The position numbers and the translations under genes were made by a program. From positions 1 through 53,866 of the IMG/VR virus record IMGVR_UViG_3300038450_000073: a stretch of DNA of 53,866 nt. One strand, written 5' to 3'. Of the stretch, positions 1-53,866 are shown piece after piece (the first letter of the stretch is position 1; each line of letters starts with the position of its first letter). The notes under the pieces are model-generated. The model had not been told where the DNA came from, made no database searches, and was given only the letters and a program-made list of their open reading frames with translations. Source of the DNA: a virus.

Positions 1-1
1 C

Positions 2-628
2 AGCTCGGGCGCTGTCACGGCTATCACGGCTGCAATCACGGCAGCGACAGCGATAGCCGCAACGAATACCGAGGGGGTCGCCCTGACCGGGGCAGTCTTG
101 GCATCGGCTGTCACCACCGCGACGAACGCTGAATCGGTGGCCCTCAGCGCCGCGCTTATCCCGTCCGCGGCAGTCACGGCGACGAACGCCGAGCAGGTCG
201 CTCTCAGTGGCGCAGTCTCCGCGTCGGCTGCTACCACGGCGACGAACGCCGAGACGGTGGCCCTTGCCGTTTCGCTCTCCGCGACCGCGGCAGTCGGGGC
301 AGCCGTCAGCCACATCGAACCGCTGACCTGCGCGGTTACGGCCGGCGCGTCGCTGTCGGCTCCGAACGCCGAGACGGTCGCGCTCTCTGGTGCAGTCACC
401 GTGTTCGCCTCGCTCGCCTCGTCCGTGTCGACCAAGTGGGTCACCTCACCCGCCTTCTCGACGGTATCGAACCGCCTCGTGACCAGCGCCTCGGCGTCGA
501 ACCGCCTTGTGACAAGCGCCACGGTGACGAACGTCTCAGTAACTAGAGCCTCGGCCGCGAACCGCGCGGTGACTATCGTGGAGACGACGGACGAACTCGT
601 GACATCGGCGGAAGGCTCGACGACATGA
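2..628 (+). CDS. Repeat-rich structural protein, 5' end missing
   Basis: The frame is open from base 2 with no start codon, so the gene begins beyond the left edge; 208 residues are visible. The sequence is almost entirely Ala, Thr, Val and Ser. It contains four to five copies of a roughly 20-residue unit built around 'TATNAE(S/Q/T)VAL', then a Thr/Val/Ser tail with short 'NRLVTSA' repeats. Such repeats fit an elongated beta-rich virion fibre or decoration protein, and the next genes are connector-type proteins. The stop overlaps the next start (ATGA). I recognise no named family; structural role is inference. Confidence 0.6.
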   Translation, partial: SSGAVTAITAAITAATAIAATNTEGVALTGAVLASAVTTATNAESVALSAALIPSAAVTATNAEQVALSGAVSASAATTATNAETVALAVSLSATAAVGAAVSHIEPLTCAVTAGASLSAPNAETVALSGAVTVFASLASSVSTKWVTSPAFSTVSNRLVTSASASNRLVTSATVTNVSVTRASAANRAVTIVETTDELVTSAEGSTT

Positions 629-966
629 ACTCCTACCCCGAAGGCTCCCTGGTCCAGTTCCAGAACATCTTCCGGGACGACAACGGCTACCCCGTCGACC
701 CCGAGGTCGTGACGTTCGCCTGGGGGCTGGGGACGCTCACGGGGGACACATGGACGCCGAGCGGGCCCCCGAACGCGCCGATCACCTACTCCGGGGCCAC
801 GACCCCGGCGGTCGGCACCCTCGCCCGCGTCACCCGCGGCCATTACCTGACGTGGGTGGACGCGACAGGCGTGGCGAACGAGAACATCGCCGGCAAGTGG
901 GTCGCGACCGGCACGGGCCAGGCGGAGAAGTGGGACTACGTGTACATCCAGGCCGCGCCGTTCTAG
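625..966 (+). CDS. Small beta-rich protein, probably virion-associated
   Basis: 113 residues, starting at an ATG that overlaps the preceding stop, so translation is probably coupled. It is rich in Gly, Thr, Trp and Tyr with alternating hydrophobic strands and no signal peptide or membrane segment. The pattern looks like a small beta-sandwich (a turn near 'RDDNGYPVDP', a late 'AGKWVATG' strand). Between a repeat protein and the connector genes, a head-surface or head-tail joining role is plausible. No family is recognised with confidence. Confidence 0.6.
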   Translation: MNSYPEGSLVQFQNIFRDDNGYPVDPEVVTFAWGLGTLTGDTWTPSGPPNAPITYSGATTPAVGTLARVTRGHYLTWVDATGVANENIAGKWVATGTGQAEKWDYVYIQAAPF

Positions 967-977
967 GCGGGTGAATC

Positions 978-991
978 CCCAGACGTCTAGG
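978..991. promoter_or_regulatory. Palindrome site 1 (operator-like)
   Basis: CCCAGACGTCTAGG, one mismatch from the consensus CCTAGACGTCTAGG, followed by CAAT. It lies 11 nt after the stop of the upstream gene. One of 11 copies in the window. Confidence 0.7.
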
Positions 992-1076
992 CAATCGGGT
1001 GATTAAGCAACGTCTGCTCACCAGGTATTTGCTATCCGTTCAACAGCATATCCACGGCTTATGCTGCGTCGTCCCG

Positions 1077-1082
1077 TACCAT
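1077..1082 (+). promoter_or_regulatory. Candidate -10 (TACCAT) for leaderless transcript
   Basis: TACCAT is followed by 8 nt and then GTG at 1091, the geometry seen at several other gene starts here. No convincing -35 is visible. A 7-bp inverted repeat (CAGCATA/TATGCTG, 1044-1066) lies just upstream. Confidence 0.35.
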
Positions 1083-1090
1083 TGGGGGGC

Positions 1091-1318
1091 GTGGAGGACG
1101 TCATCACGCTCGCGGTGGTCGGCGGCCCGCTGAAGGCCGTCCAGATGGGCCGCGCCGTGGCGACGTTCTGCCCGGAGTGCGGCGATGACGAGGGCGCGGT
1201 CGTGTCGAAGTTCGCCCTAGTGGACTTCGACGAGCTGGCACTGAAGGCCACCGTCGTCGTGCTCACCTGTCGCGTGCACGGGCCACTCCTGGTGGTCCAC
1301 GGGCCGCCGCCGCGCTAG
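1091..1318 (+). CDS. Small two-cysteine-knuckle protein, unknown
   Basis: 75 residues from GTG 1091, chosen because TACCAT sits 8 nt upstream; an in-frame ATG at 1061 would add 10 residues but lies inside an inverted repeat. A CPECGDD knuckle and a later CRVHG could bind one zinc. The rest alternates short hydrophobic strands. It stands alone between two small intergenic gaps, preceded by palindrome site 1 and followed by a perfect 11-bp hairpin, so it may be its own transcription unit. Function unknown. Confidence 0.5.
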   Translation: MEDVITLAVVGGPLKAVQMGRAVATFCPECGDDEGAVVSKFALVDFDELALKATVVVLTCRVHGPLLVVHGPPPR

Positions 1319-1319
1319 G

Positions 1320-1350
1320 GATAGTTTCTGTCTTCAGAGCAGAAACTATC
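1320..1350. terminator. Perfect 11-bp inverted repeat
   Basis: GATAGTTTCTG and CAGAAACTATC flank a 9-nt loop, starting 2 nt after the upstream stop. There is no T-run, so it may be an unusual terminator, an RNA-processing hairpin or an operator. Its AT content stands out against the surroundings. Confidence 0.5.
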
Positions 1351-1387
1351 TGTATATCCATCATGCAAGGTGTCCGGCTGGTCGTGG

Positions 1388-1398
1388 TCCTACACTGA
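1388..1398 (+). promoter_or_regulatory. TCCTACACTGA promoter-like element (-10 TACACT)
   Basis: TACACT (1391-1396) lies 8 nt before GTG 1405. The extended motif CCTACACTGA recurs before the genes at 12253 and 34627. A leaderless promoter is inferred; no -35 is apparent. Confidence 0.45.
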
Positions 1399-1404
1399 GA
1401 GCTT

Positions 1405-2433
1405 GTGAGCGTCCCCTATTCGCCCGCGCTGCTCGCCACGCCGGTCATCTCACCCGCGGTGGGCGGGTTCAATCGCGCCTTCCCCTACGTGTCCCCCTCG
1501 CAGTACGTGTTCACGCCGACGGCGATGGACCTGTCGAACCTGGTCACGGCGCCGGGCGCGAGCTCGGCCGACCAGACGCAGGCGCTCTCCGACCTCATCC
1601 GCCGCGCGTCGTCCGAGGTGGACCGCTACCTGTTCGGCGCCAGCCCGTCGGCCAAGCAGCCGAGCCTGTGCGCGACGAACGACGTCGAGTCGTGGCGCTT
1701 CCCGGTCATCCAGGGGGAGCTGCGCGTGGTCTGCGACTACGGGCCGCTCATCGCGCTCACCGGCATGGACGTGGGCCTTTTCCAGAACGAGCTCCAGTCC
1801 ATCGGGCCGAACATCGCCGCGCTGGTCTCGGCGCTCCGGCGCACGTTCATCGTCCCCGTCTGCGGCCTGCCGCTCTACTCGCCGCAGGGGCTGAACGTCG
1901 GGGGCATCGCGCGGACCGGCCAGCGGCTCTACGTCGTCTGGTCCTACGACAACGGCTACCCGCACACGATGCTCGCGGAGGCCGCGGCGGCGGCCGACGA
2001 ATCGCTGGTCGTGGAGGCCACCAGCGCGGCGGGCGGCCTCATCGGTGTGTTCCCCGGCACGCAGCTCGACGTGCTCGACTACACGATGAGCGTCGCTTCC
2101 GGTGTGGAGACCGTCACCGTCGCGTCCGTCGAGGCCAACACGCCCGCCACCGGGCAGGCGACCGTCGCCCTGGTAGCGCCTCTCCAGTACGCCCACACGC
2201 CGCCTGAGGCCCCGGACTTCATCCCGGTCTCGGCCATCCCCTGGGCGGTCCAGCAGGCCGTCATCCACGCTGTGACGGCTCTGGTGAAGGGCCGCGGCGA
2301 CGACGCCCTGCTCTTGGAGGGCGTCGGCGAGGCGCGGACCGGCGAGACGGACCCTGGCGAGAAGACGGTGGACATCGTGCGGGCCTTCAAGGCGCTCCAG
2401 TCCTACCGCACGGCCGTCAAGATCAAGACCTGA
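1405..2433 (+). CDS. Putative head-tail connector/adaptor protein
   Basis: 342 residues from a GTG start placed by the upstream TACACT. A helical stretch near residues 55-75 ('LIRRASSEVDRYLFG') resembles the first helix of gp6/gp15-type head-tail adaptors. The rest is longer than a classical adaptor (about 100 residues) and looks beta-rich, with a helical C-terminus. It is followed without a gap by small proteins, then tail terminator-like and tail tube genes, which is the usual order of the connector module. Position and the N-terminal helix support the call; the extra domain is unexplained. Confidence 0.5.
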   Translation: MSVPYSPALLATPVISPAVGGFNRAFPYVSPSQYVFTPTAMDLSNLVTAPGASSADQTQALSDLIRRASSEVDRYLFGASPSAKQPSLCATNDVESWRFPVIQGELRVVCDYGPLIALTGMDVGLFQNELQSIGPNIAALVSALRRTFIVPVCGLPLYSPQGLNVGGIARTGQRLYVVWSYDNGYPHTMLAEAAAAADESLVVEATSAAGGLIGVFPGTQLDVLDYTMSVASGVETVTVASVEANTPATGQATVALVAPLQYAHTPPEAPDFIPVSAIPWAVQQAVIHAVTALVKGRGDDALLLEGVGEARTGETDPGEKTVDIVRAFKALQSYRTAVKIKT

Positions 2434-2753
2434 TGGCCGCGGGCGATATCACCGTCGGTCGGCGGGTCGCCACGATGGACGACCTCGAACTGCCGGGTGA
2501 CTACGCTCTCGGCTCCGTCGACGACGACGGGGACGTTCGCCCGCAGATTTGGTTCCTGCTGCCGATTCACCACGGGGCGACGATGTACGACCACGCCAAC
2601 GAGGGGAGCGGGCTACACGGGATCTCGTCGCCGCCCTGGACGTTCCGAGAGTGCCCGGACGGTTCGATCGAGGTGCGCGCGTCGATCGCCTGCGGCCACC
2701 CGGTTTACTGGCACGGCTACCTCGATGAGGGCCACCGCTGGAGGGAGGTCTGA
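2433..2753 (+). CDS. Hypothetical protein in connector module
   Basis: 106 residues, with ATG overlapping the preceding stop by one base and the stop overlapping the next ATG. It is acidic at the N-terminus and Trp/His-rich later (an 'IHHGATMYDH' segment, 'CGHPVYWHGY' near the C-terminus). No membrane segment. Its place suggests a head-closure or neck component, but the sequence itself does not prove this and I recognise no family. Confidence 0.5.
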   Translation: MAAGDITVGRRVATMDDLELPGDYALGSVDDDGDVRPQIWFLLPIHHGATMYDHANEGSGLHGISSPPWTFRECPDGSIEVRASIACGHPVYWHGYLDEGHRWREV

Positions 2754-3304
2754 TGGCCGCGCCCTTCCCCGGCCGCGCATCGCTCCGGGCGGCCATCGTC
2801 TCGTACCTGGAGACCGGCATCGCCAGCAACGCCATCGAGGGCCTGGGCACCGTCTACGCCCACCCGCCGAAGATCACCCCCGAGGGCGACTTCATCGTCG
2901 CCTCCGAGGACCCCGGCTCCAGCATGGGCACGGTCGTCTACGTCTACATCGGCCCGGCCAAGCACAAGCGGCTGGGCACGGGGGGACCCACTTCCGGCAT
3001 CAAGGCGGCGCTCTACCCGGTGACGTTCATCTGCTTCACCCGCTCGGCGTCGGCCCAGTCCCAGGAGTGCGGCGCGGCGAACGACACGTTCGTCGACTCG
3101 TTCCGCGCCTACATCGAGGCCAACCGGACGGCCGGCACCACGCCCGGGAGCGGGGCCGTCTGGCAATGGGGCGAGGGCGAGGCGTTCGGCCAGGAGGACA
3201 TCGAGGAGGACTTCACCATGCCGCGCCTGCTCCGCGGGAAGATGGGCCTCACGCAGGTCTGGGGCACCATCACCGTGAAGGCGTGGCAGCAGTACTACGC
3301 GTGA
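2753..3304 (+). CDS. Putative tail terminator/neck protein
   Basis: 183 residues. The N-terminal helix 'RASLRAAIVSYLETG' followed by a mixed alpha/beta body and a C-terminal strand pair fits small tail-terminator or tail-completion proteins, which cap the tail tube and join it to the neck. It sits just ahead of the tail tube protein, as expected. The assignment rests on size, predicted topology and synteny rather than a diagnostic motif. The 41-bp promoter-like element overlaps its last codons. Confidence 0.5.
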   Translation: MAAPFPGRASLRAAIVSYLETGIASNAIEGLGTVYAHPPKITPEGDFIVASEDPGSSMGTVVYVYIGPAKHKRLGTGGPTSGIKAALYPVTFICFTRSASAQSQECGAANDTFVDSFRAYIEANRTAGTTPGSGAVWQWGEGEAFGQEDIEEDFTMPRLLRGKMGLTQVWGTITVKAWQQYYA

Positions 3305-3339
3305 ATCCCACGCCTCGACCCCGCGGGTGCGTAGACTCG
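3299..3339 (+). promoter_or_regulatory. Bipartite promoter-like element, copy 1
   Basis: GCGTGAATCCCACGC, a 12-nt spacer, then GGTGCGTAGACTCG. Both blocks and the spacer length recur exactly at 40696-40736. TAGACT (3332-3337) is a good -10 and lies 8 nt before ATG 3346. The upstream block does not look like a sigma-70 -35, so a phage-specific activator or sigma site is possible. Confidence 0.6.
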
Positions 3340-3345
3340 GACTCG

Positions 3346-3582
3346 ATGTCCTTCACGTACAGGTCGGTGCTCGACCAGCGGGCCGTGTTCGCGGATGAAA
3401 CGCGCGATGACGGCCGGACGCTCGAACTCGACCCCGGCGAGACGTTCGTGACGTTCCGCAAGCGGAACCACCGCTACCTCGCCCTCGTACCCCCGAAGAC
3501 CCCGTCCCGACCCGAGCCATCTGAGGAGGTGACCGTGCCGGACGTTCCCACCATTGCGCCGGCACGACCGGCCATACCGTAG
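3346..3582 (+). CDS. Small hypothetical protein with Pro-rich tail
   Basis: 78 residues from ATG 3346, the start being set by the -10 hexamer 8 nt upstream. Residues 1-50 look folded ('LELDPGETFVTFRKRNHRYL'), resembling a small beta-barrel, then comes a Pro/Glu/Val tail. It lies immediately before the tail tube gene. The promoter upstream implies that the tail tube transcript starts here. Unknown function; minor neck or tail component is possible. Confidence 0.5.
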   Translation: MSFTYRSVLDQRAVFADETRDDGRTLELDPGETFVTFRKRNHRYLALVPPKTPSRPEPSEEVTVPDVPTIAPARPAIP

Positions 3583-3591
3583 GAGGCCGGG

Positions 3592-4641
3592 ATGAGCCAC
3601 CGCTTCTTTGACCCGAGGTACGAGGAGTTCGCCCGTATCGCCCGCCGCTACGGGATGCGAATGGCCGCCGCGCCCAGCATCCCGGCGACCGAGAACGCCT
3701 GGATCGGCTACGCGGCCGAGTCGACGCCCGGCACCGCCGTCACCGCGGCGCTGTGGACGCCGTTGCACGACCCGGCCTGGGTGCCGAAGCAGACCTACCT
3801 GCAGGACGTGGGACTCCGCGGCGACCCGTCGATGGACCACGACGACGTGCTGGGCGTGGCCTCGGCGGAGATGGGCTGGAAGACCAACCTGTTCGCCGAC
3901 GCCTGGCCGTACCTGTTCCTGGGGCTGTTGGGGAGTGACAACGTGACCGGGACGACCGCGCCGTACACGCACACCCACACGCTCCTCAACAACACGACCG
4001 GTTCCCAGCCTCCGTCCTTGACCGTCTCGTACTTCGACGGCGGGCACGGCTGGTATGCACCGTGGACGCAGCTGACCAAGATGGACATCGCGATGGCCAT
4101 CGACGCCGCGATCGAGGCGACCATCGCCTCCATCACGCTGCCCTTCACCACCCAGTCGCTGTCGGGCAACACCTACAACGCCGAGCACATGGTGCCGTCG
4201 TGGGACACGTCGATCACCCTCGGCACGCTGACCTCGGTCGCGGTCGAGTCCTTCGACTGCTCCATCGAGCGCATGAACTCGGCTCCAATCCACACGGCGG
4301 GGCAACAGTCGGCGCACGCCAACTTTGCCGGTTCGATCCGCGTGACGGGCAAGTTCGCCTTCGTCTACGACAACAACGACAACATCGCGCCGAACGTCAT
4401 CACCGAGGGCCTGGAGCGGCTGCAGCAACGGCTGTACGTCGTGTTCACCGACCCGGTGACCTCGCACACCGTGGCGCTGCAGATGACGACCACGCAGCTG
4501 GAGGACCCGAAGCTGGAGGTCGACAAGTCCTACCTCGGCGTGTCCTCCAACTTCCGGGCGGTCGCCAACGCGACGGACGCCTCCACTGGCACGTCGCCGC
4601 TCAAGGTTATCTGCACGAATGGCCAGTCAGTAGCGGCATAG
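3592..4641 (+). CDS. Major tail tube protein
   Basis: 349 residues with RBS GGAGG before ATG. The N-terminal third ('WIGYAAESTPGTAVTAALW', 'MDHDDVLGVASAEMGWKTN') and alternating strand segments are typical of tail tube proteins of long-tailed phages, which stack as hexameric rings around the tape measure protein. The body is Thr/Ser-rich and lacks charged helices. Placement directly before the frameshifting chaperones and tape measure gene is diagnostic. The stop codon abuts palindrome site 2. It is larger than minimal tube proteins (about 200 residues), so it may carry an extra surface domain. Confidence 0.75.
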   Translation: MSHRFFDPRYEEFARIARRYGMRMAAAPSIPATENAWIGYAAESTPGTAVTAALWTPLHDPAWVPKQTYLQDVGLRGDPSMDHDDVLGVASAEMGWKTNLFADAWPYLFLGLLGSDNVTGTTAPYTHTHTLLNNTTGSQPPSLTVSYFDGGHGWYAPWTQLTKMDIAMAIDAAIEATIASITLPFTTQSLSGNTYNAEHMVPSWDTSITLGTLTSVAVESFDCSIERMNSAPIHTAGQQSAHANFAGSIRVTGKFAFVYDNNDNIAPNVITEGLERLQQRLYVVFTDPVTSHTVALQMTTTQLEDPKLEVDKSYLGVSSNFRAVANATDASTGTSPLKVICTNGQSVAA

Positions 4642-4655
4642 CCTAGACGTCTAGG
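4642..4655. promoter_or_regulatory. Palindrome site 2 (operator-like)
   Basis: Perfect CCTAGACGTCTAGG, starting at the base after the tail tube stop; flanks extend it to GCCTAGACGTCTAGGC. It precedes the chaperone RBS by about 15 nt. Confidence 0.75.
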
Positions 4656-4684
4656 CATTTCACCAAGACAGGAGAGTGGTCGAT

Positions 4685-5392
4685 GTGCGACGGATCGAGC
4701 TGCCGAGAGGCCGCTGGGCGGAGATAGCGGAGGAAGACGACCTCACCGTCCAGGAGCAGTGGGACATCGAGCACGCCGGGATCGCCTCGGAGTCGGTGGC
4801 GGCCAAGACGACGGTGCTCCAGCTGGAGGAGCTGAGGAGCCTGGAGACGGCGCTGCCCGACGCGGCGCGCACCCTGGAGACGGACCTGCGGGCCATCGTG
4901 GCGGCCAAGTCCACGCCCGCGGCGCGGAAGCGCGAGGCGGAGGCCCGGCTGAAGCTGATGACCGACGCCCGCGCGACCAACGCGCTCGCCCTCGCCTACC
5001 AGAAGCTCGGTCCCGAAGAGTACGCCCCCATCGACCGCTTCGAGGTGGTGCGCGTCATGTGCTCCCTGCGCGCCTGGGACGTGACGGGACCGGACGGCCA
5101 GGTCATCCCCATTCCGCCCGACCGGACGCCGGAGTCGGTGGCAGCCTTCGCGCGGACGGTCCCCAACACGGTGATGAAGGCCATCTCCGCCGAGACGGCG
5201 CGGACGAACGTCACGCCCACGGACTTCAACCGGAGCCCGGAGGCCGTGAGGGACCCAAAAGCCCCTACCGGAGAATCCAACGGCTCCGGATCGGCCGAGG
5301 AGTCGAAATCCGCGAGCGCGTCAACGGCACCCGCTACCGGCTCACGCTCACCCCGCAAGCGCAGCGCCTCCTCGCCGAGGACCGCGAGCTAG
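4685..5392 (+). CDS. Tail assembly chaperone, short form (gpG-like)
   Basis: 235 residues from GTG 4685, chosen because GGAGA (4671-4675) lies 9 nt upstream; GTG 4676 is too close to that site. The protein is acidic and helical ('EDDLTVQEQWDIEHAG'), with a low-complexity Ser/Ala tail after about residue 185. In long-tailed phages the gpG/gpGT pair keeps the tape measure protein soluble while the tail tube assembles on it. A slippery heptamer near the 3' end diverts some ribosomes into the -1 frame. Confidence is high because tube gene, frameshift and tape measure follow in canonical order. Confidence 0.8.
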   Translation: MRRIELPRGRWAEIAEEDDLTVQEQWDIEHAGIASESVAAKTTVLQLEELRSLETALPDAARTLETDLRAIVAAKSTPAARKREAEARLKLMTDARATNALALAYQKLGPEEYAPIDRFEVVRVMCSLRAWDVTGPDGQVIPIPPDRTPESVAAFARTVPNTVMKAISAETARTNVTPTDFNRSPEAVRDPKAPTGESNGSGSAEESKSASASTAPATGSRSPRKRSASSPRTAS

Positions 5393-5538
5393 TTCGCCTG
5401 GACCGGATGGTCCAGTTCTTGCTGGCGTTCCCGTCCTACACTGAGGATGAGTACCTGAGGCTGCCGTTCCGGAAGGTCGAGCTGATGATTGAACTGGCGG
5501 AGGTGGAGCGCCTAGCAGCGGCCGCGGAGAGGGGCTGA
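4685..5538 (+). CDS. Tail assembly chaperone, frameshifted long form (gpGT-like)
   Basis: Predicted -1 frameshift product of about 284 residues: 192 shared with the short form up to the Lys at the slippery site, then 92 from the -1 frame (ending 'VERLAAAAERG'). The new C-terminus is a compact helical domain ('MVQFLLAFPSYTEDEYLRL', 'KVELMIELAEVERLA'), like the T domain that contacts tube protein. The -1 frame has no independent RBS at the right place, which supports fusion over separate initiation. The next gene starts at 5540. Confidence 0.7.
5254..5260 (+). other. -1 ribosomal frameshift site CCCAAAA
   Basis: Read in the zero frame as C CCA AAA (Pro-Lys), this is an X XXY YYZ slippery heptamer. 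Slipping back one base re-pairs as CCC AAA and continues with AGC CCC TAC into the downstream frame, which is open to 5538. The zero frame runs on to 5392. Confidence 0.75.
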
Positions 5539-5539
5539 C

Positions 5540-6016
5540 GTGCCCGGCGGCCTGGAGTTCCACACCAGCCTCGACACGTCCGACATGCAGGCGGCCGTGG
5601 ACAGACTCGCCGACCGGGCGAACGCCGCGGTGGAGCTGGCGACGCGACGGGGCATCGCCTTCTTCGTCGGTGCCGCGATGGCACACGCGCCGGTCGCCAA
5701 GTCCGTCCAGGCCCCACGCCACGTCGGGGGCACGCTCCGCCGCAGCATCCACATCGTCGAGGTGACGCAGACCGGCCCGGGCCGCTGGCTCGCCACCGCG
5801 GGCCCCTCGGTCATCTACGGGCGCTTCCGCGACCTCGGTGGGACCATCCATGCGAAGAACGGGCCGTACCTGAAGTTCCAGATCGACGGCAACTGGGTCC
5901 AGGTCGAGTCGGTGACGCAGACGGGCAGCTTCTACATGGAGAAGGGCCTGGACGACCTGGAGGGGGCGATAGAGGGCATCTTCGCCGCGGCCTGGTCCGA
6001 AGTGATGAGGGCCTGA
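5540..6016 (+). CDS. HK97-gp10-like tail/connector protein
   Basis: 158 residues from GTG 5540, one base after the chaperone stop. An N-terminal helix leads to 'HVGGTLRRSI', then 'YGRFRDLGGTIHAKN' and a final strand/helix, the order seen in HK97 gp10-type proteins that join head and tail. These usually sit before the tail tube gene; here it follows the chaperones and directly precedes the tape measure gene, which is unusual. A minor tail protein of similar fold is the alternative. Confidence 0.5.
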   Translation: MPGGLEFHTSLDTSDMQAAVDRLADRANAAVELATRRGIAFFVGAAMAHAPVAKSVQAPRHVGGTLRRSIHIVEVTQTGPGRWLATAGPSVIYGRFRDLGGTIHAKNGPYLKFQIDGNWVQVESVTQTGSFYMEKGLDDLEGAIEGIFAAAWSEVMRA

Positions 6017-6017
6017 C

Positions 6018-9000
6018 ATGGCCGGGGGCATCCTTCCGCCCATATTGGGCGAATTGCAATTGTCGGCCAGCCAGTTCATCGACAAGCTGGCCGAGGTCCG
6101 CGACGTCCTCGGCGAGACGGCGGGCTCGACCGATGACCTCGACCTCGCCCAGGCCCGCGCCGAGGCGACCAGCTCCCAGCTCGCCGACGCCCAGGAACGT
6201 CTTGCCGCGACCTCCGCTGACTTGATCGCGACCCAGGACGCGATCAACAAGGGGCAGATCACGGGCGAGGAAGCGTCCACCGCGCAGTCGGGTGCCCTCG
6301 ACCGGCAGGCCGTCGCCGAGAAGGAGATGCGCGACGCGACCCTCGCCAACGCCGACGCGCAAGGGCGTCTCGCCGAGGCCGAGGTGGCGTCCGCCGACAC
6401 GGGGGTCCTCCAGGACGAGCGGCTGATCAAGGCGGGCAAGCTCGTCACGCTCGCCTTCCTCGGCATCGGGGCCGCGGTCGGCGTCATGTCCGTCAAGATG
6501 GCGATGGACTTCCAGACCAGTCAGGCCAAGGTCCAGGCTGCCTTGGGCCAGTCCACCAAGCAGTCGAACGACCTCGCCAACGCGCTCCTCGGCACCGCGG
6601 GGTCGACCGAGCAGTCGGCCAACGCGATGGAGGCGGCGCTGGCCCCGGTCGCCGCCCAGTTCAAGTCGCTGCAATCCGGCGCCTACACGACCGCCGAGGC
6701 CCTGGAGGAGATGAAGGCGGCCACGTCGCTCGCTGACGCCGGGCTGGGGTCACTCTCGGACACGACCGGCGCCCTCGCGGGGGTGATGCAGGCGTTCCAG
6801 CTGCACGCCAAGGACGCCGCCTCGACCGCCGACGTCCTCTACTCGGCCTCGCAGATGACCGGCCAGGGCGTCGACTCGCTGACCTCCGGCCTGGAGCGGA
6901 CACGGACCAAGCTCGGCGCGCTCTCGCCCTCCCTCGGGCAGCTCTCCGGCCTCTTGGTGGACATGACCGAGCACGGCGAGACCGGGCGAGCCGCGATGTC
7001 GATGCTCACCACGACCATGACCGCGCTCTTGAAGCCCGCGGCCGACGCCGCCAAGGCGCAGATCGCGTTGCGGGTGGCGAGCGACACCCTGCCACCGTCG
7101 CTCCAGGGACTGGCCGCGCAGTACGTCGCCGGGACGGTCACCGCGAAGGAACTCACGACGGCGACCCAAGGGATGTCGTCGAGCCAAGCGGTGGCCTGGA
7201 AGGCGTTCACCTCCGCGGCCGACGGGGCCAAGACCGCCCAGCTGGCCTCGGCCAAGCTTGGCCTGACGGTGACGGACGCCAAGGGCCAGTTCGTCGGCTG
7301 GGCTTCGGTCATCTCCCAGCTGGCGGAGAAGACCAAGGGCATGACCACCGCCCAGGCGACGGCCGAACTCACCGCGCTGGGCTTCGGCTCCGCGTCCGCC
7401 AAGGTCCTCGCCCTGGTCCGTGCCGGCCCGGAGGCGTTCGACAAGGCCACCGCGGCGGTGACCAAGCACGGCACGGCGGAGAACGCGGCCAACCTCCAGA
7501 TGAAGACCCTGCACGGCCAGCTGCACATGCTGGAGGCCGCGGTCGACGACTACGGGGTCCGGCTCGGGCGGGTGCTCATCCCCAAGATTGAGACGGTCAT
7601 CCACGTCACCGCCTCGGTCGTCGAGTGGTTCAACAAGAACCGCATCGCGGCCTACACGCTCGCCGCGGTGGTGGTGGGCGTGCTCGGGGTCGCGGTGACC
7701 GCGTTCGCCGTGAACGCCCTCGGCAAGCTCGTCGCCAACGCGCAATCGGCGTACCAGGCGGTCCTCAAGCTGTTCGGACTGAAGGGCGGCCCTGACGAGA
7801 CTTCGGCCCTGAACACCGACGCCTCCCAGGCGTCCGAGACGCTGCAGCAGGGAATCGCCAAGGCCGGTGAGCAACTGATCGCCGACGCGAAGACCGCGGC
7901 CGCGTCCCTCACTGCGGGTGGCTCGACAGCCGCCGAGGACCTGGGAACTGGCGGTGCCACGGCTGCTGAAGACCTGGGCGCCGGGGGTGCGACTGCCGCG
8001 GAAGACCTGGGCGCTGGCGGTGCCACGGCTGCTGAAGACCTGGGCGCGGGTGGTGCTGCTGCTGCCGAGGATGTCGGTGCGGGCGGCGCGGCTGCTGCGG
8101 AGGATTTGGGCGCTGGCGGTGCTGCTGCTGCTGAAGACGTAGGCGCTGGGGGCGCCTCGGCCGCGGAGGATTTGGGCGCTGGGGGCGCCTCGGCCGCGGA
8201 AGACCTGGGCGCGGGTGGCGAGGTGGCCGGAGAGGATGTCGGCGCGGGTGGCGCGGCTGCCGCGGAAGACCTGGGGGCTGGTGGTGCCGGAGCGGCAGAG
8301 GACTTGGCCGCGGGTGGCGAGACGGCGTCGGAGGACCTGGTGGCAGGTGGCGCAGGCGCCGCCGAAGACGTCGCGGCTGGCGGTGCCACGGCAGGCGAGG
8401 ACCTGGGTGCAGGCGGAGAGGACGCCGCCGAAGCGGCGGGAGCCGCGGGCGCGGGGGCCGGTCTCGCGCTGGGCGGCGGCGCCGCGGCTGGTGCGGGAGC
8501 CGCGGGCGCGGGAGAGGCTGGAGGCTTTAGCGCGGCCAGCCTGATTCTGCCCGTCATCACCGCGCAGATCGCCTCACTGGGGACGAAGCTCATACCGGGG
8601 GCCGCGGCGGGCGAGGCCGCGATGCCGTCGTGGATGAAGGACGTCTCTTCGATCCCGTTCGTCGGCGCGATACCCAAGATCGGGGCCGACCTCGCGGGCG
8701 GTTTCCTCGACGCAATCGGCGCGCTGCCCAAGACGGTGCCGAGTGAGAAACAGATCGCAGCGAACGCGGCACTCGGCAGTTACGACACCGGGCGGTCGGA
8801 CATCGAGCTCACGAAGGCCCAGAAGGATCAGGTCGTCGGGCTGATGAAGATGGGCGAGTCGCTGAAGGAGGCCCAGCAGAAGGTCCTCGGGATCAAGACC
8901 TCGACGGACAAAACGACCATCGCCGTGAACTCGCTCGGGTCGAAACTCGCCAAGACGCCCGACATCGCGGCGGTGACTGCTGCGACCCTGAAGCTCGCCA

Positions 9001-9245
9001 AGCCTGTCGACATCGCCAAGGTCACCACCGCGGTCAACACCGCGACCACCGCCGTCAAGTCCGTGAAGTCCTCGGTCGACGCGGGCCACACGGTCAACGT
9101 CTCGGGCGACCTCCACACGACCGTCGTTCTCGATGGCCGCACGCTGGCGACGGCGGTCCAGAAGTACATGCTGCGCGGGGCGCGTGCCACCGGCCAGAAC
9201 GTCCTCAACTCGCGCTCGGTCGGCCGCGGGACCGGCAACCCGTAG
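6018..9245 (+). CDS. Tail tape measure protein
   Basis: 1075 residues, the longest tail gene. Residues 1-140 are charged coiled-coil; about 140-165 form a hydrophobic segment ('LAFLGIGAAVGVMSVKMAM'); about 165-420 carry the conserved core of TP901-type tape measure proteins ('FQTSQAKVQAALGQS', then 'SQMTGQGVDSL'). A further hydrophobic segment lies near 545-570. Residues about 634-805 are an 11-residue Ala/Gly repeat tract. In the known family, length sets tail length, roughly 1.5 angstrom per residue, so a tail near 160 nm is inferred. RBS context is weak; the start overlaps the upstream stop region. Confidence 0.85.
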   Translation: MAGGILPPILGELQLSASQFIDKLAEVRDVLGETAGSTDDLDLAQARAEATSSQLADAQERLAATSADLIATQDAINKGQITGEEASTAQSGALDRQAVAEKEMRDATLANADAQGRLAEAEVASADTGVLQDERLIKAGKLVTLAFLGIGAAVGVMSVKMAMDFQTSQAKVQAALGQSTKQSNDLANALLGTAGSTEQSANAMEAALAPVAAQFKSLQSGAYTTAEALEEMKAATSLADAGLGSLSDTTGALAGVMQAFQLHAKDAASTADVLYSASQMTGQGVDSLTSGLERTRTKLGALSPSLGQLSGLLVDMTEHGETGRAAMSMLTTTMTALLKPAADAAKAQIALRVASDTLPPSLQGLAAQYVAGTVTAKELTTATQGMSSSQAVAWKAFTSAADGAKTAQLASAKLGLTVTDAKGQFVGWASVISQLAEKTKGMTTAQATAELTALGFGSASAKVLALVRAGPEAFDKATAAVTKHGTAENAANLQMKTLHGQLHMLEAAVDDYGVRLGRVLIPKIETVIHVTASVVEWFNKNRIAAYTLAAVVVGVLGVAVTAFAVNALGKLVANAQSAYQAVLKLFGLKGGPDETSALNTDASQASETLQQGIAKAGEQLIADAKTAAASLTAGGSTAAEDLGTGGATAAEDLGAGGATAAEDLGAGGATAAEDLGAGGAAAAEDVGAGGAAAAEDLGAGGAAAAEDVGAGGASAAEDLGAGGASAAEDLGAGGEVAGEDVGAGGAAAAEDLGAGGAGAAEDLAAGGETASEDLVAGGAGAAEDVAAGGATAGEDLGAGGEDAAEAAGAAGAGAGLALGGGAAAGAGAAGAGEAGGFSAASLILPVITAQIASLGTKLIPGAAAGEAAMPSWMKDVSSIPFVGAIPKIGADLAGGFLDAIGALPKTVPSEKQIAANAALGSYDTGRSDIELTKAQKDQVVGLMKMGESLKEAQQKVLGIKTSTDKTTIAVNSLGSKLAKTPDIAAVTAATLKLAKPVDIAKVTTAVNTATTAVKSVKSSVDAGHTVNVSGDLHTTVVLDGRTLATAVQKYMLRGARATGQNVLNSRSVGRGTGNP
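7917..8430 (+). repeat. 33-nt tandem repeats encoding 11-residue units in tape measure protein
   Basis: About 15 consecutive copies of 'AAED(L/V)GAGGA(T/A/S)' with a fixed 11-residue period, degenerating toward 'EDAAEAAG'. Codons vary between copies but several neighbours are nearly identical, so expansion and contraction by slippage or unequal recombination is likely. Confidence 0.85.
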
Positions 9246-12227
9246 ATGGCGACCACGCTGACCCAGTCGGCGCACGCCTCGAACGCGGGCGCGACGACGC
9301 AGACGGTCGCGCTCTCCGGCGTCGGCAAGGGGCACCTGCTCGCGCTGGTGGTGTTCACCGGGAACGGCGTCGCCACGGCATCCGTCACGGACTCCCAGGG
9401 CAACCCGTGGATTCGCAACACCGACGCCTACGCCTCGGGCTCCCTCGGCATCGAGGAATGGAGCGCGTCGGGCGCGGTGGGGGGCAACACGACCGTTACG
9501 GTCACCCTCGCCTCAGCCTCGGCGACGGACTTCACGCTGGTGCTCATGGAGTTCACTGGGCCACCGACCGTGAACGCGATGGACCAGGAGAACGCTAACG
9601 CGGGGACGTCGTCCGCGCCGGAGATCGGCTTCGCGATGCAAGGCTTCCAGGCGGGCGAGTTGTTCATCGGGGTCGCCAAGACCTCCGTCGCCGTGACCTC
9701 CACGCCCACGGGCTTCACGCCGGTCGCCACGGGGACCACCGGGGATTCAGTCGTGTACCTGGTCGACTCGGGGACGAGCTCACACCAGCCGACGTGGGGC
9801 CTCGGCTCATCCGTGCTTTGGCTGGCGCTCGGGGTGAGCTTCTGCGCGGTCCTCCCGGGAACCCCCGCGACGAACACGCCGGGGGGGAATATGCCCCAGG
9901 TCCAGGTGGAGATTTCCGCCGACCCCTACCCGTTCACGAACAACTGGCGCAACGTGACGCGCTACGTGCGGTCCTTCAAGACGACGCTGGGGCGCCAGCA
10001 CGAGCTCGACCGCATCGAGGCCGGGACGCTGGACATCGTGCTCGACGGCAGGGACGGGACGTTCGACCCCTGGAACGCCTCGAGCTTCCTTTCCGCCTCG
10101 GGAACCGGGATGCAGCCCATGAACGCCGTGCGCGTGACCGCGGCGTGGCAGGGGGTGACGTACCCGGTTGCCTGGTGCTACCTCCAGTCGCTCACGCCGG
10201 GCCTCGACGACCAACTGAACGTCGAGGTGACGCTGCACGCCGTGGACGCCTTCCAGTTCTTGTCCCTGCGCTACCTGGCGGGGGACAACTACGCGCAGCT
10301 CATCGAGGCCGAATCGACGCTCTGCGCCTACTGGCGCTGCGGCGACCCGGTGGGGGCCGACACGATGCAGTCCGCGACCAAGCCCACCCAGCTCCGCGAC
10401 TCCACCCCCTCGACCGCCTCCGGCTACGGCCCGTTCCCGGGTCAGCTCCTGAACGGCCCCGGCGGCCTGCCGCTCTTGGGTGCGACGCCCCAGTTCGTCT
10501 ACGACCCGTCGACCTCGCTCGACCTCTCGAACGCGACCAACGCGCCGAACGGCGGGTTTGCCACGCTCGGCAACCCGCTCGGCTCGGCCTCCGCCTGGAC
10601 GTTCGAGGCGTGGATTCAGTACCTGGGCGCGCAGCCCGTCGGTACGACCGCGACGTCGAACTCGAACAACGAGCTCACGAGCGTCGGATCAACCACGGGC
10701 GTGGAGGTGGGCTGGGTCGTGGTCGCGGCGGACGTCCCGAACAACACGACGGTCACAGCGATTGTCGGCTCGACGGTCTACATGAGCGGGAACGCGACGG
10801 GGAGCAACGTCGGGGAGGCGGTGACCTTCGCGCCGCTCTGCACATTGTTCTCGGGAACCTGTACGGGGGGAACATTCAACATCCTGGTCGGAGCCTACTC
10901 GACAGGTTCCGGAGCAACGGCATCCACCAACTACGGGCGCCTTCTTCTCAATGCCAGTTACCTCCTCGATGACCCGTACTCGAACTCGCAGGTGCTGATG
11001 GACGGCTCTCTCCACCACGTCGTCGTCACCTTGTCTGGTTCGTTATTTTCGTTCTATATTGACGGTGCATTCGACGTATCATGGGGGATCGGGCCGAGTC
11101 TGACTGACCTCACCGCGGTCACCGTTGGTTGTTCTGCTGGTCCCTCCCAGGGTTTCGCGGGTCTCATCCAGGACGTCGCCCTCTACTCATCGGCGCTTAC
11201 CCAGCCTGACGTTGCGTCCCACTACACGACCGGCTGGTGGTTCCAGGGCAACGACCTCGGCGCGTCGAACGCGGCGGGGGCCTCGGCGCGGCTGAACAAG
11301 GTGCTCGCCGTTGCCGCGTTCCCGGCGGGCCTCACGGCCATCGGGACGCCGTTCAAGACCTCCGTCTACGGCGAGACCCAGCCCGTCACCACGACGACGG
11401 CGCTCGACTACGTGCAGCTCATCACCGAGACCGAACCGGGGCTCATCTTCCAGGGCCAGGACGGGAACATCTACGCGCTGAACCGGCAGTACGTCATCGG
11501 CCAGGGGGGCGCGGTGGGGATCATGAACTCGGCCCGCGCCTACACCTCGCAGGGCATCTTCGGCGACACCGCGGCCTGCACCTACCGCTTTGTCGCCAAG
11601 GGGTTCGCCCTCGGCATCGACGACCTGGACGTCTGGAACGACATCCAGGCGCAGAGCGCGCGGCCCTCGGCGGCGAACGACAATGGTAAGTCGGCGAGCA
11701 GCGGCAACCCCATCCAGGTCTTCTCGCAGGTCCAGGACGCGCGGATGGCGGTCTCGGCCAGCCAGTTCGGCGACCGGACCCTCCAGGGGCTCACCTCGCT
11801 TTTGTTCCTCTACGACTCGGACGCCCTGCTGGTCGCCGAGTGGTACGGGGTGATCTACGCCGCGGCCCAGGTCCGCCCCTCGGCCTTCACGCTCGACCAG
11901 ACCTTCAACCTGGGGGCGAACCTCCCGCAGATGCTCGGGCGCACGCTCTACGACCAGATCACCGTCGAGTACCAGGGCATGGCCGGCAGCCCCGCGTTCT
12001 CGCCGGGGAGCGAATACACGGGCAACGTGCTCATCGAGTCGATTGAGCACGACGTGGACTTCGGGACGAGCGGGGACGGGCCGTGGTGGAGGACGACGCT
12101 CGTGACCAGCCCGTTCGAGCTGGCCCATGTCTCCGGGTCCTCGGCACCGCTCACGGTCAGCGCCACGGTGCCAATCGTGCTGGGTAGCTGGCAATTCGGG
12201 TCCGCTACAGGGGTCCTAACGTTGTGA
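9246..12227 (+). CDS. Tail-tip/baseplate hub protein with LamG-type domain
   Basis: 993 residues beginning immediately after the tape measure stop. Residues 1-205 form an Ala/Thr/Val-rich beta domain. Residues about 215-350 ('NVTRYVRSFKTTLGRQHELD', 'GTLDIVLDGRDGTFDPWN') match the distal-tail region of actinophage minor tail proteins. About 410-690 look like a concanavalin/LamG sugar-binding domain ('SAWTFEAWIQYLG', 'SLHHVVVTLSGSLFSFYIDG'). About 700-990 resemble the hub domain. It probably links tail tip to a host surface glycan. The N-terminal domain resembles the start of proteins at 53114 and 53762. Confidence 0.65.
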   Translation: MATTLTQSAHASNAGATTQTVALSGVGKGHLLALVVFTGNGVATASVTDSQGNPWIRNTDAYASGSLGIEEWSASGAVGGNTTVTVTLASASATDFTLVLMEFTGPPTVNAMDQENANAGTSSAPEIGFAMQGFQAGELFIGVAKTSVAVTSTPTGFTPVATGTTGDSVVYLVDSGTSSHQPTWGLGSSVLWLALGVSFCAVLPGTPATNTPGGNMPQVQVEISADPYPFTNNWRNVTRYVRSFKTTLGRQHELDRIEAGTLDIVLDGRDGTFDPWNASSFLSASGTGMQPMNAVRVTAAWQGVTYPVAWCYLQSLTPGLDDQLNVEVTLHAVDAFQFLSLRYLAGDNYAQLIEAESTLCAYWRCGDPVGADTMQSATKPTQLRDSTPSTASGYGPFPGQLLNGPGGLPLLGATPQFVYDPSTSLDLSNATNAPNGGFATLGNPLGSASAWTFEAWIQYLGAQPVGTTATSNSNNELTSVGSTTGVEVGWVVVAADVPNNTTVTAIVGSTVYMSGNATGSNVGEAVTFAPLCTLFSGTCTGGTFNILVGAYSTGSGATASTNYGRLLLNASYLLDDPYSNSQVLMDGSLHHVVVTLSGSLFSFYIDGAFDVSWGIGPSLTDLTAVTVGCSAGPSQGFAGLIQDVALYSSALTQPDVASHYTTGWWFQGNDLGASNAAGASARLNKVLAVAAFPAGLTAIGTPFKTSVYGETQPVTTTTALDYVQLITETEPGLIFQGQDGNIYALNRQYVIGQGGAVGIMNSARAYTSQGIFGDTAACTYRFVAKGFALGIDDLDVWNDIQAQSARPSAANDNGKSASSGNPIQVFSQVQDARMAVSASQFGDRTLQGLTSLLFLYDSDALLVAEWYGVIYAAAQVRPSAFTLDQTFNLGANLPQMLGRTLYDQITVEYQGMAGSPAFSPGSEYTGNVLIESIEHDVDFGTSGDGPWWRTTLVTSPFELAHVSGSSAPLTVSATVPIVLGSWQFGSATGVLTL

Positions 12228-12237
12228 AGCGCTCTGA

Positions 12238-12247
12238 CCTACACTGA
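12238..12247 (+). promoter_or_regulatory. CCTACACTGA promoter-like element (-10 TACACT)
   Basis: TACACT (12240-12245) is 7 nt before ATG 12253, again suggesting a leaderless transcript. Same core as at 1389 and 34589. Confidence 0.45.
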
Positions 12248-12252
12248 CACCG

Positions 12253-13953
12253 ATGCGCGTGCCCGGAATCGCCCCCGTTCTTGACCACGCAGAGGTTCAC
12301 GCCGCGTATTTGCCGCGTCCCGGCATCGACCGGCTCCAGATGGCGGGCAACGTCGCCGACCAAATCCGCCGCCACAAGCACGAGAACCCGGCCGACCACA
12401 TCCACGACAAGCTGGTGGACTCCCTCGTCGCCCACGTCCGCGCCGTCGTCGCCGACCCGGCGCAGCAGCCCGAGGACCCCGCCTGGACGCCCCCCCAGCG
12501 CATCGTCTGGCGCTCGGCGGCCGAACACCGCGGCCAGGTGCCACTGTCGCCTGAGCGCAAGCTGGAGGTCATCGCCGACCGCTCGGTGCACCCCACCGTC
12601 AAGGCGATGGCCTACGTGAACGCGGGGCGCTGGGTCGTCTCCTGTTTTGCTGGCGAGGAAAAGTTCCTCACCCCCGATGGCCCGAAGACGTTTGCCGAGA
12701 CGGCTGGAACGATCCAGACTGTGCTCACGACAGCTCAGAATGGTGGCGTATGGGTTCCAGCGCCAATCACTGAGCGCGGGGTGCAACAGCTATACGCGCT
12801 CAACCTCGTCAGGAGCAAGCGACACAGGACCATCTACACGACAGCGGAGCATCGTTGGTTGGTCCGTTCCAGGGCCGATCCGTTGCGACGTGACATGCAC
12901 TCGGTGCTCACCAAAGACCTTGTCGCAGGACAACGCCTGGCTTCATTGATGCCGTGTTCGTTATCCCGTGGGAAAGGACTACGCCCATCGCAGTTCGGTA
13001 TTGCTCGGGGGTTCACGTTCGGCGATGGGGCGCGGTACGCGCTGGGTAGCCAGGTCACCCTTTATGCGGAGAAAGACGCCGCGTTGCTCAAATATTTCTC
13101 AGAGTCTCATACTTACGAAATCTCAGGGCGAGACGCCCTACGCGTCGTTGATCTTCCTGCGTACTTTAAGGTGCTCCCGTCGCTCGATGAGTCGCCGTCC
13201 TATCTCTATGGCTGGTTGGCTGGCTACTTCGCGGCTGACGGTCATGTGACCAAGAAAGGCCAAGCGGTTCTATATTCTGCTCGACTTGAACACCTGCAAT
13301 TCGTCGAACGTCTGGCGTTGCGTCTCGGACTCGGTACATACCCGATCATCTCGCGGACACGCAAAGGCATCAAAGGTGTGTGGTCTGAGATTCATAGCAT
13401 TGGTTTCGTTCGTTCTCGGCTAACCCCAGAGTTCTTTTTGATTGCCGAACATCGCCGCCGCTATGACCACTGGGCATCGGTTCAGAATGCTGAGGTGATT
13501 GACTACGAGGTTGAAAGCGTCGAGGCGACTGACCGATATGAGCCGGTGTATTGCGCGACGGTCCCTGGAACAGAGAGCTTTGTTCTCGACGGTTATATCC
13601 ATACCGGGAACTGTCCCTTCCCTGGCTGCAACTCCGCGCAGATGGCGAGCTTCACCGACCGTCGGTTCTTCTGCTGCGACTGCGCCAACGCCGCGGTCGG
13701 AGGTCAGTGGGTCGAGGTGGTCTGGCCGGCGAATCACACGGAGGTGGAGAACTGGGTCGCCAGTCGGCCGTTCGACGTGCGGCACTGGTTCCCCGGCGAG
13801 ACGGCCGAGGACATTCGGTGGCAGGACGATGAGGCGATGGGGCGGGGGTTCGCGCCAGGGCCGACCGGAGGCAAGCCTGGTGAGTCGGTCGCGACCCACG
13901 TCGCTCGTGAGCGGAAAGCGAACCCGCGCTCGGGGCGAAAGGCGAAGGTGTAG
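12253..13953 (+). CDS. Tail-module zinc protein interrupted by an intein
   Basis: 566-residue precursor; removal of a 323-residue intein (residues 131-453) would give a 243-residue protein. The N-extein is helical and basic. The C-extein starts at Cys454 with CPFPGC, later FFCCDC, forming a four-cysteine zinc site whose first ligand is the +1 Cys, so splicing is needed to build it. The mature C-terminus is Lys/Arg-rich. It lies between the tail hub and a jelly-roll protein and probably works in tail assembly or as a minor tail protein; no family recognised. Start set by TACACT 7 nt upstream. Confidence 0.75.
   Translation: MRVPGIAPVLDHAEVHAAYLPRPGIDRLQMAGNVADQIRRHKHENPADHIHDKLVDSLVAHVRAVVADPAQQPEDPAWTPPQRIVWRSAAEHRGQVPLSPERKLEVIADRSVHPTVKAMAYVNAGRWVVSCFAGEEKFLTPDGPKTFAETAGTIQTVLTTAQNGGVWVPAPITERGVQQLYALNLVRSKRHRTIYTTAEHRWLVRSRADPLRRDMHSVLTKDLVAGQRLASLMPCSLSRGKGLRPSQFGIARGFTFGDGARYALGSQVTLYAEKDAALLKYFSESHTYEISGRDALRVVDLPAYFKVLPSLDESPSYLYGWLAGYFAADGHVTKKGQAVLYSARLEHLQFVERLALRLGLGTYPIISRTRKGIKGVWSEIHSIGFVRSRLTPEFFLIAEHRRRYDHWASVQNAEVIDYEVESVEATDRYEPVYCATVPGTESFVLDGYIHTGNCPFPGCNSAQMASFTDRRFFCCDCANAAVGGQWVEVVWPANHTEVENWVASRPFDVRHWFPGETAEDIRWQDDEAMGRGFAPGPTGGKPGESVATHVARERKANPRSGRKAKV
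12643..13611 (+). other. Intein with LAGLIDADG-type homing endonuclease
   Basis: Residues 131-453 of the host protein. Cys131 opens block A ('CFAGEEKFLTPDGPKTFAE'). Block B is TTAEHRW with His200. A LAGLIDADG-like dodecapeptide lies at 318-331 ('LYGWLAGYFAADGH', Asp329). Block F is 'YCATVPGTESFVLDG', and the C-terminal junction is HTGN/C with Asn453 and +1 Cys454. All residues for standard class 1 splicing are present. A second LAGLIDADG motif is not clear, so endonuclease activity is uncertain. The DNA is visibly poorer in GC than its flanks, consistent with horizontal arrival. Confidence 0.9.
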
Positions 13954-13955
13954 CC

Positions 13956-14447
13956 GTGGCCGTGTGGGGGACGCCCCCGGTACACGTTACGGGTGACACC
14001 CTCGCGGTGAGCGATTGGAACACAATCGCCAACAACGAAACCTTCCTGGCCGAGGCGCCGTATGGACTGTATTACAACTCAGTAGCGGTGACCTTAGTGC
14101 TCGGTGCGTCAACCCAGATCACGCTTGGCGGGACTGAGGCGAGTGGTTACGGCTTCAGCGTCGCGTCAAACAACGCTGTGGTGCCAATCGCCGGTCTTTA
14201 TTCCACAACCTGTAGCGTATACATTTCGGCCGCTGAGGTCCTGTTAACCGCTCTCACTTACCACAATGGGTCGCAAATCCGCCAAGGCTCCTCGGGGACC
14301 CTCATCGGGAGCACCACATCAGGGCTTGTGAAGTGTGCAGCAAACGACACCCTGGGGTTTTATGTCTACCAGAATGGTGGCGCACCGGCCACTATCGCCG
14401 GGTCGGGTAGCACCTACCTCCACGCCTTTTACGTCGGCTCAACCTAG
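13956..14447 (+). CDS. Minor tail protein with C1q-like jelly roll
   Basis: 163 residues, GTG start two bases after the upstream stop. After a short N-terminal linker ('GDTLAVSDWNTIANNE'), the body has strand patterns like C1q/TNF-type jelly rolls of phage fibres: 'VPIAGLYSTTCSVYI', 'TALTYHNGSQIRQG', 'TLGFYVYQNGG', and a final 'YLHAFYVG'. Such domains form trimeric receptor-binding tips. Its GC content is lower than the tail genes before it, suggesting exchange of the tip module. It is the last + strand gene of the tail operon; the next gene converges from the other strand. Confidence 0.55.
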   Translation: MAVWGTPPVHVTGDTLAVSDWNTIANNETFLAEAPYGLYYNSVAVTLVLGASTQITLGGTEASGYGFSVASNNAVVPIAGLYSTTCSVYISAAEVLLTALTYHNGSQIRQGSSGTLIGSTTSGLVKCAANDTLGFYVYQNGGAPATIAGSGSTYLHAFYVGST

Positions 14448-14488
14448 CCCCAGCGTCTGCCTGCCCGCCGACCCGACCAGGGCGTGCG

Positions 14489-15343
14489 TCAGGTCGTCGG
14501 TTCGTAGGTGACGGAGAACGAGGCACCCTGCGGCTGGCTCGGCATCGCCTCCACCGTGCCGCCGGATGTCTGCATCTCGATCGCGTCGGCGTAGGTGAGC
14601 GCGCTCGTCGGGACGACTTGGAGGTTGGTGAACGTCACGATCCCGAAGTCGGCGAGTGGGGTGAGGTCCGAGCTGCCCTGCACGGTAGGGTCCTCGGTGA
14701 CCCACTCGGCGGAGGAGCCGGCGTAGACCGCCGAATCGCTCGCGGTGGCGCTCTGGCCCGAGGTCACGTCCGTGACCGTCGCCGTCCACGTCCCCGAGGA
14801 CGACTGCTGGACCTCGGCCGAGATCACGTCGCCCGCGTTTACCGCGAGCTGGTCCTGGGCGACGTAGCCGAGCGCCGCGTCAGTCCACCAAGCGTCATTA
14901 GCCTGCACGCCATTCACGCAGGCCGACTCGCTCCCCGTCTGGAAGAGGTTCGCCGAGCCGTCCCAACCGTTGACGCCAACCCAGTCCACAGTGACCCCGC
15001 CCGGGACGACGGCGCAGTTGAGCGTCGGGACGGTCCACTCACCGCTCACCGCCTGGTACTCACCCGTTAGGACGTAACCGGACCAGTTTGTCGAGGCAAG
15101 GCCGGGGGTCGCGACGGGTGCCGACAGGGACGAGACGACCGGGTGCCAGATGCAATCGACGTAGCCGCGCAGGATGCGCCGACCGCCGACCGTGACCCAG
15201 TGGTGCCGGACTAGCCCGCGGTAGCCGACGTGGCACGACAGAGCGTGACCGCGCGGGTAGCTCGCGTGGGTCACCGCGCCCGCGGGGGTCGCGAGGCCCA
15301 ATGTCGCGAGGGCGAGGGCTGCGGCTACGGTGAGCTTTCGCAT
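14489..15343 (-). CDS. Secreted glutamic peptidase (G1/eqolisin-like)
   Basis: 284 residues, minus strand, RBS GAGAGG before ATG. Residues 1-23 are a clear signal peptide ending AGA. Residues about 84-245 match the G1 family: 'STNWSGYV', 'VSGEWTVPT', 'WVGVNGW', then 'FQTGSES' with the expected catalytic Gln (Gln135), 'DAWWTD', 'NAGDVISAEV' and 'SAEWVTEDP' with the expected catalytic Glu (Glu213). The family is known as acid-active endopeptidases, mainly fungal with bacterial members. As an exported phage protein it might act on host surface or environmental proteins. It lies downstream of a small membrane protein on the same strand, probably one operon. Confidence 0.8.
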   Translation of the reverse strand: MRKLTVAAALALATLGLATPAGAVTHASYPRGHALSCHVGYRGLVRHHWVTVGGRRILRGYVDCIWHPVVSSLSAPVATPGLASTNWSGYVLTGEYQAVSGEWTVPTLNCAVVPGGVTVDWVGVNGWDGSANLFQTGSESACVNGVQANDAWWTDAALGYVAQDQLAVNAGDVISAEVQQSSSGTWTATVTDVTSGQSATASDSAVYAGSSAEWVTEDPTVQGSSDLTPLADFGIVTFTNLQVVPTSALTYADAIEMQTSGGTVEAMPSQPQGASFSVTYEPTT

Positions 15344-15364
15344 GGTCGGTTCCTCTCTGAATTG

Positions 15365-15378
15365 CCTAGACGTCTAGG
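15365..15378. promoter_or_regulatory. Palindrome site 3 (operator-like)
   Basis: Perfect CCTAGACGTCTAGG within ATTGCCTAGACGTCTAGGG. It supplies the stop of the minus-strand gene ending at 15366 and lies 22 nt upstream of the peptidase start at 15343, so it could control the peptidase. Confidence 0.75.
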
Positions 15379-15584
15379 GTTTTCGAGGTGGGCGCGGTGT
15401 CATGGTCGATCGCCTCGTCGAAGTGCCGCCGGACGACGAGGTAGCACGGGAACACGACGATCCACAGGCATATGGCGCCGATAACCCACCCGGTGACGCT
15501 CCCCCAGGAGCGGCCCTTCTGTCGGGCGTCGGCAATCATCCACACGATGGTCCCGAGGACCACCAACACGACCAGAGCTCCCAT
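15366..15584 (-). CDS. Small two-helix membrane protein
   Basis: 72 residues, minus strand, with strong RBS GGGAGG before ATG. Residues 1-18 ('MGALVVLVVLGTIVWMIA') and about 31-50 ('VIGAICLWIVVFPCYLVV') are membrane segments separated by a short basic, Gly-rich loop; the acidic C-terminus ends inside palindrome site 3. It resembles phospholipase D-nuclease N-terminal-type (PLDc_N) or small phage membrane proteins. It leads a minus-strand operon with the glutamic peptidase, under a promoter shared with early genes. Holin-like activity or superinfection exclusion is possible. Confidence 0.6.
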   Translation of the reverse strand: MGALVVLVVLGTIVWMIADARQKGRSWGSVTGWVIGAICLWIVVFPCYLVVRRHFDEAIDHDTAPTSKTLDV

Positions 15585-15612
15585 CGCTTCCTCCCTCCCA
15601 GGACACCCCTAA

Positions 15613-15641
15613 CGGTAGCCGACTCCCGTGGCAAAGTAAAG
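15613..15641 (-). promoter_or_regulatory. Early-type promoter, minus-strand copy
   Basis: Read on the minus strand: TTTACT (-35), 17-nt spacer, TACCGT (-10), with core GGGAGTCGGCTACCGT at 15613-15628. A short conserved leader (TCCTGGG) follows before the RBS of the gene starting at 15584. The same core occurs at 18536 and 26434. Confidence 0.7.
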
Positions 15642-15675
15642 CCGCCAAATCCCCGGTCGTCTGGGCCGCCGCGGT

Positions 15676-15681
15676 TAGCAT
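15676..15681 (+). promoter_or_regulatory. Candidate -10 (TAGCAT) for lysis module
   Basis: TAGCAT is followed by 7 nt and GTG 15689, consistent with a leaderless transcript. The octamer TAGCATCT also occurs upstream of the gene at 51800. Confidence 0.4.
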
Positions 15682-15688
15682 CTCACGC

Positions 15689-16387
15689 GTGGCCCTCACG
15701 CGTGGTGAGTACGTAGCGGCCTGCCTCGCCGCCGTCCCGTCGCCCGCGACCGTCGAGCACCGGGTGGCGCTCCAGGCCCGCGTGCTCCAGGAATGGTCCG
15801 AGGCGACCGACCGCGGCCCGACCGACGACGCGCTCGACCTGACGGAGTACGAGCCGGGCGCGGTGCCGTTCAACTCGTTCGGCAATCCCCCCGAGCACGT
15901 CTGGAACTACCCGACGCTCGCCGAGGGAGCCCGGGCGTTCCACGACATCCTCCAGGCCCGCGAGTACGCCGCGCTGGTCGTGATGCTCCAGTCGTCCGCC
16001 TCGACCGCCGACCAGATCATCGCCACGTGGAACAAGACCGCCTGGGGCTACTGCCATCCGGCGCTCGTCGCGATGGCGCGGGCCAACCTCGCGGCCCTCG
16101 AAGCGCTCGTCGTCCCCGGCGCCGGGGTGCCGGTCCCGCCCCTCGTCCCGCCGCCCTCGGGACGCCCGACCGCGGACCAGCTGGTCGCCCGCCAGCTCGT
16201 CGTGCTGGGCGACAGCTTCGCCCCAGGCATCGTCTCCCAGGACGCCACCGTCGCGCGGCGCAACGGCTGGGCCGTGTTCTACTTCGCGGGGGACCATTTC
16301 GTCGCCGTCCCCGCGACGCATCCCATCCCGGCCGGGACGTGCTGGCTGTACGCGAACGAGCACTACGCGAGCAAGCGGGAGGGCTGA
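15689..16387 (+). CDS. Putative peptidoglycan-acting protein of the lysis module
   Basis: 232 residues from GTG 15689, start set by TAGCAT 7 nt upstream. Residues about 15-125 ('NSFGNPPEHVWNYPTLAEGA', 'ATWNKTAWGYCH') resemble the lysozyme-like module in many actinophages in which 'FNS.GV.NYPT.EAGL' motifs recur. A Pro-rich linker follows, then a 70-residue C-terminal domain with a lone Cys, reminiscent of a binding domain. Only two bases separate it from a membrane-anchored protein gene, and holin-like and papain-like genes follow, so endolysin or lysis accessory is likely. Catalytic residues could not be fixed. Confidence 0.45.
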   Translation: MALTRGEYVAACLAAVPSPATVEHRVALQARVLQEWSEATDRGPTDDALDLTEYEPGAVPFNSFGNPPEHVWNYPTLAEGARAFHDILQAREYAALVVMLQSSASTADQIIATWNKTAWGYCHPALVAMARANLAALEALVVPGAGVPVPPLVPPPSGRPTADQLVARQLVVLGDSFAPGIVSQDATVARRNGWAVFYFAGDHFVAVPATHPIPAGTCWLYANEHYASKREG

Positions 16388-16389
16388 GA

Positions 16390-16848
16390 GTGGCCGACGT
16401 CGTGACCATCGTCGAGACGGTCTGCACGACCATCGTGGCAGGGGGTGTCGTCGCCCCGTTCGCCTGGAAGCGGTTCGGCAAGGTCGCCGCTGAGAGGCAC
16501 ACCGACGACCTGTTTCTCCACGGCTCGCCCGCGGTCCCCGGAATCCGCCCCGTCCTGGAGACGGCAGGGGTTCGCTTGGAGAACGTCGAGCGGATGGTTG
16601 GCGAGCACGGCGAGATCCTGACCGACATCCAGAAGTCCCTTAAGATGAGCAACGGGCACACCTTGGGCCAAACGGTCGAGATCGCCGCGAAGGAAGCCCG
16701 TACCGCTGCGGCCGCCGCGAAGGACGCTGCCGTTGCTGCAGCTTCCGCTGCTGAACTTGCTGCAGTTTCCGCTGCTGAACGTTGCGAAGCACACCGAACC
16801 GCCCGGCCCCGTCGGGCACAGACAGGAGGCACCAATGACAACCCCTAA
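16390..16848 (+). CDS. Membrane-anchored coiled-coil protein (DUF2746-like)
   Basis: 152 residues from GTG 16390. One N-terminal membrane segment ('VETVCTTIVAGGVVAPFAW', residues about 8-27) is followed by a soluble part with 'RLENVERMVGEHGEIL' and 'NGHTLGQTVE', then an Ala-rich helix. This arrangement resembles the DUF2746 proteins next to lysis genes in mycobacteriophages. It overlaps the next gene, a holin-like protein, by 14 bases. A role in lysis timing is inference. Confidence 0.5.
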   Translation: MADVVTIVETVCTTIVAGGVVAPFAWKRFGKVAAERHTDDLFLHGSPAVPGIRPVLETAGVRLENVERMVGEHGEILTDIQKSLKMSNGHTLGQTVEIAAKEARTAAAAAKDAAVAAASAAELAAVSAAERCEAHRTARPRRAQTGGTNDNP

Positions 16849-17410
16849 CCTGCTACCGCGCTGGACGAACCCGGCCTCGGTGACCGCGTTCCTCCTCGCC
16901 ATCGCGGGCTACGCGACCGCGTTCATCGTCGCCATCCACCCAGGGTTCGCGCCCCCGACCATCGTCGCCGCGCTGATCCCCTCGGCGGGCGTGGTTGTCG
17001 CGGCCCTGGCGACCATCTTCGTCATTGTCATCCACCGCAAGACCGTCTCGGCCGTCTCGGCCTCGGGGGGCACGGTCGTGCAGCTGCCGACGTGGACGGA
17101 CGCCGGGAGCGTGCTCGCGTACTTGACCAGCATCGTCTCGGCCGTGTTCGCGGTCGTGACCGGCCTGCACCCGGGGTTCACCGAGCCGTCCGTCGTCGTG
17201 GCCATCCTGCCCTCGGTCGCCGTCCTGGTCGCGGTGGTCGCGCAGCTGGTCAACCTGGCAACGCACCACGCGGCGGTTGCCGCGGTGAGCGGGGGGCAGT
17301 TCCTCGAAGCCTCCGCGGTTGCCGTGCAGCCCGCGCCGACCGTCACCGTCACGATTGACGGCCGGAAGCTGGCCGACGCGATTGCGACGCACCTAAAGAC
17401 GCGCGCATGA
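16835..17410 (+). CDS. Holin-like protein with internally duplicated membrane unit
   Basis: 191 residues; ATG 16835 is preceded by AGGAGGC. Four membrane segments occur as two homologous pairs: residues about 12-76 ('HPGFAPPTIVAALIPSAGV') and about 85-150 ('HPGFTEPSVVVAILPSVAV'). Each unit has a helix, the HPGF..P loop, a second helix and a short soluble 'VSAVSASGG' or 'VAAVSGG' end. A soluble C-terminus closes with 'IDGRKLADAIATHLKT'. Location before a papain-like enzyme suggests a holin. Internal duplication explains the length, double that of a two-helix holin. Confidence 0.6.
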   Translation: MTTPNLLPRWTNPASVTAFLLAIAGYATAFIVAIHPGFAPPTIVAALIPSAGVVVAALATIFVIVIHRKTVSAVSASGGTVVQLPTWTDAGSVLAYLTSIVSAVFAVVTGLHPGFTEPSVVVAILPSVAVLVAVVAQLVNLATHHAAVAAVSGGQFLEASAVAVQPAPTVTVTIDGRKLADAIATHLKTRA

Positions 17411-18171
17411 CCGCGGGCCTGCGCGGCCTGCTCCCCGAGACGCGCTTCGCGCCGTCGTTCGAGGAGCGCCTGACCAAGCCCCTGCCCGCGGCACCCGCGA
17501 AAGCGTTCGACTACGCGGCCAAGGTCACGGGCGGGTTCCCGATGGCGGACAACGACTCCATCGGCGACTGCACCATCGCGGGCTGGGTGCACCTCTGCCA
17601 GCTCGCCTACGCGCTCGTCGGCGTGCCGTACACGTACCCGGGGGACGACGCGGTCGCCGCGGCCTACTGGGAGCTCGTCGGGCACGGCCCCGAGTACGAG
17701 GGCGACCCTGGACCGGGCTTGCAGATGACGCAGGTGCTCTCCGCGGCGTCGGCGGGCGCGGGGCTGCTCGGCGTGAAGGCGGTCGCCTGGGGCTCGGTGA
17801 ACATCCACTCCAAGGCGGCGCTGCGGAACGCGCTCTACAACTTCGGCGCGCTCTACCTAGCGGGTGACATCCCGCAGGACGCAGAGACGCAGTTCCCCGG
17901 CTGGTGGCACCTCGTCAGCGGCGCGCACCCGGGCGTCGGCGGGCATTGCTTCGTCGCGAGCGGGGACCTCGACCTCGGCTCGTTCGCTGGCCTCGACAAC
18001 ATCACCTGGGGTGGCGAGAACGGGTTCACCTGGCCGTGGTGGACACGCTATTCGGTGAGCGCGTTCGTGGTCATCCCCGAGTGCTACGTCACCGCCGGGC
18101 ACGGGCCGCTCGACGCGGTCGACGTGGCCGCGTTGGAGGCGGACGTGCACGGGTTCGCGGCGAGCGCCTAG
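17407..18171 (+). CDS. Papain-like cysteine peptidase, candidate endolysin
   Basis: 254 residues, ATGA overlap with the holin-like gene. The catalytic Cys is in 'NDSIGDCTIAGWVHLCQ' (Cys55), the His in 'GGHCFVAS' (His180) and the Asn in 'TWGGENGFTW' (Asn205), the C-H-N order of papain-like folds. No signal peptide is visible, which suits export through a holin. Related proteins are found in actinophages and prophages without a settled function; peptide cross-link hydrolysis during lysis is inferred from position. It ends the late operon: two hairpins follow. Confidence 0.6.
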   Translation: MTAGLRGLLPETRFAPSFEERLTKPLPAAPAKAFDYAAKVTGGFPMADNDSIGDCTIAGWVHLCQLAYALVGVPYTYPGDDAVAAAYWELVGHGPEYEGDPGPGLQMTQVLSAASAGAGLLGVKAVAWGSVNIHSKAALRNALYNFGALYLAGDIPQDAETQFPGWWHLVSGAHPGVGGHCFVASGDLDLGSFAGLDNITWGGENGFTWPWWTRYSVSAFVVIPECYVTAGHGPLDAVDVAALEADVHGFAASA

Positions 18172-18212
18172 CGCGCTAGTCTGCACACGTTCCTTTCTAC
18201 CCAGGGAGGAAG

Positions 18213-18241
18213 CAAGGACCCCGGCCCGTCCGGGGTCCTTG
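18213..18241 (+). terminator. Terminator-like hairpin A
   Basis: A perfect 12-bp stem (CAAGGACCCCGG/CCGGGGTCCTTG) with a 5-nt loop, 42 nt after the lysis operon stop. It is followed by TGCGTCTGG rather than a T-run, so efficiency is uncertain. Confidence 0.65.
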
Positions 18242-18334
18242 TGCGTCTGGGGGCTCGTCATCGCCAACTACCATGAAACTTGGTAGTAGGTTCTTGGCAC
18301 CCCGCCGTTGTCGGCTAGGAAGGCAGCGGTCAGC

Positions 18335-18377
18335 AGGGCCCCGATGCTCGGTCTCCTAGAACCGGGCTCGGGGCCCT
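18335..18377 (+). terminator. Terminator-like hairpin B, partial duplicate of A
   Basis: A perfect 10-bp stem (AGGGCCCCGA/TCGGGGCCCT) around a 23-nt loop. Bases 18369-18389 match 18231-18251 with two differences, so the descending arm and its 3' flank are duplicated. Confidence 0.5.
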
Positions 18378-18492
18378 TGCGCGTCTGGGACACCCCCGCG
18401 CTAGAGTGCGCGGTGCACGGTCGTTTCCGCCCACACGGCCGGTGTAGCCAAGGGGGGCGGCCCGGAGTCAGAGCCGGGTCGCTCCCCGATTG

Positions 18493-18506
18493 CCTAGACG
18501 TCTAGG
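18493..18506. promoter_or_regulatory. Palindrome site 4 (operator-like)
   Basis: Perfect CCTAGACGTCTAGG in GATTGCCTAGACGTCTAGGG, with the same 3' flank (GTTTTCG) as site 3. It ends 16 nt before the -35 of the early promoter, close enough to affect RNA polymerase binding. Confidence 0.8.
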
Positions 18507-18522
18507 GTTTTCGCGGCGGTAC

Positions 18523-18551
18523 TGGACACGGCGGCGGGAGTCGGCTACCGT
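18523..18551 (+). promoter_or_regulatory. Early-type promoter, copy 1
   Basis: TGGACA (-35), 17-nt spacer and TACCGT (-10), with core GGGAGTCGGCTACCGT at 18536-18551. The leader carries TTCCTGGGGAGAAGGGAG before ATG 18581. Best match of the three copies to the sigma-70 consensus. Confidence 0.75.
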
Positions 18552-18580
18552 GTGAGTGTTCCTGGGGAGAAGGGAGTGCG

Positions 18581-18892
18581 ATGGAATCCCGCACGCAAGT
18601 ATCGGCGGAGTTCGACAGCGGTGCCCGGCTGACCGTCGATGTCCGCAAGGACGGCTACTCGGTCCTCGACCTGCTCGGTGCGAAGGACGTCACGGTCCAG
18701 GTGCAGGGCACCGGGACGCGCTACGTCACCGTCCGCGCCAAGGGCAAGTTCGGCCTCGCCGACGTGACGGTCCTGCTCCCGCTCGGTTACGCCGCCGCCA
18801 TCGGTGCCGCGGCCGAAGCGGAACTGGAACGGCTCGCCGGGTCCGCGGCGACGCTCGCGGCCGAGCGCGCCAGTGTCGGGGCGACGTCGTGA
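18581..18892 (+). CDS. First early-operon protein, unknown
   Basis: 103 residues from ATG 18581 with RBS AAGGGAG. The first 70 residues alternate strands ('ARLTVDVRKDGYSVLDLLG', 'TVQVQGTGTRYVTVRAKGK'); the C-terminal 30 form an Ala-rich helix. It is the first gene after the early promoter and palindrome site 4, a place where phages often put host-takeover or regulatory proteins. No family recognised and no cysteines or membrane segment. The stop overlaps the next GTG start. Confidence 0.6.
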   Translation: MESRTQVSAEFDSGARLTVDVRKDGYSVLDLLGAKDVTVQVQGTGTRYVTVRAKGKFGLADVTVLLPLGYAAAIGAAAEAELERLAGSAATLAAERASVGATS

Positions 18893-19152
18893 GCCGCGGC
18901 GACGTGGTGACTGTCCTCGTCGATTCCGGCGCGGGGACGACGCAGCAGTTCGAGGTCGAGGCGACCAAGAAAGGCCGCAAGGTCGAGGTGCGCGAGCAGG
19001 GCCGCACCACGTCCGTCGTCGAGATCGACCACGGCGGCAACACCGTCCGGACCAGCCGGTTCCGCAACGACCGCATCATCGCCCTCGTCGAGCACAAGGT
19101 AGACGAGGAGCCGGGTGCCGTACAGCCGCCGCTCCCCGGGGTGGCATTGTGA
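18889..19152 (+). CDS. Small basic beta-rich protein, unknown
   Basis: 87 residues, GTGA overlap with the upstream stop. A run of strands with many Lys/Arg ('VEATKKGRKVEVREQGRTTS', 'NTVRTSRFRNDRIIALVEHK') suggests a small barrel that might bind nucleic acid. The C-terminus is Pro-rich. It overlaps the following GTG start. Second gene of the early operon; function unknown. Confidence 0.55.
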   Translation: MSRGDVVTVLVDSGAGTTQQFEVEATKKGRKVEVREQGRTTSVVEIDHGGNTVRTSRFRNDRIIALVEHKVDEEPGAVQPPLPGVAL

Positions 19153-19427
19153 CCGTCCTGACCATCGAGGACCGCGTCGCCCGCGGCATGGCGACCTACG
19201 ACGCGTTGCTGCCGGGTGCCACGCCCGAGCAGCGCGCCGCGGCCGAGGAGAACGTGCGCCGGTCCGTCGCGCGCGGCGACGACCTGCGCGGGGTCGGCAT
19301 CGCGCCCGTCGCCTGCCAGGCCAGCCCGGCGTTTGGCGCGGCAGTCTGCGCCCACGGGCGCAAGCCCGCCGAGTGCGAGGACTGCGCCCTCATCCGTGAC
19401 TGCAACGACCTGGAGGACGCCCGATGA
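19149..19427 (+). CDS. Small Cys-rich protein, candidate zinc-binding
   Basis: 92 residues from GTG 19149. The N-terminal half is helical and Ala/Arg-rich. The C-terminal 40 residues carry five cysteines and a histidine ('AVCAHGRKPAECEDC', then 'IRDCND'), consistent with a zinc knuckle. It overlaps both neighbours by four bases, so the genes are translationally coupled. Function unknown. Confidence 0.55.
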   Translation: MTVLTIEDRVARGMATYDALLPGATPEQRAAAEENVRRSVARGDDLRGVGIAPVACQASPAFGAAVCAHGRKPAECEDCALIRDCNDLEDAR

Positions 19428-20194
19428 CCCGCCCCACCTACTACAAATGGCTGTCGCCCCAGAACGCCGGCGTCTACGGCCACGGGGACTACACCGACCA
19501 CCTGCCGCACGGCAAGCGCCCTGGCAAGTGGCTGCCGCCCATTGCTGACCCGAGGCCATGCGCCCGCGGCTACCACGTCGTCACCGCGTCACACCTGTTC
19601 GACCACTGGGGCCGCGAGGGCTCGGTGCTCTACGTTGCCGAGGTGCGCGGGGCCATCGCCACCGACACCGACAAGCTCGCCTGCGAACAGACCCGACTGG
19701 TGGAACGCGTCGGTGTGCTCACGCGGGGCGTGCTCGTCACCTTCGCGGCCGACTGCGCGGCACGGGTCCTGCCGATCTTCGAGGCGAAGTTCCCCGACGA
19801 CGACCGGCCCCGCAAGGCCATCGAGGCCGCGAGATTGGGCGCCGCCGACGCCGACGCCGCCCACGCCGCCTACGCCGCCGCCAACGCCGCCCACGCCGCC
19901 TACGCCGCCGCCAACGCCGCCTACGCCGCCGCCGCCGCCGCCAACGCCGCCTACGCCACCGCCGCCGCCGCCAACGCCGCCGCCGCCGCCGCCGCCGACG
20001 CCCACGCCGCCAACGCCGCCGCCAACGCCCACGCCGCCGCCGACGCCGCCGCCGACGCCGCCCACGCCGCCGACGCCGCCGACGCCGCCAACGCCGCCGC
20101 CGCCGACGCCAAGGAGCGCGCCTGGCAGGGGCGGCACCTGCTGGCGCTGCTGAGAAAGGACGCCTGTGACCGATACGAGGAGGAGGGGCTGTGA
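19424..20194 (+). CDS. Protein with small N-terminal domain and long Ala-rich repeat tail
   Basis: 256 residues. Residues 1-130 have a recognisable pattern: 'YYKWLSPQNAGVYGHGDY', a Trp-Pro segment, 'CARGYHVV', 'LYVAEVRG', 'VLTRGVLVTF'. This resembles phage and bacterial proteins in which such a domain precedes alternating 'AAYAAAxAA' repeats (DUF7666-like; naming uncertain). Residues about 140-230 are almost pure Ala with His, Tyr, Asn and Asp at regular places, predicted to be one long helix. The final 25 residues are charged and helical. Function unknown. Confidence 0.6.
   Translation: MTRPTYYKWLSPQNAGVYGHGDYTDHLPHGKRPGKWLPPIADPRPCARGYHVVTASHLFDHWGREGSVLYVAEVRGAIATDTDKLACEQTRLVERVGVLTRGVLVTFAADCAARVLPIFEAKFPDDDRPRKAIEAARLGAADADAAHAAYAAANAAHAAYAAANAAYAAAAAANAAYATAAAANAAAAAAADAHAANAAANAHAAADAAADAAHAADAADAANAAAADAKERAWQGRHLLALLRKDACDRYEEEGL
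19841..20109 (+). repeat. GCC-rich triplet repeat encoding poly-Ala helix
   Basis: Almost every codon is GCC with interspersed GAC, AAC, CAC and TAC, forming nested 9- to 30-nt repeats. The tract is prone to slippage and assembly error, so its true length may vary. Confidence 0.8.
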
Positions 20195-21165
20195 ACGAGA
20201 CAGGAGAGGTCACCGAGACGGCCGTGGTGCCGTCGAGGGCCGGGTCGGCGCTGATCGTCCCGGCCGCGTCCGGGGCGCAAATACGGGCGCAGCAGGAGGC
20301 GTACCAGGAACTGGTGAAGGACCTCCTGGACGCGAAGGAGGACTACCAGACCATCGGCGGGAAGGCGTTCAAGAAGAAGTCCGCCTGGCGCAAGCTCTCG
20401 CTCGCTTTCGGGGTCGACCTGGAGATCAAGTCCGTCACCCACGACCGCGACGCGACCGGGCGCATCGTCCGCACGGAGGTCATCGCCCGGGCGACGGCAC
20501 CGAACGGGCGTTTCGCCGACGGCATCGGGTCGTGCAGCGTCCGCGAGAAGTGCTGCGCCGGGCAGGGGGTCTGCACGCGCCCCGAGCAGTACGCGGACAG
20601 CGGGAGACCGACCGGCCACACCCACTGCAAGCCGGACTGCCCGGGCTGGGTGCACTTCTCGCACGCCGAGCACGACGTGCCGGCCACGGCCGCGACGAGG
20701 GCCACGAACCGGGCCGCGTCCGACCTGTTCGCCGCGGGCGAGGTCTCGGCCGAGGAGATGGCCGACGGGGGGACCGGCGGACAGGCGGCCGACGCGGGTC
20801 GCGGGGACGACCGGCGCTCGCCGGACTACCGCGACGCAGGCCGCTCGGCCATCCAGAACGCGACCGCGAAGCAACTCGACACGGTGCTGAACATCGCCCG
20901 GCGCGAGAACCCGGACAGCCAGACGCTCGAAGGCGAGGCCCGCGAGGCGCGCGACTGGCTGACCGACCGCGCCGAGGGCGAGTGGCCGGTCACGGACGAC
21001 CTGGACCGCTGGCTGACCGCCAAGCTCGGCGTCGCGGTGACGTTCTCCGCGCTCACCAAGGCGCAGGCGTCGCTCATCATCGGCGGCGCGTCGAGCAAGG
21101 GGAGCAACGGCGGACGCAGCCGGTCGGTGCCGAACGAGCCGCCGGATGACGAGGAGCCGTTCTGA
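20191..21165 (+). CDS. Putative single-strand annealing/recombination-type protein
   Basis: 324 residues, GTGA overlap. Residues about 35-175 contain 'YQTIGGKAFKKKSAWRKL' and 'LAFGVDLEI', then 'ATAPNGRFADGIGSCS', a Cys/His segment, and 'HDVPATAATRATNRAASDLF'. The order, with a TRA.NRA helix after a beta domain, recalls phage annealing proteins with Rad52-like folds and related haloarchaeal proteins. Residues 245-305 form a charged C-terminal domain and the end is acidic ('PPDDEEPF'), a tail often seen in ssDNA-binding proteins. It sits ahead of nuclease and replication genes. Tentative. Confidence 0.4.
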   Translation: MNETGEVTETAVVPSRAGSALIVPAASGAQIRAQQEAYQELVKDLLDAKEDYQTIGGKAFKKKSAWRKLSLAFGVDLEIKSVTHDRDATGRIVRTEVIARATAPNGRFADGIGSCSVREKCCAGQGVCTRPEQYADSGRPTGHTHCKPDCPGWVHFSHAEHDVPATAATRATNRAASDLFAAGEVSAEEMADGGTGGQAADAGRGDDRRSPDYRDAGRSAIQNATAKQLDTVLNIARRENPDSQTLEGEAREARDWLTDRAEGEWPVTDDLDRWLTAKLGVAVTFSALTKAQASLIIGGASSKGSNGGRSRSVPNEPPDDEEPF

Positions 21166-21347
21166 TGGCGACGTGCGTGCTGTGCGGACACCCCGCCGAG
21201 CGCCATTGGGGCATCGGCGAACGGCGGTGCACGGTTGGCCGCGAATCGCCACAGGGCGAGGGGACGAAGGGCTACCCCGGCTGCGAGTGCCCTGGCCTAC
21301 TGCTGCCGCTAGGCGTCGCCCTCGACGCGTTCGAGGCTGCGCCATGA
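21165..21347 (+). CDS. Small zinc-knuckle protein
   Basis: 60 residues; ATG overlaps the preceding stop by one base. 'CVLCGHPAERH' and 'RRCTVGRES', then 'GCECPG', give five Cys and two His arranged like a single zinc ribbon. The C-terminus is hydrophobic. Such small zinc proteins are common in early regions of actinophages. Function unknown. Confidence 0.55.
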   Translation: MATCVLCGHPAERHWGIGERRCTVGRESPQGEGTKGYPGCECPGLLLPLGVALDAFEAAP

Positions 21348-21484
21348 GTTCGCCGGGGCGGGCGTCAAAGCGTCCGACACAGCGCCAAGGCGGGGAGGGG
21401 CTCTTGACCTTTCTATGCCCCGTAGAGCCGCCTGCGCCCGCCCTGGGTACGTGTAACCGGGACAGGAGGGAGACATGGGCCTAG
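21344..21484 (+). CDS. Short coupled reading frame, doubtful
   Basis: 46 residues from an ATG overlapping the previous stop (ATGA) and running 10 bases past the next start. The sequence is Arg/Pro-rich without a recognisable fold. It is kept because it fills the only gap between two coupled genes; it may instead be an untranslated spacer carrying the next RBS (AGGAGGG). Confidence 0.3.
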   Translation: MSSPGRASKRPTQRQGGEGLLTFLCPVEPPAPALGTCNRDRRETWA

Positions 21485-21747
21485 TCGCCGTCGAGCGCAC
21501 GCTGGCCGTCCCAGGCGTCGTCTGGGGGCCGCTCGCGCTGTGCACCGCCGCGGTGCTGGCTTGGCATCGCTGGGCCGCGCCCAGACTGGTCGCGCGTCGG
21601 CAGCGGAAGCGCCGCGAGGAGGTGGAGTACCAGCGCGTCGTGGCAGAAGTGGCCCGACAGTTCGACGACGTCCAGACCACGCTGTGGGCGACGTACGCGG
21701 CGTGTGAACGTGCCCGACGGGGCCGACAGGAAGGGATGAGGGGATGA
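21475..21747 (+). CDS. Single-pass membrane protein with basic helical tail
   Basis: 90 residues, RBS AGGAGGGAG before ATG. Residues about 12-32 ('PGVVWGPLALCTAAVLAW') form one membrane helix, followed by a strongly basic stretch ('RLVARRQRKRREEVEYQR'), indicating the tail is cytoplasmic, and then an amphipathic helix. Unknown function; small membrane proteins in early regions may modify host physiology or exclude other phages. Confidence 0.5.
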   Translation: MGLVAVERTLAVPGVVWGPLALCTAAVLAWHRWAAPRLVARRQRKRREEVEYQRVVAEVARQFDDVQTTLWATYAACERARRGRQEGMRG

Positions 21748-21992
21748 ACAAGAACCAGCGGGTAGCAGCCATCCTGGACCGAGCGGTGGACCGCCTTAGC
21801 GCGGACCCTTCCCTGTCCATCGTGGCCGCGCTGAACCCGCCCGAAGGGAAGCCCGGCCATCTGGAGGACTTCGTGATGGCGCTCAAGAAGGCCGGGCTGG
21901 GGAACCTCCCGGCGGATAAGGCGTGCGGCTGCGAGGCCGTAATCGGAGCCCTCCGCAGCGCTTCAAACGCGCTGAAACCGAGGCTGGCATGA
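21744..21992 (+). CDS. Small helical protein, unknown
   Basis: 82 residues, ATGA overlap upstream and downstream. Predominantly helical, with 'RVAAILDRAVDRLSADPSLS' and a C-terminal 'GCEAVIGALRSASNAL'. No catalytic motif or membrane segment recognised. Part of a coupled string of small early genes. Confidence 0.5.
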   Translation: MNKNQRVAAILDRAVDRLSADPSLSIVAALNPPEGKPGHLEDFVMALKKAGLGNLPADKACGCEAVIGALRSASNALKPRLA

Positions 21993-22273
21993 CCGTGTTC
22001 CGCGTGAAGGTCCTACCGCAGCAGCACTACGACCAGCCGCACCGCGAGGTCTCGGTCTGCGTGGTCGAGGGGGACGCGCTGCGCGGCTGCGGCGTGGTGA
22101 GGATGCGCCCCGACGAGGCGCGGGCGTTCGCCGCGTCGTTCGACGAGCTGGCCCTGTCGCGGGAGATTCTGAGCGAGGACCGGCTTTCGCAGCTCGCCAT
22201 CTCAGACGACATCGCTGGGCTACGGATGCTGTACCTCACCGCGCGTGGGCGGGCGACGGAGGGGACGACATGA
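21989..22273 (+). CDS. Small hypothetical protein
   Basis: 94 residues; the ATG at 21989 overlaps the upstream stop, preferred over a longer in-frame version starting at 21923. A strand-rich N-terminus ('MTVFRVKVLPQQHYD', 'EVSVCVVEGDALRGCG') precedes a helix ('DEARAFAASFDELALS'). No family recognised. Coupled to both neighbours. Confidence 0.5.
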   Translation: MTVFRVKVLPQQHYDQPHREVSVCVVEGDALRGCGVVRMRPDEARAFAASFDELALSREILSEDRLSQLAISDDIAGLRMLYLTARGRATEGTT

Positions 22274-22593
22274 GCCGAGAGACAGCGCGGGTACGGCTGG
22301 ACATGGCGACCGAGGGGTTGCCGTGGATTCGACCGTGGCAGACGTGGCAGAGCCTCGCCATTCACTCCCCGGTTGGTGACGTCGCTTTCGCCGTGACGCA
22401 GGAGGTAGGGGACTTCATCGCCCACGCGCCAGAGGACCTGCGACTCGCGCTCGCCGTGGTCAACGCGGTGAGGTACGACCCAAAAACCGAGACAGGCCAC
22501 GGCCACGTTCACGGCATCGTGAACCTGTGCACCTGCGGCGCTGTTAGTTGCGCGGCCCTCGCCGCGCTCGACGCGCTGGAAGCGTCACTGTGA
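22270..22593 (+). CDS. Small hypothetical protein, last of the coupled string
   Basis: 107 residues. A segment 'DFIAHAPEDLRLALAVVNAV' resembles the 'IANAPSDLRLLLAAV' helix of the Ea22-like proteins at 29914-30527, hinting at shared ancestry. A C-terminal CTCG.....C cluster could bind metal. Six bases after its stop comes palindrome site 5, and a leader with a hairpin follows, so the first early operon probably ends here. Confidence 0.5.
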   Translation: MSRETARVRLDMATEGLPWIRPWQTWQSLAIHSPVGDVAFAVTQEVGDFIAHAPEDLRLALAVVNAVRYDPKTETGHGHVHGIVNLCTCGAVSCAALAALDALEASL

Positions 22594-22598
22594 CAATG

Positions 22599-22612
22599 CC
22601 TAGACGTCTAGG
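22599..22612. promoter_or_regulatory. Palindrome site 5 (operator-like)
   Basis: Perfect CCTAGACGTCTAGG in CAATGCCTAGACGTCTAGG, starting 6 nt after the upstream stop. Confidence 0.75.
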
Positions 22613-22679
22613 CCATCTGCCGCGCCAAAAAGCCACGCGGTGTCCGTACGGGAGGCGTATGGTCGCGGGAGTAAAAGAC

Positions 22680-22712
22680 GAAGCGGCCCGGGCTCGTCAT
22701 CCGGACCGCTTC
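22680..22712 (+). terminator. Leader hairpin before nuclease gene
   Basis: GAAGCGG-C-CCGG and CCGG-A-CCGCTTC enclose a 9-nt loop: an 11-bp stem with one C/A mismatch. It lies in a 144-base gap, 25 nt before the GTG start at 22738, and could be a terminator or attenuator. Confidence 0.5.
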
Positions 22713-22737
22713 TGAGACCAGAGGAGGTGTAGTCCTC

Positions 22738-23223
22738 GTGTCGAGAGTGATCCTAACAGGCATCCCGGGTGGTCAAGCGCCACGCTGGGGACGCCCCACC
22801 GTCTACAAAGGCATCCGGATGCGGTCGCGTCTCGAGGCGCGGTGGGCTGCATCCTTCGACGAGGAGGTCGTCGACCCGACCTGTTGGCTCGTCTCGTGGG
22901 AGTACGAGCCATGTGCTTTCGCCAACGAGTCGGACCAGTACCTCCCGGATTTCCGTCTTTCCTATCGGGGCGAGAACGGCGAGCCGGTCGAGAGCCAGTC
23001 GGGCACTGTCTACCTCGACGTCAAGGGGATGCTCGAAGACCCGTTCCCGGTCATGGCACGCATGGAGACGATCCTCTCGTCAGAGAGGGATGTTGGGCTT
23101 CACTTAATCGTCGGGTCGCCAGAGGAGCCTTCCCGGTGGTGGAGCGGCATTGTCGAAGACAATCGCCTTGCCTGGTACAACGTCAACGACTTCGATACGC
23201 CAGTCAGGATGCGCCCGCTATGA
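22738..23223 (+). CDS. PD-(D/E)XK nuclease (TnsA-like endonuclease fold)
   Basis: 161 residues, GTG start with GAGGAGGTG upstream. The motif order is clear: 'YKGIRMRSRLEARWAASFD' (Glu of the first helix), 'WEYEP', 'YLPDFRLS' (catalytic Asp) and 'YLDVKGM' (D-x-K). This is the PD-(D/E)XK core of TnsA-like and related phage nucleases. It overlaps the replication-initiator-like gene, suggesting a part in recombination or replication intermediates, or host DNA degradation. The substrate cannot be read from sequence. Confidence 0.7.
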   Translation: MSRVILTGIPGGQAPRWGRPTVYKGIRMRSRLEARWAASFDEEVVDPTCWLVSWEYEPCAFANESDQYLPDFRLSYRGENGEPVESQSGTVYLDVKGMLEDPFPVMARMETILSSERDVGLHLIVGSPEEPSRWWSGIVEDNRLAWYNVNDFDTPVRMRPL

Positions 23224-23975
23224 GTGACGAGGGACGCGCCTACGTCAAGCTCTATTCAACCTTCACTGGCACGACATTCTGGGTGCATTACGTGTTCGGT
23301 GATATGGCAAATGCACAGCACCGATACGAGCTATTTTGCGGCGACGCGTATATCCGTCACGAATGGCGCGCCCTGTCCCTACGGGCGATCAAACGAGCAC
23401 GGGCCGAGCTGGTCGCGAGCGGACACCTCACGGTCATCGACGACCGACGCCACGCCGGGCACCCCGCCGTCTATCGCTTCGAGTTCCTGGGCCACGAGGA
23501 GATGCGAAAGACAACCGGGGACGATTTGGCCCCGGTACAGGGGCCAGACCGGCCACCAGCGGGGCCAGACTCGGAAACCTGTCCTCTTATAGGAACTGAA
23601 GGAACCAACACCCCAGAGAGTGACCCCTTCGACGAGTTCTACGCGGTCTACCCCCTGCACAAGGCACCGGACGCGGCGCGGCGTGCTTTCACCCGAGCGC
23701 TGAAGCGGGCATCCTTCGAGGAGATCATGAACGGGGCGCGGTGCTACCGCGATGACCCGGCCCGCAAGCCCGACTTCACGAAACACCCTGCGACCTGGCT
23801 GAACGCTGGGTGTTGGCAGGACTACGCCGACGACCCCGCGGGCCACGCCGAGGCGCTGCCACCTGGGGGCATCCGCCCCTTCCCGCCGGCCGAGGTCGGT
23901 CCGGACTTCTCCGTGGACGCCGACGCCCGCCGCGCCCAACGCGAGCGCCTGGCCGCGCTGAAGGCGGGGACGTGA
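23220..23975 (+). CDS. Putative replication initiator/helicase-loader-like protein
   Basis: 251 residues, ATGA overlap. Residues 1-95 look like a winged helix ('LSLRAIKRARAELVASGHLT', 'GHPAVYRFEFLG'). A Pro-rich linker follows. Residues about 135-200 ('FDEFYAVYPLHKAPDAARRA', 'HPATWLNAGCWQDY') match the C-terminal domain common in phage O/DnaT-like replication proteins. In that family the N-terminus binds the origin and the C-terminus contacts the helicase. No helicase or polymerase is visible here, so it probably recruits host replisome proteins. Confidence 0.65.
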   Translation: MSDEGRAYVKLYSTFTGTTFWVHYVFGDMANAQHRYELFCGDAYIRHEWRALSLRAIKRARAELVASGHLTVIDDRRHAGHPAVYRFEFLGHEEMRKTTGDDLAPVQGPDRPPAGPDSETCPLIGTEGTNTPESDPFDEFYAVYPLHKAPDAARRAFTRALKRASFEEIMNGARCYRDDPARKPDFTKHPATWLNAGCWQDYADDPAGHAEALPPGGIRPFPPAEVGPDFSVDADARRAQRERLAALKAGT

Positions 23976-24568
23976 TGACCGACATCATGGCTGACGGACC
24001 GTTCCACGACAACGGCGATCTGATCGCCCACGTCGCCTCGCTCGGTTACATCGAGGGGCGCGTCCTCGATCTCACCTACGGGCGCGGGAAGTTCTGGACC
24101 GATTTCACGCCGGAGCGCCTGTGGACGAACGACATCGACGAAACGACCGACGCCTTTCTCAACCACGACTTCAGGGCGACCGGGTTCGAGACGGGCGCCT
24201 ACGACACGGTCGTCTTCGACCCGCCCTATCGCCTGCGCGGGACACCCTCGCTCGGCGAGATGGACGACAGGTACGGGACGACCGACCCCGCGACGCGTCG
24301 CGACGTCATAGCGCTGCTCGTCGGGGGCGCCGCCGAGGCGTGCCGCCTCTCGAACAAGTGGGTCCTCGTTAAGTGCCAGGACCAGGTCGAGGGGGGCCAG
24401 GTCCGCTGGCAGACCGACGTCGTCACTGCCGTCGCCTGGGCAGCGAGCTTCGACAAGGTCGACTGGTTTATCCTGAACGGCGGTCGTCGGCAGCCTGCAG
24501 GACGGTCCCAACAGCACGCCCGCCGGGAGTTCTCGACGCTCCTCGTGTTCCGGCGGAAGCCGCGATGA
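23975..24568 (+). CDS. DNA methyltransferase-like protein with DPPY motif
   Basis: 197 residues; ATG 23975 overlaps the stop by one base (GTG 23972 is an alternative). 'GRVLDLTYGRGKFW' resembles the SAM-binding motif I, followed by 'WTNDI' and 'VVFDPPYR' with catalytic DPPY at 82-85. The motif identifies an amino-methyltransferase (N6-adenine or N4-cytosine). The C-terminus ('GGRRQPAGRSQQHARRE', then strands) may contact DNA. It abuts a second methyltransferase gene, suggesting modification of phage DNA against host restriction. Confidence 0.7.
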   Translation: MTDIMADGPFHDNGDLIAHVASLGYIEGRVLDLTYGRGKFWTDFTPERLWTNDIDETTDAFLNHDFRATGFETGAYDTVVFDPPYRLRGTPSLGEMDDRYGTTDPATRRDVIALLVGGAAEACRLSNKWVLVKCQDQVEGGQVRWQTDVVTAVAWAASFDKVDWFILNGGRRQPAGRSQQHARREFSTLLVFRRKPR

Positions 24569-25095
24569 CCGTCGCCAGCCATCGGTTCAACAACGACCTC
24601 CGCTACCGCGACGCGGCCCACCCGAACAATACGCAGTTCACGCCTGCCTACGTGCTCGACGCCGTGCGAACGGTCCTCGGTGGCCGTATCGAGCTGGACC
24701 CGTGCACGACCGCCGACAACCCCGTGGGTGCGGAGCGGTTCTACTTCCCACCCGACATGGACGGGCTGGCCCTGCCGTGGGACGCCGCCACCATCTACGT
24801 CAACCCGCCCTACGGGAAGGCCCGCGAACCGTGGGTCGACCGCTGCATCGAAGCCATGACCGAGGGGAGCAAGGTGGTGCTGCTCATCCCGGCGCACACG
24901 GACACGAAGGTCTTTCAGAAGGCGTGGGCCAGTTCTGCTGGGGCTGTGTTTATCAAGGGCCGCGTGAAGTTCGGCACCCTTCGGCCGAACCGTCGCCAGG
25001 TCGCGGCGTCGCATCCCAGCGCGCTAATCGGCTGGAACGTCGAGCTTTGGCCAGCCGCGTACCTCGGATTTCAGGCGCACAATGAAGACTTCTAG
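24565..25095 (+). CDS. Phage N6-adenine DNA methyltransferase (Dam-like)
   Basis: 176 residues, ATGA overlap. The sequence follows the phage DNA N-6-adenine-methyltransferase family: 'FTPAYVLDAV', 'IELDPCTTADNPVGAERFY', 'DGLALPW', 'IYVNPPYGKAREPWVD' with NPPY at 80-83, and 'VVLLIPAHTDTKVFQ'. Full length for the family. The reaction is SAM-dependent methylation of adenine in DNA; the target sequence is unknown. Paired with the DPPY protein upstream and an HNH protein downstream. Confidence 0.8.
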   Translation: MTVASHRFNNDLRYRDAAHPNNTQFTPAYVLDAVRTVLGGRIELDPCTTADNPVGAERFYFPPDMDGLALPWDAATIYVNPPYGKAREPWVDRCIEAMTEGSKVVLLIPAHTDTKVFQKAWASSAGAVFIKGRVKFGTLRPNRRQVAASHPSALIGWNVELWPAAYLGFQAHNEDF

Positions 25096-25459
25096 GCCCC
25101 TCCGTCGCACCCGCCTGCGCCCGCGCTCCGACAAGGCCATCGCCCGCGACGAGGCGCGCCGCGCCTGCGTGGCCGCGGTCATCCGCCGCGACAAGGTGTG
25201 CCAGTTCCAGCAGGCGGTAGGTGCGTATCCCGGGTACATCCGCGAACTGGAACTCCCGCCGTCATGGCGCGGGTGCGTCGGGGCGCTCGACGCGCACGAG
25301 CCCAGGGAACGCTCCCACGGGGCCGACCCGACCGACCCTGACCAGGCAGTATGTCTGTGCCGCAAGCACCACGACTGGGTGCACGCGCACCCCGCGGTCA
25401 GCTACCGCCTGGGCCTGCTGGTCCGGGGCAACGCCGAGCCGTACCGGAGGCGGGGATGA
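25082..25459 (+). CDS. HNH endonuclease-like protein
   Basis: 125 residues, ATG inside the end of the methyltransferase gene. A basic N-terminus ('RPLRRTRLRPRSDKAI') leads to 'IRRDKVCQFQ', then 'CVGALDAHEPRER' and 'CLCRKHHDWVHAHP', the layout of HNH proteins in which 'D.HE' and 'CR.HHDWVH' form the metal site with flanking Cys. It could nick or cut DNA in packaging, or act as a modification-dependent nuclease next to the methyltransferases. The C-terminus ends 'RRRG' and encodes the next gene's RBS. Confidence 0.65.
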   Translation: MKTSRPLRRTRLRPRSDKAIARDEARRACVAAVIRRDKVCQFQQAVGAYPGYIRELELPPSWRGCVGALDAHEPRERSHGADPTDPDQAVCLCRKHHDWVHAHPAVSYRLGLLVRGNAEPYRRRG

Positions 25460-25569
25460 CACTGCGCCACGACTATTGGTTCTGCCAACTGACGTATTGG
25501 TGGCGGAAACACGCGCATGGCTCACCGGGGCTTTATTGCCCGTGCAGGTGTCACCGGAGGCGGGGATGA
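25456..25569 (+). CDS. Very small Cys/His-rich protein
   Basis: 37 residues from an ATG overlapping the HNH stop. It is Trp/Tyr-rich early ('YWFCQLTYWWRKHAHG') and ends 'YCPCRCHRRRG', with four Cys and three His. Its RBS and start form an 18-bp block repeated exactly at the next gene start. Too short for family recognition. Confidence 0.45.
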   Translation: MTLRHDYWFCQLTYWWRKHAHGSPGLYCPCRCHRRRG

Positions 25570-25664
25570 CCTGGTTCATGGTCCAGGCGGCCGTTGACTG
25601 CATCCTTTTCGGCGGGGTGCTCTTACTGGCCTGGGCGGTTCAAGACCAAGGGAGGCGGGGCTGA
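25566..25664 (+). CDS. Very small single-pass membrane protein
   Basis: 32 residues from ATG 25566, four-base overlap. Residues 3-24 ('WFMVQAAVDCILFGGVLLLA') are one membrane helix; the C-terminus is basic. RBS GGAGGCGGGG lies inside the previous gene. Unknown role; small membrane peptides like this are common between early phage genes. Confidence 0.45.
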   Translation: MTWFMVQAAVDCILFGGVLLLAWAVQDQGRRG

Positions 25665-25861
25665 TGTTCGCCAGCCGCGACGACCTGCTCCGCTGGGCGC
25701 GCACCGAGTGCCCCAAGGCCGTCCTGGAGACGGACCCGAGGACCGGCGAAATCTGGGTCGGGACGGGACTGGAGGACACCGCCGACCCGGCAAATCCGCG
25801 CCCGAAGCACGATTCGCGGCAAAGCTCTAGCAGACCCCCAAGGCAAGGAGACGCGACATGA
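25664..25861 (+). CDS. Small hypothetical protein
   Basis: 65 residues; ATG overlaps the preceding stop by one base, RBS GGAGGCGGGG. The N-terminal 40 residues look folded ('DDLLRWARTECPKAVLETD', 'TGEIWVGTG'), then a disordered Ser/Pro/Arg tail. No family recognised. Confidence 0.45.
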   Translation: MFASRDDLLRWARTECPKAVLETDPRTGEIWVGTGLEDTADPANPRPKHDSRQSSSRPPRQGDAT

Positions 25862-25929
25862 CTACCTACCGTGGCAGGAGAAGCGAGGCAGCGAGAGGCA
25901 CCGAGACGGAAGAAGGGCGAGATGGGTGA
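25858..25929 (+). CDS. Possible 23-residue leader peptide
   Basis: ATG at 25858 overlaps the upstream stop and follows AAGGAG at a good distance. The frame ends at 25929, overlapping GTG 25926 of the Rpf-like gene by four bases. The coupling suggests it is translated and feeds ribosomes onto the next gene. No functional content is evident. Confidence 0.35.
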   Translation: MTTYRGRRSEAARGTETEEGRDG

Positions 25930-26414
25930 AGGCGGCACGCCGCAGGGCGGCGCACACCCGGGCCGCGGGCCTTGTCCTAGCGGCGAGCATGATGATTTTC
26001 TCCGCTACTTCCTCCCCGGCGATGATGCGGACTTCGCCGGTTGGGCGCTCGTCTGCTGTCACTGTGGCGGCGTCGCTGCGGCCCTCCCCAGTCGTGTGGT
26101 CGGAGGAGCCGACGTGGTTGGGGCCGCTCAGGCACTACTCGCTGAAGCCGACGCCGCTGACACCCGAGCAGCAATGGCTCGCCACCCGGGCGGCCAAATG
26201 CGTGAAGTGGGCCGAGAGCCGGGACGAGTACCGGATCGGGGGCGACGAGCCTCACGGTGGCGCGTGGCAGTTCTCGGTTTCCACCTGGCATGGGATCGGG
26301 GAAAGCGGGATGCCGAACGAGGCGAGTCCGGCCGAGCAGGACGCCGCGGCCTACAAGCTCTGGCTCCTGGCGGGCTGGGACCAGTGGGAGACGGCGGCGG
26401 GATGCGGGGTGTGA
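25926..26414 (+). CDS. Exported Rpf/transglycosylase-like muralytic protein
   Basis: 162 residues from GTG 25926. The basic N-terminus followed by 'TRAAGLVLAASMMIF' is a likely signal or anchor. The C-terminal 75 residues match the resuscitation-promoting-factor lysozyme-like domain: 'CVKWAESRDEYR' with the catalytic Glu97, 'GGAWQFSVSTWHGIG', 'ASPAEQDAAAYKLW' and 'GWDQWETAAGC'. Known members cleave actinobacterial peptidoglycan, which supports an actinobacterial host. It lies in the early region, far from the lysis module. The overlapping frame at 25871-26419 is not supported. Confidence 0.75.
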   Translation: MKAARRRAAHTRAAGLVLAASMMIFSATSSPAMMRTSPVGRSSAVTVAASLRPSPVVWSEEPTWLGPLRHYSLKPTPLTPEQQWLATRAAKCVKWAESRDEYRIGGDEPHGGAWQFSVSTWHGIGESGMPNEASPAEQDAAAYKLWLLAGWDQWETAAGCGV

Positions 26415-26420
26415 AATAGG

Positions 26421-26449
26421 TGGCGCCGGGCGCGGGAGTCGGCTACCGT
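26421..26449 (+). promoter_or_regulatory. Early-type promoter, copy 2
   Basis: Core GGGAGTCGGCTACCGT at 26434-26449 with -10 TACCGT; the -35 position holds TGGCGC (weak). The leader ATCCTGGGGAGAGGAG precedes ATG 26479, as at 18581. No palindrome site lies nearby. Confidence 0.65.
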
Positions 26450-26478
26450 TAGAAGCATCCTGGGGAGAGGAGCACGGG

Positions 26479-26793
26479 ATGGGCGCAGAACCGCAGCATC
26501 GGCTACGGGTCCGGATGGAACTGGACGACGAGCACCCCTACATCGGCATCGTCTGTCCGTTCGACCCGGACGACCCGGCGCGGCCGTGCCTCATCATCGA
26601 CTGCCCGGTCTGCGTAGAGTCGGCAGCTCGGGAGTGCCTCGTGGAGCACGGCGCCACGGCCCAGTCCGGCTGCAACTTCCGGGAGTGGCACCAGGAGGAC
26701 GGAACGCGGATGAAGTTCCTAGTCGAACTGCCGATCACGTCCGTCGAGTGGACGGGAGAAGGCTACGACCTGATCGTGGAGGTGACATCGTGA
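26479..26793 (+). CDS. Promoter-proximal early protein with Cys motif
   Basis: 104 residues, RBS GAGAGGAG before ATG 26479. Beta-rich N-terminus ('HRLRVRMELDDEHPYIGIV') followed by 'CPFDPDDPARPC', 'DCPVCVESAAREC' and 'SGCNFREWH', giving several Cys pairs, then a strand-rich C-terminus. It looks like a zinc-stabilised small protein. First gene after early promoter copy 2. Function unknown. Confidence 0.55.
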   Translation: MGAEPQHRLRVRMELDDEHPYIGIVCPFDPDDPARPCLIIDCPVCVESAARECLVEHGATAQSGCNFREWHQEDGTRMKFLVELPITSVEWTGEGYDLIVEVTS

Positions 26794-27173
26794 CCGCTGA
26801 ACCCCTGAGCAACGAGGAGCTGGCCGGGCTGCGGCGAGCGTGTCGAAAGGGCGTGACTGCGCCTGACAATCGCTTGGCGGCGCTGACCTACCGAGAGGCC
26901 CGTGGGCTGCTCACCACCATCGACGCCAGGGACGCCGAGATCGCGTCGCTGCGCGACTCGTGCGCCGAGGCGATCAACGTGGCGGTGCCGTTGAAATGGG
27001 ACCGTGACCACATGCTCCACGAGCTAAAGCGCATCGGCGAGATGGCTCAGGAAATCATCGACTTGCGACCGCCTCCGAGCCCAAGCACCGTCGCGTTGGC
27101 GAAGGCGGTTAGCAAGAGAGTCTCCGCTGGGCTTGCTTTACCGAACGTGTCGAACAACTGGGGGACCGAATGA
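26790..27173 (+). CDS. Small coiled-coil protein, unknown
   Basis: 127 residues, GTGA overlap. Helical throughout, with a heptad-like region ('LLTTIDARDAEIASLRDSCA') and a second helix ('MLHELKRIGEMAQEIIDL'), then a Pro-rich linker and a short hydrophobic end. No family recognised. Part of the operon driven from 26421. Confidence 0.5.
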   Translation: MTAEPLSNEELAGLRRACRKGVTAPDNRLAALTYREARGLLTTIDARDAEIASLRDSCAEAINVAVPLKWDRDHMLHELKRIGEMAQEIIDLRPPPSPSTVALAKAVSKRVSAGLALPNVSNNWGTE

Positions 27174-27754
27174 CGCGCGACGCGGCCCGCTGCCCCACCT
27201 GCGGCGCGAAGATCGTCCGCTACCGGCACACGATGAACCGCGGGCTGGTCGAGGGCCTGGTCGCGCTCGCCGAGGTGGGGGGCGAGGCGTCGCTGGCCGA
27301 CCTCGGCCTCACGCGCAATCAGGTGGACAACTTCCAGAAGCTTCGCTACTGGGGGCTCGTCGAGAAGGTCCACCGCGACGACGGGACGCGGGTCGCGGGC
27401 GTCTGGCGGGTGACGCTGGCGGGGTATCGGTTCCTCGTGGGTGACTGCGTGCGTTCGCCGAGGCGACCCAGGGGGTGCTTCTCGATGCCTAAGCGCGTCC
27501 AGCTCTCGCGGCGGAAGGGCTACCGGAAGCCCGAGGGGGCGATCAACGTCGCCCGCCCGACGAAGTGGGGGAACCCGTTCCCGGTCGCGGCGGGTGGTCG
27601 CGAGTGGGCGGTCGCCTCCTACCGGCGGTGGCTGAGGAGCTGGGTGCTGGACGAGCAGATTCGTCGCGAGCTTGGCGGCCACGACCTCGCCTGCTGGTGC
27701 CCGCTCGACCAGCCCTGCCACGCTGACGTGTTGCTGGAGCTGGCGAATGCGTGA
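27170..27754 (+). CDS. Zinc ribbon-winged helix protein fused to a DUF4326 domain
   Basis: 194 residues. Residues 8-14 hold 'CPTCGAK'; residues about 25-95 look like a winged helix ('LADLGLTRNQVDNFQKLRYW', 'GVWRVTLAGYRFL'). From Met106 the sequence matches DUF4326: 'MPKRVQLSRRKGYRK', 'RPTKWGNPFPV', 'RRELGGHDLACWC' and 'DQPCHADVLLELAN'. The two parts are normally separate proteins. An in-frame ATG at 27485 with AGGGGG upstream could also start DUF4326 alone. DUF4326 is common in phages, function unknown. A fusion by loss of a stop is the simplest explanation. Confidence 0.65.
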   Translation: MTRDAARCPTCGAKIVRYRHTMNRGLVEGLVALAEVGGEASLADLGLTRNQVDNFQKLRYWGLVEKVHRDDGTRVAGVWRVTLAGYRFLVGDCVRSPRRPRGCFSMPKRVQLSRRKGYRKPEGAINVARPTKWGNPFPVAAGGREWAVASYRRWLRSWVLDEQIRRELGGHDLACWCPLDQPCHADVLLELANA

Positions 27755-27989
27755 CGACCTCGCCCGGGCCCAGGCCGACCTCGCCGCGTTCGAGGCGCTG
27801 GTCGCCCGCCGTCGCGAACTGACCGCCGAGTGGGTGGAGCTCGAAGGGCTGATCCGTCGCCCCGACGCCTGCCCCCACTGCGGGCGCGCGCTCACCGTGG
27901 ACCCGTTCCCGGATGGGGCGGAGCGGGCAGCGGCGATGGCGGGGGAAGCGGCGCGGGTCTTCGCTAGGACCGCGAAGGAGGTGTCGTGA
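27747..27989 (+). CDS. Small coiled-coil protein with zinc knuckle
   Basis: 80 residues from ATG 27747, overlapping the previous gene by eight bases. Residues 1-38 form a helix ('RAQADLAAFEALVARRRELT'), then 'CPHCGRAL' and a C-terminal Ala-rich helix. Only one Cys pair is present, so zinc would need two chains. Unknown function. Confidence 0.5.
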   Translation: MRDDLARAQADLAAFEALVARRRELTAEWVELEGLIRRPDACPHCGRALTVDPFPDGAERAAAMAGEAARVFARTAKEVS

Positions 27990-28618
27990 CGCTCGCCGCG
28001 GTGGACACGCCCGTCGCCTCCTGCGTCGAGTACGGCGAGACGGGGCTGACGTTCCCGCGCGAGCTCACGTTCGACGAGTGGCAGGCGCTCGGCGCGACGC
28101 TCGGGCGCATGGCCGAGTCGGTCATGTTCTGGCTCGGAGACTGGTGGCTGTGGGGCGAGCACCACTACGGCGAGGCCGCGGCCCAGGCCGCCCCCACCGG
28201 CTACGCCACGGGGACGCTGCAGGAGGCGGCGCGCGTGGCCGACCGCATCCCATCGCCTAGGCGTCTAGGCAGTCTCTCGTGGTCGCACCACCAGGCGGTC
28301 GCGGCGCTCGACGAACCGGCCCAGGACGCGCTGCTCGGGCGCGCCGTCGCGGAGCACCTGTCGGTTCGCGACCTGCGGCACGAGGCGGCGCGCGCCAAGG
28401 CCCTCACCGCGCCGGAACCGTCGCCGGGCGACATCCTGGCCGCGGCCGGGCGGGAGCTGCGCGAGTGCACCGAGGCCATCGAGGCGGCATCCGCGCGGCG
28501 CGCTACAGCCTGGGCGCGCTGGGCCGCGGTGGGCGTGACGGTCGCGGACCTGGCGCGGATGAGCGGGGTCACCGCCTACGAGGTACGGTCGGTGCTGGGA
28601 GAGAGGGGGCAGGGATGA
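27986..28618 (+). CDS. LmbU-like putative transcription regulator
   Basis: 210 residues, GTGA overlap. It follows the pattern of phage and streptomycete LmbU-like regulators: 'LTFDEWQALGATLGRMAES', 'FWLGDWWLWGEHHYGE', 'TGYATGTLQEAARVA', 'LSWSHHQAVAALD', 'QDALLGRAV' and 'LSVRDLRHEAARAK'. The C-terminus carries a helix-turn-helix ('TVADLARMSGVTAYEVRSVL'). LmbU itself is a DNA-binding activator. The coding sequence contains palindrome site 6 (encoding 'PRRLG'), so it could be autoregulated or be the protein that binds the sites. Confidence 0.65.
   Translation: MTLAAVDTPVASCVEYGETGLTFPRELTFDEWQALGATLGRMAESVMFWLGDWWLWGEHHYGEAAAQAAPTGYATGTLQEAARVADRIPSPRRLGSLSWSHHQAVAALDEPAQDALLGRAVAEHLSVRDLRHEAARAKALTAPEPSPGDILAAAGRELRECTEAIEAASARRATAWARWAAVGVTVADLARMSGVTAYEVRSVLGERGQG
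28256..28269. promoter_or_regulatory. Palindrome site 6, inside the LmbU-like gene
   Basis: CCTAGGCGTCTAGG, one change from consensus (A to G in the centre). It is read in frame as part of 'SPRRLGS'. One of two copies inside a reading frame. Confidence 0.6.
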
Positions 28619-28881
28619 GCGCATCGGGTCTGGACTACGTGCCTAATAACCCAGTGAACAGGGAACTTGTCCAGGTTGCCGCGGTCGCCGTTGCGACACT
28701 GGAAGCTCGCGGCTGCGGGCTGGGTAACGTTTTCGCTGCGATTCAGGACGAGCGGCAGCGCCAGGATGAGAAGTGGGGGGCTGGCCGTCACTTGCCGATG
28801 ACGACGTGGCTCACCATTTTGACCGAGGAGGTCGGAGAGACTGCCGAGGCAATTCTGAAATCGGGCGAGTTCGACCAGTGA
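28615..28881 (+). CDS. MazG-like nucleotide pyrophosphohydrolase, apparently circularly permuted
   Basis: 88 residues, ATGA overlap. The C-terminal part has the family signature 'IQDERQRQDEKWG', 'RHLP', 'TWLTILTEEVGETAEAIL' with the metal-binding EEVGE at 71-75. In the usual actinophage relatives this is followed by 'REELVQVAAVAVAW.EA'. Here that closing helix ('NRELVQVAAVAVATLEA', residues about 15-31) is at the N-terminus and nothing follows the EEVGE helix but ten residues. Family members hydrolyse NTPs to NMPs and pyrophosphate. Active as an oligomer if the helix packs in the same place. Confidence 0.7.
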   Translation: MSASGLDYVPNNPVNRELVQVAAVAVATLEARGCGLGNVFAAIQDERQRQDEKWGAGRHLPMTTWLTILTEEVGETAEAILKSGEFDQ

Positions 28882-29096
28882 CCCCTGACCTGCTCATCCA
28901 GGCCGCCCGCGAGCTTGGCCCCGTTCAGGCCCGCATCGACGCGGGGGACGCCCAGGCCGCCGCGGCCCGCGACGAGCGCGCGGCCATCTGGCGCAAGTAC
29001 CTGCGCCTGGGCGTGCAGATGACGCGCCTGGCGGAATTGTCGGGCCTCGACCGCACGGCCGTCCGCGACGCCCTGACGATAAGGAGGGGACGATGA
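28878..29096 (+). CDS. Small helix-turn-helix-like protein
   Basis: 72 residues, GTGA overlap. An Ala/Arg-rich helix is followed by 'GVQMTRLAELSGLDRTAVRD', a good helix-turn-helix resembling the C-terminal motif of the LmbU-like protein ('VTVADLARMSGVTAYEV'). It may be a DNA-binding regulator; the rest is too short to classify. Both this and the LmbU-like protein are candidates for the palindrome-binding factor. Confidence 0.5.
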   Translation: MTPDLLIQAARELGPVQARIDAGDAQAAAARDERAAIWRKYLRLGVQMTRLAELSGLDRTAVRDALTIRRGR

Positions 29097-29338
29097 GTGA
29101 AAGCACGTTGGCAAAGCGACTGCATTTTCATGACCAGCAGTGGGGCTGGTGGCGGTCACGGGCACGTTGTTGCTGTGGTTGGCGAGGGCCTTGGCGCTAT
29201 TCGCTGCGCGTTCCTGCTCCTTATTGGCAGGCAATTGAGGATGACTGGCAAGCCCATTTTGATGAGCAGCCAGAGGAGATTCGTCGTGAGGCCCGCCGTT
29301 ACATGGTCGATATCCCTGCGACAAGGAGGACGCCATGA
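29093..29338 (+). CDS. Small Trp/Arg-rich protein, unknown
   Basis: 81 residues, ATGA overlap, RBS AAGGAGGGG. A striking N-terminal half ('HFHDQQWGWWRSRARCCCG') with three consecutive Cys, then 'YWQAIEDDWQAHFDEQPEE' and a basic helix. No family recognised. Lower GC than its neighbours in places. Confidence 0.45.
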   Translation: MSESTLAKRLHFHDQQWGWWRSRARCCCGWRGPWRYSLRVPAPYWQAIEDDWQAHFDEQPEEIRREARRYMVDIPATRRTP

Positions 29339-29433
29339 CTGTCGTGTACCTGATGGTGGGGCTCATCGTCGTGGCCGTCGTGGGGATGACCGTGCTGGCG
29401 CTCCGCGACTTGCCGCGGAAGGCGCACCGATGA
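29335..29433 (+). CDS. Very small membrane protein
   Basis: 32 residues from ATG 29335 with RBS AAGGAGGA. Residues 2-25 are one hydrophobic helix ('VVYLMVGLIVVAVVGMTVLA'), followed by a basic end ('RDLPRKAHR'), so the C-terminus is probably cytoplasmic. Four-base overlap with both neighbours supports translation. Role unknown. Confidence 0.5.
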   Translation: MTVVYLMVGLIVVAVVGMTVLALRDLPRKAHR

Positions 29434-29666
29434 GGACGCGGGCCAGACACCGAGGCAAGAGGATGGGCGACGGCGCTGCCGGTGGTTGGGCGCCCCCCTA
29501 CCGTGTCGCCCGTCGCGCCCGCGTACTCCATCGCCGCGACGCAATCGACGCGCGCCTCCGGCGCCTGGCCGCGGTGGAGAGACAGCGCGGGCGTAGACTG
29601 CGGGCGCTGGCGCGGATGGTCGAAAAGCCTAGACGTCTAGGCAATGTGGAGGCACCATGCCGCTGA
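29430..29666 (+). CDS. Highly basic small protein
   Basis: 78 residues from an ATG overlapping the upstream stop. Arg makes up about a third of the chain ('RRARVLHRRDAIDARLRRLA'). Palindrome site 7 is read in frame as 'KPRRLGN' near the C-terminus, so the end of this gene may have been created by the site. Nucleic acid binding is possible; the reading frame is plausible but not certain. Confidence 0.4.
   Translation: MRTRARHRGKRMGDGAAGGWAPPYRVARRARVLHRRDAIDARLRRLAAVERQRGRRLRALARMVEKPRRLGNVEAPCR
29628..29641. promoter_or_regulatory. Palindrome site 7 (operator-like)
   Basis: Perfect CCTAGACGTCTAGG followed by CAAT, 15 nt before ATG 29657. TAGACT-like sequence GCGTAGACT also lies at 29591. 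Confidence 0.75.
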
Positions 29667-29926
29667 CAGTCGAGGAGTTCGAGCGTGCCTACGCTGAACG
29701 GTCTGGCACGACTGTCGCCAAGCTTCATGCCTGGGGCCGGTACGGCGAGCCTTGTGACTGCGGCGATGACCTCTGCGAGGGCTTCCAGATGACGCACGCC
29801 TGGGAGGACGCCATTATCGAGGACGTGCTGAGAACGGGCGCGATGCTGCTAGCGCGGGCCGACGAGCTTGCCGCTGGGCTGAGTGAGGCCCTGCCAGAGG
29901 GGTTAGAAGTGCGATGGCTGACTTGA
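29657..29926 (+). CDS. Small acidic protein with Cys cluster
   Basis: 89 residues, RBS GGAGG before ATG 29657. 'EPCDCGDDLCEGF' is a compact Cys/Asp segment that may bind metal; flanking sequence is helical. It follows palindrome site 7 directly, so it may head a regulated transcript. No family recognised. Confidence 0.5.
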   Translation: MPLTVEEFERAYAERSGTTVAKLHAWGRYGEPCDCGDDLCEGFQMTHAWEDAIIEDVLRTGAMLLARADELAAGLSEALPEGLEVRWLT

Positions 29927-30156
29927 CCGACGACCAGCTGGACGACCTGGAGCGCATCGCCCGCGCCGGTTCCCCCGGACCGTTCCAGGCCGCGTTCAGC
30001 TACCGCGACCCGGGGAACGTCCTGGCACTCCTGGCCGACGTCCGCCGAGCGCGCTACCTGCTCGCTCGCGCCGAGGTGCGCCTGCGCAACAACAAGACGA
30101 GCTGGTCGCAGGCTGACGAGATTCGAGCGTTCCTAAACGGGGCCGAGGAGGGCTAA
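29914..30156 (+). CDS. Ea22-like small protein A
   Basis: 80 residues, 13-base overlap upstream. 'LTDDQLDDLERIARAGSPGPFQ' and 'NVLALLADVRRARYLLARAE' follow the layout of Ead/Ea22-like phage proteins, which start with a Leu/Asp-rich helix, a '.A.PGPW' turn and a late 'LLA.VR' helix. It is shorter than typical. The next gene is a longer relative. Function of this family is unknown. Confidence 0.55.
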   Translation: MADLTDDQLDDLERIARAGSPGPFQAAFSYRDPGNVLALLADVRRARYLLARAEVRLRNNKTSWSQADEIRAFLNGAEEG

Positions 30157-30527
30157 TGGTCGGACCGACGGATGAGCAGCTGGACGAGATTGAGGCGCGC
30201 CTGGACGCGGCAACGCCGGGGCCGTGGACGTTACGTGTAATCGACGGCTCTAACGTGGTCACGGCTGGCGAGTATCCGATGCGTTCTATCATCGGCCCGA
30301 ATCGTGCCGACCTCGGCTTTATCGCCAATGCACCATCTGACCTGCGCTTACTCCTGGCGGCGGTTCGGAGGGGACGCCGCATTGAGGCCGAGCGCGATAG
30401 GGCGGTTGAACTGCTCATTCACGTGCTGGAGGCTGAGGTGCAGCAGAGATGGTCGGCTAACGTCAGCCTGCACGGGGAGATTCAGAATTACCTACTGGAG
30501 CTGCGCGCCGCCCTCGACGGTGCCTGA
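30156..30527 (+). CDS. Ea22-like small protein B
   Basis: 123 residues; ATG overlaps the upstream stop by one base. 'DEQLDEIEARLDAATPGPWT', then 'GFIANAPSDLRLLLAAVRRG' and a helical C-terminus, a fuller version of the Ea22-like layout. It is paralogous to protein A, likely a tandem duplication. Middle part has lower GC. Function unknown. Confidence 0.6.
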   Translation: MVGPTDEQLDEIEARLDAATPGPWTLRVIDGSNVVTAGEYPMRSIIGPNRADLGFIANAPSDLRLLLAAVRRGRRIEAERDRAVELLIHVLEAEVQQRWSANVSLHGEIQNYLLELRAALDGA

Positions 30528-30529
30528 TC

Positions 30530-30733
30530 GTGGCTGACGAACCGGCAAAAGGCGACCCGGCCGTTGTGGTCGGCGTCGATGAACGCTACGGCGTCATCTT
30601 CGCGGACCCGTCGACCTGGCCCGAGACGGACGACCCCGAGGACATTCGGCGTGCGCTGGCATCGGGTGGCATCGCGCCGACCCTGCGGACCCGGCCATCG
30701 CTGCCGACGGACTACAGCGAGCTGACCCCGTGA
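30530..30733 (+). CDS. Small acidic hypothetical protein
   Basis: 67 residues, GTG start two bases after the preceding stop, ending in a four-base overlap with the small terminase-like gene. Sequence is Asp/Pro-rich ('DPSTWPETDDPEDIRRALAS') and may be partly disordered. No family recognised. Confidence 0.45.
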   Translation: MADEPAKGDPAVVVGVDERYGVIFADPSTWPETDDPEDIRRALASGGIAPTLRTRPSLPTDYSELTP

Positions 30734-31446
30734 CAGACCCCCAGCCCTCGCGACCCGACGACAGCCGCTGGTGCCTCGCCAAGACCAAGGGCGGCCCCGG
30801 CTACTGCCACCGCCCGGCAGGCTGGGGCACGCCGCACCCTGGCATCGGGCGCTGCAAGCTGCACGGCGGGTCCAGCCCGAACGCCATCCGCGGCGCGGAG
30901 AAAGTCCTGGCCCAGCAGCGTGTCGCCAAGGCTGTCGAGGTCGCCAACGCCTTCGGAATCGGCATCACCCCCGGCCACGTCGACCCGTTCGAGGAAATCC
31001 TGATCTCCCTGTGGCGGCGCAAGGTGGCCCTGCGCTACATCGAGGGCGAGGTGGGCAAGCTGCGCGCCGAGGAGGTCGTCTGGGTGAAGGCCGAGCAGGA
31101 CGAGTCGCAGGCCAAGGTCACTGAGGAGGGGACGGGGACCGGCGCCAAGGGTGGCGACACGTCGATGGAGCGGACCACGAACGAGGCGCGCATCAGACGC
31201 CGCGCCGAGGTGAACGCCTGGGTGCGGCTGTGGCAGGAGGTCCAGCGCGACCACGACCGGCTGGCCGTCGAGGCCGTCCGGCTAGGCTTGGCTGAGCGCG
31301 AGGTGCGCGTGACGGAGCTCCTGGGCGGCCAGATGTACGACGTGCTCCAGGCCATCTTCGCCGACCCGGCACTCGCCATGACCCCCGACCAGCTCGAACG
31401 CGTACCCGAGGTCGCCAGCCGCCACCTGGAGCTGGTGCCGGCGTGA
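30730..31446 (+). CDS. Putative small terminase subunit
   Basis: 238 residues, GTGA overlap. The N-terminal 'RWCLAKTKGGPGYCHRPAG', 'GRCKLHGGSSPNAIRGAEK' is the Cys/His 'C.LHGG..PNA..GA' region typical of small terminase-like proteins of actinophages. A long helical body follows ('EEILISLWRRKVALRYIEG'), and the C-terminal part 'LAEREVRVTELLGGQMYDVL' is a further helix. It lies 0.8 kb before the large terminase. The known role is recognition of the packaging site and recruitment of the large subunit. Confidence 0.65.
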   Translation: MTDPQPSRPDDSRWCLAKTKGGPGYCHRPAGWGTPHPGIGRCKLHGGSSPNAIRGAEKVLAQQRVAKAVEVANAFGIGITPGHVDPFEEILISLWRRKVALRYIEGEVGKLRAEEVVWVKAEQDESQAKVTEEGTGTGAKGGDTSMERTTNEARIRRRAEVNAWVRLWQEVQRDHDRLAVEAVRLGLAEREVRVTELLGGQMYDVLQAIFADPALAMTPDQLERVPEVASRHLELVPA

Positions 31447-31658
31447 CCGTGGACGCGGAACCGCTCGTCGACTTCCCTCGGCGCCTGCCCGCCTACCCCA
31501 AGGCACCAGGGCGGCCCCGCGTCGGCATCGTGCACGTGACCAGCGTGTACGCGGACGGGGGCGCGGTGGAGTGGTCCTGCTCCTGCGGGGACGGGGGCGA
31601 GGAGGCGACGCGGGGGGAGGCCATGCGCGCCGCGGCGAGGCACCGGGCGCTGGCGTAG
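31443..31658 (+). CDS. Small zinc-like protein
   Basis: 71 residues, GTGA overlap. 'GAVEWSCSCGDGGEEATRGE' near the C-terminus followed by 'AMRAAARHRALA' gives a CSC..H pattern. Its stop codon lies in the first of three 13-bp-spaced repeats before the ribbon-helix-helix gene. Function unknown. Confidence 0.45.
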   Translation: MTVDAEPLVDFPRRLPAYPKAPGRPRVGIVHVTSVYADGGAVEWSCSCGDGGEEATRGEAMRAAARHRALA

Positions 31659-31688
31659 TATCCCCGCGCAGTATCGCGTGGTAGTATC
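31655..31688 (+). promoter_or_regulatory. Three phased G(T/C)AGTATC repeats with -10 for RHH gene
   Basis: Octamers at 31655-31662, 31668-31675 and 31681-31688, each 13 bp apart. The last contains TAGTAT (31682-31687), 7 nt before ATG 31695, a leaderless -10. Ribbon-helix-helix repressors often bind such short phased direct repeats, so autorepression is likely. Confidence 0.6.
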
Positions 31689-31694
31689 ACGGAC

Positions 31695-32006
31695 ATGGCA
31701 CGCGCGAAGAGCACGAACGTCCTCGTCCGGTTCCCCCCCGAGACGCACGAGGCAGTGAAGGCGGCGGCGGCCCGGCTCAGGTTGTCGTTCAACACTTATG
31801 TCGTCCTCGTGACCGGTGGCGACGCGTCGAGAACGCTTGCTGAGCCGGAGCACCCAGTTGGGGTCGTCGCGGGGGACGCGGGTGCCGTGGCCATTGAGCA
31901 TGTCGCCGAGCAGCGCCGTGCCGTGCTGGGCCAAACGCAGCACGAGCCAGTTCGGCGGGGTCGCTCCTCCAAGAAGGACGCCTACCTCAGAGGGAGGAAG
32001 ACGTGA
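31695..32006 (+). CDS. Ribbon-helix-helix (Arc/CopG-type) DNA-binding protein
   Basis: 103 residues. Residues 3-50 ('STNVLVRFPPETHEAVKAAA', 'LRLSFNTYVVLV') match the ribbon-helix-helix fold: a beta strand with alternating polar residues followed by two helices. These proteins dimerise and insert the strand pair into the major groove. Residues 60-103 are a basic tail of unknown role. The start is fixed by a TAGTAT hexamer 7 nt upstream, and phased repeats overlap that promoter, so it probably regulates itself and perhaps the adjacent packaging genes. Confidence 0.7.
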   Translation: MARAKSTNVLVRFPPETHEAVKAAAARLRLSFNTYVVLVTGGDASRTLAEPEHPVGVVAGDAGAVAIEHVAEQRRAVLGQTQHEPVRRGRSSKKDAYLRGRKT

Positions 32007-32182
32007 GTGAGCAAAGGCCAGAACGCCCGCGCGATCACCTCGACGATGTGTTCGACCGTTACGCGGAAGTCATGCAGTGCGAATACTGCGGTAAGGTCGC
32101 GCCGTGCCGCCCCGACCCCTACGGCCAGCGGCCCGCGTGCAAGACGGACTGGGACGGCATCGTCGGCGGGTTCGACGAATAG
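32003..32182 (+). CDS. Small zinc-ribbon protein
   Basis: 59 residues from GTG 32003 (GTGA overlap), RBS GGGAGGAAG. 'MQCEYCGKVAPCR' and 'PACKTDW' give four Cys in zinc-ribbon spacing. The N-terminus is charged ('RPRDHLDDVFDRYAEV'). Its stop abuts palindrome site 8. The overlapping frame at 32007-32195 has no such features and is a shadow. Function unknown. Confidence 0.55.
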   Translation: MSEQRPERPRDHLDDVFDRYAEVMQCEYCGKVAPCRPDPYGQRPACKTDWDGIVGGFDE

Positions 32183-32196
32183 TCTAGACGTCTAGG
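32183..32196. promoter_or_regulatory. Palindrome site 8 (operator-like)
   Basis: TCTAGACGTCTAGG, one mismatch at the first base, followed by CAATC. It begins at the base after the zinc-ribbon stop and lies 63 nt upstream of the terminase -10. Confidence 0.7.
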
Positions 32197-32258
32197 CAAT
32201 CGCGACCGTCCGTGACTCGCGCCTCCCCGCGTCCTAGCCTTGTCCCCGTGGCCGGGCG

Positions 32259-32264
32259 TAGGGT
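32259..32264 (+). promoter_or_regulatory. Candidate -10 (TAGGGT) for terminase operon
   Basis: TAGGGT is followed by 6 nt and GTG 32271. No RBS is visible at that distance, so a leaderless transcript is likely. Confidence 0.4.
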
Positions 32265-32270
32265 GACGCG

Positions 32271-34058
32271 GTGACCCTCGTCGACGACCGCCAGGTGTTC
32301 CTAGCCGCGGCGCGCGCCTTTCGCCCGCGTACGGCCGAGCAGGTCCCCTACTGGTCGGACCCGGTGGGCTGGGCGCGGGACTGCATCCGCTGGCCGCGGG
32401 GGCAGGGGCTCCGCGAGTCGCAGGCGCGGTTCATGGCCAACCTCATCGAGCACAAGCGCGAGGCGGTCCGCGGCCCGCACGGCCTTGGCAAGACGACCGC
32501 CGCCTCGCTGCTGGTGCTGTGGTTCGCCCTAACTAGAGAGGCCGCGGGCGTCAACTGGAAGATCGGCACGACCGCCTCGGCGTGGCAGCAGCTCACGCAC
32601 TATCTCTGGCCTGAGATTCACGAATGGGCCGAGCTGGTCGACTGGGCCAAGGTCGGCCGTAAGCCGTTCAACGACCGGCGCGAGCTGCTGAAGTGGGAAC
32701 TCAACCTGCGTCATGGTCGGGCCTGGGCGATGGCGTCGGACCGGCCCGCGGCGATGGAGGGAGCGCACGCCGACCACCTGCTCATCATCTTTGACGAGGC
32801 GAAGGAAATCCCGAGCGCGACGTGGGACGCCATCGAGGGCGCCTTCTCGACTGCTGGCGAGGGTGGCACCGAGGCGTTCGCCCTGGCCATCTCGACACCC
32901 GCCGAGCCATTGGGACGGTTCTACGAAATCCACGCCCGAGCGTTCGGGACCGAGGACTGGCACACGACGCACGTCCGGCTGAAGGACGCGATCAACGACG
33001 GGAGTGTCACCGACGAGTGGGTAGAGCAGCACAAACGCCTCTGGGGCGAGAAGTCCGCCATCTACCAGAACCGGGTGCTGGGCGAGTTCGCCTCGTCCGC
33101 GACCGATGGCGTCATCCCGCTCACCTGGCTGACGGCGGCCAACGACCGCTGGCGCGCCATGTTCGGCGACGAGCACGACCCGGGCAAGGAGCGCGACCCG
33201 ACCGATGGGACGTGGCGCATCCTCGCCGACGACGCCCCGGTCGACCGGCTAGGCGTGGACATCGCCGAGGGCGGAGGCGACAACTCGACCATCGCTTTCC
33301 GGGTCGGCAACGTCATTACCGAGATCAAGCGCTACCCGTTCGTCGATAACCCGGTCGACCTGGCCACGATCGTCATGGAGGAACAGAAGGCCCACCAGCT
33401 GCCCGAACCGACCGCGACCGGCCAGCGCTATCCGAAGGCCATCGTCGACTCCCAGCCGTCTGGCGTGTTCCATTTCATGCGGAAGGCCCACCGTCCGGTC
33501 GAGGGGTTCGTCGCTGCTGAGGGCACGAAGATGAAGGACCTGTCCGGCGAGTTCGGCTTCCTGAACAAGCGGGCGCTGGCCTGGTGGAACCTTCGCGAGA
33601 TGTTGGACCCGTCTTGGACGGGCGAGCCCGTCGCCTTGCCGCCCGACGACAAGCTGACCGGCGACCTGCTGGCGCCGCGCTACCGTGAAATCACAGGCGG
33701 CCGGATTCAGGTCGAGATGAAGAAGGAAATCCGGAAACGGATCGGGCGTTCGACCGACGACGGCGACGCCGTGGTCATGGTCATGCTGGACCGGAACGCC
33801 GGATCGGGGTTCGCGTCGTACATGCTCGCGGAGGTTCGTAAGCGCGACGAGGAGGTGGGGCAGATGGCCGACGAGGGCAGGCCCTTGTCCAAGGGCGAGC
33901 TGGCAATCGACCGGGAGCGGGCGCGGCTCGCGCGGTTAGCCGCGCGCCCGACGCGCGTCCCGCGCCACGACCACCTCTACGTGCGCCAGCCGGACGGGGC
34001 GATACGGTGCAACGTGTGCCAGCAAGTGCCGCCGTGGCAGCCGCCGGACAAAGCCTAG
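32271..34058 (+). CDS. terL: Terminase large subunit
   Basis: 595 residues. The ATPase carries a Walker A 'GPHGLGKTT' (68-76) and a Walker B 'LLIIFDEAKE' (Asp175, Glu176). The nuclease domain has the RNase H-like acidic residues in 'RLGVDIAEGGGDNS' (Asp330) and 'AIVDSQPSG' (Asp393). This is the packaging motor that cuts concatemers and pumps DNA through the portal. A C-terminal extension holds 'RHDHLYVRQPDGAIRCNVC', a Cys/His segment that may bind zinc. The stop codon is supplied by palindrome site 9. Start set by TAGGGT 6 nt upstream. Confidence 0.9.
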   Translation: MTLVDDRQVFLAAARAFRPRTAEQVPYWSDPVGWARDCIRWPRGQGLRESQARFMANLIEHKREAVRGPHGLGKTTAASLLVLWFALTREAAGVNWKIGTTASAWQQLTHYLWPEIHEWAELVDWAKVGRKPFNDRRELLKWELNLRHGRAWAMASDRPAAMEGAHADHLLIIFDEAKEIPSATWDAIEGAFSTAGEGGTEAFALAISTPAEPLGRFYEIHARAFGTEDWHTTHVRLKDAINDGSVTDEWVEQHKRLWGEKSAIYQNRVLGEFASSATDGVIPLTWLTAANDRWRAMFGDEHDPGKERDPTDGTWRILADDAPVDRLGVDIAEGGGDNSTIAFRVGNVITEIKRYPFVDNPVDLATIVMEEQKAHQLPEPTATGQRYPKAIVDSQPSGVFHFMRKAHRPVEGFVAAEGTKMKDLSGEFGFLNKRALAWWNLREMLDPSWTGEPVALPPDDKLTGDLLAPRYREITGGRIQVEMKKEIRKRIGRSTDDGDAVVMVMLDRNAGSGFASYMLAEVRKRDEEVGQMADEGRPLSKGELAIDRERARLARLAARPTRVPRHDHLYVRQPDGAIRCNVCQQVPPWQPPDKA

Positions 34059-34067
34059 ACGTCTAGG
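34054..34067. promoter_or_regulatory. Palindrome site 9 (operator-like)
   Basis: Perfect CCTAGACGTCTAGG that contains the terL stop codon (TAG, 34056-34058). The next RBS begins about 10 nt downstream. Confidence 0.75.
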
Positions 34068-34088
34068 GTGTTCAGACAGGAGGCAGGG

Positions 34089-34307
34089 GTGCTCCACCTT
34101 GCACCGTTGAAAGAGGACGACGAGCCGCTGTGTGGGGCGATTGCTCCCGATACGCCCGAGGTTATCTTCTGCCAACGCGCCGAAGGTCACGACGGGTGGC
34201 ACACGGCCGCGGTGCGCCCAGCCAAGGCAGACGGCACCGAGCCGATGCTGGTCGATGAGGACGACGAGGTCGTGCCGCTGACTGTTTATGAAACGTGGCC
34301 CCAGTGA
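34089..34307 (+). CDS. Small hypothetical protein
   Basis: 72 residues from GTG 34089, chosen because ACAGGAGGCAGG ends just upstream; GTG 34068 is in frame but overlaps the palindrome. 'PLCGAIAPDTPEVIFCQRAE' followed by 'GHDGWHTAA' gives a C..C.H.H pattern often seen in small phage zinc proteins. Acidic C-terminus. Function unknown. Confidence 0.5.
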   Translation: MLHLAPLKEDDEPLCGAIAPDTPEVIFCQRAEGHDGWHTAAVRPAKADGTEPMLVDEDDEVVPLTVYETWPQ

Positions 34308-34561
34308 TGAGACAGCTCCGCGCTCGGTGGATCGACTTCCGCAACGGCATCGACAGCGGCTACCCGTTGTGCTGTGTGCTGCGCTTCGCGTTGTGCCGCT
34401 ACGCGAACCAGGGCGCGCGCCGGGGTGGCGAGCATGAGTGGGTGGCCTGTGGCATCTTCCACCGCAAGACACACGACTGGGATTGGGACGGCTACCTCGG
34501 CCCCGGCTGGCGCGCCGAGCGCTACGACCCGAGCAAGGCCCGTCGTCTCTGGCGCACCTGA
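34307..34561 (+). CDS. Small Cys/Trp-rich protein
   Basis: 84 residues; ATG overlaps the preceding stop by one base. 'IDSGYPLCCVLRFALCRY' and 'HEWVACGIFHRKTHDWDWDG' recall a recurrent phage protein with the 'G.P.CCV..F' signature, of unknown function. No membrane segment. Ends 30 nt before the TACACT promoter-like element. Confidence 0.5.
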   Translation: MRQLRARWIDFRNGIDSGYPLCCVLRFALCRYANQGARRGGEHEWVACGIFHRKTHDWDWDGYLGPGWRAERYDPSKARRLWRT

Positions 34562-34587
34562 CAATCACCGCTGCGCTCCAGCCGCGG

Positions 34588-34598
34588 TCCTACACTGA
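34588..34598 (+). promoter_or_regulatory. TCCTACACTGA promoter-like element, third copy
   Basis: TACACT at 34591-34596 with the same extended context as at 1388 and 12238. Here a 30-nt leader with RBS GAAGGAGG precedes the TTG start at 34627, so this promoter would drive the portal operon. Confidence 0.45.
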
Positions 34599-34626
34599 GG
34601 GGCAGCTAGTCACCGAAGGAGGCGCG

Positions 34627-34863
34627 TTGCCCGGATTCTCGACTCGCTTTCAGAGTGGCTTCGTGCAGCTGGTCGGCCTCGGCGTCGCCGATGCCGCGAC
34701 CTGGCGCTTCGCCGGGCCGAACGCCGGGCTGCTCGTCGCCGCGGCCGTGCTCGTGCTCATCGGCTTCGCGATGGACGGGGGTGAGATAGACGCGGTCGGG
34801 GCCGTGGGGAAGCTGCTCGCGCGGCTGGGCGGGCTGTTGAGCCGCCACGAGGCGTCTGAGTGA
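34627..34863 (+). CDS. Small membrane protein before portal gene
   Basis: 78 residues from TTG 34627, RBS GAAGGAGGC. Residues about 31-50 ('AGLLVAAAVLVLIGFAMDG') form one membrane helix; the remainder is amphipathic. Overlaps the portal fusion gene by four bases. It might anchor head assembly at the membrane or be unrelated; no family recognised. Confidence 0.5.
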   Translation: MPGFSTRFQSGFVQLVGLGVADAATWRFAGPNAGLLVAAAVLVLIGFAMDGGEIDAVGAVGKLLARLGGLLSRHEASE

Positions 34864-37800
34864 GCCTCGTCCGCGACGCCGTCAGGGGCACCCGCTACCG
34901 CCCATCGGCCGGTGAGAAGGTCGTCCAGGCCAAAGCCGTGAAGGACGCGGCGCGCACCGCGGCCTCGGCCATCGTGGCGACGCACACGGCCGACGACATC
35001 GCCTCAGGCCGGGTCAACCTCGCCGCCGTCGCCGCCGCGGCCTCGGGCGCCTACGCGCCGCGCACGACGCTCACACCCGCGGACATCGAACTGGCGCTCA
35101 TCGAGCAGGGCATCTCCTTCCAGCCCCCGCTCGGCCCGGGGACGCCCATCCGGCCGTTCCACGGCTACAACGAGCCCCCGCGGCTGGCTGATTACATCCC
35201 CGGCTCGAACATCGCCGTCGAGACGAGGTCCGGGCGCATCCCGTTCCGCACGCTGACGCAGATCGTCGAGGGCTACGACATGGCCCAAATCTGCATCAGC
35301 CACATCATCGCCGACCTGTGCTCGATGCCGCTCTTGTTCCGTGCTATCGACGGCTACGAGGGCGACGTGTCGAAGGAAATCGCCCAGGCCAAGCAGTTCT
35401 GGAAGAAGCCGGACGGGAAGCACCCCTGGCGCGTCTTCCTAACCAAGCTGCTCTACCAGCAGCTCGCCTATGACTGCGGGATGCTCTATAAGGTCCGCGA
35501 CAAGGGCGGGAAGCTGAAGGCGGTCCAGGTGCCGGACGGCCGGATGTGGGCACCGATCATCGACTACTGGGGCGAGCGCCCCGACGCACCCGCGCCGGCC
35601 TTCGCCCAGTTCGTCGAGGGCCTGCCGTGGGGCTGGACCGACGAGACGCTGGTCATCTACGAGCCGTACACGTCGCGCCCCGACGACCCTCGCTATGGCC
35701 TGGCGCCCATCGAGTGCATCCTGCTTAACGCCAATACCGACGTGCGGTTCCAGTGGCACTTCCTCAACATGTTCACGGGCGGCCAGGTGCCGGAGGGATT
35801 CGCCGAGGCACCGCCCGAGCAGTCCGACCCCGACCAGCTCAGCCTGTGGCAGGAGCTATGGGATGACTGGATGTACGGCGACCAGTCGAAGCGCTGGGGC
35901 GTTCGCTGGCTACCATTTGGGGCCAAGTTCACGAGCTACAAGCCGACGACGTTCGATGCCAAGTTCCCCGAGCACCTGATGCGGAAGACGGTGGCAGCGT
36001 TCCACCGGACGCCGCAGGACCTCGGTATCCTTGATGACGTCAACCGCGCGACCTCGGAGACGCAGGTAGACGAGCAGTTCCGCATCTCGACACGGCCCCG
36101 GACCGGGTTCATCGAGGACGTCTTCCTCGACCCGATCACCCAGGACGAGCTGGGCCTGCCGATCCACTGCTATTTCGACCTCGGCCAGGAAAAAGAGGAC
36201 CGGGTCATGGTCATGCAGGAGCAGGTCGGCTACATCAAGGCGGGCGTCATCTCCCCCGACGACGTGCGCGAGCGCATCTTGGGCCTGTCGGTCGACCCGG
36301 AGAACCGCATCCCCCGCTTCTACGACGCGGGCGGGCGGCTGGGCGCGACGCCGCTCGGTTACATCGAGGCCGTCTCCAAGTGGTTCAGCGACTGGGATCC
36401 GACGACGGGCGCGCCCATCCTCGCCCAGGTGGAGCCGCGCGAGTTCATCGTCCCCGGCGAGCTCGCCGCCGCGCCCGCCGCGACTGGGGGTGCCACGCCT
36501 GCGCTCGGTCTGCCACCTGGTCAACCGCCCGGACAATCTGGTGGACAAAATCCGCCTCGAAATCCCCTGAAACCGCCTCCGACCAGCCCCGCGGCCACGC
36601 CTGCGCCGGGCCAGGAACCGGCCCACGACGAGACCAACGTCGCGCCCCCGGCAGGCTTCACCGCGCCGCCCAAGACCGCGCCCGCGGCCAAGTCGGTCGT
36701 CGACGTCGGCGGGCTGGTCGTGAAGGCGATGGACACTGGCCGCGTGCTCATGATTCAGCGCGCCTTCACGCCCGACGACCCCGCGGCCGGCACGTTCGAG
36801 TTCCCGGGTGGTCACATGGAGGGCGACGAGACGCCGCTGCAGGCCGCGGTCCGGGAGTGGCAGGAGGAGGTCGGCGAGCCGCTGCCCGACGGCTACTTCG
36901 ACGGCTCGTGGACCAGCCCGAACGGCATCTACCGCGGGTTCGTCTACGTCATCGCCTCGGAAGCCATGCTGCACCTCAACCCGGACCCGGAGAACCGCGG
37001 CGTGCTCAACCCGGACGACCCGGACCAGGACAACATCGAGGTGGTCTGCTGGCTGGAGCCCGCGGACATCCCGGCGATGCCGAACCTGCGCGAGGAGTGC
37101 CACACCTGCGACTGGGTGGTCATCTCCCAGGCCGGGACGGTTGCCAAGTGCGAGACCGAGGGCATCACCGCGGAGACGGGCCTCACGGGCGTCGACCTCA
37201 CCGGTTTCGACGACGAGGACGATGACGACGCGGAGGAGCAGCTGCAGAAGGTGCTCGGCCAGTGGCAGTCGAACGCGCTCCTGGCGGTGCGCCGCGGGCG
37301 TAAGCCGCGCTACTTCCACGACGAGGTGATCCCGGTCGAGGTCGGCCACCGCATCTACAAGGCGCTCGCCAAGGCGAAGACCAAGGAGCAGGTGCGCGCG
37401 GTCTTCAAGGCGGCCAAAGCCGACCCAAAAGGTTCACGGTGGCCGGGCTCGGGCCTCCGCCACCGAATCCCCCAGGCGTACGCGCCGAAGATCGCCGAGG
37501 CGCTGCGGGCGGGGACGAAGGGGATCGACGCCGCGGTGGCCTCTATGGTGACGAGGGCTACCAAGGCTTCACCCCCTACACCCCCGACGAGCGGGCCCAG
37601 CGAGGCGCGGGCCGCGGTCGAGGCGAACGTCTCGATTGACGCCGACCGCACGGGCGCGGTCTTCGCCCAGATGTACGCCGACGCCTACGGGGGCGGGGTC
37701 AAGGCCGCACGCGCCGCGCTGGGCGTGGACGCGCGCGCCCCGTCGTGGCTCTCCGGCGACATGCTGACGACCGTCTCGCGTGACTGGGAGGCGTGGACGC

Positions 37801-38252
37801 CGGGCTGGTCCGACGCGGCGCTGCAGGACGCCGGGGGCGGGCTGGCGACGCTCCTCGACGCGCGGGGCATCACCATCCAGGGCATCACCTCATCGGCGAT
37901 GGACCGCATCGGCACCGCGCTCGCCGACGGCATCGCCGCGGGCGACGCGCCCGCCACCATCGCCCAGGCCATGTCGGACGTCATCGCCGACCCGCAGCGG
38001 GCGTTCACCATCGCGGATACTGAGTGCGCCCGGTCATTTACAGCGGCGAGCATCGACACCTACACCGAGAATGGCGTGGCCGAGGTGGACCTGCTCACGT
38101 TCGACCCCTGCGAGGAGTGCGAGGAGATCGAGGACTCGAACCCCTACCCGATTGACGACGCGCCTGACGTGCCGATCCATCCCAACTGCCGCTGCGCGCT
38201 TGCCCCGGCGAACATCCCCGGCGCGCCATCGACCGAGGAGGGCGGCGAATGA
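34860..38252 (+). CDS. Portal protein fused to a Nudix hydrolase and a MuF-type head protein
   Basis: 1130 residues, GTGA overlap. Residues about 80-560 form a portal protein ('FRTLTQIVEGYDMAQICISH', 'YGLAPIECILLNANTD', 'KTVAAFHRTPQDLGIL'). A Pro/Gln-rich linker (about 555-620) leads to a Nudix domain with an intact box G651-x5-E657-x7-R665-E666-x2-E669-E670-x-G672. Another linker follows, then a C-terminal MuF/SPP1-gp7-like domain with 'TIADTECARSFTAASIDTY', 'DPCEECEEIED' and 'HPNCRC'. No stop or frameshift separates them. Portal rings thus may carry 12 Nudix units, unless the chain is cleaved. Confidence 0.8.
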   Translation: MSLVRDAVRGTRYRPSAGEKVVQAKAVKDAARTAASAIVATHTADDIASGRVNLAAVAAAASGAYAPRTTLTPADIELALIEQGISFQPPLGPGTPIRPFHGYNEPPRLADYIPGSNIAVETRSGRIPFRTLTQIVEGYDMAQICISHIIADLCSMPLLFRAIDGYEGDVSKEIAQAKQFWKKPDGKHPWRVFLTKLLYQQLAYDCGMLYKVRDKGGKLKAVQVPDGRMWAPIIDYWGERPDAPAPAFAQFVEGLPWGWTDETLVIYEPYTSRPDDPRYGLAPIECILLNANTDVRFQWHFLNMFTGGQVPEGFAEAPPEQSDPDQLSLWQELWDDWMYGDQSKRWGVRWLPFGAKFTSYKPTTFDAKFPEHLMRKTVAAFHRTPQDLGILDDVNRATSETQVDEQFRISTRPRTGFIEDVFLDPITQDELGLPIHCYFDLGQEKEDRVMVMQEQVGYIKAGVISPDDVRERILGLSVDPENRIPRFYDAGGRLGATPLGYIEAVSKWFSDWDPTTGAPILAQVEPREFIVPGELAAAPAATGGATPALGLPPGQPPGQSGGQNPPRNPLKPPPTSPAATPAPGQEPAHDETNVAPPAGFTAPPKTAPAAKSVVDVGGLVVKAMDTGRVLMIQRAFTPDDPAAGTFEFPGGHMEGDETPLQAAVREWQEEVGEPLPDGYFDGSWTSPNGIYRGFVYVIASEAMLHLNPDPENRGVLNPDDPDQDNIEVVCWLEPADIPAMPNLREECHTCDWVVISQAGTVAKCETEGITAETGLTGVDLTGFDDEDDDDAEEQLQKVLGQWQSNALLAVRRGRKPRYFHDEVIPVEVGHRIYKALAKAKTKEQVRAVFKAAKADPKGSRWPGSGLRHRIPQAYAPKIAEALRAGTKGIDAAVASMVTRATKASPPTPPTSGPSEARAAVEANVSIDADRTGAVFAQMYADAYGGGVKAARAALGVDARAPSWLSGDMLTTVSRDWEAWTPGWSDAALQDAGGGLATLLDARGITIQGITSSAMDRIGTALADGIAAGDAPATIAQAMSDVIADPQRAFTIADTECARSFTAASIDTYTENGVAEVDLLTFDPCEECEEIEDSNPYPIDDAPDVPIHPNCRCALAPANIPGAPSTEEGGE

Positions 38253-38452
38253 GCCGCGCCTCGCGTCGCACGCCCCCCGTCGAGCACCGCGGGCGCGTCA
38301 CCGTCCGCGCCATCCCGCAGGCGTCGGGCGCGCCGTCGGCCACGGCCGCGATGCGCGCCAAGGCGGAGCAGGCACGCAGGCGCGGTATCCGCGACTTGCT
38401 GGCGCGGTCGCGTAACCTGGCGGAGACAGGAAGGGGTGAGGCGGATGCCTGA
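38249..38452 (+). CDS. Small basic protein after portal fusion
   Basis: 67 residues, ATGA overlap. Basic N-terminus ('RASRRTPPVEHRGRVTVR') and a charged helix at the C-terminus ('RAKAEQARRRGIRDLLARSR'). May be a minor head component or unstructured; no family recognised. Overlaps the next start by eight bases. Confidence 0.45.
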   Translation: MSRASRRTPPVEHRGRVTVRAIPQASGAPSATAAMRAKAEQARRRGIRDLLARSRNLAETGRGEADA

Positions 38453-38768
38453 CGAGGAACGGGCGGCGCTGCTCGCCCAGCTACGCGACGCGAACGACGA
38501 GCGGGCGCGGACGATGCGCGCCGAGACGGGCAAGGCCCTGGCGGGCATGTCGAACGTCTACATCGTGGCGCTCTTGGAGCAGCTGCTGGGCGGTCCGGGC
38601 TCACTAGCCCACGTCGAGGCGTGCGTCCTCTACGAGGAACGCCGCGCCGAGGCGCTGGACCAGATCGAGCCCCAGGCGCGCCAGATGCACGACGCCGAGG
38701 TCGAAGCGGCGAAGGAGATGGCAAGGAACCGGGCGGGCCCGCGGCTCGTCGTACCAGGGAGGAACTGA
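38445..38768 (+). CDS. Small helical protein in head operon
   Basis: 107 residues from ATG 38445, with AGGAAGGGG upstream; GTG 38436 is less likely. Almost entirely helical ('DANDERARTMRAETGKALAG', 'VEACVLYEERRAEALDQ'). Could be a scaffolding- or chaperone-like protein. No family recognised. Two bases before the PLD-like gene. Confidence 0.5.
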   Translation: MPDEERAALLAQLRDANDERARTMRAETGKALAGMSNVYIVALLEQLLGGPGSLAHVEACVLYEERRAEALDQIEPQARQMHDAEVEAAKEMARNRAGPRLVVPGRN

Positions 38769-38770
38769 CC

Positions 38771-39310
38771 GTGGCCATCCAATTCACGGACATCACCAGC
38801 TTGCAGGTACTACTGGCGCCAGAGCAGGGGGCCGAGATTCACGCCACGGTGCTGACTGAGCTCGCCCTGATCAAAGCGGACGGGGCCTCGCTCTACTCGT
38901 CGCAGTACTCGTTCACCTGCGAGGACATCGCCCAGGCGATGAACGCGTGCTGGCTCGCCAACCCCAAGGGCGTCGGTATCTTCGACGCGTCGTGCTACCA
39001 CGATGACAGGCTTGACAAAACCTGCGTCGGCATCGCGACCGCGGGCATCGCCGCGGCGCGGTGGGCCGTCGGGTCGATGCCGGGCAACGAGATCGTCCAC
39101 GACAAGCTCTACTGCTCGCCTGAGCTGGGCCTCGTCTTCACCGGCTCTTATAACTTGTCCAGCTCGGCGTCGAAAGAGGCGAATAACGCCTTGTTCATCA
39201 CGTCGAAGTCGATGGCCGCCTTCTTCGCCGCGGAGATCGAGAAGAACCTGGTCATCGTCCGCGCCAACCCAGGACTGTCGGTCGCGACACCCGAGAAGCC
39301 GAGCTACTAG
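38771..39310 (+). CDS. Phospholipase D-superfamily nuclease-like protein, single HKD motif
   Basis: 179 residues, GTG start with AGGGAGGAAC upstream. 'IVHDKLYCSPE' (His110, Lys112) and 'FTGSYNLSSSA' (Gly125, Ser126, Asn128) make one HKD-type motif; the usual Asp after H-x-K-x4 is replaced by Pro. The N-terminus has 'SLYSSQYSFTCEDI' and a Cys-rich core. One-motif members such as Nuc dimerise to form the active site and cleave phosphodiesters. No signal peptide, so a role on DNA in head assembly, or as an injected protein, is more likely than lipid cleavage. Confidence 0.65.
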   Translation: MAIQFTDITSLQVLLAPEQGAEIHATVLTELALIKADGASLYSSQYSFTCEDIAQAMNACWLANPKGVGIFDASCYHDDRLDKTCVGIATAGIAAARWAVGSMPGNEIVHDKLYCSPELGLVFTGSYNLSSSASKEANNALFITSKSMAAFFAAEIEKNLVIVRANPGLSVATPEKPSY

Positions 39311-39556
39311 ATGGCCAAGAAGAAGCGCGTCACGGTGGAGTGGACGGACAGCACTGGTCCGCCTGGTGGCAGAACTACGGTCTGGACTGACCTTGCCAAT
39401 TACGACTCGGCTCCCAGCAAGATCGTGACGAGCGGCTACATCGTCAAAGAGAAGCACGGCTACATCGTGGTCGCGTCTTCAATTTCGAGCACTGGACACG
39501 TCGCGGGCCTTATGACCATCCCCAAGAGCGCGATCACGAAACTGCGGAAACGCTGA
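39311..39556 (+). CDS. Small basic beta-rich protein
   Basis: 81 residues, ATG immediately after the upstream stop. Strands ('KRVTVEWTDSTGPPGGR', 'GYIVKEKHGYIVVASS') and a basic start and end suggest a small nucleic acid- or protein-binding barrel. No family recognised. One-base overlap with the next gene. Confidence 0.5.
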   Translation: MAKKKRVTVEWTDSTGPPGGRTTVWTDLANYDSAPSKIVTSGYIVKEKHGYIVVASSISSTGHVAGLMTIPKSAITKLRKR

Positions 39557-39759
39557 TGGCCTCCGCCAAGCGCATCGACCCCGAGGACACGGTTGACAAC
39601 GTCATCTTCGGCATCGTCAAGCTGCAGAAGGAGGGCTGGGCGCTAGTGAGCCTGTCACTCGACTTTGCCTACCAGGAGCCCCAGCCCGCCGGCCAGAAGC
39701 CGAAGAAGCACAAGCTGCCCGTCGAGGCCACGATGGTCGTCCGGCTCCGGCCCGCCTGA
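39556..39759 (+). CDS. Small hypothetical protein
   Basis: 67 residues; ATG overlaps the preceding stop by one base and its own stop overlaps the next ATG. 'DNVIFGIVKLQKEGWALVSL' then a Pro/Lys stretch and a final strand. Unknown. Confidence 0.45.
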   Translation: MASAKRIDPEDTVDNVIFGIVKLQKEGWALVSLSLDFAYQEPQPAGQKPKKHKLPVEATMVVRLRPA

Positions 39760-39917
39760 TGCCGCGCCGCAGCGGGTCGTCGCGTTGGAGGCGCCTGTCG
39801 TGGTGGCCGCCCAGACGCCGCGGCTCTGGCGCGCACGGGCACCAGCAGTGGCAGCTCTCGCGCCGCAAGCCACGGGAGAACCGCGTGCCGGTCGTGCGGA
39901 AGGCGGTGGAGCGGTAA
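39759..39917 (+). CDS. Very small Arg/Trp-rich protein
   Basis: 52 residues from an ATG overlapping the upstream stop, ending where the next ATG begins (TAATG). About a third Arg, with 'SSRWRRLSWWPPRRRG'. Its coupling to both neighbours supports translation; the composition suggests binding to DNA or to acidic proteins. Unknown. Confidence 0.4.
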   Translation: MPRRSGSSRWRRLSWWPPRRRGSGAHGHQQWQLSRRKPRENRVPVVRKAVER

Positions 39918-40279
39918 TGCCCGTCGCCTGCTTCGACCTCGACGGCACGCTGGACAGCTACGTCCCGACGTTCGTCCCGCTGCTCGGCGCGATGAAGAAG
40001 GCCGGGAACTGGCACATCGTCGTGCTCACTGGCGACGAGCAGGACACCGTCACCGCGGAGAACATCGCCCAGAAGCAGGAGTACCTGGCCGAGCTGGGCT
40101 ACGGCGCGTTATACGACGAGGTGACCATCGTCGCCAAGCCGACAGCATCGAACAAGGCGCTCTACATCGCGGACAACCACGTCGTGCTGTTCGTGGACAA
40201 CAGAGCCAAGAACCTGAAGGCCGCGCTGGACGCCGCGCCGGGGTGCCTGTGCCTGTTGCCGTGGGCGACGCGGGAGTGA
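39917..40279 (+). CDS. HAD-superfamily phosphatase-like protein
   Basis: 120 residues. 'CFDLDGTLDS' gives the HAD motif DxDGT (Asp7, Asp9); 'HIVVLTGDE' fits motif II, Lys138-equivalents are among 'AKPTASNKALYI', and 'VVLFVDNRAKN' is motif IV-like. It is shorter than many HAD enzymes and lacks a cap domain, resembling small phage HAD proteins of unknown substrate. Its 3' end faces a minus-strand gene with palindrome site 10 between them. Confidence 0.65.
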   Translation: MPVACFDLDGTLDSYVPTFVPLLGAMKKAGNWHIVVLTGDEQDTVTAENIAQKQEYLAELGYGALYDEVTIVAKPTASNKALYIADNHVVLFVDNRAKNLKAALDAAPGCLCLLPWATRE

Positions 40280-40283
40280 AATG

Positions 40284-40297
40284 CCTAGACGTCTAGG
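40284..40297. promoter_or_regulatory. Palindrome site 10, between convergent genes
   Basis: Perfect CCTAGACGTCTAGG in AATGCCTAGACGTCTAGG, 4 nt after the + strand stop and overlapping the stop of the minus-strand gene ending at 40293. Confidence 0.75.
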
Positions 40298-40613
40298 ATT
40301 TTGGCGGTGCCAGATAGCGATTCCCGAACTCGTGCGCCTCAGCTGGCAGGGTGGTGTTGAACGCGCCGTTGTTGTTCTCGTCCTCCACCCACGCCCATTC
40401 CTGCGGGCGGTAGGAGTGATGGGGTGGCTTGCTCATGTCGCCATAGACGTACAGCGTCCCATCTGGGTCGACCGCAAAGCTGGAGTCGCCGTGACGTGCG
40501 AAAAAGCCGTGGTCAGGGACGAACTCGTAGCCAAGCGGGTCTTCCGGCGTTGCCGCGGGGTCCAGAACTCGGACGCTGATCTCGCTGCCGACGTGACCAT
40601 GCAGGATTTTCAT
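40293..40613 (-). CDS. Lone minus-strand protein, unknown
   Basis: 106 residues; on the minus strand CGGAGGGAAC precedes ATG, a strong RBS. Beta-rich N-terminus ('MKILHGHVGSEISVRVLDPA'), then 'FARHGDSSFAVDPDGTLYVY' and 'QEWAWVEDENNNGAFN'. It resembles no family I know. Its transcription opposes the head operon. A divergent promoter region (40614-40786) separates it from the gene at 40787; a TAGGGT and a degenerate early-promoter core (40681-40697, minus strand, 12 of 16 bases) lie upstream of it. Confidence 0.6.
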   Translation of the reverse strand: MKILHGHVGSEISVRVLDPAATPEDPLGYEFVPDHGFFARHGDSSFAVDPDGTLYVYGDMSKPPHHSYRPQEWAWVEDENNNGAFNTTLPAEAHEFGNRYLAPPKS

Positions 40614-40695
40614 GGTGTTCCCTCCGTTGGTTTACCTTCCGACGCGCGCCACCCTACACCTGCGCTGTATCAGTGTGGTCCGGTGTCTGACTCCC

Positions 40696-40736
40696 GCGTG
40701 AATCCCACGCGTGACGTTCGATGGTGCGTAGACTCG
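40696..40736 (+). promoter_or_regulatory. Bipartite promoter-like element, copy 2
   Basis: Same two blocks and 12-nt spacer as 3299-3339, with -10-like TAGACT at 40729-40734. It would drive the protease-scaffold-capsid genes, giving coordinated expression with the tail genes. Confidence 0.6.
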
Positions 40737-40786
40737 CCCCAAGCGAGCGATGAGGTGAAGGTGGTGACCCGGCAAGGAGCGCGAGC

Positions 40787-41146
40787 GTGAGCGACGGGCG
40801 CGCGGAGCGCGCGCACCAGGTCGCCCAGCCGTTCCTTACCTCGCTGGACCGGCACCGCCGCCGCGAAGTCCTCGACAGTGCCCGGCAACTGCTCCGCGAG
40901 CACGGCCCGGAAGGGCTGCTCAGCGACCCTGGGGCTGTGCCCAAGATGACCCGCGCCCAGGTCCGCCAGATGTACCGGGCGATGGGCTGGCGGGGGAGCA
41001 AGGCGCACCGGCACAACCTCGACCGCCAACGCAAGCGCGTGGCGCAGGCCCTCGCCCTCGACCAGGCGCTCACCGCGGCCGACGCCGAGGCGCGCATGGG
41101 GCCAATCGAGCACGCGCGCTATCGCATCAGGGAGGCCGTCTCGTGA
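40787..41146 (+). CDS. Small basic helical protein upstream of protease
   Basis: 119 residues from GTG 40787, RBS AAGGAGCG. Helical and basic ('QPFLTSLDRHRRREVLDSAR', 'KAHRHNLDRQRKRVAQ'), with 'MTRAQVRQMYRAMGWRG'. First gene after the bipartite element. Might be a minor head or DNA-binding protein. No family recognised. Confidence 0.5.
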   Translation: MSDGRAERAHQVAQPFLTSLDRHRRREVLDSARQLLREHGPEGLLSDPGAVPKMTRAQVRQMYRAMGWRGSKAHRHNLDRQRKRVAQALALDQALTAADAEARMGPIEHARYRIREAVS

Positions 41147-41670
41147 GCGGCCGCGCTGTAGTCATCGAGAGCCCGAGCGACGAGGTGCTGGCGAAGCTGC
41201 TCGAATCACCTGCCGCGTCCCCGCCGACGTTGCCACCGCACATTGAGGCGTCCCAGCCTGGCACGGTCATAAAAGCGCAGGCTGCCGACCGATTTCTCCT
41301 GGTCGTTGCGTACCCAGCGATGAAGGCCGACGTGGGGGTGGCCAAGGACGGGTTCCGCGATTTCGCCCGTGCTGATGCCGTCGAGAAGGCGTGCTGGGCC
41401 TTCGCCCGTCACGGCCTGCAGCTCGGGCTGTGGCATGAGAAGGGCCACGAGGATTGCGGCGAGGTGGTCGAGAACTGCATCTACCGCGGCCCGGACTTTA
41501 CGGAGAACGGCCAGTCGATTTGTAAGGGCGACTGGCTGGTCGGCTCCATTCTCTCCCCTTACGCCTGGGAGATGTTCGAGAAGGGCCTGATCGGAGGGGC
41601 CAGCATCGAGGGGCCGTGTCGCCGGAACCTCACCCCGCCGCCCGAAGTGCTCGCGTCGCTGAGGAGCTGA
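41143..41670 (+). CDS. XkdF-like putative prohead protease
   Basis: 175 residues, GTGA overlap. 'ACWAFARHGLQLGLWHEKGH' supplies the conserved His region and 'ICKGDWLVGSILSPYAWEMF' with 'KGLIGGASIEGPCRR' the conserved C-terminal part of XkdF-type phage proteases, in which Ser near the 'G.SI.G' segment is the expected nucleophile. Such enzymes cleave scaffold and capsid delta domains during maturation. Placement just before scaffold and capsid genes supports this. It might also process the portal fusion. Confidence 0.6.
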   Translation: MSGRAVVIESPSDEVLAKLLESPAASPPTLPPHIEASQPGTVIKAQAADRFLLVVAYPAMKADVGVAKDGFRDFARADAVEKACWAFARHGLQLGLWHEKGHEDCGEVVENCIYRGPDFTENGQSICKGDWLVGSILSPYAWEMFEKGLIGGASIEGPCRRNLTPPPEVLASLRS

Positions 41671-41671
41671 G

Positions 41672-43450
41672 ATGACCACGGAAATCTCCGAACTCGAAGA
41701 CCTGGACGTGCACACGCTCCACTTTGTCAAGGCTGGGGCCAACGGCTTCCGCGAACTGCTCGCCAAGGCCGAGGGTGACACCCCGTGCCCGACGTGCGGA
41801 GGGAAGAAGACGATTCTCCAGGGCAACCGGAAGTGCCCGGACTGCGCCGGGACCGGGAACGCGACGACCGTTGAGAAGGCGCTGGCCTGCGAGTGCGACG
41901 CCTGCCTGGTGCTCTCGACGCTCCAGAAGGCGCTCGTCGCGGGCGACGACGGCGAGATCGCCAAGGCCGAGCTGTCGAGCGCCAAGATCAACGACCTGCC
42001 GGACAGCGCATTCGCGTACATCGAGGGCGGCGGCAAGAAGGACGACGAGGGCAAGACCACCCCGCGCTCGCTGCGCCACTTCCCCGTCCACGACGAGGCG
42101 CACGCCCGCAACGCGCTCGCCCGCGCGCCCCAGTCGCCGTTCGGCCCCAAGGCGATGCCGAAGATTCGCGCCGCCTGCCACAAGTTCGGCATCGAGATTT
42201 CCGACGAGGCCGACAAGGGCCTCACCATCAAGGACGGGGGCGCCATCGTCTCGGCGCTCAACCAGGCGGGCAGCTCGGGGCCGTACCCTGGCTCGCCTGA
42301 GTGGGAGGCGCAGGACGCGCAGATTCTCATCGACGCCGGCACGTCCCTCGCGGACGCCGGTCGCAAGCTGCAGCAGGTTCTCGACAGGGAACAGACAGAG
42401 GTCGCGGTCGGAGGCAAGCCCCACGACGTGGAGGATGTCTTCGACCTCGAAGACGCGCTCAGCGCGTTGGACGCAGTGCTCGGCATCACAGCACGGATGG
42501 CTTTCACGGAGCAAGCCGAAGGCCAGGCCGCGGGCGTGTCGAAGGCTGGACGGAGGTTGTCGGGCGTGTCGGTCGACAAGGTCGTCGCGGCACGGACAGC
42601 GGCCGACCAGTTGCGTACTCACCTAACCGACTTGCTCGGTCCGGACGATCCGGCCGCGGCGGGCGGTAAGACCGCCACGAAAGGGGCGTTCGACATGGAA
42701 ATGACCCAAGAGCAGTTCGACGCGGCTGTGACCGCCAAGGCCGGAGAGGTCGCCGCCAAGGCGATTGCCGACCACGAGGCGGAGAAGGCCAAGGTCGAAG
42801 CGGATGCCGTGAAGGCGGCAGCCGACGAGAAGGCCGCGAAGAAGGCGGCCAAGAAGGCGAAGCAAGAGAAGCGGGCAACCAAGGTCGCGGCGGCAGCCAA
42901 GGCCGAGGCGGACCGCAGGGCGACGATGAGCGACACCGAGCGGGTGGCGGACGACGCGGCGAAGGCCGAGGCCGACAAGGCCAAGGCGGACGCGGCGATG
43001 CTCCGTACCCTCGCCAAGCTCGTCGCCAAGAAGGGTGACGCCGACGCGCTCATCCGGGCGGCCAAGGCCGTCCAGAGGGGCGAAGCTCCCGACGAGACGC
43101 GGAAGGAAATCGCAGAGCTCCGCGCGACGGTCGAGAAGGTTGCCGGCGAGGTCCCCCACTCCGGGAGGTTCCCACTCAGCCCCGGAGCAGGCACGGACGC
43201 AGCCGCGGCAGCGTTGAAGGCGTTGGCGGGGTTCACCCGCGGTGACGGCATCGGCGGGGAGACCCAGGAAGCCGTCGCCAAGAGCTTCGACGACCGCATC
43301 GAAGCGGCCGTGAAGGCTGGCAACGACATGGAGGCCGACTGGCTCCGTGCCGAGAAGGCCCGCATCATCATGACCAGGGCCGAGATCGGCCGCGGTTTCC
43401 CGACGGACGGCGGACCCGAGAAGGTCCCGTCCCCGGCGGTGCCGCGGTAG
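41672..43450 (+). CDS. Scaffold-like protein with zinc knuckles and DUF6582-like domain
   Basis: 592 residues. Residues 1-35 ('EDLDVHTLHFVKAGANGFRE') resemble XkdF C-terminal segments. Two DnaJ-like CxxCxGx motifs ('CPTCGGK', 'CPDCAGTG') and a 'CECDAC' follow (about 38-75). Residues about 105-175 match DUF6582 ('LPDSAFAYIEGGGKKDD', 'SLRHFPVHDEAHARNAL'). Residues 340-450 are an Ala/Lys/Glu coiled coil typical of scaffolds ('AEKAKVEADAVKAAADEKAA'). The gene lies directly before the capsid gene, as scaffolds do. Removal by the protease after assembly is expected. Confidence 0.65.
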   Translation: MTTEISELEDLDVHTLHFVKAGANGFRELLAKAEGDTPCPTCGGKKTILQGNRKCPDCAGTGNATTVEKALACECDACLVLSTLQKALVAGDDGEIAKAELSSAKINDLPDSAFAYIEGGGKKDDEGKTTPRSLRHFPVHDEAHARNALARAPQSPFGPKAMPKIRAACHKFGIEISDEADKGLTIKDGGAIVSALNQAGSSGPYPGSPEWEAQDAQILIDAGTSLADAGRKLQQVLDREQTEVAVGGKPHDVEDVFDLEDALSALDAVLGITARMAFTEQAEGQAAGVSKAGRRLSGVSVDKVVAARTAADQLRTHLTDLLGPDDPAAAGGKTATKGAFDMEMTQEQFDAAVTAKAGEVAAKAIADHEAEKAKVEADAVKAAADEKAAKKAAKKAKQEKRATKVAAAAKAEADRRATMSDTERVADDAAKAEADKAKADAAMLRTLAKLVAKKGDADALIRAAKAVQRGEAPDETRKEIAELRATVEKVAGEVPHSGRFPLSPGAGTDAAAAALKALAGFTRGDGIGGETQEAVAKSFDDRIEAAVKAGNDMEADWLRAEKARIIMTRAEIGRGFPTDGGPEKVPSPAVPR

Positions 43451-43466
43451 CAACACCCACAGAAGG

Positions 43467-43486
43467 CGCGCGCGATCCCGCGCGTG
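43467..43486 (+). other. GC hairpin between scaffold and capsid genes
   Basis: CGCGCG-ATCC-CGCGCG, extendable by two pairs, in the 68-base gap before the capsid RBS. It could stabilise the capsid mRNA 5' end or reduce readthrough, so adjusting protein ratios. Confidence 0.4.
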
Positions 43487-43518
43487 CCCGGACATCGACG
43501 TAAGGAGCACAACCCAAG

Positions 43519-45018
43519 ATGAGTGCTGGAGCCGATCTCCTCGGCGTGACCGAGGAGACCTTCAACGCGATCAAGGGGACCCTCACCACCGGCCTCACGG
43601 CCTCGACCGGCCTGCAAGGTGTGAACCTGCAGGACTACGTGTCGTTGGTCCCGTGCAAGACGCCGACCAGGGACTCCCTGCCGCGTGTAGCGGCACCGCA
43701 AGGTGCCCAGTACGCCTACTGGCGCACGTTCCTCAACGTGAACGCCCTCCAGGCGGACGGTGCCGAGCCCACCGACTTCGGCGGTTCGGCAACCGAGATG
43801 GACCTGCAGAACGTCTTCGCGCCCTTTGGTCTCATCGCCAAGCACGGCATCGTGACCGAGGACGCCATCGCCCTGGCCGGCGGCTACGCCGACGCCCTGG
43901 CGGTGCAGACCCTGGAGACGATGAAGCAGGAGTTCATCACCGAGAACATCAACGTCCTGCACTCGCAAGCGTACGCCGTCCCAACCCTTGGAACCATCTC
44001 GCTCTCGGTGAGCGCGACGAATGGCTACATCGGCTCGGGCGCGACCGCCTACGTGTGGGTCGCGGCCCGCAGCGGGAAGAACTACTTCTACGGCGGGTCG
44101 GGACCGGCCAGCGCGTCGTCCCACACCTCTGTCGGGACCACGTCGACGACGAACTCCGTCTCGGCGTTCATCCCGGCGGTGCGGACGGCGGTGGCCTGGG
44201 ACTGGTTCGTGGGTTCGTCCTCGTCCAACGGGGTCTACTACACGACCACGACCGTGAACTCGGTGACCATCACGACCATCCCCACGACCCCGCAGGCGGT
44301 TCCGAGCCTGGCGCTGATCTCCAGCGTCCAGCCGACGACCCCGCCGACGGCGGACACGTCCTACCAGTCCTACTGGATCAACGGCTACGTGGCCTCGATC
44401 CTCGGCGACTGGTCGACGGGTGCGTTCGGTTCGTCCTACGTGACGCCCGGACAGGGCACCGCGCAGGGGTCCATCTTCACCTCGCTCGACGGCGGGCAGT
44501 TCCACGTCGAAGGCGCGGCGATCCTGGAGCTCGACGAGCTGGACCTGGCGATCTACAACAACTACCCGGGGGTCTCCCCGGCGCGGTTCATCGTCGGCAC
44601 CCAGATCGTGAACGACCTGGCCAACGCGGCCCTGTCGTCCCCCCAGGCGATCCTGTTCTACCAGGGCGCCCTGGAGGACCGGCAGCGGCTGGTCATGGGC
44701 GGCACGGTGGCGAACTACCTGAACAAGACCGACGGGCAGACGCAGATCGAAATCTTCGTCGACCCGTACATGGTGCCGGGCGAGCTCATCGCCGAGGTGC
44801 GTGCGGTCCCGTTCATGGGTTCCAACGTGAAGACGGCAAGCCGAGTCGAGACGCTGCGTGACTACCAGCGCTTCGACTACTTCCCGAACTACGTCGCCAA
44901 CTCCTCGGCCGGCGGCCCGCGTCACGAGTTCGACGTGCGCTGCTTCGAGGCGTTCGAGACGGTGGTCGGGCCGACGATGGCGGTCCTCGCCAACATCGCC
45001 CCCGGGCTCGCCTCTTAA
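43519..45018 (+). CDS. Major capsid protein (HK97-fold type)
   Basis: 499 residues, RBS AAGGAG before ATG. The N-arm ('ADLLGVTEETFNAIKGTLTT') and 'VSLVPCKTPTRDSLPRVA', a central 'GIVTEDAIALAGGYADALAV', and the C-terminal 'PARFIVGTQIVNDLANAAL', 'LVMGGTVANYLNK', 'IFVDPYMVPGELIAEV' follow HK97-like capsid order. Residues about 160-300 are a Ser/Thr-rich insertion that looks like an extra surface domain, which makes it longer than a minimal capsid protein. It is followed by a strong hairpin, then the sugar-modification genes. Confidence 0.8.
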   Translation: MSAGADLLGVTEETFNAIKGTLTTGLTASTGLQGVNLQDYVSLVPCKTPTRDSLPRVAAPQGAQYAYWRTFLNVNALQADGAEPTDFGGSATEMDLQNVFAPFGLIAKHGIVTEDAIALAGGYADALAVQTLETMKQEFITENINVLHSQAYAVPTLGTISLSVSATNGYIGSGATAYVWVAARSGKNYFYGGSGPASASSHTSVGTTSTTNSVSAFIPAVRTAVAWDWFVGSSSSNGVYYTTTTVNSVTITTIPTTPQAVPSLALISSVQPTTPPTADTSYQSYWINGYVASILGDWSTGAFGSSYVTPGQGTAQGSIFTSLDGGQFHVEGAAILELDELDLAIYNNYPGVSPARFIVGTQIVNDLANAALSSPQAILFYQGALEDRQRLVMGGTVANYLNKTDGQTQIEIFVDPYMVPGELIAEVRAVPFMGSNVKTASRVETLRDYQRFDYFPNYVANSSAGGPRHEFDVRCFEAFETVVGPTMAVLANIAPGLAS

Positions 45019-45029
45019 CGACAACGGAA

Positions 45030-45067
45030 GGGGACCGGCGGGTGCTCCTGTCCACCCGCCGGTCTCC
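45030..45067 (+). terminator. Strong hairpin after capsid gene
   Basis: GACCGGCGGGTG and CACCCGCCGGTC form a perfect 12-bp stem with an 8-nt loop, extendable outward by about three pairs. It starts 12 nt after the capsid stop. No T-run follows; it may end or trim the capsid transcript. Confidence 0.65.
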
Positions 45068-45102
45068 GCTGGCAGGGACAGGAACGAGACAGGGAGGCAG
45101 GA

Positions 45103-45546
45103 ATGTTCATCAAGCACTTCGCCAAGAAGACTTGGCGTGAAAAGAGCCCGGTCAACCCCGGCCACAGCGTCACGACCTACCAGTGGACCGGGAGCGGCAC
45201 GACCAAGATCGTCCACGGTGAGCGCGAGTACGAGGCCGACGACAACGGCTGGATCGACGCACCGCCCGACGTGGTCGAGACGTACCTGCGGATGCACGTC
45301 ACGGTCGGCCGCGGCGACCAGTCCACATGGATGACGCAGCCCGACGCCCAGGCCCAGGTCCGGGCGGGGTTCATGGACGAGGCCGAATCGGTCTTGGGCA
45401 AGACCGTCGTGCCCGTGCTCACGCGCCCGCGGCTCGTCGCGCCCCCGCTCCCGGCCGCGCGTCCCCGCCCTACGCCCCCCCCGCGGCGGGGACCGGCCAA
45501 CCGCGGGCTGGGGGACGACGGCGCACGCCCGCCGTCTGCTTCGTAG
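45103..45546 (+). CDS. Small protein after capsid gene, Pro-rich tail
   Basis: 147 residues, RBS GGGAGGCAG before ATG. Residues 1-95 look folded ('WREKSPVNPGHSVTTYQW', 'KIVHGEREYEADDNGWID', 'PDVVETYLRMHVTVG'), similar in size to head-completion proteins. The tail is Pro/Arg-rich ('PPLPAARPRPTPPPRRG'). Its 3' third overlaps the -1 frame of the following glycosyltransferase-like gene, so the true end of one and start of the other are unclear. Confidence 0.55.
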   Translation: MFIKHFAKKTWREKSPVNPGHSVTTYQWTGSGTTKIVHGEREYEADDNGWIDAPPDVVETYLRMHVTVGRGDQSTWMTQPDAQAQVRAGFMDEAESVLGKTVVPVLTRPRLVAPPLPAARPRPTPPPRRGPANRGLGDDGARPPSAS

Positions 45547-46097
45547 CGGTCCACGCCCACCCACTGGCGCTCGCGGCCCTGCGGCGCTTCGCACCGGGAG
45601 CGGTGGTCGTCACGGTCAAGGCGGGCGACACGACGGCCTACAGCCGCACCTGGGCCGAGTGGTGGGCCGCTGGCGAGGCGTTCGCTCTCGTCGAGCAGGA
45701 CATCGAGATTCACGGCACGGTGCTCTCGCAGTTCCGGCGCTGCGCGGAGCCCTGGTGCGTCTTCCCCTACAACGGCCCCGGCTACGGCGGCGTGGGAGGC
45801 GACCCGGTCCTCTACGGCGCGCTCGGCTGCGTCCGGTTCTCCGCGGCACTGCTCGCGGCCGAGCCGGACCTGCCCGCCTACGTGGGCGCCATCGACGACG
45901 CGCCGGGGCTCGCCCGCGGGGACTGGCGGAGGCTCGACGCGCGCGTCCTCGGGGCATTGCGTGACCGCGGGTACTCCCCGCACCTACACTGGCCCGAAGT
46001 GGCACACCACAGGCGCTACCACGGGCTGTGCGCGTGTGGCCGCGAGCACGAGGCGTACCCGGTGGACACGGAGGGGCGCTATGCGCCCGAGGGGTGA
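45327..46097 (+). CDS. Glycosyltransferase-like protein, start uncertain
   Basis: The conserved part starts near 45525 ('AVCFVAVHAHPLALAALRR') and includes 'ALVEQDIEIHGTVLSQFRRC', 'EPWCVFPYNGPGYGG', 'GALGCVRFSAALLAAEP' and 'SPHLHWPEVAHHRRYHG'. Up to about 45520 the frame is Arg/Pro-rich and unlike a protein, and the only upstream ATG is 45327, deep in the previous gene. Fusion to the previous gene by -1 slippage at the C-run near 45474, or loss of a start by indel, are alternatives. It is clearly related to the protein at 51208-51708. Confidence 0.55.
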   Translation: MDDAARRPGPGPGGVHGRGRIGLGQDRRARAHAPAARRAPAPGRASPPYAPPAAGTGQPRAGGRRRTPAVCFVAVHAHPLALAALRRFAPGAVVVTVKAGDTTAYSRTWAEWWAAGEAFALVEQDIEIHGTVLSQFRRCAEPWCVFPYNGPGYGGVGGDPVLYGALGCVRFSAALLAAEPDLPAYVGAIDDAPGLARGDWRRLDARVLGALRDRGYSPHLHWPEVAHHRRYHGLCACGREHEAYPVDTEGRYAPEG

Positions 46098-46102
46098 GGC
46101 CG

Positions 46103-46285
46103 ATGGATGATAAGCAGGGCGCCCGTGAGATACGAACCGTCGATGTCGTTTTTGACGGTCCACCTGGGCCAGTCGCGGGAAGATTCGTAGAGGTCGAGGA
46201 CGAGACCGCGGCAAGCGTGAAGGTCGGCGAGTGGGTTGAGCGCGACGACGGCTATTGGGCGCTCCGTCTCCGGGTGGCTGAGTGA
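46103..46285 (+). CDS. Small beta-rich protein
   Basis: 60 residues from ATG 46103. 'DVVFDGPPGPVAGRFVEVED' and 'GEWVERDDGYWALRLRV' suggest a small beta fold. Overlaps the next GTG by four bases. No family recognised; similar small proteins occur in actinophage genomes. Confidence 0.5.
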   Translation: MDDKQGAREIRTVDVVFDGPPGPVAGRFVEVEDETAASVKVGEWVERDDGYWALRLRVAE

Positions 46286-46413
46286 GGGGCTACCTGGCCT
46301 ACCTCCTGCGACGCTTCCGCACCGCGTGGAGCGGAGTACCCGTGTGCCGTACCCGCCGTTGCGGGAGGCAACGCGATTACTGGGCGGGCGACTTCTGCAA
46401 GCTGCACCGATGA
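46282..46413 (+). CDS. Very small Cys-containing basic protein
   Basis: 43 residues from GTG 46282, overlapping both neighbours by four bases. 'VCRTRRCGRQRDYWAGDFC' followed by 'KLHR' has three Cys and one His. Coupled translation supports a real gene. Function unknown. Confidence 0.45.
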   Translation: MRGYLAYLLRRFRTAWSGVPVCRTRRCGRQRDYWAGDFCKLHR

Positions 46414-47114
46414 CCGTCACCGTCATCATGCCCGTGTACGAAGCGGCCGACTGCCTGCCCGCGGCCATCGGCTCGGTCATGGCCCAGACCTACGAGGACT
46501 GGGAGCTGGTCGCCGTCGATGACAACTCAGCCGACCCGCGGGTCATGCAAATACTCGACGCCGCGGGACGTGACCCGCGCGTGTTCGTCGTCCATCTCGG
46601 CACGACCGAGGACGAGCGCCGGCAGTCGGTCCGGTACGCGACGATCTTCAACCTCTGCGCGGAAATCGCCGAGGGCCATCTGACCTTCCTCTGCGGCGAC
46701 GACTTCTACTACCCGGATCGGTTAGAACGGATGGTGCGGAAGCTCGACGAGGGCAACGACGTGGTCTACGGCGCGCAGCGGCTGGTCCCGATGCCGGGGG
46801 AGTACGGCGAGCGCGTGCTGCACGGCACGGAGGCGATCCGCCACTGCCAAGGAGTCTTGACCGACGCCTACCACAAGGTTGACCTCAACTCGGTCATGGT
46901 GACGCACACGGCGTTTGACATGGCTGGCGGGTTTCCAGACCGCCCGCCGACGCCGCAGATGTGGCGCGAAGCCGACGCCTTGTTCTGGCAGCGCCTAGCG
47001 TTCGCCGGTTACGTCTTCGTCCCGGTCGATGATCCGGAGCGGCCGACCGACTGCAAGCGCTACAGAGACGACGGGGCAGATGCCCGCGTGATTCGAGGGG
47101 AGACGCCGTGGTGA
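46410..47114 (+). CDS. Family 2-type glycosyltransferase
   Basis: 234 residues, ATGA overlap. 'MTVTVIMPVYEAADCLPAAI', 'TYEDWELVAVDDNSADPRV' and 'GHLTFLCGDDFYYPDRLERM' are the three hallmark regions of GT-A family 2 enzymes, with the DxD-like metal site in 'CGDDFYYP'. A later 'MAGGFPDRPPTPQMWREADA' fits the acceptor region. It should transfer a sugar from a nucleotide donor to a protein, lipid or DNA acceptor; the acceptor cannot be told from sequence. Cytoplasmic: no membrane segment. Confidence 0.75.
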   Translation: MTVTVIMPVYEAADCLPAAIGSVMAQTYEDWELVAVDDNSADPRVMQILDAAGRDPRVFVVHLGTTEDERRQSVRYATIFNLCAEIAEGHLTFLCGDDFYYPDRLERMVRKLDEGNDVVYGAQRLVPMPGEYGERVLHGTEAIRHCQGVLTDAYHKVDLNSVMVTHTAFDMAGGFPDRPPTPQMWREADALFWQRLAFAGYVFVPVDDPERPTDCKRYRDDGADARVIRGETPW

Positions 47115-47791
47115 TCTCGTTGCTGTGCCCCAGCCGTGGCCGACCGGAGAACCTCCGGCGGTTGTCCGAGAGCGCTTTCAGCCTGGCAGCATCCCCGCCC
47201 GACATCGAAGTGCTCGCCTATGTCGATCTTGACGACCCGGCCCTCCCGCAGTATGCGGCGCTCGACTGTGCCGAGATTCACACGGGGGAGCGGATCATGT
47301 TCACGGACTACTGGAACAAGCTGGCGGAGGTCGCCCACGGCAACATCATGGGCATGATGGGCGACGACGTCGTCTTTCGCACTCCCGGCTGGGATCGCAT
47401 GGTCGAGGACGAGTTCGCGAAGTGGCCCGACCGGATCGTGTTCGTGAACGGTAGGGACGGTGCCCACGGGCCGGCGCTCGGCACGCACGGGTTCCTGCAC
47501 CGTCGCTGGGTGGATGCTGTCGGCCGGTTCTGCCCGCCGTACTTCAGCCATGACTACCCGGACCTGTGGCTCACCGAGGTCGCGGACGCGCTCGGCCGGC
47601 GCGTGTTCCTGCCCGAACTGTTCACTGAACACCTTCACCCCAACCTTGGGAAAGCACCGGACGACGACACCTACCGCGAGGGGGTGGCGCGCGGCGTACG
47701 CGACAACTGCCCGCAGCTCTACATCGACACGCTCCCCGAACGTGAACAGGAGATCGCGACCCTGCGGGCCGTGATCGCGTCGCATGGTTGA
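47108..47791 (+). CDS. Glycosyltransferase-like protein 2
   Basis: 227 residues, GTG start inside the previous gene's end. 'VISLLCPSRGRPENLRRLSE', 'EVLAYVDLDDPALPQ' and 'GNIMGMMGDDVVFRTPGWD' give a GT-A-like donor site with GDD. The C-terminal half ('PELFTEHLHPNLGKAPDD') is shared with the paralogue at 48446. A 53-base stretch (47356-47408) is identical in both genes although the rest has diverged. Probably part of the same glycan pathway. Confidence 0.65.
   Translation: MVISLLCPSRGRPENLRRLSESAFSLAASPPDIEVLAYVDLDDPALPQYAALDCAEIHTGERIMFTDYWNKLAEVAHGNIMGMMGDDVVFRTPGWDRMVEDEFAKWPDRIVFVNGRDGAHGPALGTHGFLHRRWVDAVGRFCPPYFSHDYPDLWLTEVADALGRRVFLPELFTEHLHPNLGKAPDDDTYREGVARGVRDNCPQLYIDTLPEREQEIATLRAVIASHG
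47356..47408 (+). repeat. 53-bp exact repeat in glycosyltransferase paralogues, copy 1
   Basis: Identical to 48688-48740 over all 53 bases, covering the GDDVVFRTPGWDRMVE region. Flanking sequence differs, which points to gene conversion or strong constraint. Confidence 0.85.
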
Positions 47792-48449
47792 GTACCGACC
47801 GTCCGAGAGTTGCTGCGGGGTGAGCCCCCTGTTCTTGCTGCCCTCCGAGGACATGCGCGCGGTCTTCGCCGGCAGTCCCGGTGGGCTGCCCGAAGCACCG
47901 TTGATCGACTGGGCGTGGCGCGAGTTCGGTGGCGAAGGCTTGTTCGTGGACGTGGGCGCGCATGTCGGCCAGTGGACGCTCCCGTTCGCCGCCGCCGGGG
48001 TGCCCGTCGTGGCATTCGAGCCCAACCCGCCCATCCGCGCACTTCTCAGCGCAGCGATTCGACAAAACGGTCTCGCCGTGTCTCTTTGGCCTTTCGCGCT
48101 CGGCGCGGCAGCCGGGAGCGGCCATCTGACCGCGCCGGAGATCGGCGGCGGCATGGCGTCCATCGTGTGCGAGTTTCCTGGTGGCCCCGTCAGTGAGACC
48201 GTCGAGGTCCGTTCCCTCGACCACTTCAGCCTCGCGCCGCGCCTGCTCAAACTCGACGTGGAGGGCGCGGAGGTTGACGTTCTGCGCGGTGCTTATGAGA
48301 CCATTCGCCAAAACAGGCCGGTCGTGATCTTCGAGTGCTGGGAGGATGAACGCGGCCAACGAACCGGCGAGCTGTTCGCGACCCTTGCCGAGTACGGCTA
48401 CCGCACCGAGCGCAACTCGTGGCCCGAGACCTGGGTGGCCTACCCGTGA
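47784..48449 (+). CDS. FkbM-family methyltransferase
   Basis: 221 residues, eight-base overlap. 'LFVDVGAHVGQWTLPFAAAG' is the SAM-binding motif I, 'VVAFEPNPPIRALLSAAI' motif II, and 'LLKLDVEGAEVDVLRGAYE' the FkbM hallmark (LKIDVEGxE). FkbM enzymes O-methylate sugars or polyketides; in a glycosyltransferase cluster, capping of a sugar hydroxyl is likely. Full length for the family. Confidence 0.8.
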   Translation: MVEYRPSESCCGVSPLFLLPSEDMRAVFAGSPGGLPEAPLIDWAWREFGGEGLFVDVGAHVGQWTLPFAAAGVPVVAFEPNPPIRALLSAAIRQNGLAVSLWPFALGAAAGSGHLTAPEIGGGMASIVCEFPGGPVSETVEVRSLDHFSLAPRLLKLDVEGAEVDVLRGAYETIRQNRPVVIFECWEDERGQRTGELFATLAEYGYRTERNSWPETWVAYP

Positions 48450-49126
48450 TCTCGCTGCTTGTCCCGACACGCGGGAGACCTCACAACATTGCGCGGCTGC
48501 TCGACAGCCTCGACAGCACCACGACAGGGAGGATCGAGGTCGTGTGGTGCGTCGACGACGACGACGCCCCGAGCGTCCGTGCGCTGGCCGATCAGACCTA
48601 CGGCCCGGTGGTCGTCGGGCCGCGCGAGTGCCCGAACCAGCTCTGGAACACGGCGTGGGTCGGCGCCAAGGGCGACATCCTGGCGCCGATGGGCGACGAC
48701 GTCGTCTTTCGCACTCCCGGCTGGGATCGCATGGTCGAGGCGGCGTTCGGGTCGGTCCCCGACCGGATGGTCTTGGTGTACGGCCGCGACGGATTTCGCA
48801 ACCAGGTTCATGCGTCCCATCCCTTCCTGAGCCGTGAGTGGTGCGAAGTGCTCGGCTACCTCTACCCGCACCCGGAGGTGTTCACGCAGGACATGGTCGA
48901 CGTTTGGGTGTTCGAGCTCGCCCAAGCGGTCAACCGGACCATCTACCTGCCGGAGCTGTTCACGCAGCACATGCACCCGGACGACCCCAGCCTCGGCGTC
49001 GAGTTCGACCAGACCTATCGGGACAACGCCATGAGGCGTGAGCGCGACCGGACGCACGAGCGTTACGCGGACTATGCCGCGGAGCGTGCCGCGGATGTCG
49101 AGAAGCTGAGGAGGGCACTGCGATGA
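48446..49126 (+). CDS. Glycosyltransferase-like protein 3 (paralogue of 2)
   Basis: 226 residues from GTG 48446 (GTGA overlap). 'VISLLVPTRGRPHNIARLL' and 'IEVVWCVDDDDAPSVR', then 'GDILAPMGDDVVFRTPGWD' and 'PELFTQHMHPDDPSLGVEF', colinear with the protein at 47108. A charged helix ends the chain ('RYADYAAERAADVEKLRRAL'). It may act on a different acceptor or add a second residue. Confidence 0.65.
   Translation: MISLLVPTRGRPHNIARLLDSLDSTTTGRIEVVWCVDDDDAPSVRALADQTYGPVVVGPRECPNQLWNTAWVGAKGDILAPMGDDVVFRTPGWDRMVEAAFGSVPDRMVLVYGRDGFRNQVHASHPFLSREWCEVLGYLYPHPEVFTQDMVDVWVFELAQAVNRTIYLPELFTQHMHPDDPSLGVEFDQTYRDNAMRRERDRTHERYADYAAERAADVEKLRRALR
48688..48740 (+). repeat. 53-bp exact repeat, copy 2
   Basis: Same 53 bases as 47356-47408, 1332 bp downstream in the same orientation and reading frame. 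Recombination between copies would delete the FkbM gene. Confidence 0.85.
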
Positions 49127-50097
49127 CGGACGGGCGGGTTCTCGTGGCAGGGGCCGGTGGGTTTATCGCCGGGCATCTCGTCAAGCGGCTGGAAGCCGAG
49201 GGGCGCGAGGTCTTCGGCGTCGATATCAAGCCCCTCGGCGAGTGGTGGCAACCTGGGAAGGCTAACTGGGAAGCGGACCTCTCACTCGCTGATGAGTGTG
49301 ACGACGCCGTCGAAGGCTGCTCGACGGTCGTGAACCTCGCCTGCGACATGGGGGGCATGGGGTTCATCGCGCTGAACAAGGCCGCCTGCATGCTGAACAT
49401 CCTGATCAACACGCATCTGCTGATGGCGGCCAAGCGGGAAGGCGTCGGGCGGTACTTCTTTGCCAGCTCGGCCTGCGTTTACCGGCAGGACCGCCAGGAC
49501 GGCTCGGTGCTGAACTACGCGCTACGCGAGAAGGACGCCTACCCGGCTGACCCCGAGGACGGCTACGGCTGGGAGAAGCTGACCTCGGAGCGGATGTGCC
49601 GGCACTTCCGCGAGGACTACGGGCTGGAGACCCGCGTCGCCCGCTTCCACACCGTCTACGGCCCGCACGAGACGTGGCAGGGCGGCCGCGAGAAGGTCCC
49701 GGCGGCGTTCTGCCGCAAGGTCGCCGTCGCCAAGCTGACCGGAGGGCGTGAGGTCGAGGTGTGGGGCGACGGGACGCAACGGCGGAGTTTCCTCTACGTC
49801 GATGACCTCGTAGATGGGGTCCTGCGCCTGATCGACTCAGATCGTGCCGAGCCGACGAACATCGGGGCGACCGGCTCCGTGACGATTGAGGAGCTGCTGG
49901 CGCTGGTCGAGTCAATCGCCGGGGTGCCGACATTGAAGCGCGTCTACGACCCGACGAAGCCGCTCGGGGTCCGCGAGCGCGACTGCGACGGCACGGCGAT
50001 GACCGAGGCGACCGGCTGGCAGCCGACGATCTCGCTCGAAGCCGGGATGGAGCGGACCTACGCCTGGGTCGAGGACCAGGTGCGGGCGGCGATCTGA
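49123..50097 (+). CDS. GDP-mannose 3,5-epimerase-like enzyme
   Basis: 324 residues, ATGA overlap. An extended SDR enzyme: 'VLVAGAGGFIAGHLVKRLE' binds NAD, the active-site Tyr148/Lys152 lie in 'YGWEK', and 'FASSACVY' supplies the Ser/Cys region. The signature 'NLACDMGGMGFIALNKAAC' and 'FHTVYGPHETWQGGREKVPA', 'AFCRKVA', 'EVWGDGTQRRSFLYVDDLVD' are specific to GDP-mannose 3,5-epimerase, which makes GDP-L-galactose and GDP-L-gulose. It would supply an unusual L-hexose donor for the glycosyltransferases around it. Confidence 0.8.
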   Translation: MTDGRVLVAGAGGFIAGHLVKRLEAEGREVFGVDIKPLGEWWQPGKANWEADLSLADECDDAVEGCSTVVNLACDMGGMGFIALNKAACMLNILINTHLLMAAKREGVGRYFFASSACVYRQDRQDGSVLNYALREKDAYPADPEDGYGWEKLTSERMCRHFREDYGLETRVARFHTVYGPHETWQGGREKVPAAFCRKVAVAKLTGGREVEVWGDGTQRRSFLYVDDLVDGVLRLIDSDRAEPTNIGATGSVTIEELLALVESIAGVPTLKRVYDPTKPLGVRERDCDGTAMTEATGWQPTISLEAGMERTYAWVEDQVRAAI

Positions 50098-50588
50098 TGC
50101 ACGACGCGGCCTTCGCGTGGGTCGTGCGCTGCCTCGGCGAGATCGGCACGCCCCGCGTCGTCGTCGAGTTCGGCGCGCTCGACGTGAACGGCTCGGTGCG
50201 CGGTCTGTTCGCGGGCACCGACTACACGGGCGTCGACCTCCTCGCGGGGCCAGGCGTGGACGTGGTCGGCGACGCGGCCGACTACGAGCACCCGGTGCCG
50301 GTCGACCTGGTCGTGTGCTGCGAGACGCTGGAGCACTCCGACCACGCGGGGGCCATCGTCGCCGCCGCGGCGCGCCTGCTCGGTTCCGGGGGGTGGCTGA
50401 TCCTGACGACGGCTGGACCGGGACGCCCGCCCCACGCCGCCGACGGGAGTGACAGGGGACCGCACCCCGGCGAGTGGTACGCGAATGTCTCGCCGGACGC
50501 CCTCGACGACTGGCTGCGCGCCGCGGGGTTCCGGCGCTGGCAGACCGACGAGACCGGCGTCGATGTCCGGGTGCTGGCGCAGCGATGA
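50097..50588 (+). CDS. Class I SAM methyltransferase
   Basis: 163 residues; ATG overlaps the epimerase stop by one base. 'RVVVEFGALDVNGSVRGLFA', 'YTGVDLLAGPGVDVVGDAAD', 'VDLVVCCETLEHSDHAGAIV' and 'LLGSGGWLILTTAG' are methyltransferase motifs I-VI of the methyltransf_11 type. Position suggests sugar methylation alongside the FkbM enzyme. Short but complete core. Confidence 0.7.
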   Translation: MHDAAFAWVVRCLGEIGTPRVVVEFGALDVNGSVRGLFAGTDYTGVDLLAGPGVDVVGDAADYEHPVPVDLVVCCETLEHSDHAGAIVAAAARLLGSGGWLILTTAGPGRPPHAADGSDRGPHPGEWYANVSPDALDDWLRAAGFRRWQTDETGVDVRVLAQR

Positions 50589-51211
50589 CCGTGCCGGTTT
50601 TCATCTGCGCGCGCGACCGCCTGAACTGCATGAAGCGCCTCGTCGCCTGGCTGGAGGAGGCCGGGCACGACCGCATCACGTTTCTCGACAACGACTCGGC
50701 GTGGCCGCCGTTGCTTGACTACTACGCGACAACGCCGCACGAGGTGGTCAGGCTCGGCGAGAACCTCGGCTCCAAGGCGCTGTGGAAGGCCGGGCTGGTC
50801 CCCGACGAGCCCTACGTCTACACCGACCCCGACGTGGTGCCAGTCCCGGAGTGCCCGCTGGACGTGGTCGCCTACCTCGCCAAGGTGCTGGCAACGACCG
50901 GCGTGCCGAAGGTCGGCCTGGGGCTGCGTATCGACGCGCCGTTCATCGACGAGGCGAGCCTAGAGGTCGAGACGCGCTGGCGCGACCCGACGCGCGAGCA
51001 CTGGCAGGGCCTGTTCATGTCACCCATCGACACGACGTTCGCCCTCTACCCAGCAGGCTCGGACTTCCACTACGCCGCGGTCCGCACCGGAGCGCCGTGC
51101 GAGCTTTTGCACCTGCCCTGGTATGAGAAGCCGACCGAGGAGGACCGCTTCTACCTCTCCAGGGCCTCGACCGACGACCACGGCTCACGCTGGGCGAGGC
51201 GGGCGCGATGA
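50585..51211 (+). CDS. Glycosyltransferase-like protein 4
   Basis: 208 residues, ATGA overlap. 'VPVFICARDRLNCMKRLVAW', 'DRITFLDNDSAWPPLLDYY', 'VVRLGENLGSKALWKAG' and 'DEPYVYTDPDVVPVPECPL' with the DPD metal site place it in the GT-A superfamily of phage and bacterial sugar-cluster enzymes. The C-terminal 'FHYAAVRTGAPCELLHLPWY' resembles acceptor-side motifs of similar proteins. Acceptor unknown. Confidence 0.7.
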   Translation: MTVPVFICARDRLNCMKRLVAWLEEAGHDRITFLDNDSAWPPLLDYYATTPHEVVRLGENLGSKALWKAGLVPDEPYVYTDPDVVPVPECPLDVVAYLAKVLATTGVPKVGLGLRIDAPFIDEASLEVETRWRDPTREHWQGLFMSPIDTTFALYPAGSDFHYAAVRTGAPCELLHLPWYEKPTEEDRFYLSRASTDDHGSRWARRAR

Positions 51212-51708
51212 TTGTCGTGCTCGCCTACGTGCCCCCAATGAGCCCCAAGGTGGTCATCGCGCTGAACAAGACCGGCCGCGAGTTCCAGCGCGTCGACGTC
51301 TCCCGGAGCGACGAGCACTACTGGCGCTACTTCCGGGCCATGTGGGCGAACGGCCAGGACTTTTGCAACGTCGAGCAGGACATCCAGGTGTCGCCCACCA
51401 TCCTCGACGAGCTGGAAGCCTGTCCCGAGCCCTGGTGCTCAGTGGCGTACCCCTACCTCGGAGGCGAGTACGCCGGGCTGGGGTGCGCGCGCTTCAGCGC
51501 CGAACTCATGCGACGGCACCCGGGAGCGGTGGACGAGGCCGGGAAGTGGTCGAACGCCCAGCACCACCCGCGCCACTGGTGCACGGTCGATCACAGCCTC
51601 ACGCTGACGCTGAACCGGATGGGCGAGACCAAGCACGTCCACTACTCGGGCGTCACGCACCTAGGGGACCACTGGCCCAGCCACGGTTGCGTCCCTCGCA
51701 AACCCTAG
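51208..51708 (+). CDS. Glycosyltransferase-like protein 5 (paralogue of the first)
   Basis: 166 residues, ATGA overlap. 'VVLAYVPPMSPKVVIALNKT', 'FCNVEQDIQVSPTILDELEA', 'EPWCSVAYPYLGGEYAGLGC' and 'RFSAELMRRHPG' line up with the protein at 45327-46097 ('LVEQDIEIHGTVL', 'EPWCVFPYN', 'GALGCVRFSAALL'). The 'EQDI' segment could be the metal site. The two relatives bracket the cassette. Its stop codon lies in palindrome site 11. Confidence 0.6.
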   Translation: MIVVLAYVPPMSPKVVIALNKTGREFQRVDVSRSDEHYWRYFRAMWANGQDFCNVEQDIQVSPTILDELEACPEPWCSVAYPYLGGEYAGLGCARFSAELMRRHPGAVDEAGKWSNAQHHPRHWCTVDHSLTLTLNRMGETKHVHYSGVTHLGDHWPSHGCVPRKP

Positions 51709-51717
51709 ACGTCTAGG
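51704..51717. promoter_or_regulatory. Palindrome site 11 (operator-like)
   Basis: Perfect CCTAGACGTCTAGG that contains the stop of the last sugar-cassette gene; followed by TAATTG. It marks the end of the cassette. Confidence 0.75.
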
Positions 51718-51770
51718 TAATTGTAATTCCCCGGCCTCGCAGCGTGCCGCGACCGCCGGCGCCGGGGCTG

Positions 51771-51776
51771 TAGCAT
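51771..51776 (+). promoter_or_regulatory. Candidate -10 (TAGCAT) before structural gene
   Basis: TAGCATCT as at 15676. A 23-nt leader with AAAGGAG follows to ATG 51800. A 7-bp inverted repeat CCCCGGC/GCCGGGG with a long loop (51729-51767) lies just upstream. Confidence 0.35.
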
Positions 51777-51799
51777 CTACCCAGCGAAAGGAGTTGACC

Positions 51800-52723
51800 A
51801 TGCACGTTCAACTCACGGGCCACGTTCGACCGCGGCTCATTCTCCCCGACCTCCCCGACATTCAGGTCGCGGCGTTCCGCAGCCCTGAGCTGGAGCACGC
51901 CTACCGCGACCCGAGGCTGGAAAAGGTCGCCAAGGCCGCGCTCGAACGCCACGCGATGATGATGCCGTTCGCCCAGTACAGCGAGCAGGCCATCCTCAAC
52001 GGGCTGTTCGGGAACTGCTGCGGCTGCGTCCGCACGCAGATCAACGCCGCGGCCACCGCGCAGACCACGATCAACACCGGGTCAATCGCGACCGGCGGCG
52101 TGTCGGGCAACATGGACCAGACGCCGAACACCACGGCGAAAATCTGGATCGGGACACCGGGCTCTGGGGCGACGCAGAACCAGTACACCGCGCCCCACGC
52201 CTTCGTGCTGACGGGCTCGGCAGCGACCTCGCTGACCATCGCCTCGCAGTCCATCGGGCTCGCGATCTCGGTGGGCGACTTCATCTTCCTGGGCGGCTCC
52301 GCCTCGGCAGGTGGGGCGACGACCAACGCTGGCCCGATGTGGTGTCTGAACACCCTCTACATCGGCCTCACCACGCAGGCCGTCGCGGGTGCCACACAGG
52401 CGAACGTCCTCTCGGGCGAGCCGACCTCGACGGGCAGCTACGCCCGTATCGTCGTCACGAACAACCAGACGAACTTCCCGATCGCCACCGCGGCGAGCCC
52501 ATCGGTCCTCACGGCCGGTGGCCCGTTCTCATTCGCGGCGAGCACGTCGAGCGGCTGGTCTACGGGCGCGACGAACCTGGTGCAGATGTTCATTGCCGAT
52601 GCCTCGACATTGGCAGGTGGGAACGTCATCGCCTTTGGTGCGCTGGGCACGCCCCAGGCAGTCAACGCGGCCGGGATCACCCTGTCCTTCGCGGCAAACG
52701 CAATCACGATCACCCTGACCTGA
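51800..52723 (+). CDS. Putative virion surface/receptor-binding protein
   Basis: 307 residues from ATG 51800, spaced 6 nt from AAAGGAG; TTG 51794 is too close. The N-terminal 65 residues are helical and charged, the rest Thr/Ser/Ala/Gly-rich with beta repeats ('FVLTGSAATSLTIASQSIGL', 'LYIGLTTQAVAGATQANVL', 'STGSYARIVVTNNQTNFPI'). The pattern 'IGL.T.......SGEPTSTGSYAR' recurs in phage structural proteins that sit on capsid or fibre surfaces. Likely decoration or fibre; may be a glycosylation target of the preceding cassette. Confidence 0.5.
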   Translation: MHVQLTGHVRPRLILPDLPDIQVAAFRSPELEHAYRDPRLEKVAKAALERHAMMMPFAQYSEQAILNGLFGNCCGCVRTQINAAATAQTTINTGSIATGGVSGNMDQTPNTTAKIWIGTPGSGATQNQYTAPHAFVLTGSAATSLTIASQSIGLAISVGDFIFLGGSASAGGATTNAGPMWCLNTLYIGLTTQAVAGATQANVLSGEPTSTGSYARIVVTNNQTNFPIATAASPSVLTAGGPFSFAASTSSGWSTGATNLVQMFIADASTLAGGNVIAFGALGTPQAVNAAGITLSFAANAITITLT

Positions 52724-52738
52724 GAAAGGACCATTGAC

Positions 52739-53095
52739 ATGACCGACATTCAAGAGCAGGTCGCGGCTATCCGAGCCAAGGTGGCCGAAGAGGAAGCAGA
52801 GCGAGAAGCTGATCGCGCAGCCGAAGAGGCTCGGGTGCAGGAAATGAGTGCTGCAAAGGCTGAATGCTTCACTAAGTGCGGACCGATTGCTGAAGCAATT
52901 GCTGCTGCCGAGTCCGACGAGGAGCGCGAGCTACTTCATCAGCTTGAAGCCGAGACTCACGCCGAGCACACAGCTGATCTTGAGGCTGCGTACCTCAAGT
53001 TCTCAGGTCAGGGCCAAGAGGAGAGCAACCCGGCGCCTCCGGGCGAGACGGCCATCGACGCTCACGTCACGGTGGTTTCCGAGCAGTCCGTCTAG
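52739..53095 (+). CDS. Coiled-coil protein, unknown
   Basis: 118 residues, RBS AAAGGACC before ATG. Residues 1-85 are a charged coiled coil ('VAAIRAKVAEEEAEREADRA', 'LHQLEAETHAEHTADLEA') with two Cys in the middle; the end is Pro/Thr-rich. The last 25 codons lie in the 96-bp direct repeat, and a second copy of that 3' end without a start is found at 53669. GC is lower than in neighbours. Possibly a chaperone or linker for adjacent fibre proteins. Confidence 0.5.
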   Translation: MTDIQEQVAAIRAKVAEEEAEREADRAAEEARVQEMSAAKAECFTKCGPIAEAIAAAESDEERELLHQLEAETHAEHTADLEAAYLKFSGQGQEESNPAPPGETAIDAHVTVVSEQSV

Positions 53096-53116
53096 CACCA
53101 AGGGCGGTGAGCCGTG
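53021..53116 (+). repeat. 96-bp direct repeat, copy 1
   Basis: Matches 53669-53764 at an offset of 648 with five differences. It spans the end of the coiled-coil gene, the intergenic gap and the GTG start of the next gene. Confidence 0.9.
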
Positions 53117-53500
53117 ACGATTGCTCGCGTTACCGCCCATGACGGGGTAGGCACCACTAGCGCTACGTTCGGGGGAACCCCGACCGCTGGGCGCCTTCTG
53201 CTCTGCGGTGTCAGTCAGATCGCTTCAAGTTCCCCCCCGACGGTGAGTGGCTGGACTCCCATCACGTCCGAGACGTGGCAAGTGAAGTTCCACGCCGGTA
53301 TGAGCAACGGCGAAGGCCGCACATCCCACCGAGGCAAGACCATCCATCTGTCGAAGCACCCGACACTCGGAGTGGTGTTACACGAAGTCGCTCATGCGCT
53401 GGACCCGCGACCGCCCACGGTAGATGGTCACTGGGGACATCACGCCGACTTGATGCACAATCTTTTTGACGAGTACACGCCGTGGAGGGCGAAACGATGA
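53114..53500 (+). CDS. Chimeric protein: fibre-type N-terminus joined to an HExxH metallopeptidase-like domain
   Basis: 128 residues from GTG 53114. Residues 1-55 ('VTAHDGVGTTSATFGGTPTA', 'LLLCGVSQIASSSPPTVSGW') resemble the beta N-terminus of the tail-tip protein at 9246. From about residue 56 the character changes: 'GEGRTSHRGKTIHLSKH' then 'GVVLHEVAHALDP' with HExxH at 90-94 and 'GHWGHHADLMHNLFDEY', giving likely third ligands. This is a minimal zincin core. Either a fusion peptidase or the result of an insertion that cut a fibre gene. The 96-bp repeats bracket it. Confidence 0.6.
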   Translation: MTIARVTAHDGVGTTSATFGGTPTAGRLLLCGVSQIASSSPPTVSGWTPITSETWQVKFHAGMSNGEGRTSHRGKTIHLSKHPTLGVVLHEVAHALDPRPPTVDGHWGHHADLMHNLFDEYTPWRAKR

Positions 53501-53670
53501 CCGATGCAGCAAGGCCCAACATTCGCGGCATTTGGGAGCTAGAGCCGTTGATGATCCTCGACGGCTACCTCGTGCTCGAAGGGATTGTCGCCACCCGATT
53601 CGACTGGATCAAGGTCCGCAAGCTGGACAATGGTAACTGGCTTTGCCGTAAGCAGGAGGGCCACGGATGA
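53497..53670 (+). CDS. Small hypothetical protein within the repeat-bounded block
   Basis: 57 residues, ATGA overlap with the metallopeptidase-like gene. 'PNIRGIWELEPLMILDGYLV' and 'FDWIKVRKLDNGNWLCRKQ'. No family recognised; it arrived with the metallopeptidase-like gene if the block was inserted. Its stop lies at the edge of repeat copy 2. Confidence 0.45.
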   Translation: MTDAARPNIRGIWELEPLMILDGYLVLEGIVATRFDWIKVRKLDNGNWLCRKQEGHG

Positions 53671-53764
53671 GAGCAACCCCGCGCCTCCGGGCGAGACGGC
53701 CATCGACGCTCATGTCGCGGTGGTTTCCGAGCAGTCCGTCTAGCACCAAGGGCGGTAAGCTGTG
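53669..53764 (+). repeat. 96-bp direct repeat, copy 2, with gene fragment
   Basis: Repeats 53021-53116. It holds the last 24 codons and stop of the coiled-coil gene without a start (a remnant) and the GTG start of the next reading frame. Confidence 0.9.
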
Positions 53765-53866
53765 GCCTACGCCCTAGTTGCCGGGAGCCCTGGCGATACT
53801 GGCGCGCATGTCCTCGTCGACTCTGGTTCAGCGGGCACGATCCTCGGCGTCAACTCGACAGTAGGC
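53762..53866 (+). CDS. N-terminus of a fibre-like protein, cut by right edge
   Basis: 35 codons from GTG 53762, open to the last base. 'YALVAGSPGDTGAHVLVDSG' followed by 'SAGTILGVNSTVG' is Gly/Ala/Val/Ser-rich like other beta-type fibre N-termini here. Its start region is duplicated at 53114. It might continue toward the repeat protein at the left edge, but joining the two window ends directly does not keep the frame. Confidence 0.5.
   Translation, partial: MAYALVAGSPGDTGAHVLVDSGSAGTILGVNSTVG

Follow-up and report, generated by a model that had tools for sequence, protein, structure and literature searches.

The G1 (eqolisin-type) glutamic peptidases of fungi and of Alicyclobacillus work at a pH of ~3–4, and the disulphide conserved in the fungal enzymes is reported to be absent from the bacterial and archaeal members (PMC3009609). 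When the first bacterial member was characterised, the natural function of bacterial G1 enzymes was stated to be unknown (PMC3009609). In the literature searched, 'eqolisin' and 'phage' do not occur together, 'glutamic peptidase' and 'bacteriophage' meet only in work that is unrelated to judge by titles and abstracts, and no secreted G1 peptidase of a phage is described. The locus studied here is predicted to encode such a protein. Like Alicyclobacillus pepG1 (PMC3009609), its 284-aa product has a complete domain, the Gln/Glu pair, a putative signal peptide and an intervening region. It differs from the bacterial pepG1 branch in being phage-encoded and in having extra cysteines (37/64 and 110/142). 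The closest folds to it are the fungal G1 structures.

The window, that is, the whole stretch of DNA analysed, is a virus record taken entire from IMG/VR; it has 53,866 bases and a G+C content of 68%, and comes from a soil phage, probably one of acid-bog Acidimicrobia-type actinobacteria. The record that carries the G1 gene also carries the hallmarks of a tailed phage, which are a tape measure, a terminase, a portal-NUDIX-MuF fusion, a prohead protease and a neck protein. Its two ends are bridged by three sister records across a gap of ~1.9 kb. The genome thus maps as a circle of ~56 kb, of which the window contains nearly all. The segment absent from the window measures 1956 bases in sister record G009 and codes for a repetitive fibre-like protein. 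A second IMG/VR record (metagenome 3300038451) is 100% identical to the window over 20 kb spanning both edges of the leftward cassette. The cassette is held by these two records only, with identical sequences, and the sister records do not cover its region. Scans with two flanking proteins for cassette-free alleles returned only the same second record and a distant contig (L051).

The G1 peptidase gene and its predicted product

The features of the locus are as follows.

15612–15628, minus strand: promoter-like block CGGGAGTCGGCTACCGT (17-mer) with candidate −10 TACCGT
15366–15584, minus strand: ATG open reading frame of 72 aa, whose product has two hydrophobic segments that probably span the membrane; stop codon in the palindrome
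15364–15379, no strand assigned: palindrome copy GCCTAGACGTCTAGGC (CCTAGACGTCTAGG at 15365–15378) at the junction of the 284-aa and 72-aa genes
14489–15343, minus strand: G1 (eqolisin-type) glutamic peptidase gene, 284 aa, ATG start, assigned by PF01828, PDB matches and model
15275–15343, minus strand: putative signal peptide, residues 1–23, MRKLTVAAALALATLGLATPAGA, read by eye, with predicted cleavage after AGA
15095–15274, minus strand: prosegment-like region, residues 24–83 (60 aa), with Cys37 and Cys64, also present in a G1 encoded on the chromosome of a candidate host (BLASTP)
Residues 84–281 of the 284-aa protein: G1 catalytic domain with the predicted catalytic pair Gln135/Glu213

The first-pass annotation had given both open reading frames, their coordinates and the residue numbers exactly. 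Purine-rich ribosome-binding sites precede the two starts, GAGAGGAACCGACC-ATG for the 284-aa frame and GGGAGGGAGGAAGCG-ATG for the 72-aa frame. The 284-aa protein matches Pfam PF01828 (Peptidase_A4, MEROPS G1) with an E value of 6.4e-28 over positions 1–206 of the 206-position profile, with a score of 98.1 bits where the cut-off is 22.3; in NCBIfam, no family corresponds to the protein. Its sequence relatives in the PDB are only two, aspergillopepsin II (E 7e-11) and scytalidopepsin B (E 0.002), and both have their catalytic residues at the positions of Gln135 and Glu213 in the alignments. Across 13 aligned G1 domains Gln135 is invariant and Glu213 nearly so; across 52, the catalytic Gln is invariant and the Glu is conserved in at least 90%. 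The N-terminus, MRKLTVAAALALATLGLATPAGA followed by VT, reads by eye as a Sec signal peptide, in support of the secretion signal claimed earlier.

A first modelling attempt with the full-length protein gave a poor result (pLDDT 61). The model of the catalytic domain built with 52 related sequences has a pLDDT of 95.4 and a pTM of 0.91, and this predicted core displays the two-sheet β-sandwich of the G1 fold. In a Foldseek comparison with the PDB, the top five entries are all G1, with scytalidoglutamic peptidase (2ifw) aligning at a TM score of 0.80 and a root mean square deviation of 3.3 over 212 columns. Below the G1 entries come Bacillus proteins and glutamic peptidases of the neprosin type, which are more distant. 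To judge by superposition and alignment, the side chains of Gln135 and Glu213 may be juxtaposed. Profile search (PF01828, E 6e-28) and structure comparison (TM 0.80 to 2ifw) agree in placing the protein inside G1. The earlier claim of a G1 peptidase with both catalytic residues is thus borne out by the profile, the PDB sequences, the fold and the conservation of the pair.

The leftward unit and the dispersed palindrome

The block CGGGAGTCGGCTACCGT occurs three times in the window without mismatch, at 15628(−), 18535(+) and 26433(+). Each lies ~25–30 bp 5' of a Shine-Dalgarno sequence and ATG, with a similar leader, and the block is kept in the sister phage G005 at the site corresponding to 26433. 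Because the site is not scored by a generic sigma-70 scan, we term the block promoter-like. Its repetition supports expression of the G1 gene from a putative promoter of the phage's own. The three copies, and the conservation of one of them in G005, likewise support the suggestion that an early-type promoter directs transcription opposite to the late genes. The 72-aa gene has its stop codon inside the palindrome, 22 bases 5' of the start of the peptidase gene, and this spacing suggests a single leftward transcript.

The first-pass annotation had further described a palindrome between the two genes and taken the genes as a linked cassette. The palindrome is real. As a feature of the cassette it does not hold up, as it recurs at ~11 sites genome-wide and in the sister phages. 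When up to three mismatches are allowed, GCCTAGACGTCTAGGC is matched 12 times in the window, where chance would give 0.27. The ~11 dispersed 16-bp sites (977, 4641, 15364, 18492, 22598, 28255, 29627, 32182, 34053, 40283 and 51703) are located at gene ends, often provide the stop codon (Leu-Asp-Val-stop) and have AT-rich flanks in this G+C-rich genome. Eight IMG/VR contigs were found by the palindrome; all eight align to the window, and the palindrome is common to all sister phages. Dispersed 17-bp dyad repeats similar in kind occur in Cluster O mycobacteriophages, where their function is unknown (PMC4351075). Here, the hairpins have energies of −7 to −11 kcal/mol (z −1.3 to −3.1), and a terminator scan scored no terminator-like site at the palindromes. 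The palindrome may be an operator, a terminator or another kind of element. Homology between sister phages breaks near palindromes in 6 of 55 cases against 1.3 expected (P ~0.001). The excess relative to other gene ends is not significant (5/6 versus 13/25 sites, P 0.18); hence we do not claim palindromes as recombination boundaries or as guides of gene exchange.

As to the linked pair, a homologue of the 72-aa protein, 56% identical, is encoded in the sister contig G008 (L026:1–207), where it abuts a palindrome just 5' of the terminase, with no G1 gene on the contig. The peptidase and membrane genes are therefore not an obligate pair, and the claimed linkage is not supported. In G005 and in the window, the same palindrome slot has other small genes 5' of it, so the slot varies.

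G1 genes in phages and the likely host

The first-pass annotation held that such a peptidase is rarely, if ever, described from a phage. Rarity is confirmed: tblastn of the 284-aa protein against 50,697 deposited phage records gave no match, the prosegment region gave only chance-level matches to deposited phages, PHROGs has no family for the protein at E 0.001, and BFVD holds no viral protein of clear G1 fold. The stronger 'never' is contradicted by IMG/VR, in which a profile-guided scan returned ten loci, including the second copy of this phage. This count is a lower bound because only one conserved motif was used.

A second group among these loci consists of five near-identical 274-aa genes (L054–L058) and a relative of them (L053). 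Here the G1 gene lies in the head module, 3' of the portal gene and, in L058, 5' of the major head protein gene, and it shares the strand of its neighbours. The terminase is also present on contigs L053, L055 and L058. The second-group proteins likewise have a signal-peptide-like N-terminus and a G1 domain, are 27–28% identical to the G1 of this phage, and occupy a different branch of the G1 tree. The L058 protein has no match among deposited phages either. G1 genes are therefore found in no fewer than two phage groups that are unrelated to each other. HNH endonuclease genes lie close to the signal-peptide-like G1 genes L058:7848–8666 and L053:7836–8675. Three further loci (L052, L059 and L060) were excluded as phage cases as phrog_2 found no terminase on them, and L060 also lacks a PF01828 match.

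In the same tree, the G1 of this phage falls within an Acidimicrobiaceae clade (SH-aLRT 98) that includes the metagenome-assembled genomes bog_528, bog_800 and palsa_658. The G1 proteins of these three genomes are 48–53% identical to it over the catalytic domain and have longer N-terminal parts, with repeat or fibronectin-like modules, that are absent from the phage protein. In the family to which bog_528 belongs (Acidimicrobiaceae), 27 of 35 genomes have a G1 gene, compared with 10 of 198 in the class and 14 of 396 in the phylum.

A terminase search of the same 35 genomes returned one match (65–66% identity), in G577. The matching contig (C40, L105/L106; 27,170 bases) is a sister phage, syntenic with the window at 25–50 kb, with the same palindromes, and its terminase and portal are 65% and 78% identical to those of the window; it is all phage, with no host flank. 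Another contig of G577 encodes a G1 protein among neighbouring genes that read as ordinary chromosomal ones. This protein is 40–43% identical to the phage G1 and shares its N-terminal region. By BLASTP the two align from residue 29 to the end, with 40% identity over 273 residues, and Cys37 and Cys64 of the phage protein are conserved.

Most simply, Acidimicrobiaceae would be both the hosts of this phage group and the source of its G1 gene, because G577 holds both a sister-phage contig and a similar chromosomal G1, the phage protein sits in the clade of this family, and the family is rich in G1. This host assignment is probable; it rests on gene phylogeny and on binning of the all-phage contig, which is the sole physical link. 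The sister phage in G577 provides a host lead for the whole uncultured group and makes this a plausible host family. A bacterial origin, indicated by the tree and the G577 protein, together with the promoter-like block, fits the description of a moron, as the first-pass annotation had suggested. Phage auxiliary metabolic genes and morons are likewise bacterial-type genes with their own promoter, set against the late operon.

Proposed action and alternatives

Our main reading, that the phage makes a host-derived, exported and catalytically competent G1 peptidase, has a probability of about 0.72, a figure that leaves the choice of substrate aside. In this scheme the G1 gene, a moron from the likely host family, would have been inserted pointing the opposite way from its neighbours, with the last tail gene on one side and the presumed lysis region on the other. 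A phage-type promoter 5' of the 72-aa membrane gene, to which the repeated block points, would drive both genes leftward, and the N-terminus would send the peptidase through Sec. Once the protein is out in the acidic habitat, removal of the prosegment would yield the active Gln135/Glu213 enzyme, by analogy with the family. Protein would then be digested outside the infected cell, on top of the G1 activity common in the host family. The presumed acid activity and the pH and pepstatin properties of the phage enzyme are taken from pepG1 and the fungal enzymes, and the acidity of the habitat from the genome names (bog, palsa); we likewise infer the timing of G1 synthesis, early or late.

That the phage keeps a G1 gene under its own promoter, in the G1-richest of the sampled host lineages, suggests that it benefits from G1 outside the cell. 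A counterpoint is that most members of the likely host family already have G1 enzymes. Among classes of benefit we favour the processing of proteins beyond the membrane. Extracellular digestion of protein for nutrients during infection has a somewhat less than even chance, and processing of host surface proteins, which would aid release or block superinfection, is a possibility that we hold with reserve. A wider proposal is that acid-soil phages repeatedly took up secreted G1 peptidases (in at least two unrelated groups) and that the present enzyme remodels the host exterior, processing surface proteins for release or superinfection exclusion. As a whole this is speculative and more doubtful; if true, viral infection would contribute extracellular acid proteolysis to acid soils. 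The phage gene in any case offers a handle on the natural function of bacterial G1 peptidases and adds a type of secreted peptidase to the known phage-borne genes.

Pfam and PHROGs searches of 60 window proteins recognised no integrase, excisionase or repressor, and the ~2 kb beyond the window ends, which holds the fibre-like gene, added no integrase or repressor. Action in lytic infection is therefore likelier than lysogenic conversion, though lysogeny genes of an unrecognised kind may exist. A lytic setting would suit an exported peptidase that cleaves host proteins in the surface layer or anchored to the wall and thereby opens the cell or frees attached virions. The gene adjoins the presumed lysis region, identified by eye as 16733–17410 (several hydrophobic segments) and 17407–18171. 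Such an aid to lysis is nevertheless rather unlikely, as the G1 gene opposes the late genes and its promoter type, common to non-late units, suggests early synthesis, and the presumed lysis genes have no Pfam family match. The 254-aa product of 17407–18171 contains GDCTIAG, GGHCF and DNITWG motifs, which suggest a papain-type cysteine peptidase, and matches only the unnamed PHROG 19005.

Lysogenic conversion, in which the gene would be expressed from a prophage and feed or alter the lysogen, has in its favour the typical anatomy of a moron, with its own promoter, a strand opposite to the late genes and a bacterial origin. We consider it improbable, given the missing integrase, excisionase and repressor matches noted above and the G577 sister contig, which has no host flank. 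The expression during lysogeny raised in the first-pass annotation accordingly finds no support.

It is more improbable still that the protein has lost peptidase activity and serves as a receptor or adhesin with a lectin-like β-sandwich. Foldseek does put the G1 fold near legume lectins and phage tail proteins; against that, the catalytic residues and the conserved motifs around them are intact, and the protein has a signal peptide of its own and no tail domain. An assembly chimera or bacterial contamination of the record, which a bacterial-type gene with no homologue among deposited phages might bring to mind, is already largely refuted by the second IMG/VR record across both edges and by the phage's own palindrome and promoter block within the locus, and retains almost no probability. 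The G1 protein was also rejected as a prohead (capsid maturation) protease, since its gene is not part of the head module and it starts with a signal peptide; the match to the XkdF-type protease (PF14550 and phrog_3017) belongs to a different window protein.

Several other regions of the window are of note in themselves. The 1130-aa frame at 34860–38252 combines the portal with a NUDIX domain and a head protein of MuF-like type, as is also the case in Arthrobacter phage Sonali. The phage protein encoded at 12253–13953 is split by an intein with a LAGLIDADG endonuclease domain, with the junction apparently at a Cys ~130 residues in. The tape measure gene has imperfect internal repeats at 7912–8523, the copies being 66–76% alike. 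A sugar module at 46236–50097 encodes two glycosyltransferases of the same family, a GtrB-like protein and a nucleotide-sugar epimerase, and contains an internal DNA duplication (47311–47460 versus 48643–48793, ~79% alike).
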